Of a stretch of DNA of 36,400 bases, positions 1-36,400 are shown one piece after another. How positions within the stretch are numbered: the stretch's first letter is position 1; each line of letters opens with the position of its first letter. The notes below the pieces were generated by a model. It had not been told where the DNA came from, did no database searches, and was given only the letters and a program-made list of their open reading frames with translations. Source of the DNA: Candidatus Gastranaerophilales bacterium (GTDB taxonomy: Bacteria; Cyanobacteriota; Vampirovibrionia; Gastranaerophilales; Gastranaerophilaceae); the NCBI GenBank assembly GCA_944322935.1, contig CALUQO010000027.1, positions 1 through 36,400 on the forward strand. The letters run 5' to 3'. The position numbers and the translations under genes were made by a program.

Positions 1-71
1 AGATTCCTAAAAAGATTTTTAATTATGTTGATTTGAATTTTAATATGGATATAAAGGATTTGAAGTTTTAG
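1..71 (+). CDS. C-terminal end of a gene entering from the left
   Basis: Reading from base 3, the frame stays open for 22 codons and ends at TAG (69-71). The visible tail is rich in Lys, Asn, Asp and Phe and ends DIKDLKF. The other two forward frames hit a stop within the first 40 bases. Base composition matches the coding sequence of the window and changes sharply after the stop, where the repeat-rich block begins. The product cannot be identified from so short a tail. Confidence 0.5.
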   Translation, partial: IPKKIFNYVDLNFNMDIKDLKF

Positions 72-132
72 AGGGGGTATAGGCTTTTTGTCATTCCGGG
101 GCTTTTCCTTTACGTCATTTTGAGTGTTGGCA

Positions 133-174
133 AGGGAAGGTCGGTTGGGCAGGTATGCCCAACCGACCTTCCCT
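133..174. repeat. Perfect 19-bp stem hairpin with GGTA loop
   Basis: Bases 133-151 and 156-174 are exact reverse complements around the 4-base loop GGTA. The inner part, TTGGGCAGGTATGCCC (145-160), recurs in inverted orientation at 35458-35474. Downstream DNA lacks a clean T-run, so it is not a textbook terminator, although it lies 60 bases after the stop of the left-hand partial gene. Confidence 0.75.
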
Positions 175-236
175 CATTGCTTTTGTCGCTCCTCACCTCG
201 GTCTGCCTGAATTAAAAACCAAGTCTTGCATTCTTT

Positions 237-266
237 GCCACCCATTCTTACCAAAGAATGGATGGC
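237..266. repeat. Imperfect 13-bp hairpin
   Basis: Left arm 237-249 (GCCACCCATTCTT) pairs with right arm 254-266 with one mismatch, around the loop ACCA. It is part of the repeat block and carries no T-run. Confidence 0.6.
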
Positions 267-282
267 AATTCCACCATCGATA

Positions 283-342
283 AGATTCTGAACACAAATG
301 ATTAATGAAGACCTAAAAGCCTGATGCTTCGCAAATGACAGC
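283..342. repeat. Dispersed repeat, copy 1 (inverted relative to 35486-35545)
   Basis: This 60-base segment matches the reverse complement of 35486-35545 along its length. Shared stretches include AGATTCTGAACACAAA and AAAAGCCTGATGCTTC, with a short diverged middle. It lies in non-coding DNA at both sites, so it is a dispersed intergenic repeat rather than a gene fragment. Confidence 0.75.
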
Positions 343-435
343 GGGATTTTTGCGCATCTGTGGCGCTTGTGTTAACTTTCCGGGTTCGTTAACTATTTAC
401 AGATATCTTTTTATTTTGGAAACTTGATGCTTTTT

Positions 436-490
436 CGTGAAGCCATTTTTCAGGCTTCGCCCCGGCTCAGCCGAAAAAGAAGGCAAATCC
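436..490. repeat. Dispersed repeat, copy 1 (direct match to 36166-36216)
   Basis: Both copies start CGTGAAGCCATTTT and continue through a GGCTCA.C.G.AAAAGAAGGCAA segment in the same orientation, with scattered substitutions and small indels. It is a second, independent link between the two gene-free ends of the window. Confidence 0.65.
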
Positions 491-508
491 GCATCTTGGA
501 TTATTGGC

Positions 509-659
509 GTTCACAAGGTTAAGCATTTCGTTTCGAATTTTTAGAATAAAAATTCTTCGTCTTGAAATCGGACACTCCGGCGGAGTAACATCCGCCTACG
601 TATGGGGCGTTCCCGTTGGTCAGCCCCGTCCGATTCCGCTCTTCATTAACCTTGTTCAC
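509..659. repeat. Nested inverted-repeat structure
   Basis: Three concentric pairs are visible. 509-522 pairs with 646-659 (12 of 14 positions). 566-573 (AATCGGAC) pairs with 628-635 (GTCCGATT) exactly. 604-608 (GGGGC) pairs with 623-627 (GCCCC). A separate perfect 9-bp hairpin (535-543 with 547-555) sits between the outer and middle arms. The arrangement suits a folded RNA or a MITE-like element. I recognise no known RNA family. Confidence 0.5.
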
Positions 660-886
660 ATGGCTGTTCGCTCGTCTGTTTCACAGACTCGACACCACAG
701 CCGCTCAAAATCCGCTCCCGCCGGAGAGGGTAGCGGCAGACTAAAGTCTTGATTTCCGGCTTGATTTTCGGATTTTACGGAAAAGTTATTTTATCAGGTT
801 CAGTTGACAATATAAAAAATAATCTGACAGGGTTATAAACTTACTTAACCGATTAGTCTAATGTAATTTTTTTCAGGAATGTAAAA

Positions 887-943
887 ATGAGTATACGGGG
901 AAGCAAAAACTTCCCGATACATAAAAAGGAGAAAAAATTATGA
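887..943 (+). CDS. Possible 18-codon upstream ORF coupled to the next gene
   Basis: ATG at 887 has an AGGA (875-878) eight bases upstream and encodes MSIRGSKNFPIHKKEKKL. Its stop TGA (941-943) overlaps the ATG of the following gene (940-942) as ATGA, the classic arrangement for translational coupling. The ORF spans the hairpin at 891-920. It could equally be chance, because the downstream gene has its own good Shine-Dalgarno sequence inside this ORF. Confidence 0.3.
   Translation: MSIRGSKNFPIHKKEKKL
891..920 (+). promoter_or_regulatory. 5' UTR hairpin before the secreted-protein gene
   Basis: GTAT...CGGGGAAG (891-903) pairs with CTTCCCGATAC (910-920) around an A-rich loop, with one small bulge. 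It ends six bases before the AAAAGGAG ribosome site. Position suggests a role in mRNA stability or translation of the 940-1236 gene. Confidence 0.45.
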
Positions 944-1236
944 AAAAGATATTTTTGTTATCAGCCGCTGCTATGATTCTTGCCTCAACAACGGCATTTG
1001 CATCATGTCCGATTAATCCGGTAAACAACTCTTGCTCTATAAATCCGACCGGCAGAATCACGGGTGCAGCAGCTCCTGTATCATATATTATCGCTCCGGC
1101 GCAGCAAAGAACATTTTTGCCGCCTTGCAACAACTGTAACACACAGCAGAAAAAATCTTTCTTCCAAAAAATGATGACTCCTGTTTCAGGTGTATATAAT
1201 GCGGTATTCTCACCATTTACACAATTGTATGACTAA
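940..1236 (+). CDS. Small secreted Cys-containing protein with TGAAAP motif
   Basis: I do not recognise the family. The 98-residue product has a clear signal peptide: Lys-Lys at the N-terminus, a hydrophobic stretch at 5-18, and a likely AFA-S cut near residue 21. The mature part is about 77 residues, rich in Pro and Asn, with four cysteines (23, 32, 63, 66), the last two as CNNC, so disulfide bonding or metal binding outside the membrane is possible. TGAAAP at 41-46 also occurs in the convergent neighbour. The start is supported by AAAAGGAG seven bases upstream of the ATG. It converges on the 1251-2228 gene with only 14 bases between stops. Confidence 0.75.
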   Translation: MKKIFLLSAAAMILASTTAFASCPINPVNNSCSINPTGRITGAAAPVSYIIAPAQQRTFLPPCNNCNTQQKKSFFQKMMTPVSGVYNAVFSPFTQLYD

Positions 1237-1250
1237 TTAATCTCTAAAGT

Positions 1251-2228
1251 CTACAAAATCATAGCCAGAACCATCAGCAGAATGCTGCCAATTTGGATAC
1301 CTGTGTTTAATCTGCGCGCCCACTTATTAGAGTCATATTCCTGAGATGTCTTTTGAGCTGTCGTAACAGCAAGAAGCCTTTGAATACGAGCTTCGTCATT
1401 GTCACTAAAGGTACGCTGGAATAAGCTTGACTCTAATCGGGCAAGACGCTTGGAAGGCGGTTCTTGAGCAAATCTTTTGCCAAAGAGCTGCTTTTCCAAA
1501 ACGTCTAAATCATAATTCTGTGCATAACCGACTATTTCGTCATCATAGTCGCTATAAGAGGAATAAGATGAGGTCGACGGTTGTGCTATATGGTTTTTAG
1601 TACCTTCATAACTGTAATAATTGTATTGAGTATCGCTGTCCCCCATATATTTTTGTCCATTTTCAAGGATAATTTCTTCTCGCAGCGGGTCAATATCCAC
1701 AGCGGCAAGCTGTGACCCTCCCAGCAGTTTGTCACGTAAAGCATCCACTCTTTCATTCAAAGAAAGGGTGCTTTTTTTTGTAAAATCTTTTGGAAACACC
1801 TGTTTTTCCAATCTTGCCAGACGGTTGTAAATATCATCGTTTTCGTAAGATTTTTTAAAAACTTTTTGCTCCAGTTTATCAACTACGGGATATTTTATAC
1901 CAGCTTCTGCCTCGGGGCCTATATCTTTCATAGCCGGCTCTGCGGGAATATAACTTTCATTTGTTGGAGCTGCTGCACCGGTTGCGCCGCCGAGATTCAT
2001 ATCTTTATAAATTTTATCTACTCTGTTTTTTAAAGACTGAGAAGATGTCTGTCCGTAAAGGTCTTTTTCAAGCTGTGCCACCCTTGATATATCAGAGCCC
2101 TTGTTTGTGTAGCCGTAAAAATATTTTTCTATCTCATTTAATTTTGTTCCGGTATAGTCAGCTGCAAAAGCATTTGAACACAAAACAAGTAGCGCAAAAA
2201 TAGATAATAATAATTTTTTATATTTCAT
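1251..2228 (-). CDS. Secreted repeat protein with C-terminal membrane segment
   Basis: Family not recognised. From ATG at 2228 the product is 325 residues: signal peptide 1-22 (KYKKLLLSIFALLVL core, AFA-A site), then three copies of a roughly 45-residue unit at about 29-73, 117-169 and 241-287, and a hydrophobic C-terminus at 309-325. Each unit follows the pattern LExxxFG, then R(L/V)AxLExxLF, then a closing RVDxL-type helix, so it is probably alpha-helical. A low-complexity Ser/Tyr/Asp region (200-238) lies before the third unit. TGAAAP at 83-88 matches the neighbouring small secreted protein. An upstream TTG frame extends to 2303, but the signal peptide decides for 2228. The C-terminal segment could anchor it in a membrane. 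Confidence 0.75.
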   Translation of the reverse strand: MKYKKLLLSIFALLVLCSNAFAADYTGTKLNEIEKYFYGYTNKGSDISRVAQLEKDLYGQTSSQSLKNRVDKIYKDMNLGGATGAAAPTNESYIPAEPAMKDIGPEAEAGIKYPVVDKLEQKVFKKSYENDDIYNRLARLEKQVFPKDFTKKSTLSLNERVDALRDKLLGGSQLAAVDIDPLREEIILENGQKYMGDSDTQYNYYSYEGTKNHIAQPSTSSYSSYSDYDDEIVGYAQNYDLDVLEKQLFGKRFAQEPPSKRLARLESSLFQRTFSDNDEARIQRLLAVTTAQKTSQEYDSNKWARRLNTGIQIGSILLMVLAMIL

Positions 2229-2460
2229 ACAAAATACCCGTTTAACATAACCCGACTTTAAGATAAACGGATTTTTTACAGTGCTCAATTCTCCTGATAT
2301 CAAGGTTTTACAAAAAAATATTACCCGTTAAAAAATAAGACTTTATGGTAATGAAATCCTAAAAACAAATAAAAATCGGAATGTTTTATTGCCTGAAAGT
2401 TTTAGAAATAATATTTTTAAAAAGAAAAAAATAATTACAGCCCGATACTAAGCCCCTCAT

Positions 2461-2489
2461 TTTACCTTTAGAGGTTTTTGTGCAATAAT
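2461..2489 (+). promoter_or_regulatory. Candidate promoter of the phosphohexomutase gene
   Basis: TTTACC (2461-2466), a 17-base spacer, and AATAAT (2484-2489) lie 26 bases before the ATG at 2516. The match to the sigma-70 consensus is fair, not strong. Confidence 0.35.
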
Positions 2490-2515
2490 AAAAGAAATTA
2501 TAAAACGAGGCGATT

Positions 2516-4015
2516 ATGACGGAAACACTGGATTTTAGAGCATTTGGAAAAAATGATATAAGAGGCATTTACGGCGAAGATGTAACAGAAGAACTATTCT
2601 ATTTTGCAGGACGCGGATATGTAAGATTTGTTGTGGAAAGTTTAAACAAACATCTCGCGGAAGATAAACAAATTACCGCAAAAGATATCTGGGTAAGTAT
2701 TGCGCGTGACGCAAGAACACATTCGGAATCTCTGACAAACGCTTTAATAAAAGGGGTAACCTCAACGGGAGCCTGTGTGCTTAACATAGGTATGGTGCCG
2801 ACTCCTCTGGGATACTATTCAGAATTTGCACAAATACCGGAAACAGTGATAAGTGTAGGCAAGGTTAACGGTGCGCTTATTGTTACGGCAAGCCATAATC
2901 CGAGTGAATATAACGGTTTAAAAATGACTTTCAACAAAGCTTCTTTAACAGAAGAGCAGATTAAAGAAGTTAAGGCGTTTTCAATGGAAGAGGTAAACAT
3001 ACGCGACACCTCTAACAGACACGGTATTGTCAGAAAATACGATATAATTGAACAATACAGCGAAAATATTGTTAATAAATTTGCTTCAGTCGGAAGAGGT
3101 ATAAAAGTTGTAACAGACTGCGGCAATGCTACAGCAGGTGTGGTCGCTCCGCAATTGTACAGAGATCTGGGCTGTGAAGTAATCGAACTATACAGCGAAC
3201 CGGACGGCACCTTCCCGAACCATCACCCGAATCCAAGTGATGAAAAAACTCTTGAAGCTATTAAGAAAAAAGTTGTGGAAGAACAGGCTGATGTGGGAAT
3301 TGCATTTGACGGTGATTCCGACAGAATCGGTGTTATTGACTCTAAAGGCAACTCTCTTACAGGCGACAAGCTGCTGCTGATTTACGCGCAGGACATTATA
3401 GAACCCCTTGCAAAAAGAGGTGAACATCCTGTTGTTGTGTCCGAAGTCAAATGCTCTCAGGTATTGTACGACACAATCGATGCAATGGGCGGCAAAGCCA
3501 TCATGACAAAAACCGGACACGGATATATAAAGTCAAAAATGAAAGAAACCAACGCAATCCTTGCCGGAGAGATGTCCGGACATACCTTTTTCAAAGACAG
3601 ATATTACGGATTCGACGATGCAATTTATGCGGGGTGCAGAATTATAGAAATCATTGCAAAACAAAAATTACAGAATCCTGATTTTAAAATCGAAAATCTT
3701 TTAAAACCGTTTGATGGTGTTTGTACATCAAAAGAGGTCAGATTCCGCTGCCCCAACGATTTCAAAAAACCGGTTCTTGAAGATATGAAAAAGGCTGTTG
3801 CGGACAACCCTGATTTATTCGGTACAAAAATCAAAGATATTATAACTCTTGACGGTATGAGAATTATTCTCGAAGACGGTTTCGCTATGATAAGACAAAG
3901 CAACACAGAACCAGTGTTTACACTCAGGTTCGAAGCTAAATCTCAGGAAAATTGCAAACATTACGAAGATACTTTTGTTGCGCTGCTTGATAAAACCGTA
4001 AAAAAATACTGTTAG
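2516..4015 (+). CDS. manB: Phosphomannomutase/phosphoglucomutase
   Basis: An alpha-D-phosphohexomutase that interconverts hexose 6-phosphate and hexose 1-phosphate in the cytosol, feeding nucleotide-sugar synthesis for surface glycans. All four family signatures are present in order: the phosphoserine loop TASHNP (124-129, Ser126), the Mg-binding loop DGDSDR (265-270), the sugar-specificity loop GEMSGH (351-356), and the phosphate-binding loop RQSNTEP (460-466). At 499 residues it is slightly longer than the usual 450-470. ATG 2516 follows GAGGCGATT. It stands alone and converges on a minus-strand gene. Whether it prefers mannose or glucose cannot be read from sequence alone, and the symbol reflects the ManB/CpsG-like motif set. 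Confidence 0.9.
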   Translation: MTETLDFRAFGKNDIRGIYGEDVTEELFYFAGRGYVRFVVESLNKHLAEDKQITAKDIWVSIARDARTHSESLTNALIKGVTSTGACVLNIGMVPTPLGYYSEFAQIPETVISVGKVNGALIVTASHNPSEYNGLKMTFNKASLTEEQIKEVKAFSMEEVNIRDTSNRHGIVRKYDIIEQYSENIVNKFASVGRGIKVVTDCGNATAGVVAPQLYRDLGCEVIELYSEPDGTFPNHHPNPSDEKTLEAIKKKVVEEQADVGIAFDGDSDRIGVIDSKGNSLTGDKLLLIYAQDIIEPLAKRGEHPVVVSEVKCSQVLYDTIDAMGGKAIMTKTGHGYIKSKMKETNAILAGEMSGHTFFKDRYYGFDDAIYAGCRIIEIIAKQKLQNPDFKIENLLKPFDGVCTSKEVRFRCPNDFKKPVLEDMKKAVADNPDLFGTKIKDIITLDGMRIILEDGFAMIRQSNTEPVFTLRFEAKSQENCKHYEDTFVALLDKTVKKYC

Positions 4016-4039
4016 CAATATGAAAGCAAAAAATTTGAA

Positions 4040-4067
4040 CCGATAAAATATTATTATTTTTTATCGG
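4040..4067. terminator. Hairpin between convergent genes
   Basis: CCGATAAAA (4040-4048) pairs exactly with TTTTATCGG (4059-4067). It lies between the stop of the phosphohexomutase gene (4015) and the stop of the minus-strand gene (4086), so it could end transcription from both sides. U-tracts are short, hence moderate confidence. Confidence 0.5.
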
Positions 4068-4085
4068 ACATGTTTATGTAAAAAA

Positions 4086-4607
4086 CTAGTCTTCGCTTAT
4101 TGTTCCGACAACATTATATGCATAACCGACAAGCGCACCTAACGCAGCACCCGGAAGTATAAAATGAGCATACGGACGAGCCTGTCTTGATGCGTTTTTA
4201 ATACTGGCTATAGTAATATTTTTTGATGCTTTCATTTGCGCGGCAAGGTCATCCACCATAACTTTTACGCCTGCCTGCACCTCTTGAGGAGCTTTCTTTA
4301 TAGCGGCTTTTACGGATTTAAGCTGCTGTGTTGTGCTTGCTTTTGCTCTTCTTATAAATAATTTTAAAACTTCGTTTTCTTTATCGTTTTTTAATAAGTT
4401 CTGGGCTTTTTCTATGACATTCTTTTTAACAGCCTTAACGTTATCCTCTTTAATAACATCGGATTTGTTAAAGACAAAATAATCCATTTCCGGCTTGTAA
4501 ACAGGCATAGCATAACGCAAGCCAAGCCCTGCAGCACCCCCGATTGCCATTGCCGCGGGTATGCTTACGTTTTTAGGTTCTGTTGTTTTAATTACAGAAA
4601 CTTGCAT
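4086..4607 (-). CDS. Small membrane protein of unknown function
   Basis: Family not recognised. The 173-residue product has a Gly/Ala-rich hydrophobic stretch near each end (about 15-36 and 150-168). Between them is a charged, Lys-rich, probably helical middle (50-140) with few aromatic residues. The two ends could pair in the membrane with the middle on one side. There is no signal-peptide cleavage site, and the ten residues before the first stretch are polar. ATG 4607 is supported by AGGA seven bases upstream. It is monocistronic, between the convergent phosphohexomutase and the amidase on the same strand. GxxxG-like patterns (GGAAGLG, GAALGALVG) suggest helix packing or oligomerisation. 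Confidence 0.65.
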   Translation of the reverse strand: MQVSVIKTTEPKNVSIPAAMAIGGAAGLGLRYAMPVYKPEMDYFVFNKSDVIKEDNVKAVKKNVIEKAQNLLKNDKENEVLKLFIRRAKASTTQQLKSVKAAIKKAPQEVQAGVKVMVDDLAAQMKASKNITIASIKNASRQARPYAHFILPGAALGALVGYAYNVVGTISED

Positions 4608-4771
4608 TAGTCTTTCCTATAATGATTCTCTTCTTAAAATTTTAATTAAATAGATAGAATGTAAAACCCTTGTGTATAAAGGCTTTAAACCTTTTCACAA
4701 AGCGTTATCTTAAATTTTTTATATTGTATCACTGCATGTTATCTGTGTCAACACTATAATTAGTTAATCCT

Positions 4772-6250
4772 TTAAGGTTTAACAGAACGTAACAAATATT
4801 CTGTAAGCCCGTCTCTGATTGATTCTGCAGCTTTTTGTCTAAAATTTTCATCCAGCAATAATTTATATTCTTCCGGATGAATCATATAAGCCACCTCTAT
4901 TAAAACCGATAAAGGCATGCTCGGCCGTGTCATAACAAGACTGTACAAACCGACACCGTCATCTTTAGTGCCCAGTTTTTTTATAATTTCATCTCTCATT
5001 GTCTTAGCCAGTTCAACGGATTCCCTGTTGTAATAAAAAACGGATGTACCGTGTTTTACATACGGGTCAGCACCGTCGGCCAGTGCGTTGGCATGGATGC
5101 TTAAAGATATCAATGCATCGGAATCCTGAATCATTTTAACTCTGTCATATAACGGAATGTTTGTATCATCCTCCCTTGTTAAAAGGACTTTTGCGCCCTC
5201 ATCTTCCAAAACTTTTTTCAATTTTTTTACAACATCAAGGTTAATATCCTTTTCTTTTTGTCCTGTAGGGCCTATTGCTCCGGTATCGCATCCGCCGTGT
5301 CCTGCGTCAAGAAAAATTGTTATATTCTTCAAAGGTTTTTCTTTATCTATATCAGGGACTTTTCTTATTTTTAACACAAGTGTATTATCGTCATAATAAG
5401 CCCTGTACCCCCAGAGTTTGTCCTTTAATTCTATATAATACGTAGATGTTTTGTCAGGAGAAACAGAATTTACGGTAAGACTTTTTACATCTCCTGTTGT
5501 TTCAAAAAGCAGAGTATCTGCGGCATTTTTCTCTATGTTATACAACTCCATGGTTAAACCGTTATCTGTTTCAACAATTTTAAACGGTATTTGAAAAGAC
5601 AAATCAGTTTTTATATAGTTATACAACCTGTCTTCCGATAAGCTGACCCGAGATGCCGAAGCAAGCATTTTCTGATTTATTGTTGAATATTTAATAACAC
5701 AATCCGCTTTTACCCACGCATTTTCGGCGGGAGACAATGATACTCTGTAATAGTCTCCTTTTTTCCCGTTAATCATAAGCACTGTATTTTTATCAAGATG
5801 GGTCAACCTTTTGGCATATTCATCCGGCTGGGCTCTTAAGGGTGTGTTGTTATTAAGAACAGTCGCATAAATAAACTCATCCGGAGCAAATTCTTCCAAT
5901 GCAGCCTGAGCGGATTCTGAAATTTTTGGCGGAACACGATTTATTATATAAGTCACTGTATCGTGGTTTTGTGTATCTTGGGAGTCTATCTTTATTTCAT
6001 TTTTTCCGTCACTTAAAGTAACAACCTGGACAAAAGAGCCGTTGTCATGAACTTTTACATCAATATCATTTATTTTCAATTTCGCATCGGGAGCAGTACT
6101 GCCTATGATAAAAGTTGATGCAGCGCTTATATCAGTGTTCATTGTTTTCGGATAAACTATTTGCAAGGCATCTGCATCTGCCACATTCGATAAAAATAAC
6201 AGTAAAACGGCAGCACAACTGTTTTTTAATATATTATAAATATTTTTCAT
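4772..6250 (-). CDS. amiC: Secreted N-acetylmuramoyl-L-alanine amidase with SH3b and AMIN-like domains
   Basis: A zinc amidase that cuts the bond between N-acetylmuramic acid and L-Ala in peptidoglycan, acting in the periplasm during cell separation or wall remodelling. From ATG 6250 it is 492 residues: signal peptide about 1-28, an Ig-like/glucodextranase-B-like domain (32-105), bacterial SH3 (128-186), an AMIN-like beta region (208-298), and an Amidase_3 catalytic domain (310-488). Zinc ligands are His318 (DAGHGG), Glu333 (KEKDIN) and His386 (SIHAN). Glu452 (IEVAYM) is the catalytic acid, so the enzyme looks active. GAGGAG before ATG 6250 and the signal peptide outweigh the longer frame from 6301. 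The N-terminal Ig-like domain before SH3b is an unusual addition. AmiC is the closest named type, but the symbol is tentative. Confidence 0.88.
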   Translation of the reverse strand: MKNIYNILKNSCAAVLLLFLSNVADADALQIVYPKTMNTDISAASTFIIGSTAPDAKLKINDIDVKVHDNGSFVQVVTLSDGKNEIKIDSQDTQNHDTVTYIINRVPPKISESAQAALEEFAPDEFIYATVLNNNTPLRAQPDEYAKRLTHLDKNTVLMINGKKGDYYRVSLSPAENAWVKADCVIKYSTINQKMLASASRVSLSEDRLYNYIKTDLSFQIPFKIVETDNGLTMELYNIEKNAADTLLFETTGDVKSLTVNSVSPDKTSTYYIELKDKLWGYRAYYDDNTLVLKIRKVPDIDKEKPLKNITIFLDAGHGGCDTGAIGPTGQKEKDINLDVVKKLKKVLEDEGAKVLLTREDDTNIPLYDRVKMIQDSDALISLSIHANALADGADPYVKHGTSVFYYNRESVELAKTMRDEIIKKLGTKDDGVGLYSLVMTRPSMPLSVLIEVAYMIHPEEYKLLLDENFRQKAAESIRDGLTEYLLRSVKP

Positions 6251-6381
6251 AACACTCCTCGTATAAATAATAATTATTTCAAAAAAGCTGCTGATGTGCA
6301 AAAAAGTTAAAAAAGCGACACAAAAAGACTTTGTTTGGTCCTTGTTATAAAAAGCGGTATTAGTAAAATTTTTTACGGACT

Positions 6382-6984
6382 CTATCCCTTAAACTTCATA
6401 CACTGCAATGTAACAAAGTTCATCTCTTCTTTGGAAATAGTGGTAAAAGTCAGCGCAGTTAAAAATTTAAAAGTGTTGTTAACCCTTATCGGCGTGCAAT
6501 AAACAAGCTCCGCTTTAGTGTGTATAACCTTACCCGCAAGCTGCAAATCAACGTCCAAATCACTGTAAGCACCCATTTGTCTGTCTGCAATATAAGCCAA
6601 ACCTTTCGCGCAAATATTTTTTGTTGTGGCTATCAGTTTGTCTATTTCTTCGCCTTCAAAATTAATAGTTAAAGTAAAATCCGTTTCGATGTTGGCTCTT
6701 AAGTATTCCCTTCTTTGAGAATGTTTTATATTTGAAGGGAACGACAACATATAAAAAGTAGTATCATTTAAATAATTGCTGGATAATATACGGCTTGTTG
6801 CGTTATAGATACCGTCTTCGGCATAAATATTAATTTCAATCTCTTTTTCCGGCAGTTCCGTTTGTTTTTCAAAAAAAACAGTCAATTTTTCGTTTTCAAC
6901 GTAATAAATCGTACAAAAATAACTTTTGCCGTCTACTATTATTTCCAGTTTGTTAGAGGGTTTTAAAAAGCTGTAATTATCCAA
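6382..6984 (-). CDS. PilZ-domain c-di-GMP-binding protein (YcgR-like layout)
   Basis: This 200-residue cytosolic protein has an N-terminal YcgR/flagellar-brake-like beta domain (about 8-85) and a C-terminal PilZ domain (about 88-198). PilZ domains bind cyclic di-GMP and pass the signal to motility or envelope machinery. The arginine motif is present as QRREYLR (Arg92-x3-Arg96). The second motif, normally D/NxSxxG, reads NICAKG (123-128), with Cys125 in place of Ser. Translation starts at TTG (6984), preceded by CGGAG with good spacing, and no ATG lies nearby in frame. It is upstream of the amidase gene on the same strand with a 131-base gap, so a shared envelope role is possible but unproven. 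No flagellar genes are in the window. Confidence 0.8.
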   Translation of the reverse strand: MDNYSFLKPSNKLEIIVDGKSYFCTIYYVENEKLTVFFEKQTELPEKEIEINIYAEDGIYNATSRILSSNYLNDTTFYMLSFPSNIKHSQRREYLRANIETDFTLTINFEGEEIDKLIATTKNICAKGLAYIADRQMGAYSDLDVDLQLAGKVIHTKAELVYCTPIRVNNTFKFLTALTFTTISKEEMNFVTLQCMKFKG

Positions 6985-7060
6985 ATCAGACTCCGTTCTT
7001 TTACAAATTTATTATATTAAGATTCGTCAAAGCAGTCAATTTTGCAACTACTTAAACAAA

Positions 7061-7089
7061 TTGTTAGAACCCAAAATTTATTTTATAAT
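7061..7089 (+). promoter_or_regulatory. Strong candidate sigma-70 promoter of leuA
   Basis: TTGTTA (7061-7066), exactly 17 bases, then a consensus TATAAT (7084-7089). The predicted start near 7096 gives a leader of about 20 bases before ATG 7118. The leader is too short for a leucine attenuator. Confidence 0.65.
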
Positions 7090-7117
7090 TAACAAAGCAG
7101 AAACAGGATAAAAGATT

Positions 7118-8641
7118 ATGACAAGACAACCCTTTTTTTATGATATTACATTGCGTGACGGCAACCAATCACTGAAAAAACCTTGGAACATAAAGGAAAA
7201 GGAGTATATTTTCAACAAACTTGTAGACTTTGGTGTTCAGGCTGTTGAGGCTGGTTTCCCCGCAGCATCTGAAATGGACTTTGAAGCAGTGCAAAGGCTT
7301 GCGCAAATTGCACCCGAAAATCTTGTCATAAGCGGGCTTGCACGTGCAGTAGAACACGACATATTAAAGGCGGTTGATGCAATAAAAAGCTGCAAAAGAC
7401 CCAGAGTCCACACTTTTATTGCGATGAGTCCGTTTAATATGAAATACGTTTTGAACAAAGATCCGCAAGAGGTGCGCAAAACCGCCATAGAGGCAGTAAA
7501 GTTTGCAAAAGAAGAATTGTTAAAAGTAAACAAAAACGGAGAAGTTCAATTTTCCGTAGAGCATTTTGGCGACTGCATGGAAAACCTTCCGTTTGTAATA
7601 GACACACTCAAAGAAATTGTCCAAGCGGGCGCAACCGTTATAAACCTTCCCAACACGGTAGAAAGAACAAGAATAAAAACCTTTGTGGATATGGTTGCAC
7701 AAGTTTACGAGGCGCTGCCAAAAGACATTATGATTGCCGTACACTGCCACAATGACCTCGGTATGGCAACAGCAGCAACTGTGGAAAGCTACTTTGCCGG
7801 AGCAACACAGCTGGAATGCTGTCTTAACGGGCTTGGAGAACGTGCTGGCAACACAAATATGTATGAGGTTGCCGTTGCATTGCATAACAGCGGCGTTGAA
7901 GTTCCGCTGAACCTCGGGGAAATTTATGAACTCGCACTCACCGTTGCCGATATGTCTAAAACAGAAATTGCGCAAAAAGCTCCTCTCATAGGTCAGGAAG
8001 CACTTGCCCACAGAAGCGGAATCCATCAGGACGGCGCCGTCAAAACAAAAGATATGGAAAAAGGTGCTTACAGACCCATACACCCGACACTTATCGGCAG
8101 AAAAGACGACGAAAAAATCGGCTTTACAAGCCAGTCCGGTAAAACTGCGGTATTTGAAATTATTTCTGATGCCGGTTATCCAATCACAATGCAGGAGGCA
8201 ATCCGCATTACGCCTGTTGTTAAAGAAGCTGCGGAAAAAGTCGGAGAATTGCCGACAAGAAATATTATTGATATTTACTTTAATGAAGTATTTAATGTCA
8301 AAGGTGATTTCAGACTTGTTGCGTTTGAAAAAATCGCAGAAAAATTATTTAACCTCAAATTTTTCCACAAAACGGAATTTTTTGATATGAACGCAGAAGG
8401 CAACGGGCCGGTTGACGCTTGCCTGTCAGCATTAAAACAGGCGGGTTTCCCTCAAAAACTTGTTGATTACGAACAATACGCCCTGGATGGCGAGATTTTC
8501 GGTTCCGGAGCTACCGCAATGACAGTTATCCATTTTGAAGATTCAAACGGCAGAACCATTGTTGCCAGAGGCAAAGACGAAAGCACATCAAAAGCAAACG
8601 TTAAAGCCATATTTAACGGTTTAAATTTGATGAACCATTAA
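7118..8641 (+). CDS. leuA: 2-isopropylmalate synthase (LeuA family)
   Basis: An acetyl-CoA-dependent Claisen-condensing enzyme, most likely making 2-isopropylmalate from 2-oxoisovalerate, the first step of leucine synthesis. The TIM-barrel part shows the catalytic Arg-Asp in TLRDGNQ (R13, D14), the metal-binding HCHND (209-213) and GLGERAGN (238-245), and the linker motif HRSGIHQDG (298-306). A LeuA dimerisation/regulatory domain, the site of leucine feedback in this family, fills about 385-507. Length (507) suits LeuA. The first motif reads DGNQSLKKPW, not the common DGEQ, which recalls the type-2 IPMS variant (DGNQ). Homocitrate or citramalate synthase are alternatives. It stands alone with no leuB, leuC or leuD beside it. 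Confidence 0.85.
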   Translation: MTRQPFFYDITLRDGNQSLKKPWNIKEKEYIFNKLVDFGVQAVEAGFPAASEMDFEAVQRLAQIAPENLVISGLARAVEHDILKAVDAIKSCKRPRVHTFIAMSPFNMKYVLNKDPQEVRKTAIEAVKFAKEELLKVNKNGEVQFSVEHFGDCMENLPFVIDTLKEIVQAGATVINLPNTVERTRIKTFVDMVAQVYEALPKDIMIAVHCHNDLGMATAATVESYFAGATQLECCLNGLGERAGNTNMYEVAVALHNSGVEVPLNLGEIYELALTVADMSKTEIAQKAPLIGQEALAHRSGIHQDGAVKTKDMEKGAYRPIHPTLIGRKDDEKIGFTSQSGKTAVFEIISDAGYPITMQEAIRITPVVKEAAEKVGELPTRNIIDIYFNEVFNVKGDFRLVAFEKIAEKLFNLKFFHKTEFFDMNAEGNGPVDACLSALKQAGFPQKLVDYEQYALDGEIFGSGATAMTVIHFEDSNGRTIVARGKDESTSKANVKAIFNGLNLMNH

Positions 8642-8703
8642 GAGACACAACTGTATTTATACTTTACGTTTTATAAATCCTCTTTTAATGCTAAAATAAA
8701 CTT

Positions 8704-9153
8704 ATGGGCAAAAAGATAGTAGCAAACAACAAAAAAGCATTTCATGACTTTTTGATTTTGGAAAAGTACAATGCGGGTATGGTTCTGACAGGTACGGAAA
8801 TAAAATCAATCAGACAGGGTGCAATAAACCTTAAAGACAGCTTCGCAAAAATCGAAGATGGCGAAGTATGGCTTTATAACGTTCATATAAATCCCTATGC
8901 ACAGGGCAACAGGTACAATCCGGATCCGGACAGAAAAAGAAAACTGCTTTTAAATAAACAAGAAATATTAAAAATGCTCGGCAAAGTTAAAAAAGAACAG
9001 TACACAATAGTTCCTTTAAATGTATATCTTGAAAACGGCTGGGCAAAAGTAGAAATAGCTCTGGCAAAAGGCAAACAGCTCCACGACAAACGTGAAGCCA
9101 TTGCTAAAAAAGCGCTGGATAGAGATATTGCAAGAAATATAAAAATCCGCTGA
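8704..9153 (+). CDS. smpB: SsrA-binding protein SmpB
   Basis: SmpB binds tmRNA and places it in the A site of stalled ribosomes so that trans-translation can rescue them. The 149-residue length is typical. The family core is evident: an N-terminal NNKKAFHDF start, the LTGTEIKSIRQG strand-turn (about 29-40), the NPDPDRKRKLLL segment, the LAKGKQLHDKRE motif near 120-130, and a basic C-terminal tail that enters the decoding centre. ATG 8704 lies 62 bases after leuA. I see no tmRNA gene in the following 120 bases or elsewhere in the window. Confidence 0.95.
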   Translation: MGKKIVANNKKAFHDFLILEKYNAGMVLTGTEIKSIRQGAINLKDSFAKIEDGEVWLYNVHINPYAQGNRYNPDPDRKRKLLLNKQEILKMLGKVKKEQYTIVPLNVYLENGWAKVEIALAKGKQLHDKREAIAKKALDRDIARNIKIR

Positions 9154-9212
9154 TTATACATACCCCAAAAAACGCGCCTCGGGCGATTATCCACAAAATA
9201 CGAAGACAAACA

Positions 9213-9243
9213 TTGTTTTTCAAAAATATATTTGGCATATAAT
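9213..9243 (+). promoter_or_regulatory. Candidate promoter of uppS
   Basis: TTGTTT (9213-9218) and a consensus TATAAT (9238-9243) are separated by 19 bases, slightly longer than ideal. It is 32 bases before the TTG start codon of uppS. Confidence 0.35.
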
Positions 9244-9275
9244 ATTACAAGAGAAGCTTCATAGGGTAATTAATC

Positions 9276-10001
9276 TTGGAACTAACGGCTGAACAAAATA
9301 TTAAAGATGTAGTAAAAAATACTAACCTGCAGCATATTGCAATAATAATGGACGGCAACAGACGCTGGGCAAAAGAAAAAATGCTCCCTTCAGCAATGGG
9401 ACATCAAAGAGGTGTGGATTCTCTGCGCACTACAATGCGGCTATTTGATGAATTCGGTATCAAATATTTAACGGTTTACGCTTTTTCTACAGAAAACTGG
9501 AACAGAAAAAAAGAAGAAGTGGAATTTTTAATGGGACTGCTTGCAAAAACTCTATTAAACGAGCTGGATGACATGCATAAAGAAAATGTTAGAATAAAAT
9601 TCCTCGGAGATATATCCCAGCTTAACAAAAGTCTTATAAAAATTGTGCATCACGCAGAGGAAAAAACGAAAAACAATACCGGCGTAAACCTCAATATAGC
9701 TTTTAATTACGGTGCCAGAAACGAACTTGTACACGCAATGAAATCCATTATAAAAGAAGGCATTACACCGGAACAAATTACAGAAGAAACTATCTCAAAA
9801 CATCTTTACACAAAAGATATTCCGGATCCGGATCTGTTAATTAGAACGGGCGGAGAAAAAAGAATCAGCAACTACCTTTTATGGCAGCTTGCGTATTCCG
9901 AAATTTATGTAACGGATACCTACTGGCCTGAATTTGACAGAAAAGAGCTGTCTAAAGCTGTTATGGAATTTGAAAAAAGAAACAGACGCTTTGGTAAATA
10001 A
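9276..10001 (+). CDS. uppS: Undecaprenyl (polyprenyl) diphosphate synthase
   Basis: A cis-prenyltransferase that extends farnesyl diphosphate with isopentenyl diphosphate to make the C55 lipid carrier used for peptidoglycan, O-antigen and other surface glycans. The 241-residue protein has the catalytic MDGNRRWA motif (25-32, Asp26), a GHQRGVD loop (42-48), AFSTENW (about 68-74) and the distal LLIRTGGEKRISNY motif that binds diphosphate. Translation appears to start at TTG 9276, with AGGG (9263-9266) nine bases upstream. No in-frame ATG precedes MDGNRR. It fits the glycan theme of the window, supplying the carrier needed by the gtrAB-type locus at 33931-35230. Confidence 0.95.
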   Translation: MELTAEQNIKDVVKNTNLQHIAIIMDGNRRWAKEKMLPSAMGHQRGVDSLRTTMRLFDEFGIKYLTVYAFSTENWNRKKEEVEFLMGLLAKTLLNELDDMHKENVRIKFLGDISQLNKSLIKIVHHAEEKTKNNTGVNLNIAFNYGARNELVHAMKSIIKEGITPEQITEETISKHLYTKDIPDPDLLIRTGGEKRISNYLLWQLAYSEIYVTDTYWPEFDRKELSKAVMEFEKRNRRFGK

Positions 10002-10103
10002 TTTTGGAATAAAACCGGAGCCGCCTTGGGTAATCACTATACAAAACCGGCAGCGATGATTTTTATTTATTAAATTAATATTGCCGGCATGTGAGGAGAA
10101 AAT

Positions 10104-10691
10104 ATGATAAAAATCGCACTGGGTACATCAAACCCGCATAAACTTGAAGAAATTAACGATATGTTAAATGAAATTCACCCCGACAGTGTGGAATTTGTAC
10201 TTGTTAAAGGCGATTTTGACCCTGTTGAAAACGGAACAACATTCGAAGAAAACTCATACATAAAAGCAGCAGAAGCAGCAAAACTTATGGGTATTCCGGC
10301 TCTTGCCGATGACACAGGGCTTTGCGTTGATGCTTTAGACGGCCGTCCCGGTTTGTATTCAGCAAGATACGCTCCCGACCAAAAATCAAAAATTGCAAAA
10401 CTGCTAGAAGAAATGAAAGATATAGAAAAAGACAATCGCTCCGCACATTTTGTCTGTACAATGACACTGGTTGCACCGGACGGGAAAAAACTTCACACAC
10501 AAGTAGGGAAAATCGAAGGCTATATTGACACAAAACCTTCCGGTACTCACGGTTTTGGATATGACCCGCTGTTTTTTATACCGGAATTGAATAAAACAAT
10601 GGCTGATATGACTTTGAAAGAAAAAAACACGCTTTCGCACCGTGCACGTGCGTTAAAACCCATGGTGGAATGGATAAAAAATAATTTGTAG
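10104..10691 (+). CDS. rdgB: XTP/dITP diphosphatase (RdgB/HAM1)
   Basis: A house-cleaning pyrophosphatase that removes XTP, ITP and dITP from the nucleotide pool. The 195-residue length is normal. Visible signatures are the N-terminal LGTSNPHKLEE substrate loop, the metal-binding ADDTGLCVDALDG segment with the conserved Asp pair near 69-70, the following GRPGLYSARYA, and the C-terminal SHRARAL motif. GAGGAG precedes ATG 10104. It lies 102 bases after uppS on the same strand and is followed by a strong terminator, so it closes this plus-strand run. Confidence 0.95.
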   Translation: MIKIALGTSNPHKLEEINDMLNEIHPDSVEFVLVKGDFDPVENGTTFEENSYIKAAEAAKLMGIPALADDTGLCVDALDGRPGLYSARYAPDQKSKIAKLLEEMKDIEKDNRSAHFVCTMTLVAPDGKKLHTQVGKIEGYIDTKPSGTHGFGYDPLFFIPELNKTMADMTLKEKNTLSHRARALKPMVEWIKNNL

Positions 10692-10758
10692 CAATATTTG
10701 TTGATATTCAGCTGTGGAGCGGCCAAAGCAAGCGCCGTATACATAGGTCAGACTCTAC

Positions 10759-10790
10759 TTGGGGGGGACACTCTCCCCCAAAATTTTTTA
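10759..10790 (+). terminator. Rho-independent terminator after rdgB
   Basis: TTGGGGG (10759-10765) pairs with CCCCCAA (10775-10781), followed by AATTTTTTA. The stem is GC-rich with a U-tract directly after it. It lies about 70 bases downstream of the rdgB stop. Confidence 0.8.
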
Positions 10791-10893
10791 ATTAGACGCA
10801 GTGTAGACTGAAGTCAGCCCTGCGGTCTGCCACACTTTTAAAACATTTTTTGATTTTTAGTCTGGTATGAAGTGTGCAACCGCATCAATAATT

Positions 10894-10919
10894 TACAGGC
10901 AGACATTAATCTGCCTGTA
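10894..10919. terminator. Hairpin after the M16 peptidase gene
   Basis: TACAGGCAG (10894-10902) pairs perfectly with CTGCCTGTA (10911-10919). It is eight bases past the end of the minus-strand peptidase gene, so it probably ends that transcript. The U-tract is weak on both strands. Confidence 0.5.
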
Positions 10920-10927
10920 TCTATTAT

Positions 10928-13576
10928 CTATTTTATATTTTTCAAGCAGTTTTGCGGTGCTACTATAGTGAATACGTATGGCTGTTCAAAGTATTTGTTA
11001 GCAACACGTATGATGTCTGTAGCTGTTATGCTTTTTACAAGCTGCGGAAATTTGTTTATATAATCATACCCTCTGCCGGAGAGTTCAAACCAGCCGAGAG
11101 TGGACGCTTTTTCCATATTGGTTTCCTGTGACAGTATGAAATTGCCGAGGATTTTGTCTTTTGCTTCCTGCAGCTCTTTGTCTGAAACAAACTCTTTTTT
11201 CAACAGGTTAATCTGTTTTAAAAGTTCGTTTTTGGAATGCTGTGCTGTTTGCGGGTTTGTGCCTATGTAAAGAGCAAATATCCCTTTGTTTACATTTGCC
11301 GCAAAGCTTGAGCCTACCTGATAGGCCAGCCCCTGTTCATCTCTAAGCCTGTTGAACAGTCTGGAGCTCATACCGCCGCCGAGAATAGAATCAATGACCT
11401 GCAATGTTGCCACATCTTTCTGGTTTTCTACGCCATCTGTGAGCCAGCCCATTACTATCCAGGCTGCTTCTACGTCTTTGGCTTTTGTTATGGTTTTGTT
11501 AGCGTTTAGCGGTTTGAAAACGTTTTTGTATGTGCTGTAGTCGAATTTTTGGGCATTTGTTTGCTTATCTAAACAGAAAATTTCTGTAATTGCATTGATT
11601 ATATCGCTGTCGTTAACGTTTCCGTTGACTGATATTACAAGATTTTCGGGATAGAAAAGTGCGTTGTAATATTCAGTAACGTCATTATGATTTATTGTCG
11701 GGATTGTTTTTTCCAGAATCTTGCCTGTAACGCCGTAAGGTGTGCCCTGCCAGATTGCGGTTTTGAATTCTTCCAGCGCAACATTTACAGGCAAATCTCT
11801 GTTTCTCTGGATGGCTTGCAGTTTTTCTTTTTTTACTCTTTCGAGTTCCTGTTCATCCAGTGAGGCGTTATTGACTATTTCGTTTAACAGTTCAAAAGTA
11901 AGCGGAAGGTCGTTTTTTGTTGTTTTTACTGCTACTGTGAACATATCTGAACTGTTAGACGGTTCAATAATTATGCCGTTTTGTTCCATTGTCTGGGACA
12001 AATCAAGTGCGGAATATTTTTTTGTTCCTTTTAACATAAGTTTTGAGGTTATTGAACCGAGCCCAGGTTTTTTTTCTATATAGTTGCCGCCTTTTGAATA
12101 AACTGTCATTGCCACAATATCGTTAAGGTGATTGTGGTTGATAATGAGATTTATGTTACAGGGCAGCTTGTATTGAGAAATTGTTTTGTCTTTTTTTACA
12201 AGCACGGGTTTGTTCGGGTGAGTATGTTTTTTAACGTGGCTTATTGGTTTTGTATTATCCTGACAAGTTTCATCGGGCAGCATTATAGAGATAGCGGCCT
12301 GATTGGGGTTGAGGTATTTTTTTGCAACTCTTATGATATCGTTTTTGGTAACTTTGTTGATGTTTTCTATGTATTCGTCATAGTATTCGGAATCTCCGTA
12401 CACAAGTGTTGTGTAGCCGAGTTCGTTTGCTATGTTAGAGGTGGATTCTCTTGAGTAGAATGTATCTCGCTCAATTATGCTTTTGGCTTTTTGGATTTCT
12501 TTTTCGTCAAAGTTTCCGTTTCTTATTTTTTCAATTTCATCAAAAACAGCTTTTTTTACTTTTTCTTTGTTTATGGGAATGAAGTTGGCTCTGACAAAAA
12601 GAATGCTGTCATCCTTCATAGAGGCGTGTCCTGCGGAAATACTGTAGGCCAGCTGCTGTTGTTCTTTAACTGATTGATATAATTTAGAAGAGCGTCCGTC
12701 GCCGAGTATTGTCGCGAGTACGTCGAGCGCATAGCTGTCAGAACGATCCTGCTGGGGAACACCTCTGAAACCTATTATCATATAGCCTGTTTTTACTTTG
12801 TCATGGGCTGTTACTTCTTTTGATTTTTCAAGGTATTTGTCCTGTTTGTATTCAGGGAGTTTTGTTTTTTTAGCTTCTTTTTTATTGAAGTCATGTTTTA
12901 TTATTTTTAAAGCTTCCTGAGTATTAACATCTCCGACAACAACTGTAATCATATTGGACGGATTGTACCAGGTATTGTAAAAATACAGGATTTCTTCTCT
13001 GGGGATGTTTTCTATAATTTCTTTTTTCCCTATGACCTGTCTTTTGTACGGGTGATTCTGGTAGAGTGATTTTATCATGTTTTCATACAATTTGTTTTCG
13101 GGGTTGTCATTGGTTTTAGAAATCTCTTCTATAACAACTTTTCTTTCTTTTTCGAGTTCTTTGCTCGGGATAAGCGGATTGAGCAGCATATCAGCGTGCA
13201 AATCCATAGCAAGATTAAAATATTTTGACGGAATGGTTATGTAATAATGGGTAAAATCTTTGCTTGTTGCAGCGTTTGTCATTGCGCCTTTGGATTCGAG
13301 TATTTTATCAAACTCGCCTGTAGGGTGTTTTGTTGTTCCTTTAAAAAACAGGTGTTCCAAAAAGTGAGCGACACCGTTGTTTGTGTCATTTTCGTTGATA
13401 GAACCTGTTTTTATCCAGGTGTCGATAGTGACAATCGGGTTGTCGTGAACTTCTTTGATTATAACGGTTTGTCCGTTGTCGAGTTTAAAGGTTGAATAAT
13501 CCTGTGCAAAAGCACACTGTGCAAGGCTGACAAAAGCCACAAGAATTAAAATAAGAAGATTTTTAATATTTTTCAT
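10928..13576 (-). CDS. Secreted two-domain M16 (insulinase-like) zinc peptidase
   Basis: This 882-residue protein has a signal peptide (about 1-24, AFA-Q site) and two M16 halves. The N-terminal half carries the inverted zinc motif HFLEH (71-75) and the third ligand Glu151, at the usual spacing, so it should be catalytic. In the second half the matching position reads SITSK, so that half is inactive. It does keep the RxxxxRDEQGLAY motif near 743-752 that completes the active site of M16B enzymes. In this family the halves form a clamshell that degrades short peptides. Here both subunits are fused, as in PqqL-type proteins. ATG 13576 follows AAGGACGGATT. It is divergent from the HCP-like gene, with a palindromic spacer. 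Confidence 0.88.
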   Translation of the reverse strand: MKNIKNLLILILVAFVSLAQCAFAQDYSTFKLDNGQTVIIKEVHDNPIVTIDTWIKTGSINENDTNNGVAHFLEHLFFKGTTKHPTGEFDKILESKGAMTNAATSKDFTHYYITIPSKYFNLAMDLHADMLLNPLIPSKELEKERKVVIEEISKTNDNPENKLYENMIKSLYQNHPYKRQVIGKKEIIENIPREEILYFYNTWYNPSNMITVVVGDVNTQEALKIIKHDFNKKEAKKTKLPEYKQDKYLEKSKEVTAHDKVKTGYMIIGFRGVPQQDRSDSYALDVLATILGDGRSSKLYQSVKEQQQLAYSISAGHASMKDDSILFVRANFIPINKEKVKKAVFDEIEKIRNGNFDEKEIQKAKSIIERDTFYSRESTSNIANELGYTTLVYGDSEYYDEYIENINKVTKNDIIRVAKKYLNPNQAAISIMLPDETCQDNTKPISHVKKHTHPNKPVLVKKDKTISQYKLPCNINLIINHNHLNDIVAMTVYSKGGNYIEKKPGLGSITSKLMLKGTKKYSALDLSQTMEQNGIIIEPSNSSDMFTVAVKTTKNDLPLTFELLNEIVNNASLDEQELERVKKEKLQAIQRNRDLPVNVALEEFKTAIWQGTPYGVTGKILEKTIPTINHNDVTEYYNALFYPENLVISVNGNVNDSDIINAITEIFCLDKQTNAQKFDYSTYKNVFKPLNANKTITKAKDVEAAWIVMGWLTDGVENQKDVATLQVIDSILGGGMSSRLFNRLRDEQGLAYQVGSSFAANVNKGIFALYIGTNPQTAQHSKNELLKQINLLKKEFVSDKELQEAKDKILGNFILSQETNMEKASTLGWFELSGRGYDYINKFPQLVKSITATDIIRVANKYFEQPYVFTIVAPQNCLKNIK

Positions 13577-13599
13577 AATCCGTCCTTTTTTTATTATTT

Positions 13600-13630
13600 G
13601 ATAACAAATTATACTATATATTTTGTTATC
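13600..13630. promoter_or_regulatory. Inverted repeat around the -10 box of the M16 gene
   Basis: GATAACAAA (13600-13608) and TTTGTTATC (13622-13630) are exact inverted copies 13 bases apart. A minus-strand TATAAT (13608-13613) lies between them, 31 bases before the peptidase ATG. The layout suits an operator that blocks this promoter. No clear -35 box is visible. Confidence 0.4.
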
Positions 13631-13722
13631 TACGCATAGTCTTAATATGCTGTTATATAGATTATTTTTTAATAGCTCTGCCGGTTAATGGTTTAAATCT
13701 TTAATCCGGTTAACATGCAGTT

Positions 13723-15339
13723 ATGTTTAACAAATTTTCTGATAAAAACTTTTGGACTGATTACGGTGATAATATGTCATACAACGATTGTGCAATAGAC
13801 GGTTTTTGTAGTATAGACCCTATTGTTTATTCGCTTATGGAGGTTTTGCTTTATGAATTAAAGCAGATTACTTACTATTACATAAAAATGCAGGAACTCG
13901 GCTATGAAAATAAAAAGTTGAAAAACCAGATTATGAACTATTTGTCGGTGGTGTTAATCGGATATGAATTCAACCGCAAGGAGTTTGAGGATTTGATTTA
14001 TAAAATCCACAGCGAAAAAGAATCAGTCAAAGAAGCTTATATTGCAATCTGTGACAAGGAAAACATAGACTGTCAGATTTTGAAATCCAATATAGATTTT
14101 AAAAAGTTTAATATGTCTACTATTGTTCAGCAGGGAGAACAGCAGGCTGTTTTAAGAAACAAAATTTTAAACTCGGATGTAAAAAATATCTATGAGATAA
14201 TTCTGAATCTGATTAAAAGTGCAAGTATAAGGCTTGTGGAGCTAAAATCTTACACCGATGACTACGTACCCGAAGAAGACGCAATATTAAAACTGTTTAA
14301 CAGCTTGAATTTTTCCGCTATACAAGAGTCCAAACTTCTTAGAAAAATTCATGATTTTGCAAAGATAAATTTTCAAATTCATCAAAAATTGCATCAGCTT
14401 AAAGAAGAATATTACGGCATAATCTCTTTAAACGATGTTCAAATCGGTGTGGACAAAGGCAAGTCCATACTTGTTTCAGGTCAGAATTTAAAAGACTTAG
14501 AAAATCTTCTCGAGGCGTTAAAAGACACGGATGTAAATGTTTACACCCATAACGGGCTTATTGTTGCACACGCTTATCCGAAATTTGAAAACTTTCCTAA
14601 TTTAAAGGGACATTATCAGATGTCGCTTGATAACGTACAGTATGATTTTACCTCCTTTAAAGGGCCTGTTCTTGTTATCAGAAATTTTCAATATCTTCTG
14701 GACAGACTTTATCGCGGAAGAATATTCACTACGAATATAATCGGCGGAAAGGGTATGACCCGTGTTGACAACAACGACTTTTCAAAACTTATTCAAACTG
14801 CGCAGGAAAGCGAAGGTTATAAAGACAACCATAAAATAACCACTGTGAAAGTAGGCTATGATGAAAATATCGTTATGCAAAAGGTGGACAAGCTTATTGA
14901 AAAGATTGAAAATAAGGAGATAAAACATCTTATAATAATCGGGCTTTTAAACCACGCTGCTATGCATAGCGAATATTTCAGCGAAATGGAAAAACATCTG
15001 GGTGATGATTATTTTGTCATAAGCACTGTAATGACAGCCAAAAAGGATAATGTTTTGTATTTTGATTCTTTTTTCAATTCTTCTTTGATTTACAAGATAC
15101 TTTCGCACATTAAAAATCATGTTGATTTTGAAAAATTCCCCGTGAGTGTGTTTATTACCACATGCAATCTGCACACAATGTCGCATTTGTTTAATCTGCG
15201 TTATCTCGGGATAAAAAATATCTATCTGCCTGTTTGTACGGCCAATATTTTGACACCTAACATGCTTGAATTTTTAAAATCAAAATTTAATGTAAGACAG
15301 GTATCTTCGAATCCCCAAAAAGATTTAAAGAGCCTTTGA
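13723..15339 (+). CDS. Hybrid cluster protein (HCP) homologue lacking the cluster ligands
   Basis: The full length aligns with Hcp (hydroxylamine reductase/NO reductase family). Matching stretches include SGQNLKDLENLLE (252-264), VNVYTH...AHAYPKF (271-288), GRIFTTN (332-338) and GIKNI...LTPNMLEFL (496-518). The usual hybrid-cluster ligands are replaced: His by Gln254, Glu by Gly278, and the cysteines by Phe322, Leu409, Met437 and a Cys-free stretch around 448-455. The terminal Glu/Lys pair becomes Asn482/His484. The N-terminal CxxC is gone and only Cys23 and Cys29 remain there. Fold kept and chemistry lost: a probable pseudoenzyme. The frame is intact for 538 codons, so it is not a decayed gene. 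ATG 13774, with GGTGAT upstream, is an alternative start. Function unknown. Confidence 0.8.
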   Translation: MFNKFSDKNFWTDYGDNMSYNDCAIDGFCSIDPIVYSLMEVLLYELKQITYYYIKMQELGYENKKLKNQIMNYLSVVLIGYEFNRKEFEDLIYKIHSEKESVKEAYIAICDKENIDCQILKSNIDFKKFNMSTIVQQGEQQAVLRNKILNSDVKNIYEIILNLIKSASIRLVELKSYTDDYVPEEDAILKLFNSLNFSAIQESKLLRKIHDFAKINFQIHQKLHQLKEEYYGIISLNDVQIGVDKGKSILVSGQNLKDLENLLEALKDTDVNVYTHNGLIVAHAYPKFENFPNLKGHYQMSLDNVQYDFTSFKGPVLVIRNFQYLLDRLYRGRIFTTNIIGGKGMTRVDNNDFSKLIQTAQESEGYKDNHKITTVKVGYDENIVMQKVDKLIEKIENKEIKHLIIIGLLNHAAMHSEYFSEMEKHLGDDYFVISTVMTAKKDNVLYFDSFFNSSLIYKILSHIKNHVDFEKFPVSVFITTCNLHTMSHLFNLRYLGIKNIYLPVCTANILTPNMLEFLKSKFNVRQVSSNPQKDLKSL

Positions 15340-15361
15340 AGCCGATTAAAGTAATAAATGC

Positions 15362-16153
15362 TTATTCACCTTGAAAATACGGCAATTCTTCATTTTTATC
15401 AAGAACTTTTGCATCTTTTTGGAAAATCTTTGATTTATAAATACCGAGTTTTGCAAGAGCATACAACATGCTGACTCTCAAAACACCAAAACCGTATTTG
15501 CAGCTTCTCATAAAGTTTATAGAAGAAGCATCCGGAAAATATTTTGTGGGGCAGCTGATTTGGCCTATTGTATATCCTTTATAAAAAATAAGGGCAAGCA
15601 TTTCATTATCAAAAATAAAATCGTCGTCACAGTCTTTCAGCGGTAAAGTTTCCAGCACTTCTTTTGTAAAGGCCCTGAAGCCTGTGTGATATTCGGTAAG
15701 ACGTTCACCCATAAGCAGATTCTGAAACAGAGTAAGGCATCTGTTAGCAATAAATTTATATAACGGCATACCGCCTTCCAATGCTCCTTTGCCTATAAAT
15801 CTTGAAGCAATGCAGGCATCATATTCGTCAAAAGCAAGCATAGTCGCCATAGCGGGAACCAGCTTCGGTGAATATTGATAGTCGGGATGAACCATGATTA
15901 CAATATCTGCATTAGCTTTTAATGCTGCAGTGTAGCATGTTTTCTGGTTGCCGCCGTAACCTTTGTTTTTATCATGGACGATTGTTGTTATACCGAGTTT
16001 TTTTGCAACTTCTTTCGTTTTATCTGATGAGTTGTCATCAACAAGAATGATTTCATCCACTATATCTCTATACAATTCGTTATATGTTTGCTCGAGAGTT
16101 TTTTCGGCATTGTATGCAGGCATAATAACAGCCACTTTTTTGTTGTTAATCAT
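15362..16153 (-). CDS. Family 2 glycosyltransferase (DPM1-like)
   Basis: A GT-A fold enzyme that uses a nucleotide sugar, probably to glycosylate a polyprenyl phosphate or surface glycan. It has the N-terminal VIMPAYNAEKTL motif (9-20), the nucleotide-binding VDDNSSDKT (38-46), GYGGNQKTC (65-73) and HPDYQY (89-94), which holds the metal-binding Asp region. No C-terminal membrane pair is present, unlike the GT2 at 34292-35230. At 263 residues it is a compact soluble form. ATG 16153 has AAGGGG upstream. It converges on the HCP-like gene (22 bases between stops) and is divergent from a GT-C membrane protein, which may use its product as donor. Confidence 0.85.
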   Translation of the reverse strand: MINNKKVAVIMPAYNAEKTLEQTYNELYRDIVDEIILVDDNSSDKTKEVAKKLGITTIVHDKNKGYGGNQKTCYTAALKANADIVIMVHPDYQYSPKLVPAMATMLAFDEYDACIASRFIGKGALEGGMPLYKFIANRCLTLFQNLLMGERLTEYHTGFRAFTKEVLETLPLKDCDDDFIFDNEMLALIFYKGYTIGQISCPTKYFPDASSINFMRSCKYGFGVLRVSMLYALAKLGIYKSKIFQKDAKVLDKNEELPYFQGE

Positions 16154-16214
16154 TTTTTAATCCCCTTAGTTGTTGTTCATAGTATAATCAAAATTAACGG
16201 AGATTACAATTTTT

Positions 16215-18002
16215 ATGGAAAAGTTTAAAGAGTTTGCAAATAAGTTTTGTTTAAAAGAACTGGGGATAATATTTATAGTATCTGTAATCCTTTATGTTCT
16301 TTTTTATGCTAAGTTCGATGTCTATTTAATAGATGTGGGCAGAGAAGCCTACCTGCCATGGCAAATTTTAAAAGGACAGGTGTTATATAAAGATATATTC
16401 AATGTCTACGGGCCGTTGGGATATCAGATAAACGCCATTGCCTATGCAATGCTTGGGATAAAAGTCTCAACTTTGTATTTTATGGGCTTTTTAAATTCGC
16501 TTGTTATTCTTTTTGTCACGTTCTATATAGGCAGGTTGTTTACTGATAAAAAAACAGCGATGTGCATATCCGGTTTAACATTGTTTGTTTGTGTTTATTC
16601 AAAAAACTTTTTCAATTTCATATTTGTTTATTCATACAGTGCAGTGTATGCAGTGTCGGGCTTTTTACTGTCGCTGCTTGCTATGTTATTTTATTTAAGG
16701 GATAAAAAGAACCTGTATCTTACATTATCATTTTTCTTTGCGGGTTTTGCATTTGCAAACAAAATAGAATACGTACCATATTTTGCTTTTATATTTGCGT
16801 GTTTGCCGTTTTTGCTCAAAAAGGATTGGAAACGCTATCTTTATTCTTTTGGTGCGTTTATGCTTATGCCTGTAATATCTTTTGGTATTCTATTTATACA
16901 GGGCGTAAGTGTAAAAGATTTGCTGGATGCGGCTGAGTTGATAAAAAAATTGATTAGTGCTCCGGCGACAAATTATTTTTATTACAATTTCGGGTTGTAC
17001 TTTAACCCTCCTTTGGTTTGGGACGGGGTAAGGCTTCTTGCGGCAATGCTCAAGACAGCGATACCTTTTGCTTTAGTGCTGTATGGTATAAATTATTTAT
17101 GCAAAAAGCACTCAGGTAACAAATTTTTATTAATAGGGGCTAATATTTTTATAGTTATTGCATCAATAGCTCTTATCATAAAAAAATACAGCACGCTATA
17201 TAACTTGTATGTCGGAATATTTTCCTGGGTTGGTCTAATTGTTCTTGCAATATTGGTTGTTACGGGAATTTATATTTTCTATGTATTACATAAAAACAAA
17301 TTTGATTTTAACAAACTTGATGCTAAAGATAAAATGTTTTTGTTTATGACAGTTGCATCTATTCTTGTTTCCATGAAAGGATTTTTCTCTATTTTCCTCA
17401 CATGTTATGGAACCTTTAATCTGGCGGCTTTGTTTTTGCCGTTTGTTATATTTTTTGTTTATTATGTACCGAAAGCGTTCAAATTTGTCGACAAAGACGT
17501 ATTTGCCGCGGTTATAAAAAATCTTTGCGTTGCCGTTATGATTGCATTTTTTATTATGACACTGTACAGAATCGGAGAAGGCAAGTTCACGCTGGTAAAA
17601 CAGCCCCGCGGAATGATTTATATGCGCAATATTTACGGAGACCAGAATGAATTAATTGAATTTATCAGAAATAACACCGCAAAAGATGCTAAAGTTGTAA
17701 CAATTCCCGAAGGTGCAATGATTAATTTTCTGGCGGAACGTGATACTGATAACAAATATTATTATCTCATTCCCGGAAATGTAGAGATTTTTGGTAAAGA
17801 AAAAATATTAGAAGATTTTAAAAAGAATCCTCCTGATTATTTTCTTTTGAGTGAACTTTTATATTCAGTTTATAAAAACGGGGCATTTTGTTCTTATACA
17901 AGAAATGTCTGCGATTTTATAAGGTCTGATTATATACCCGTATACGGAACGGAGGCACCTATCGGTTTTACTCTTTACAAATATAAAAAGACAACAAAAT
18001 AG
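16215..18002 (+). CDS. Polytopic GT-C-type glycosyltransferase (PMT/GT39-like)
   Basis: A 595-residue membrane protein with roughly a dozen hydrophobic segments and a C-terminal extracytoplasmic domain of about 110 residues (from about 470). After the first membrane helix comes DVGREAYLPWQILKG (40-54), then LYKDIFNVYGPLGYQ. This is the first-loop pattern seen in PMT/ArnT-like transferases, where an acidic residue in this loop is catalytic. Such enzymes move a sugar from a polyprenyl-phosphate donor to an acceptor on the outer face. ATG 16215 follows GGAG at a rather long spacing. TATAAT at 16183-16188 may be its -10 box. It is divergent from the GT2 gene 61 bases away. Acceptor unknown. Confidence 0.78.
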   Translation: MEKFKEFANKFCLKELGIIFIVSVILYVLFYAKFDVYLIDVGREAYLPWQILKGQVLYKDIFNVYGPLGYQINAIAYAMLGIKVSTLYFMGFLNSLVILFVTFYIGRLFTDKKTAMCISGLTLFVCVYSKNFFNFIFVYSYSAVYAVSGFLLSLLAMLFYLRDKKNLYLTLSFFFAGFAFANKIEYVPYFAFIFACLPFLLKKDWKRYLYSFGAFMLMPVISFGILFIQGVSVKDLLDAAELIKKLISAPATNYFYYNFGLYFNPPLVWDGVRLLAAMLKTAIPFALVLYGINYLCKKHSGNKFLLIGANIFIVIASIALIIKKYSTLYNLYVGIFSWVGLIVLAILVVTGIYIFYVLHKNKFDFNKLDAKDKMFLFMTVASILVSMKGFFSIFLTCYGTFNLAALFLPFVIFFVYYVPKAFKFVDKDVFAAVIKNLCVAVMIAFFIMTLYRIGEGKFTLVKQPRGMIYMRNIYGDQNELIEFIRNNTAKDAKVVTIPEGAMINFLAERDTDNKYYYLIPGNVEIFGKEKILEDFKKNPPDYFLLSELLYSVYKNGAFCSYTRNVCDFIRSDYIPVYGTEAPIGFTLYKYKKTTK

Positions 18003-18006
18003 TTTG

Positions 18007-18044
18007 TATTATACTTTTGTATAATATAGAATGTAAGTATAATA
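18007..18044 (+). promoter_or_regulatory. Candidate operator and promoter of the HxlR gene
   Basis: TATTATAC (18007-18014) and GTATAATA (18019-18026) form a perfect 8-bp inverted repeat around TTTT. A third half-site, GTATAATA, recurs at 18037-18044. TATAAT boxes lie inside the right arm and inside the third site, so a bound protein would cover the promoter. The site is 28 bases before ATG 18072, consistent with autoregulation. Confidence 0.5.
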
Positions 18045-18071
18045 TTGAAACTATTGAAGCGGGTAAAGCTT

Positions 18072-18440
18072 ATGAAGGATATAAAGGACATCAAGAAAAT
18101 AAAGGACATGCCGGAATGCCCTATTGCAACTGTACTGGAGTTGATAGGTAATAAGTGGAAAGTTTTTATCATAAGAGATTTACTTTCTGGCACCAAACGT
18201 TTTGGAGCATTAAAAAAAGCAACAGGTGCTTCGCAAAAATCGTTAGCTGCAAATTTGAGAGAGATGGAAGACGACGGACTTGTTGAACGAAACGTGTTTC
18301 CCGAAGTACCTCCTCGTGTTGAATATACATTGAGTGACATAGGTTATTCACTTGCTGCGGTTATTGAACCAATGGCGCAATGGGGAAGTGCCTATAAGGA
18401 ATATTGCAGTTTAAAGTTAAAAAAAGATAAAAAAATTTAA
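18072..18440 (+). CDS. HxlR-family winged-helix transcription regulator
   Basis: A 122-residue DNA-binding regulator. The family signature is clear: CPIATVLELIGNKWKV (16-31) with the conserved N-terminal cysteine (Cys16, used in redox or aldehyde sensing in YodB/HypR-type members), then IIRDLLSG, RFGALKKATGASQKSLAANLREME (recognition helix region), and a wing ending PRVEYTLSDIGYSL. ATG 18072 is chosen. A TTG at 18045 would add nine residues, but that extends toward the operator. Its ribosome site is weak. The neighbours are glycosyltransferases (16215-18002 and 18538-19512). No oxidoreductase, the usual HxlR target, is adjacent, so its target is unclear apart from itself. Confidence 0.88.
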   Translation: MKDIKDIKKIKDMPECPIATVLELIGNKWKVFIIRDLLSGTKRFGALKKATGASQKSLAANLREMEDDGLVERNVFPEVPPRVEYTLSDIGYSLAAVIEPMAQWGSAYKEYCSLKLKKDKKI

Positions 18441-18537
18441 GCATAATAACTATAATGCTTTATTGACTATTGAAATTTTACTTTTTTATACAATAAAATG
18501 TAGAAAGATGGCAATATGAACAATTTTTAGAATTTTT

Positions 18538-19512
18538 ATGATAAATACGGATAAAAAAATTTTTTTGATAATCAATCTTTCTTTTTTGGGTGATGTACTT
18601 TTAACAAATGCATTGTGTCAAAACATCAAAAAGAATTATCCTGACTCAAAAATTGTTTTTTGTGTAAATAAAACTTTCTATGAGGCAGCTAAATATCAAG
18701 CATGTGTTGACGATGTTATTTGTATGGATAAAAGAGGAAAACACAGCGGAATTTTAGGATTGATAAGATTTGCGCTCAACTGTCCGTATCGCAATAAAAT
18801 AGATACTGCTTTTATAATTTATGCAAATGACAGAGGTATAATACTTTCTAAACTATTAGGCTGCAAAAACAGAATATCCGGGTCTAAAAATATTACACAA
18901 TACCTGCTGACGGATAATTTTTTTGATTTTGAGGATTTTAAAAACATGCAGGATATAAATGCAAGTTTTATAAAGTCCTTAACCGGCACAAAAGCGGAGA
19001 TTCTGCCTATAAAATACAATCCTTTAAATGAGAAAGATATCTTTATAGAAAAGTTGGCATATCTTTATAAAGATAAAGAAATAGTCGCTCTTTGTGCAAC
19101 CAGCAAAAATAAAGAAAAAGATATGCCTCCTGAAACCGGAGCCCAAATTGTTGAAAAATTAACCAACGAGGGCAAAACCGTTTTTTATGTCGGTGCCGGT
19201 AAGGAGGCCAGAATTTTTGCAGATAATATGAAAAAGTTCGGGTGTGTAAATTTTGTTGATTTGACCAATGTTACCACAATAAACCGGCTTGCACGTATTT
19301 TAAAACTGTGTAATGGCTTAATAAGTGTGGACACAGGCACAATGCATCTTGCCTGTGCGCTTGGCGTGCCTGTTGCTTGTATTTTTTACAAAACTGATAC
19401 AATAGAAAGATGGGCACCGAGAGATTTTCTTTATAAATCGGTTCTGATAGACAGAGATTATGGAGCACAATACATTTGTGAGCGCTTTAATGATTTGGTT
19501 TCAAAAGTATAA
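18538..19512 (+). CDS. Family 9 glycosyltransferase (ADP-heptose:LPS heptosyltransferase-like)
   Basis: A GT-B fold enzyme of the GT9 family that adds heptose or a related sugar to the lipopolysaccharide core on the cytosolic face of the inner membrane. Signatures are the N-terminal LSFLGDVLLTNAL (15-27), which contains the GD(xx)L motif used in acceptor activation, and the donor-binding SVDTGTMHLACALGVP motif in the C-terminal half (near 265-280). Length 324 is typical. ATG 18538 has no obvious Shine-Dalgarno, and TAGAAT ends only four bases before it. It is 97 bases after the HxlR gene. Its presence supports an outer membrane bearing LPS. Confidence 0.85.
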   Translation: MINTDKKIFLIINLSFLGDVLLTNALCQNIKKNYPDSKIVFCVNKTFYEAAKYQACVDDVICMDKRGKHSGILGLIRFALNCPYRNKIDTAFIIYANDRGIILSKLLGCKNRISGSKNITQYLLTDNFFDFEDFKNMQDINASFIKSLTGTKAEILPIKYNPLNEKDIFIEKLAYLYKDKEIVALCATSKNKEKDMPPETGAQIVEKLTNEGKTVFYVGAGKEARIFADNMKKFGCVNFVDLTNVTTINRLARILKLCNGLISVDTGTMHLACALGVPVACIFYKTDTIERWAPRDFLYKSVLIDRDYGAQYICERFNDLVSKV

Positions 19513-19515
19513 CGA

Positions 19516-20388
19516 CTAAATAATTTTAGTTTTCAATTCTTGTTCCAGCTTCTCAATTTGGGCAAGAAATGTTTTTTGCGTGTCGGGGAATATGCCCAGC
19601 ATATTTTTTTGCTGAACAATATCTTTAAGCTTTTTTTCTAAATCATGTACAAATGTTTGTGCTTCTTTATATTGCTGATTTGTTAAAGTTATATCTTTAA
19701 CGGTTTTTAAACCAGTATCAATATTTCGCAGTCCTTTTTTGTTTATTGTGTCCGTTTTCAAAAGTTCCAAAAAACTAAGAGTGATTTTGCTCAAAAGTGA
19801 TTCTGCTTCTTTAGTATTTTTTGTACTATTGTATAGCTGAATAAATGCATCATTGATTAAAAAGTGTTTGTATCCCGGTTTGTTCGGATAAAAATCTATC
19901 GGGGTTAAATTACCGCTTGTTTTGTCAAAAAGCGTATTTTTTCCGCCAATGTCATGGCGCATGCCCTTTAATGATGCATTGTATATGTATTTTAAATAGT
20001 CTGTAATTTTGTTATGTTTAAATTCACTTTGGCTGAATTGGTTTTTTATTTGTTCACCCGGTACAAAGTATAATATGTCAATATCATTTCCGATTTTGGC
20101 TTTGATATGGTTTATTCTGTCAGCCTCGCTTATATTCAGGTTAAGCGGACGAAATAAAATTTGTTTTAAATCTTTATTGTTTTTAACTTTTATTACATAG
20201 TTGGTGTTTAAAATCCTGTGTACACTACCCTGTGCGCCTTTTGACATAAATTCGAACGTGTCTTTAATCGTGTCCGGTTTGTATTTAAGCCCGCCGGCTT
20301 TGATTGCAGCATAAGATTTAACAAAGCCCTCCGGCATTTGTAAAGGTGGTTTTATTATGCAATTTTTGAGCAAATTTATATTCAACAT
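19516..20388 (-). CDS. Divergent protein-kinase-like protein
   Basis: No named family recognised, but the 290-residue product shows the main kinase motifs in the right order and spacing: a Gly-rich loop SKGAQGSV (49-56), the ATP-contacting lysine in VIKV (Lys67), a possible helix-C glutamate (Glu88), a hinge-like ILYFVPGEQI (105-114), a catalytic loop HDIGGKN (His145, Asp146, Asn151, where Asp-x4-Asn is canonical), and the metal-binding Asp in IDF (Asp165-Phe166). Residues 175-290 form a helical, Lys-rich tail with coiled-coil character. There is no signal peptide. Protein, small-molecule or aminoglycoside-like substrates are all possible. ATG 20388 lacks a ribosome site. It is divergent from the MBL-fold gene across a palindromic spacer. 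Confidence 0.65.
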   Translation of the reverse strand: MLNINLLKNCIIKPPLQMPEGFVKSYAAIKAGGLKYKPDTIKDTFEFMSKGAQGSVHRILNTNYVIKVKNNKDLKQILFRPLNLNISEADRINHIKAKIGNDIDILYFVPGEQIKNQFSQSEFKHNKITDYLKYIYNASLKGMRHDIGGKNTLFDKTSGNLTPIDFYPNKPGYKHFLINDAFIQLYNSTKNTKEAESLLSKITLSFLELLKTDTINKKGLRNIDTGLKTVKDITLTNQQYKEAQTFVHDLEKKLKDIVQQKNMLGIFPDTQKTFLAQIEKLEQELKTKII

Positions 20389-20399
20389 AATTAATACAC

Positions 20400-20413
20400 A
20401 CGTTTATAAACGT
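20400..20413. promoter_or_regulatory. Perfect 14-bp palindrome between divergent genes
   Basis: ACGTTTATAAACGT is its own reverse complement. It lies 11 bases upstream of the kinase-like gene start and about 70 bases upstream of the MBL-fold gene, so it could be an operator for one or both. Confidence 0.4.
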
Positions 20414-20429
20414 AAACCCAGTTTTATAT

Positions 20430-20459
20430 TTGCTTAATTGTTGGATTTAAAGTTATAAT
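20430..20459 (+). promoter_or_regulatory. Candidate promoter of the MBL-fold gene
   Basis: TTGCTT (20430-20435) is followed after 18 bases by a consensus TATAAT (20454-20459), 24 bases before ATG 20484. A CGGAG ribosome site lies between. Confidence 0.45.
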
Positions 20460-20483
20460 TTTTTACAAATACACGGAGTACTT

Positions 20484-21287
20484 ATGAAAATTACTGTTCT
20501 GGTTGATAATAACACAATTACAGACAAATATTTTTACGGCGAGCCTGCTTTGTCTTTATATATAGAAACAGCGCATAAAAAGATACTTTTTGACTGTGGA
20601 TATTCGGATATTTTTATAAAAAATGCGATGAAATCTGGTATTAATTTAAACAATATTGACTGCATAGTTATGTCACACGGGCATGATGACCATAGCGGCG
20701 GGTTAAAATATTTTGCGGATATTTTAAAAGAAAAAAATGAAAAAACAGCTCTTGTAGTTGCCGGTGTTGAATTTTTTAATAAGAGAAAGGACGAAACCGG
20801 TAATTTTGGCTGCCCGTATTCTCAGTCAGAAATTGAACGGTTTTTGGATGTAAAAATTTCTCAAACTCCGCTCTGGATAGATGATATTGTGTTTTTGGGC
20901 AAAATTCCACGTAAAAATAATTTTGAAGGTTTAACTGCTTGTGGTGTTTCTGATAACAAACCTGACTATGTGCCTGAAGACAGTGCTCTGGTCGTAAAAT
21001 TATCTGACGGATTGGTTATAGTTACTGGATGTTCACATTCCGGTATAGTAAATATTTGTGAGTATGCCAAAGCAGTCTGTAATACCGATAGGATAATATC
21101 AATTATCGGCGGTCTGCATTTAAAAGATGCATCTGATGATATTATTGAAAAAACTAAAGAATATCTGAAAAATTTAAAGTTGGAGTCTTTGTATGCCTGC
21201 CATTGTACAGGGTTGAAAGCACAGTGCAGTTTGAGCACCGCAATCAACCTGCAAGAAACAGGCAGCGGGTTAGTTTTAGAATTTTAA
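20484..21287 (+). CDS. MBL-fold metallohydrolase (dihydropterin-ribofuranosyl-aminobenzene phosphate synthase-like)
   Basis: A 267-residue metallo-beta-lactamase-fold protein. Metal ligands are visible as SHGHDDHSGG (64-73: His65, His67, Asp69, His70), GCSHSGI (182-188, His185) and the distal IGGLHL (His212). The GCSHSG and GGLHL pair is typical of the branch annotated as 7,8-dihydropterin-6-methyl-4-(beta-D-ribofuranosyl)-aminobenzene-5'-phosphate synthase-like, named from methanogen work. In bacteria its substrate is usually unknown, so a general hydrolase call is safest. ATG 20484 has CGGAG five bases upstream. It stands alone, with its stop only seven bases from the convergent secreted-protein gene. 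Confidence 0.85.
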   Translation: MKITVLVDNNTITDKYFYGEPALSLYIETAHKKILFDCGYSDIFIKNAMKSGINLNNIDCIVMSHGHDDHSGGLKYFADILKEKNEKTALVVAGVEFFNKRKDETGNFGCPYSQSEIERFLDVKISQTPLWIDDIVFLGKIPRKNNFEGLTACGVSDNKPDYVPEDSALVVKLSDGLVIVTGCSHSGIVNICEYAKAVCNTDRIISIIGGLHLKDASDDIIEKTKEYLKNLKLESLYACHCTGLKAQCSLSTAINLQETGSGLVLEF

Positions 21288-21294
21288 ATTTGAA

Positions 21295-21945
21295 TTAAAA
21301 CAGCGAGCTTGTTTTTACATGTATAAATAATGCAGTGTATAATTTGCCTCTGCTGCCAAAGTGAGAATATATGAAGGTTCTCGGACGTATTGTGGAAAAC
21401 AATGCTCTAAAGAGGGTTTTTTCATTTTTGTAGTTTTCAAAAAAGTATTTGTAAAAATCAAGGTCTGTATCGTTTACAAGCAGATAATTCTTTTTAGAAA
21501 ATAAAGGCTTGTATAATGTGATTTCATTGTTTTTAAATTCAGAAATTTTTACAAATTCAACGTCAGGGAAAAATTCTTTTAAATCATCTGTTGAAAGTTC
21601 TTTGCCTTGGAATTTTTGACCGTCATAAGTCATATTGAAAAATTTTAAAGTATGGTGGTTATAGCCGATAAGCTTGCCGTCATATATAAATTCAAAAGTT
21701 GAATTGGCAGGGATTTTGGTATGATTGTATTCATATTCCGAAAAACTGCCTGTACCGGATGTTACATATCTTGTGAAAGTATAACAGTTGTTTTTTAATT
21801 CTCTGGACCATACATTTTGCTGAGGGCAATAGCTTATTTGATCCTGTGTTTTTATACTATTGGAAAATTTATCACTAAAATCATAAGCATATACTGTATT
21901 GCAACATAACAAAAAAGCTAATAGTACAGAAAATCTTTTTAACAT
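21295..21945 (-). CDS. Secreted protein of unknown function
   Basis: Family not recognised. From ATG 21945 it is 216 residues with a signal peptide (LKRFSVLLAFLLCCNTVYA, cut near residue 20) and a mature domain rich in aromatic residues, probably beta-structured. Cysteines at about 40 and 54 of the mature region could form a disulfide. The longer frame from GTG 21954 adds three residues only. AAAGGTGATTAAT before ATG 21945 supports the shorter start. It is convergent with the MBL-fold gene and divergent from marR. The Cys-Cys near residue 14-15 is not a clean lipobox, so a soluble periplasmic or exported protein is the better guess. Confidence 0.7.
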   Translation of the reverse strand: MLKRFSVLLAFLLCCNTVYAYDFSDKFSNSIKTQDQISYCPQQNVWSRELKNNCYTFTRYVTSGTGSFSEYEYNHTKIPANSTFEFIYDGKLIGYNHHTLKFFNMTYDGQKFQGKELSTDDLKEFFPDVEFVKISEFKNNEITLYKPLFSKKNYLLVNDTDLDFYKYFFENYKNEKTLFRALFSTIRPRTFIYSHFGSRGKLYTALFIHVKTSSLF

Positions 21946-22003
21946 ATTAATCACCTTTCACTTTTAAATATAAGAATAATTATATGAAATAAATAATTAC
22001 ATG

Positions 22004-22032
22004 TTGATAATAGTTAGATATCGAACTATAAT
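22004..22032 (+). promoter_or_regulatory. Promoter of marR with built-in operator; likely leaderless
   Basis: TTGATA (22004-22009), exactly 17 bases, then consensus TATAAT (22027-22032). Only six bases separate the -10 box from ATG 22039, so transcription should begin at or next to the start codon. No Shine-Dalgarno is present. The spacer is filled by the palindrome at 22010-22029. Confidence 0.7.
22010..22029. promoter_or_regulatory. MarR operator candidate, site 1
   Basis: ATAGTTAGATATCGAACTAT is a 20-base palindrome, imperfect only at one symmetric pair. It occupies the spacer between -35 and -10 of the marR promoter. A near-identical copy lies at 22479-22498, before the cupin gene. Confidence 0.7.
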
Positions 22033-22038
22033 AAAATT

Positions 22039-22464
22039 ATGAAAAAAAATAATGCATTATATTTAATCTCAAGAATACGAGAAGCCGCTAATAAGTTTAT
22101 AGTACAGGAACTTGAGGCAAACGGGCTAAAAGGCGTTGTGCCTTCACACGGCGATATTCTTGTTGTGCTATATGGTTGTGATAAATGTACGATGAAAGAG
22201 CTGGCGCAAAAAATCCACAGGACAAAGGCGACTTTGACGGTTCTTGTTGATAAATTAATTGCATTAAAACTTATAGAAAAAGAAAAATCCCCACAGGATA
22301 ACAGAGTTACATATATAAGACTTACTCCATTGGGGCAGTCTTATAAAGGGATTTTTGAAAAAATTTCCGATGAGTTGAATAACAAGTTATTTAAGGGGTT
22401 TTCTGATGATGAAACTAAAAATCTTGTTGAACTTTTACAAAAAACAAGAGCCAATATAGAGTAA
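22039..22464 (+). CDS. MarR-family transcription regulator
   Basis: A 141-residue winged-helix regulator that binds DNA as a dimer and usually represses its own gene and a neighbour until a ligand or oxidant releases it. The order is typical: N-terminal dimer helix (1-30), helix-turn-helix MKELAQKIHRTKATLTVLVDKL in two parts near 56-77, then a wing with SPQDNRVTYIRLTPLG (96-111) containing the conserved Asp-Asn-Arg, and a C-terminal dimer helix. Two cysteines (CDKC, about 51-54) just before the HTH might sense oxidants or metal. Twin palindromes flank the gene, one in its own promoter and one before the cupin gene 54 bases downstream, which is strong context for autoregulation and control of the cupin. 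Confidence 0.9.
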   Translation: MKKNNALYLISRIREAANKFIVQELEANGLKGVVPSHGDILVVLYGCDKCTMKELAQKIHRTKATLTVLVDKLIALKLIEKEKSPQDNRVTYIRLTPLGQSYKGIFEKISDELNNKLFKGFSDDETKNLVELLQKTRANIE

Positions 22465-22478
22465 AATTTTTTACCTAA

Positions 22479-22498
22479 ATAGTTAGATATCTAATTAT
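22479..22498. promoter_or_regulatory. MarR operator candidate, site 2
   Basis: ATAGTTAGATATCTAATTAT matches site 1 at 18 of 20 positions and is also a near-perfect palindrome. It lies 20 bases before the cupin start codon, upstream of its AAAGGAG ribosome site. A weak TTTACC/AATTAT promoter (22470-22498) would overlap it. Confidence 0.65.
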
Positions 22499-22518
22499 TT
22501 TAACGAAAGGAGAGAACA

Positions 22519-22983
22519 ATGAACACACAATTTGAAATTGCAAAGGAATCAAAACAACCGCAAAATACGGCAGAGGGTAAAAACTTTAAAAAAGTTGACC
22601 TTGGCGGGTTTACGGATTTTGGCAAATATATTATGGAAAACAAAGAACTGAATATGAAAAATGAGGGCAAACTGTTTTTGCATGATTTGCTTAATCTGAC
22701 AGGTTGCGAGATATCAATTAATTATGCTCCCGTCGGTTATAAGGTTCCTTTTAAACACACTCACAAGCAAAATGAAGAAGTTTATATAATCTTAAAAGGC
22801 AAGGGCGTGTTTGAAATCGACGGTGAAAAAATGGATATTCAAGAGGGTTCTGTTTTGAGGGTAGCTCCTGACGGTGTACGCACAATGGAAAATACTTCTG
22901 ATTCGGAAATGATTTTTATGGTAATTCAAACAAAAACAAATTCTCTTGAGCAATTTACGCTTACAGATGCACAGATTGTTTAG
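22519..22983 (+). CDS. Single-domain cupin protein
   Basis: A 154-residue protein with a cupin_2 beta-barrel in its C-terminal two thirds. Motif 1 is recognisable as PFKHTHKQNEEVYIILKGKG (76-95), giving metal ligands His79, His81 and Glu86. Motif 2 around LRVAPDGVRTMENTSD (114-129) has no clear His, so metal binding may rest on motif 1. Such cupins may be isomerases, dioxygenases or stress-related quercetinase-like proteins, and substrate cannot be read here. AAAGGAGAGAACA gives a strong ribosome site. It follows marR in the same direction and has its own MarR-like operator, so it is the likely regulated target. Confidence 0.82.
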   Translation: MNTQFEIAKESKQPQNTAEGKNFKKVDLGGFTDFGKYIMENKELNMKNEGKLFLHDLLNLTGCEISINYAPVGYKVPFKHTHKQNEEVYIILKGKGVFEIDGEKMDIQEGSVLRVAPDGVRTMENTSDSEMIFMVIQTKTNSLEQFTLTDAQIV

Positions 22984-22993
22984 ATTCAGCTAA

Positions 22994-23028
22994 CCGCAGT
23001 CGGGCAATATTAAATTGCCTGACTGCGG
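22994..23028 (+). terminator. Strong hairpin after the cupin gene
   Basis: A 15-bp stem: 22994-23008 pairs with 23014-23028, with a single G-U pair. It begins 10 bases after the cupin stop. The downstream tract is A/T-rich but has no clear U-run, so termination or mRNA 3'-end protection are both possible. Confidence 0.6.
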
Positions 23029-23080
23029 AATTAAAATACATATTTGCAAAAAGTTAAGCGCGCATGATAATATTAAGATT

Positions 23081-23929
23081 ATGAAGAAAAATTTTATTAA
23101 TCTCATTGTAATGACTCTTGGTGCGCTTATTGCCGCTTTTGCTCTTGAATGTTTTTTGATTCCAAACAAAATTATTGACGGTGGTATTCTAGGTATTGCC
23201 ATTATGACAAATTACAAAACGAGCTTTGCCCTAGGTTGGTGTATTTTTCTGTTAAACCTGCCATTCTTATTCCTTGCTTTAAATAAAATGGGCAAACTGT
23301 TTGTTGCCTTCACTTTTTATGCCGTAACCGTACTGTCATTAGGGGTTTCCTTCATACCGGTATGGCTTTCTCACAAACATGTATCGGATCCATTTTTGGC
23401 CTGCATATTCGGCGGTTTGATACTTGGGGCAGGTGTTGGGCTTGTTTTAAGAAGCAATGCTTCGCTTGATGGAACAGAAATTCTATCGATTAGTTTGTCA
23501 AAAAAATGGGGATTTTCTGTTGGTGAAATAATAATGTTCTTTAACCTGTTTATATTTACTGCTGCAGGTTTTGTATACAGTGACTGGCGCAGCTCAATGT
23601 ATTCAATGATATCTTATTTCATTGCATACAGGGTTATTGATATAGTTTTAGAAGGTTTAAATGAATCTAAGTCTGTAAGAATCATCACCGAAAAGCACAC
23701 TGACATTGGCAATGCTATTATGGAAAGCTTTGATGTGAGTGTAACATATCTAAAAGCACGCGGCGGATATTCCGGTGCAGAAAAGAAAATTATATTCTGC
23801 GTAATAAACAGAATGGAGATAGCCAGACTTAAACAACTCGTCAAATCCGTAGATGAATCCGCATTTATTACGATAGAAAATGTACACGAAGTCGACGGCG
23901 GACGTATTAAAAAACACGATTTATACTAA
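23081..23929 (+). CDS. YitT-family membrane protein (DUF161/DUF2179)
   Basis: A 282-residue inner-membrane protein. Five or six hydrophobic helices (about 5-25, 30-50, 55-75, 80-100, 110-130, 150-170) form the YitT (DUF161) part, with the family-typical LIPNKIIDGGILGIAI and SNASLDGTEILS segments. A cytosolic DUF2179 domain (about 195-275) follows, with TYLKARGGYSGAEKKI and a VDESAF motif. The family's function is unknown, and transport has been proposed for related proteins. ATG 23081 is preferred over a TTG at 23015, which lies inside the hairpin. TTTGCA (23043-23048), 17 bases, GATAAT (23066-23071) lies only 9 bases before the ATG and there is no ribosome site, so a near-leaderless transcript is likely. 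Confidence 0.85.
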   Translation: MKKNFINLIVMTLGALIAAFALECFLIPNKIIDGGILGIAIMTNYKTSFALGWCIFLLNLPFLFLALNKMGKLFVAFTFYAVTVLSLGVSFIPVWLSHKHVSDPFLACIFGGLILGAGVGLVLRSNASLDGTEILSISLSKKWGFSVGEIIMFFNLFIFTAAGFVYSDWRSSMYSMISYFIAYRVIDIVLEGLNESKSVRIITEKHTDIGNAIMESFDVSVTYLKARGGYSGAEKKIIFCVINRMEIARLKQLVKSVDESAFITIENVHEVDGGRIKKHDLY

Positions 23930-23940
23930 ACAGTTTTTTA

Positions 23941-24189
23941 TTAGTCCTGATGTGTATAATCTATCTCCAGATGAACAATGATATGTTCCAAAGGCATTTC
24001 CAAACCTCTGGCATATTTTATCAGGGTAGAAAATTTTGTATCAACAAGCCCGTTTTCAATCCTGCTCACTGTAGCTGTTGTTAAATCATTTTCATACGCA
24101 AATATATTAAGGGAGATACCTTTGTTCTCTCTTAGCTTCTTTAGATAATTTCCTAATTTTTTTCGAATTAACTCTTCGTTCAATTCCAT
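23941..24189 (-). CDS. Small XRE-type helix-turn-helix regulator
   Basis: An 82-residue Cro/C1-type protein consisting of little more than the HTH domain (about 10-66). LGNYLKKLRENKGISLNIFA forms the first helices, TTATVSRIENGLVDTKFSTL the recognition helix and following turn, and RGLEMPLEHII closes the fold. The short acidic tail (67-82) holds no sensor domain, so it is a simple DNA-binding protein. A minus-strand TATAAT (24198-24203) ends eight bases before ATG 24189, with no Shine-Dalgarno, indicating a leaderless mRNA. A perfect 16-bp palindrome (24224-24239) sits where the -35 region should be. It converges on yitT with 11 bases between stops. Confidence 0.85.
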   Translation of the reverse strand: MELNEELIRKKLGNYLKKLRENKGISLNIFAYENDLTTATVSRIENGLVDTKFSTLIKYARGLEMPLEHIIVHLEIDYTHQD

Positions 24190-24223
24190 ACATGCAAATT
24201 ATATTTATTTAAAACTTTAACAT

Positions 24224-24239
24224 ATTACATATATGTAAT
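24224..24239. promoter_or_regulatory. Perfect 16-bp palindrome, XRE operator candidate
   Basis: ATTACATATATGTAAT is its own reverse complement. It lies 34 bases upstream of the XRE start codon, over the expected -35 region of that gene's promoter, which suits autorepression. Confidence 0.55.
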
Positions 24240-24282
24240 TATTAATGTATTTACCGTTTCACTAAGTTTTACAAAACTTAAC

Positions 24283-24316
24283 AAAAAAACGGACCCGAAT
24301 CATATTCGAGTCCGTT
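24283..24316 (-). terminator. Rho-independent terminator of groEL
   Basis: On the minus strand a 13-bp stem with one G-U pair (24304-24316 with 24288-24300) is followed by a run of seven T (poly-A at 24283-24289 on the plus strand). It begins about 30 bases after the groEL stop. Confidence 0.85.
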
Positions 24317-24345
24317 TTGGAATGTTGTCTATATATTTTTTTAAA

Positions 24346-26115
<1,770 letters not shown>

Positions 26116-26147
26116 TCATTTATCTCACAACGGCGGCTGGGAACGGT

Positions 26148-26203
26148 TTCACTCTTCGGGCTTCGACTTCTCGAACCCCTGCGAGTTTTACACACCTTAT
26201 TCT
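26148..26203 (-). repeat. Hairpin repeat, copy B, at the groES 3' end
   Basis: Same fold as copy A with loop GAAG in place of ATCC. It includes the last sense codon and stop of groES (GAATAA), which are therefore duplicated in copy A as non-coding sequence. Transcription of groES-groEL would produce both hairpins within one spacer. Confidence 0.8.
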
Positions 26204-26484
26204 AATACGCCTAAGACATCTCTAACCGACATAATTTTGAAGATATCTTCGCCCATTTTTACATCGGTGCCGGCATATTTAGCGAACAAAACTTTTTCGC
26301 CTACTTTGACTTCCATTTCTTCTTTTTTTCCGTCATCAAGAGTTTTACCGGGGCCTACAGCAACGACTTCACCTTTTTGTGGTTTTTCTTTTGCGGAATC
26401 TGGGATAAAAATACCGCCTGAAGTTTGTTCTGTGTCTTCGATAACTTTGATAACAATTTTGTCACCTAACGGTCTGATTGACAT
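26197..26484 (-). CDS. groES: 10-kDa co-chaperonin GroES
   Basis: The lid of the GroEL chamber. At 95 residues it is a normal length, beginning [13 protein letters not shown], with the mobile loop [12 protein letters not shown] (about 18-29) that docks on Gro[11 protein letters not shown] (38-46) and a C-terminal [16 protein letters not shown] 26484 has AAAGGAGG (26490-26495) at ideal spacing. A minus-strand TATAAT (26520-26525) lies 35 bases upstream with no convincing -35 box, so groESL may have its own promoter although the upstream membrane-protein array reads in the same direction 111 bases away. Confidence 0.97.
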
Positions 26485-26595
26485 AATGTCCTCCTTTTAA
26501 ATTCAAAATATTCCGTCTAATTATATTTCAACTAACTTACTATTCTTTTATATCATTTCATGCAAAGAATTTTTTAAATATTAATGAAAAATTAA

Positions 26596-28113
26596 TTATT
26601 TGTTTTTGCCGGTGTATTCATATACTCTAAAGCCTTCATACTTAACAATTGCGGGCTGGCTCTGGAAAATAAGTTTGTAATCCTTAAGTTCCGTCACCTC
26701 CATTTTGTAAGTATCAAATGCGGGAATAATTGCATATATTTTTTTATTTTTAAAATCGGCGTTTTTTTCTATTTCGAGTCTGGTATATTCAGCCCAGCCC
26801 AGTTTGCTTAATATATAAAAGAGTTTTTCATCCCAGATAACATACTTTATATAGTATCTGTGCGCAACCGAATAAATTTTTCTTTTTCCGTCAAGATAAT
26901 AAACAAGCCCCATGACATGAGGGTCATTATCCGTAATAAGTATTGAATTTTCGGGATCTATATTTTTTTCAATATATTTTGCCGTTTCTATTGCGGAAGA
27001 ATAGTTATATTTAATATCGAGAACAGAGTATTTAACACCGTTCATAAACATAAAAATAAAGAACAGAGAAAGACAAATATTTATTGTTGTCTTAACTTTT
27101 GAAGAAATATTTTCCTTATTCATTAACAGCCAGAAGGCAAATATCAGTATGATATGCGCACAAAAGATTCTGTTAACAAAAACCCAGTGATTGTATCCTA
27201 TAACATACACAACCAGCTGGAAAAGTATGCTGAAAAATGTTATAACAAAAAGCTTTTTATCCTTTAGCAATAAAAGAATAAACATAATTACATAAATCAC
27301 AGCCGAAAGCAGGATGGCGGGAACATTTAAAAGCGGAAACATTATAGTGTTATATTCCGGCCACTGGTTATCAACGGAATTTATAAAAAACTGGCTCAAA
27401 ACTTTTACAACACTTACTATTAAACCGCTCGTATCAATTTTTATTACAACATTGCTCGAGGTCGTACCATGCAGCTGCGCTACAACGGCAAGAAGCCCTA
27501 TACACATTATTCCAAAGGCCGTAAGATATTTTTTTAATGTAGTTTTATCTATTTCTTTTCTTACTTTAAACCAATTTTCATATAAAAAATCCAGAGTTAA
27601 AAAACCGCAGAATACAAGCATTATTATATGTGTATTTGCGAGTATAAATATTAATGAAGCGTATATAAAAGGGTGTTTTTTGGCCTTCGGGTATAATATT
27701 GCCAGCAAAAAGACAAGAAGGGGTAAAATGGAATAACTTCTTGCTATAACCGGAAAAAAGTACAAAAAACCGGCGCTGGTTACTATTGCAAACTTAGCAA
27801 ATTTTCCGAAAGGCGAAAACTGCAAAAATATAAACACGCTTGCCGTCATACAAAACCAGCAGAATATTTGCATAAACATTATAGGCAGGTGTAATTTTGC
27901 AAAAGGCATCATCAACAGATAAAAGAAGGAGGGATGCCCTTCGTTTACAAGATGTTTGAAAAGCTCAAAAACATTCAAATGTCTAACAAGCTGCCAGACT
28001 TGAGCTTCATCCGCCCAGGTTTCGTGGTGCAATACAATTATTAAAGTAAAAATTGCATACAATGCTGTAAAAATTATATTTTTGATTAATGTCTTTTTGC
28101 TTTCTTCCATCAT
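26596..28113 (-). CDS. Polytopic GT-C-like membrane protein, array member 5
   Basis: A 505-residue membrane protein with about ten hydrophobic helices and a C-terminal outside domain of roughly 120 residues (from about 385). After helix 1 comes HHETWADEAQVW (29-40) with an Asp-Glu pair (35-36), then NEGHPSFFYLL. An acidic motif in the first periplasmic loop and a downstream His is the usual GT-C catalytic pattern, in which a sugar is taken from a polyprenyl-phosphate donor. It is paralogous to the next two genes upstream (28190-29671 and 29691-31097), sharing also ARSYSILPLLVFLLAI and NTHIIM. ATG 28113 has a weak GAAGAG site, and a second ATG follows at once. Acceptor unknown. Confidence 0.78.
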   Translation of the reverse strand: MMEESKKTLIKNIIFTALYAIFTLIIVLHHETWADEAQVWQLVRHLNVFELFKHLVNEGHPSFFYLLMMPFAKLHLPIMFMQIFCWFCMTASVFIFLQFSPFGKFAKFAIVTSAGFLYFFPVIARSYSILPLLVFLLAILYPKAKKHPFIYASLIFILANTHIIMLVFCGFLTLDFLYENWFKVRKEIDKTTLKKYLTAFGIMCIGLLAVVAQLHGTTSSNVVIKIDTSGLIVSVVKVLSQFFINSVDNQWPEYNTIMFPLLNVPAILLSAVIYVIMFILLLLKDKKLFVITFFSILFQLVVYVIGYNHWVFVNRIFCAHIILIFAFWLLMNKENISSKVKTTINICLSLFFIFMFMNGVKYSVLDIKYNYSSAIETAKYIEKNIDPENSILITDNDPHVMGLVYYLDGKRKIYSVAHRYYIKYVIWDEKLFYILSKLGWAEYTRLEIEKNADFKNKKIYAIIPAFDTYKMEVTELKDYKLIFQSQPAIVKYEGFRVYEYTGKNK

Positions 28114-28189
28114 TTCTTCTCTTCTTGCTGTTGTTAAAAAACTTTTATTAGTTATTTATACTATAAAAAAGCCTTAAATATCAGTTTTA

Positions 28190-29671
28190 TTAATTGCCCG
28201 TGCCCCCTGTATATTGATAAACTCTAAAGGCCTCGCCGGATACAATTGACGGAGAGGACTTGAATATAAGTTTATATTTTTCAGGCAAAGTCTTTTCCAG
28301 ATGATTTGCGTCAAGCAAAGAAGAAACAAGCACATATGCTGCAGATGGAGCATGTTTTTCTATTGATTTTTCCACATATTCGGAAAAATCGTTGTCCGGT
28401 CTTATCATTTGTTTGTACCAAATCATATATTTGATTTGTTTGTCAGTGTAAGCACTATAAAATTTGTATTGAGGCAGATACAAATATACTGCAAGCGGGC
28501 AAGCCTCAAGATTAGGAATAATCAAAGAATCTTGAGCAATATTGTTTTTAATAAACTCTGCAGTTTCTTTTGCGCTTGAATAATTGTAAGTGTAATCTAA
28601 AATGGCCGATTTTATTCCGCACCAGCAGGTGAGCACAAAGAAAAGCAAAATCACTATATTATCGAATAATTTAATTTTTTGTGTGCTCGCATTCGCCGCC
28701 CAGTATCCGAAAAGTATAATTAGATATGCACTAAAAATTCTTGTTTGATACAACATAACTTTGTAGCTAAAAATATATATAAAAAATTGAAAAACAATAC
28801 CGAACAAACAGATAACGCTTATTTTTTTATCATAGAAAAACAACCTCACTAAAAGTATTAAAAAAATAACGGCTTCTAAAGAGGCAAAAACAATATTTGC
28901 AGCTGTTATTTTGTAGTCGGAATATGCACTGACAAAAACAGTATCCGTTGCATTAAGAAAAAACACGCTGACCGTTCTTATAAAATTTAATAAACAGTTA
29001 TTTGTGTCGAAGGTTATTGCACCGTTTGATGACATTGTTGTACACAGTTGCAATACAACAGCAGCAAGTCCGCAAATTATAATCAAAGAAGAGGTTAATA
29101 TCTTTTTGTCGAAATTCCTGAGCCTTTCAAGGTTTTCGTACATAAACAAAATCCCCAGCCCGAATACAAAGGCATACATTATAACATGCGTGTTTGTTGT
29201 TAACACAAGTAAAATTGCGTACCAAAAGGGGTGTTTGCCGGATTTTGGATATACAATTGCCAAAAGAAAAACCAGCAGAGGCAATATTGAATAACTCCTT
29301 GCTATTACGGGGAAAAAATACAAAAAACCGCCGCTTATTATTATTGCAATTTTTGTTAATTTATTAAACGGTGAATATGTTAACAGCAAAAAAACACTCA
29401 CCACACTGCTGAGCCAGCATAAAAACTGCATTGTCGCTACGGGAAAATTAAGTTTTGCAAAAGGCATTACAAGCAAATAAAAGAATGACGGATGTCCTTC
29501 ATTAACAAGATGTTTGAACAAACTGAAATCAAATACGGATAAATTTTTTGCTATAAGCCAGACCTGCGCCTCGTCCGCCCAGATTTCATGATGCAGCACA
29601 AAAATTATTGTACAAACGGCGTATAAAAAAGTAAGTGTAATATTTAAAATTAAATTTTTCTTGTTTTCCAT
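28190..29671 (-). CDS. Polytopic GT-C-like membrane protein, array member 4
   Basis: A 493-residue paralogue of its two neighbours: HHEIWADEAQVW after helix 1, NEGHPSFFYLL, then ARSYSILPLLVFLLAI are nearly identical to the 26596-28113 protein. The C-terminal domain (from about 365) is much more diverged, apart from an ETAEFIKNNI start and a GEAFRVYQYTGG end. This suggests a shared donor and catalytic core with different acceptors. ATG 29671 follows GGTGAT. The gap to the upstream gene is only 19 bases, so the two are co-transcribed. The likely location is the inner membrane, with the active site facing the periplasm. Confidence 0.78.
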   Translation of the reverse strand: MENKKNLILNITLTFLYAVCTIIFVLHHEIWADEAQVWLIAKNLSVFDFSLFKHLVNEGHPSFFYLLVMPFAKLNFPVATMQFLCWLSSVVSVFLLLTYSPFNKLTKIAIIISGGFLYFFPVIARSYSILPLLVFLLAIVYPKSGKHPFWYAILLVLTTNTHVIMYAFVFGLGILFMYENLERLRNFDKKILTSSLIIICGLAAVVLQLCTTMSSNGAITFDTNNCLLNFIRTVSVFFLNATDTVFVSAYSDYKITAANIVFASLEAVIFLILLVRLFFYDKKISVICLFGIVFQFFIYIFSYKVMLYQTRIFSAYLIILFGYWAANASTQKIKLFDNIVILLFFVLTCWCGIKSAILDYTYNYSSAKETAEFIKNNIAQDSLIIPNLEACPLAVYLYLPQYKFYSAYTDKQIKYMIWYKQMIRPDNDFSEYVEKSIEKHAPSAAYVLVSSLLDANHLEKTLPEKYKLIFKSSPSIVSGEAFRVYQYTGGTGN

Positions 29672-29690
29672 CCAATCACCGATTAATTTT

Positions 29691-31097
29691 TTATTTTCCG
29701 TAAATCTGTTTACGTGTTATATGATAAATCGAAAATTTTTCCTGCTGCGTAAAAACATTGCCTGACGAAGTGTAAATTGGTTTTATGTCTTCATAAAAAG
29801 TTCCGAGGCTTAAAATAACATAAATATCGTTTCTGTTTTTTAAATAATCCGCTAACGGCAAAGGCGCAAACCCAGGAGGAAGGTCTTTATCCCATTTTGA
29901 ATAAGTATAATAATCCTTATACCCGTGATAATAAAATTTCCATTTTCCTTTATTCTGCGGCAAGTAAACGCTAATTGATGTTGTATTAAGCGGGTAATTT
30001 GAGGCAATAAAGGCATCCTGCGGAATGTGGGTTTTAATAAACTCTGCGGTTCTTTTTCCGTCAGAAAAATTATCTTTTAAATCCTGCTTAATAAGAGTCA
30101 AGCCCCCTGAAAACGACGGCAGAAAAGCAAATAATATTGCAATATTTAGCACCGTTTTCCATTGTTTTCCCAAATCGCCAAACATAATCCAGAAACAAAA
30201 AATAATCACAAGAAAAAGAGTATAAATGCGCTGCGGAATTTGCCCCCATATATACATGTATAAACCGAATTGAAAAATTATATTAAAAACATACAAAAAC
30301 AACATCTGCCTGTTTTTTATTGCAGTTGTTATCAAGCCTAAAACTGTAAAAACATAAAATATTAATGTATAAAAAGGTGTTACATTGCTGTATATGTTTA
30401 AAACGGCCCTGTCAAGGGCAAAAGCTACATTCTGACGAAATGGAAGCGGCGCGGAAGATTTTACAATTATATTTTCGTTCTGGCTGCCCCACAGATATAA
30501 ACTGATACACGCAAAAGATGCAAGCATCAAAGACGCTGCTATAAGGGATTTTTTATCTCTGTTGTTGTAAAGAAACAGAATTGCCAGTCCGGTACAAAAA
30601 CCGAGCATTATTATATGTGTATTGGCCAGCAAAATTATCAGCAATGCGTATATAAACGGATGCTCTTTTTGTTTTTTGTATAATATTGCAATCAAAAACA
30701 TAAATAACGGGATAAAGCAGTAACTTCTCGCTATTACCGCATACCAGTATAAAAAACCAGAACTCAGCAATAAAGCGGACTTGCTTAAAAAGTTAAACGG
30801 TGATTTAAACATCCAAATCCCGAGCGCAACCACCACCACAAGCCAGTTTATAATTTGCATTACCATTGCCCCCTGCAGCGGAAGTTTTGCAAAAGGCAGC
30901 AATACAAAGTACCACAAAAGCGGATGACCCTCTGTTCTGACATGTTCAATTATTCCGAGTATATTCAAATCTCTTACAACAAGCCAGGCCTGCGCCTCAT
31001 CCGCCCAGATTTCGTGGTGCAGCACAAAAATAAGGGTACAGACTGCGTACAAAAAGATAATCAGACTATTTAATAATATTTGTTTTTTATTTTCCAT
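29691..31097 (-). CDS. Polytopic GT-C-like membrane protein, array member 3
   Basis: The third paralogue, 468 residues from ATG 31097. HHEIWADEAQAW is kept, but the next motif is TEGHPLLWYFV in place of NEGHPSFFYLL, and the helices differ more, so it split off earlier than the other two. ARSYCFIPLFMFLIAI and NTHIIM are conserved. The C-terminal soluble part is short and rich in Tyr and Lys. A GTG at 31103 with AGGA upstream would add two residues. The ATG is preferred because the paralogue also starts MENKK. It sits 17 bases downstream of a DUF2142 gene in the same array. Confidence 0.77.
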   Translation of the reverse strand: MENKKQILLNSLIIFLYAVCTLIFVLHHEIWADEAQAWLVVRDLNILGIIEHVRTEGHPLLWYFVLLPFAKLPLQGAMVMQIINWLVVVVALGIWMFKSPFNFLSKSALLLSSGFLYWYAVIARSYCFIPLFMFLIAILYKKQKEHPFIYALLIILLANTHIIMLGFCTGLAILFLYNNRDKKSLIAASLMLASFACISLYLWGSQNENIIVKSSAPLPFRQNVAFALDRAVLNIYSNVTPFYTLIFYVFTVLGLITTAIKNRQMLFLYVFNIIFQFGLYMYIWGQIPQRIYTLFLVIIFCFWIMFGDLGKQWKTVLNIAILFAFLPSFSGGLTLIKQDLKDNFSDGKRTAEFIKTHIPQDAFIASNYPLNTTSISVYLPQNKGKWKFYYHGYKDYYTYSKWDKDLPPGFAPLPLADYLKNRNDIYVILSLGTFYEDIKPIYTSSGNVFTQQEKFSIYHITRKQIYGK

Positions 31098-31114
31098 CCG
31101 CACGCCGCTAATTC

Positions 31115-32491
31115 CTAATAGTAATAAACGATTATAATAATAAATGTCATAAAAAGTAAAAATTGTGCTGCCAACAAAAGAATGGCCGGTATTACTTTAT
31201 TTTCAGTTTGTACTTTTTTAAAGCTAAATAATAGTAATAATAGAGGCAAAAGCGGGGTAAGATAACGCCCCTGTATCCCGACAATATACGGGGTTGTCTG
31301 ATATATCAGATACACCGATGTCATTATCAAAACATGGCAGAGTAGAAATGCTATTACAAATACCGCTTTATTATTTAAGCTAAAATAGGGATTTTTTTCG
31401 CTTTGATTGCCGCAAAATACGGACAAAAACATTAAAAACCATGTTAAATGAGCGGCAAAAGGCGGTATCATAACAAGATTTCCCCCGACGCTCGAAACAA
31501 CATTGTAATATAAGAATTTTTTTAAATATAAACTGGATTTTATAACAAGTAATATATAATTAAACGGTGCTGCAAGAATCTTTTTTATCATCTCAAAACT
31601 GCTTAACAGTTTATTTTTAAAACTATACTCGTTTAACCCCTTTGCACCCATCACACCCATAAGAAAACATGTTAATAAACAGAAATTCACCAGAATTAAT
31701 ACGGCAAAATTTCCATAATACAATTTTGATGATTCGAACTTTGTTTTGGGAATTAAAAAATACAACAAAACTAAAGGAAAATAAGCAAATTTTAAAATTC
31801 CTATACAGGTAATTAAAATATCCCATATTAGTATTTGTTTTCTATTGATTTTAACAACGCTTTCACTAAATGCAAGTTTTAATGTGTTTGCGCAAAAAAG
31901 CATTACAAACCCTAATGTTATACCGTCCGTGCTTATTGCTGCGGCCTGATAAACATTAATCGGCAGTAATGCCAAAAACAAAAACATCCATTTTTTGCAC
32001 GGAGTGAGTCTTATTGCATAATACGTAAGCGCCATATACACAAGCAGTGAGCAAAACCTCAGTATGTACATCATAAAAAGAGGTTTGATATTTAAAAGTT
32101 TCATTATCCACAAAACAATAAATGACGGGAAGTAAGATAATGGTGTATAACTTGTTGCTCCGAATTTTACAAAGATTTTATCATCTTTTTTTAAAGGCAA
32201 TTTTGAATATTTAACAGTTTCAATCAATGGAATTTTTTTATTCGAATAAACATACTGAGAATAAAAATTATAAATCTTACTGATGCTTTCAGGCAGCTCC
32301 ACTCCGCTCCATCCGTCTTTAATGGTATGTCTTAAAGTTCCCTGGGTGTAGCCCCACATCTTAAAAAAATGTCCTGATTCGTCAGGTGCCTGAAAAGGAG
32401 GATTAACAAGCAAAAACACAATGCCCCAAAACAAACAAAATATTAAAAATAAATTTTCGCATTTAAACAATGTATTTTTTATGTTGCTCAT
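31115..32491 (-). CDS. DUF2142 polytopic membrane protein, array member 2
   Basis: A 458-residue inner-membrane protein of the DUF2142 family, GT-C-like proteins found in polysaccharide loci. NPPFQAPDESGHFFKMWGY (30-48) places an acidic PDE motif directly after helix 1, and YTPLSYFPSF (about 111-120) and GIQGRYLTPLLPLLLL (near 407-422) are the other family signatures. About eleven hydrophobic segments are visible. It is a close tandem paralogue of the next gene upstream (32538-33905), which shares the whole motif set. ATG 32491 has no ribosome site at proper spacing, and AGGAG lies 19 bases upstream. It is probably translated from the shared array mRNA. Confidence 0.8.
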   Translation of the reverse strand: MSNIKNTLFKCENLFLIFCLFWGIVFLLVNPPFQAPDESGHFFKMWGYTQGTLRHTIKDGWSGVELPESISKIYNFYSQYVYSNKKIPLIETVKYSKLPLKKDDKIFVKFGATSYTPLSYFPSFIVLWIMKLLNIKPLFMMYILRFCSLLVYMALTYYAIRLTPCKKWMFLFLALLPINVYQAAAISTDGITLGFVMLFCANTLKLAFSESVVKINRKQILIWDILITCIGILKFAYFPLVLLYFLIPKTKFESSKLYYGNFAVLILVNFCLLTCFLMGVMGAKGLNEYSFKNKLLSSFEMIKKILAAPFNYILLVIKSSLYLKKFLYYNVVSSVGGNLVMIPPFAAHLTWFLMFLSVFCGNQSEKNPYFSLNNKAVFVIAFLLCHVLIMTSVYLIYQTTPYIVGIQGRYLTPLLPLLLLLFSFKKVQTENKVIPAILLLAAQFLLFMTFIIIIVYYY

Positions 32492-32537
32492 TTTTAGTAA
32501 TACAAAAACTCCTTTATCCTGTCCGAATTAAACCCTT

Positions 32538-33905
32538 TTAAGCATACAAACCAATTATAGTAACAAACATGCACAAAAGCAAAAGCTGTGAAACAAAGAA
32601 TAAAAATACGGGAACTAATCTATTCTTTATACATTTTTTTTGTGACACAAACACAAGCAGCCCGAATAACAGCAGCGGGGTAAGATATCGTCCCTGAATA
32701 CCAACAATGTATGTTTTGCTTTTGTATATCAAATATACAGATGTAACAATTACCAGATAAGAAACAAGAATAGCCGCAATAATAAGGCTCTTTTGTTTTA
32801 AATTTATTTTACAAACCTGTCCTTGAACTGTTCTGTAAAACACCGACAAAATTAAAGCGATATAAGCAAGATTAACCGCAAAAAACGGTATCATTTTAAA
32901 GAAAACACTAACGCTTGAAACAATGTTTCTGTATATAAAACCTCTTAAAATATATGTTGATATAACAACTTTTTTTAGATAGTCCAAAGGAGAGTGTATT
33001 ATCTGTTTAATTAAATCCGTTTTATCATTAATTAAAAATATTTTTGTGTGTTCATTCATTACAGGGGTACTCATTACGGCGGATAAAAACGCCGCAATCA
33101 ACAATACACTCAACCCTGCAATGACAAATAAATATTTGAAATACTGTTTTTGAGAGGCAAATTTTTCTTTTGGTATTAAAAAATAAACAACAATAACAGG
33201 GAAATAAGCGTATTTTAAAATACAAATATACGCAAATAATATGCCCCACAGCAGAATCTTTTTAATATCTATGTTTTTGATATTTTCATCAAAAGCCAGC
33301 TTTAAAGTGTAAGCAAAAAATAATATTATTAATCCGAATGTAAGTCCGTCCACACTGACTGATGCCGCCTGATAAATATTTACGGGCAGCAGCGAAAACA
33401 ACCAGATTGTCCATTTTAAACACGGAGTAATTTTTATAGCACAATAACATAAGGCCAAATACACAAGCAAAGAACAAAACCTTAAAATATACATCATCAG
33501 CAGTGGTTTTATATTCAAAAGTTTTAAAATCCATAACACAATAAAAGACGGAAAATATGATAAAGGTGTATAGCTCGACGGATTAAAATTTAAAAATGCG
33601 GTTTTTTCTTTTTCAAGAGAAAGCTTGTTTGCCCGCATTGATGCTTTAAAAGGAATTTTTGTGTCAATTCTTCTGTAATAATCGTAAAAATTATACAAAT
33701 TCACAAAACTTTCAGGCAGCACCTGCCCGCTTATTCCGTCTTTTATTTGATGCCTCAATGTTCCCTGCGTAAATCCCCACATCTTAAAAAAATGTTCAAA
33801 TTCATCAGGGGTTTGAAACGGCGGATTAATAAATAAAAATATTACTCCCCATATCAAACAAATCAGCAAAAATAAATTTTCTGTTTTAAATAAAGTTTTT
33901 TCCAT
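32538..33905 (-). CDS. DUF2142 polytopic membrane protein, array member 1
   Basis: First gene of the minus-strand array, 455 residues. INPPFQTPDEFEHFFKMWGF (26-45, with PDE at 33-35), YTPLSYFPSF and GIQGRYLTPLLLFGLLVF match its downstream twin, indicating tandem duplication. The region after the PDE loop (50-105), which faces the periplasm, is the most diverged part between the twins. ATG 33905 lies only 25 bases from the divergent gtrA ATG, with at most TAGAG as a ribosome site, so the array promoter either lies within gtrA or gives a very short leader. Confidence 0.8.
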   Translation of the reverse strand: MEKTLFKTENLFLLICLIWGVIFLFINPPFQTPDEFEHFFKMWGFTQGTLRHQIKDGISGQVLPESFVNLYNFYDYYRRIDTKIPFKASMRANKLSLEKEKTAFLNFNPSSYTPLSYFPSFIVLWILKLLNIKPLLMMYILRFCSLLVYLALCYCAIKITPCLKWTIWLFSLLPVNIYQAASVSVDGLTFGLIILFFAYTLKLAFDENIKNIDIKKILLWGILFAYICILKYAYFPVIVVYFLIPKEKFASQKQYFKYLFVIAGLSVLLIAAFLSAVMSTPVMNEHTKIFLINDKTDLIKQIIHSPLDYLKKVVISTYILRGFIYRNIVSSVSVFFKMIPFFAVNLAYIALILSVFYRTVQGQVCKINLKQKSLIIAAILVSYLVIVTSVYLIYKSKTYIVGIQGRYLTPLLLFGLLVFVSQKKCIKNRLVPVFLFFVSQLLLLCMFVTIIGLYA

Positions 33906-33930
33906 CTCTAATTTATAATATTATAAAATT
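33906..33930. promoter_or_regulatory. 25-base spacer between divergent start codons
   Basis: The two ATGs (33905 minus, 33931 plus) are only 25 bases apart. The spacer is nearly all A and T and contains TATAAT on both strands (plus 33914-33919; minus within 33919-33924), separated from the start codons by 11 and about 14 bases. No good Shine-Dalgarno exists on either side. Overlapping divergent promoters with very short or absent leaders are the simplest reading. Confidence 0.5.
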
Positions 33931-34305
33931 ATGAAAATAGATTGGCTTTTTGTAAAATTTGTACTTGTCGGAATTTTGAATACAGCATTCGGCTACCTTG
34001 TTTTTGCGCTGCTGCTGTTTTTGGGTCTGCATTACACACTTGCCGTTATTTTATCCACTATAGCGGGAGTGTTATTTAACTTTAAAACAACAGGTACGCT
34101 CGTTTTTAAAAACCATAACAACAAACTTATATTTAAATTTGTTGCGGTTTATGCCATAACCGCTGTGCTTGGTATAATTATTTTGCGTGCTGCAGAACTT
34201 GCTCACATAAATCTTTATTTTGCAGGGCTTGTTTCCACCGGCATTTGTGCGATAATATCGTTTTTACTGAACAAAAATTGGGTGTTTAAATATGAAAAAA
34301 ATTAG
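33931..34305 (+). CDS. gtrA: GtrA-family membrane protein (putative lipid-linked sugar flippase)
   Basis: A 124-residue protein with four hydrophobic helices (about 7-27, 33-53, 68-88, 97-117). FVLVGILNTAFGYLVFALLL (10-29) with its Gly-x-x-Asn, and the C-terminal FLLNKNWVFK, are the GtrA/DPMS signatures. GtrA proteins are thought to flip polyprenyl-phosphate-linked glucose or another sugar across the inner membrane, or to assist GtrB. Its stop overlaps the following GT2 start by 14 bases, so the two are translationally coupled. It is divergent from the five-gene GT-C array, completing the three parts of a Gtr-type glycan-modification system. Confidence 0.9.
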   Translation: MKIDWLFVKFVLVGILNTAFGYLVFALLLFLGLHYTLAVILSTIAGVLFNFKTTGTLVFKNHNNKLIFKFVAVYAITAVLGIIILRAAELAHINLYFAGLVSTGICAIISFLLNKNWVFKYEKN

Positions 34306-35230
34306 TCTTGTTTCAAGCTGTTATAACGAAGAAGAAAACATTGATACTCTGTACGAAAGAGTAACAAAAGCAATAGAACCCTTTTGTGACAGATACGAAT
34401 TTGAATACATTCTGCTGGATAACGGTTCAACAGACAATACCGCACAAAAACTAAGAGAACTTGCGCAGAAGGATAAAAGAATAAAAGTAATACTAAATAC
34501 CCGCAATTTCGGACATATCCGTTCTCCCTATTACGGAATGATACAGGCTGACGGCGATGCTGTCATCTATCTTGCTTCCGACTTGCAAGACCCGCCTGAA
34601 TTAATAAAAGATTTTATAGAAAAATGGGAACAGGGCTACAAGATAGTACTGGGCAAAAAAACAAAAAGCGAAGAAACTTTTCTTATGTTTGTTATAAGAA
34701 GTGCTTATTATGAATTTCTTGCACGCATAGCGGATGATGACTCCGGCCTTGTAAAAAACTGTACCGGATTCGGACTTTACGACCACAAAGTTATAGAAAT
34801 AATAAAAAGCATGGACGACCCGTATCCGTATATCAGAGGGCTTATTTGCGATATAGGTTATGAAAAAGCTTTTGTCGAATTTACCCAGCCTACAAGAAAA
34901 AGAGGTATAACAAAAAATAATTTCTATACACTATACGACAATGCAATGATTGGTATAGTAAAACATTCCAAAGTCCCTTTAAGAATCATGACATTTCTTG
35001 GGTTCGGTTTTTCTTTCCTCAGCCTTTTAATTGCATTCTTATATTTTATTCTTAAACTCGTTTTCTGGGATGAATTTTCACTCGGTATGGCACCAATTAT
35101 AATAAGCCTGTTTTTCTTTGCGTCCGTGCAATTGTTTTGTCTGGGGGTTCTGGGAGAATACATCGGCGCAATTTATACCAGAGTAAACAAAAAACCGGTG
35201 GTTGTGGAAAAAGGACGTATAAACTTCTAA
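34292..35230 (+). CDS. gtrB: GtrB-like polyprenyl-phosphate glycosyltransferase
   Basis: A 312-residue GT2 enzyme of the GtrB/ArnC/DPM type that loads a sugar onto polyprenyl phosphate at the cytosolic face. The GT-A domain (1-220) has LVSSCYNEEENID (6-18), LLDNGSTDNT (41-50), NTRNFGHIRS (69-78) and the metal-binding SDLQDPPE (95-102). Two C-terminal membrane helices (about 232-255 and 268-292) are typical of the GtrB group, followed by the GEYIGAIYTRVNKKP tail. It starts at ATG 34292 inside gtrA, with no separate ribosome site needed. UppS (9276-10001) would supply its lipid carrier. The sugar is not predictable from sequence. Confidence 0.9.
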   Translation: MKKISLVSSCYNEEENIDTLYERVTKAIEPFCDRYEFEYILLDNGSTDNTAQKLRELAQKDKRIKVILNTRNFGHIRSPYYGMIQADGDAVIYLASDLQDPPELIKDFIEKWEQGYKIVLGKKTKSEETFLMFVIRSAYYEFLARIADDDSGLVKNCTGFGLYDHKVIEIIKSMDDPYPYIRGLICDIGYEKAFVEFTQPTRKRGITKNNFYTLYDNAMIGIVKHSKVPLRIMTFLGFGFSFLSLLIAFLYFILKLVFWDEFSLGMAPIIISLFFFASVQLFCLGVLGEYIGAIYTRVNKKPVVVEKGRINF

Positions 35231-35317
35231 TATCCCAATATTTATATGCTTATAACCGCTGATAACAGATTACCTAAAAAGATTGTTTGAGAAAAATTCG
35301 TGATAAGGCTCTGCCAA

Positions 35318-35344
35318 ACAAAAGCAGCCAGTGGCTGGTTTTGT
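35318..35344 (+). terminator. Hairpin downstream of gtrB
   Basis: A 13-bp near-perfect inverted repeat (35318-35330 with 35332-35344) centred on CAGCCAGTGGCTG and ending in GGTTTTGT. It lies about 90 bases after the gtrB stop and would serve as a terminator on either strand, because A- and T-tracts flank the core. Confidence 0.5.
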
Positions 35345-35485
35345 GAGTTCGCAGGGTAGACTTTAGCCTGCTGCCCCCCTCGCCCCTTGCGAGAGAGGGG
35401 TGAATTTCAAGTTGAGCTGCTGCGAAACTTAGAAATTCGCTTGAGGGGAGCGTCGGTGGGGCATACCTGCCCAACGCAAAATTCT

Positions 35486-35545
35486 GCTGTCATTCTGAAG
35501 CATCAGGCTTTTGAAGCATACTTCAATCGTTTGTGTTCAGAATCT
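35486..35545. repeat. Dispersed repeat, copy 2 (inverted relative to 283-342)
   Basis: The reverse complement of this segment matches 283-342, with shared AGATTCTGAACACAAA and AAAAGCCTGATGCTTC blocks. Just before it, 35458-35474 carries the inverted form of the 145-160 hairpin core. The order of the two modules is not that of a simple inversion, so the blocks are mosaics. Confidence 0.75.
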
Positions 35546-35654
35546 GACCAGTTGGGAAATTGGGTTTAAATGTTTATGTAAAATCTTTTATGCACTAAAA
35601 TGAGTGGATTATTATACGTTTTATTTTATATGTTCATTTCTTTTCTTTTGTGTT

Positions 35655-35700
35655 GCAAGGACTCCGTTTCGAGTTGACTAAATGTCAAGTCGAAATGGAG
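35655..35700. repeat. Hairpin-bearing direct repeat, copy 1
   Basis: GCAAGGACTCCGTT is followed by a 17-bp imperfect stem (35662-35678 with 35684-35700, two non-pairs) around the loop TAAAT. The same leader and TTGACTAAATGTCAAG core recur at 36363-36400. Confidence 0.7.
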
Positions 35701-35837
35701 GTATGCTAAGTCAGATACGCAGTATCTGCGTGCAGTATAAAAATTAAAACGAACCATACTCTACGAGCATCCTGATTCGTACGGCTCGTATTAATTGTTA
35801 TACAGCAAGCAGAAGCTTCGCTTCTGACTTTGCTTCC

Positions 35838-35876
35838 CTCTACATAAAACATGCCACAGGCATCTTTTATGTAGAG
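35838..35876. repeat. 18-bp hairpin
   Basis: 35838-35855 pairs with 35859-35876 with one mismatch around the loop ACA, with CTCTACATAAAA and TTTTATGTAGAG as the outer arms. It is the strongest single fold in the right-hand block. Smaller exact hairpins lie at 35712-35728 and 35810-35826. Confidence 0.65.
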
Positions 35877-36165
35877 TTCTTGACTCAAGCAAGAAAAGAA
35901 AAACCGGCGCTGTACAAAAGAGATTTTAAAACTCAGAAACGAAAATTTCCGTCCACTGCGAAACCGGACAGGCACGCCGTGCGAGGCAAAGCCGAGCCCA
36001 GTGCCTATGTGAAGGGCTACGTTCAGGAGCCCGAAACGTCCGTGTTTCAAGACAGGTCTTTCTAATTTTCATTCCTGCGTTAAAAATCTCTAACTGTATT
36101 CCATCAGGGCTACGCCCCAGTTCACTATTAAAAGAACAAGCGTATTTGCAATATCATAATGAAGT

Positions 36166-36243
36166 CGTGAAGCCATTTTGCACGTTTCGCAACGGCTCAA
36201 CGGCAAAAGAAGGCAACCCCCTACGGCTCACAAAGTGAGCCGT
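36166..36243. repeat. Dispersed repeat, copy 2, followed by a 9-bp hairpin
   Basis: 36166-36216 matches 436-490 in direct orientation. Directly after it, ACGGCTCAC (36223-36231) pairs perfectly with GTGAGCCGT (36235-36243) around AAA. The copy at 436-490 is not followed by this hairpin. Confidence 0.6.
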
Positions 36244-36362
36244 TATTGTGCCGCATTCAAAAATGAAAATAAATAACACCATTACCGCGTAAGCGGTGTG
36301 CGCGGCTCTGCCGCAGGAACCGGTTACAGACTCTTGGTATTTACGCACAAAATTTTCGTTAA

Positions 36363-36400
36363 GCAAGGACTCCGTTCAAAAGTTGACTAAATGTCAAGTT
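36363..36400. repeat. Hairpin-bearing direct repeat, copy 2 (cut by window end)
   Basis: Matches 35655-35690 in direct orientation, with a small change in the middle. The stem GTTGAC/GTCAAG around TAAAT is kept. The two copies bound about 700 bases of repeat-rich DNA. Confidence 0.65.

Follow-up and report, generated by a model that had tools for sequence, protein, structure and literature searches.

The window analyzed here, meaning the whole stretch of DNA of 36,400 nucleotides, corresponds to a single contig from a genome of 2.3 Mb and 99.8% completeness. Relatives that hold the gene described below are named Candidatus Gastranaerophilales or Melainabacteria, which are non-photosynthetic kin of the cyanobacteria, and they are mostly metagenome-assembled genomes from gut and rumen. 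The gene is an open reading frame of 538 codons that runs from ATG to TGA with no internal stops (Table 1), a length for which the chance at the local base composition is ∼1e-17; its start is uncertain, being either the ATG at 13723 or an in-frame ATG at 13774 (residue M18). The product is a cluster-free homologue of the hybrid cluster protein (Hcp), and the gene is referred to below as the hcp-like gene. It stands alone, with a divergent M16-type protease gene on one side and a convergent glycosyltransferase gene on the other, and a promoter and terminator scan around it gave no signal above that of shuffles. No conserved functional neighbour was found in the window's own genus. The M16-type peptidase gene (window 10928–13576, minus strand) is a nearly constant divergent neighbour across this genus. 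Elsewhere in the window, a run of three mutually similar multi-pass membrane proteins (26596–31103, minus strand) and two further mutually similar multi-pass membrane proteins (31115–33905, minus strand) are probably encoded by tandemly duplicated glycosyltransferase-type genes; these runs are followed by plus-strand ORFs of the GtrA-like and glycosyltransferase types.

Table 1. Features of the hcp-like gene in window coordinates
Feature	Position	Strand	Basis or remark
Cluster-free Hcp paralogue	13723..15339	+	538 aa; ORF, profile, alignment, model
Cys23, third Cys of N-terminal [4Fe-4S] motif, retained	13789..13791	+	C in 91/105 family sequences
Cys29, fourth Cys of N-terminal motif, retained	13807..13809	+	C in 92/105 family sequences
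Cys110, YxxxCxxxN, end of helical-domain helix	14050..14052	+	96% of 105; no canonical Hcp equivalent
Gln254 at His244 ligand position	14482..14484	+	Alignment
Gly278 at Glu268 ligand position	14554..14556	+	Alignment
Phe322 at Cys312 ligand position	14686..14688	+	Alignment
Leu409 at Cys406 (persulfide) ligand position	14947..14949	+	Alignment
Met437 at Cys434 ligand position	15031..15033	+	Alignment
Cys481, one residue before vacated Glu494 position	15163..15165	+	96% of 105; covaries with Cys505
Asn482-Leu483-His484 in place of Hcp Glu494-Gln-Lys496	15166..15174	+	Alignment
Cys505, after next beta strand	15235..15237	+	94% of 105; covaries with Cys481

A preliminary description of the locus had taken the protein for a full-length Hcp homologue in a clean 538-codon frame, and profiles, alignments and predicted fold all bear this out. 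The Pfam Prismane family (PF03063) matches at 1.1e-35 (123.7 bits against a cut-off of 27), and two NCBIfam hydroxylamine-reductase models match residues 19–537 at 1.5e-69 and 1.8e-68, with scores that miss their equivalog cut-offs (235.1 against 367 bits and 231.3 against 360.8 bits). A PDB sequence search matched 8CNR (2e-40), and pairwise alignments with solved Hcps span residues 20–537. An AlphaFold2 model built from 83 family sequences (pLDDT 85, pTM 0.85; residues 1–30 poorly modelled) has the HCP/CODH fold over its full length, with a Z-score of 30.7 over 506 residues against 1E1D and a Foldseek match to solved Hcps at 5.9e-29.

None of the seven hybrid-cluster ligands (one His, two Glu and four Cys) is present in the window protein in either pairwise or multiple alignments, whereas all seven are found in every one of the 29 canonical Hcps of the reference set. 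The replacements named beforehand (Gln254, Gly278, Phe322, Leu409, Met437, Asn482/His484 and the loss of the fourth Cys) were each upheld against the canonical proteins; Asn482 stands for the Glu and His484 for the Lys, and the remaining ligand, Cys459, falls in a shortened Cys-free stretch that is a real deletion. An alignment error hiding the ligands is ruled out, since canonical Hcps align in the same way pairwise and in multiple alignments, and the fourth-site Cys lies in this deletion. With the Hcp ligand set as it is known, the protein cannot assemble a hybrid cluster. Many invariant positions (G253, Y274, G296 and F309 among them) belong to the scaffold common to canonical Hcp. The N-terminal CxxC had also been reported as lost; this holds for the first CxxC of the four-Cys [4Fe-4S] motif, but the second pair, C23 and C29, which had gone unmentioned, is retained, leaving two of the four cysteines. 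Across 105 sequences of the family, 69 keep none of the seven hybrid-cluster ligands and the maximum kept is three, and 86 members are devoid of all four cluster cysteines.

The gene is nevertheless intact and constrained, as had been argued from its clean frame. Of 23 genomes of the genus that were searched, the window's own among them, 22 have an intact orthologue; the exception (L017) has a flagged TAG within the last few codons of the match. A codon model gave an omega of 0.049 over 22 same-genus orthologues, compared with 0.044 for the canonical form, represented by 11 Hcps of the genus. Values of 0.01–0.13 were obtained when cluster-free sequences were compared in close pairs; in wider pairs the synonymous sites are near saturation, so that the omega values are approximate. 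Relaxed selection on the cluster-free Hcp is excluded, and the gene is under strong purifying selection.

In a profile search, the cluster-free form was detected in 105 of the 107 sampled genomes of the window's family. Canonical Hcp is present in about 76 of 191 family genomes (∼40%), and three genomes that are 99% complete (G012, G016 and G019) hold the cluster-free form only. A true Hcp elsewhere in the window genome, a possibility raised in the preliminary description, was found and has every ligand (G000:C5:18547-20055). Divergence of the cluster-free form between genera is fast (∼30% identity). In a quick tree with long branches, the cluster-free forms of the order are monophyletic with respect to canonical Hcps (SH-aLRT 100). 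Of nine Hcps retrieved from photosynthetic relatives within the phylum, eight are canonical and one (L197) is partly masked. The cluster-free Hcp is an ancient paralogue of Ca. Gastranaerophilales. Two other families of the order, f7 (L043, L046 and L049) and f6 (L072, L174 and L178), have Hcp paralogues of their own with partial ligand loss and without the C481/C505 pair, some of which retain the N-terminal four cysteines, Cys312 or Cys406; these paralogues may be surviving intermediate states. One genome holds three tandem cluster-free copies with diverged cysteine sets (L033, G032:C145, 4611–9482; also L098), together with a canonical Hcp elsewhere.

Comparison of the 105 family sequences with the 29 canonical ones revealed three near-invariant cysteines of the cluster-free family, C110, C481 and C505, that have no counterpart in canonical Hcp, in which position 481 is Tyr (97%) and position 505 is mostly Thr. 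Both C481 and C505 are present in 100 sequences and neither in eight, with three discordant (108 of 111 concordant); Fisher's test gives 9e-10 for the association, and the corrected mutual information of the two columns ranks 27th of 115,510 pairs, relatedness of the sequences being allowed for in neither figure. Phylogenetically independent contrasts were concordant in all three cases (p = 0.25), which are too few for significance. C505 alone is lost in two sequences, where it is replaced by Trp. C23 and C29 covary with each other and not with C481, and C110 shows a weak association with C481 (Fisher 7e-4). In the 105-sequence comparison, the new cysteines had no fourth invariant Cys or His as a possible partner. 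A Zn site of the CxxH type (C481/H484) is ruled out, as H484 is not conserved. In the model, a strand (474–477), a helix (485–494) and a second strand (499–502) form a beta-alpha-beta unit, and the strand ends that carry C481 and C505 should be adjacent to each other at the former cluster pocket, a proximity suggested by this topology together with the covariation. In genus g42, some members (L171, L175 and L177) are without both C481 and C505 and others (L179 and L180) have both; those without the pair still retain the hcp-like gene, and the genus constitutes a natural experiment on the role of these two residues.

Gene neighbourhoods were compared in 80 loci, each retrieved with flanking sequence of at most 5 kb; 63 of these loci lie outside the window's genus. 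A glutaredoxin gene is situated directly upstream on the same strand in 33 of these 63 loci, at a distance of 1–16 bp in 32 of them and with an overlap of 20 bp in the other, and this arrangement recurs in eight of the 13 other genera sampled. It is missing in about half of the loci outside the genus, and in the window's own genus the hcp-like gene has no adjacent glutaredoxin (0 of 22); the window genome encodes two unlinked glutaredoxins as well as glutathione synthesis genes. Among 41 glutaredoxin copies, the motif is CPYC in 34, CPFC in two and CPYS in five. The upstream genes fall into two subfamilies (24 in g14 and nine in g20), both assigned to glutaredoxin by Pfam, one being nearer GST_N_3 and one classical, and the two kinds sit in separate gene contexts (wecB/rpsG/rpsL and yebC/TPR). 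A glutaredoxin would rarely come to lie beside one particular gene by chance, and two forms of the arrangement are seen here. Since dithiol glutaredoxins have a broad range of targets, the operon does not by itself make the product of the hcp-like gene a direct substrate. The other recurrent neighbours (rpsG/rpsL, wecB, yebC and a MinD-like gene) look like unrelated housekeeping genes.

From the lost ligands and the clean frame, a non-redox role in binding, regulation or structure had been proposed at the outset. This proposal is unsupported: the gained cysteines, the joint occurrence and joint loss of C481 and C505 and the glutaredoxin operon point to thiol redox chemistry rather than to a non-redox role. 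The explanation put forward, tentatively and at slightly below an even chance, is that a former Fe-S-O Hcp enzyme has turned to thiol/disulfide chemistry served by glutaredoxin, as a neofunctionalized paralogue. At the root of the Gastranaerophilales, one copy of Hcp was stripped of its Fe-S-O hybrid-cluster ligands with the fold kept, and the three near-invariant cysteines were gained in the window's family. According to the proposed explanation, C481 and C505, in the loops after two consecutive strands at the former cluster site, would form a redox-active dithiol/disulfide or, alternatively, might bind a thiol adduct (S-glutathionyl, S-nitroso or persulfide). Glutaredoxin and glutathione would reduce the pair back after turnover, Cys110 would act as an auxiliary thiol, and C23/C29 may be a second, partly dispensable dithiol. 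The wider claim of a lineage-wide conversion, in which an Fe-S-O metalloenzyme gave up its metal for thiol redox chemistry while its fold stayed the same, with a Cys pair at the cluster site and a glutaredoxin partner from two subfamilies, is possible and is advanced with somewhat more reserve. Because canonical Hcp is tied to NO reduction and protein nitrosylation (PMC10210160), a role in handling nitrosative or oxidative stress linked to thiols is a natural guess, suggested by the ancestry.

Several other explanations have to be weighed against glutaredoxin-served thiol chemistry. The protein may be a true pseudoenzyme, namely a catalytically dead Hcp scaffold that serves for binding, regulation or structure and in which the new cysteines are structural, for example as a disulfide replacing the stability once lent by the cluster. 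The loss of all cluster ligands would fit such a scaffold, as would the many invariant positions held in common with canonical Hcp (G253, Y274, G296 and F309 among them) and the combination of fast divergence between genera (∼30% identity) with strong purifying selection within the genus. However, the near-invariant cysteines occur in a protein without a signal peptide, purely structural cysteines of this kind being unusual in the cytoplasm of an anaerobe, and the glutaredoxin operon is found in two different arrangements; a pseudoenzyme is considered unlikely, if still a serious contender. It is rather less probable that C110, C481 and C505, with or without C23/C29, make up a different metal site, occupied by Fe, Zn or a small Fe-S cluster that the neighbouring glutaredoxin might deliver. 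This idea draws on the number of conserved cysteines, on C23/C29 being two of the four old [4Fe-4S] ligands, on the weak association of C110 with C481 (Fisher 7e-4) and on the new Cys motifs and changed active-site ligands of related Ni-CODHs (PMC6344411). Against it, C23/C29 vary independently of C481, and the 105 sequences yielded no fourth invariant Cys or His partner. Furthermore, the neighbouring glutaredoxins are dithiol CPYC types and not of the CGFS type, which is the one known for cluster delivery.

The window genome holds both forms of Hcp, as would be expected if the cluster-free protein assisted the cell's own canonical Hcp as a partner or maturation subunit. This is highly improbable and is ruled out by distribution: the canonical protein is present in ∼76 of 191 family genomes, whereas the cluster-free form is nearly universal and occurs by itself in the 99% complete genomes G012, G016 and G019. 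Hardly any probability attaches to a decaying pseudogene or a chance assembly artefact; the loss of all catalytic ligands and the stop near an end in a few orthologues would agree with decay, but it is ruled out by the omega of 0.049 over 22 species, the intact frames and the near-universal presence in the family (105 of 107 genomes).

Among known systems, Hcps of classes I and II (hydroxylamine/NO reductase; PDB entries 1E1D, 1E2U, 8CNR and 7DE4) have the fold in common with the window protein over its full length (Z ∼30 over ∼505 residues) at 20–23% identity, and the scaffold motifs SGxxL, YTH and TPN/SPN are kept. Unlike these enzymes, the window protein has neither the hybrid-cluster ligands nor the first CxxC and has three new conserved cysteines, and in many genera its family has a glutaredoxin neighbour. 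The core HCP domain is also common to class III Hcp (PDB entries 7E0L and 7WSX; Z = 28.3 over 392 residues), which is without ∼100 middle-region residues that the window protein has and, unlike it, retains all cluster ligands (PMC10502027). Ni-CODHs whose active-site motifs are altered (for example CooS-V and clades in which the C-cluster ligands are incomplete) have the same superfamily fold (Z ∼16) and set a precedent, since their cluster ligands have changed and new Cys motifs have arisen (PMC6344411). However, they keep most cluster cysteines, whereas the window protein keeps none and falls within the Hcp branch. With glutaredoxin-coupled thiol enzymes in general, the present case has in common a conserved Cys pair and a dithiol glutaredoxin in the same operon. 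To our knowledge, no such enzyme is known on the Hcp fold.

The open-access literature searched describes no Hcp family without cluster ligands, in agreement with the earlier statement that no described Hcp pseudoenzyme was known. The Hcp/CODH superfamily has been studied as a group of metal-cluster enzymes, and a deeply conserved ligand-free branch shows that the scaffold is useful without that cluster. The cluster-free Hcp is also a clear example in which to study how an enzyme shifts from metal to thiol chemistry. In gut Melainabacteria, a 'hydroxylamine reductase' or Prismane label on the hcp-like gene would mislead, and mislabelling of this kind affects the predictions of nitrogen and nitrosative-stress metabolism that are made from gut metagenomes.
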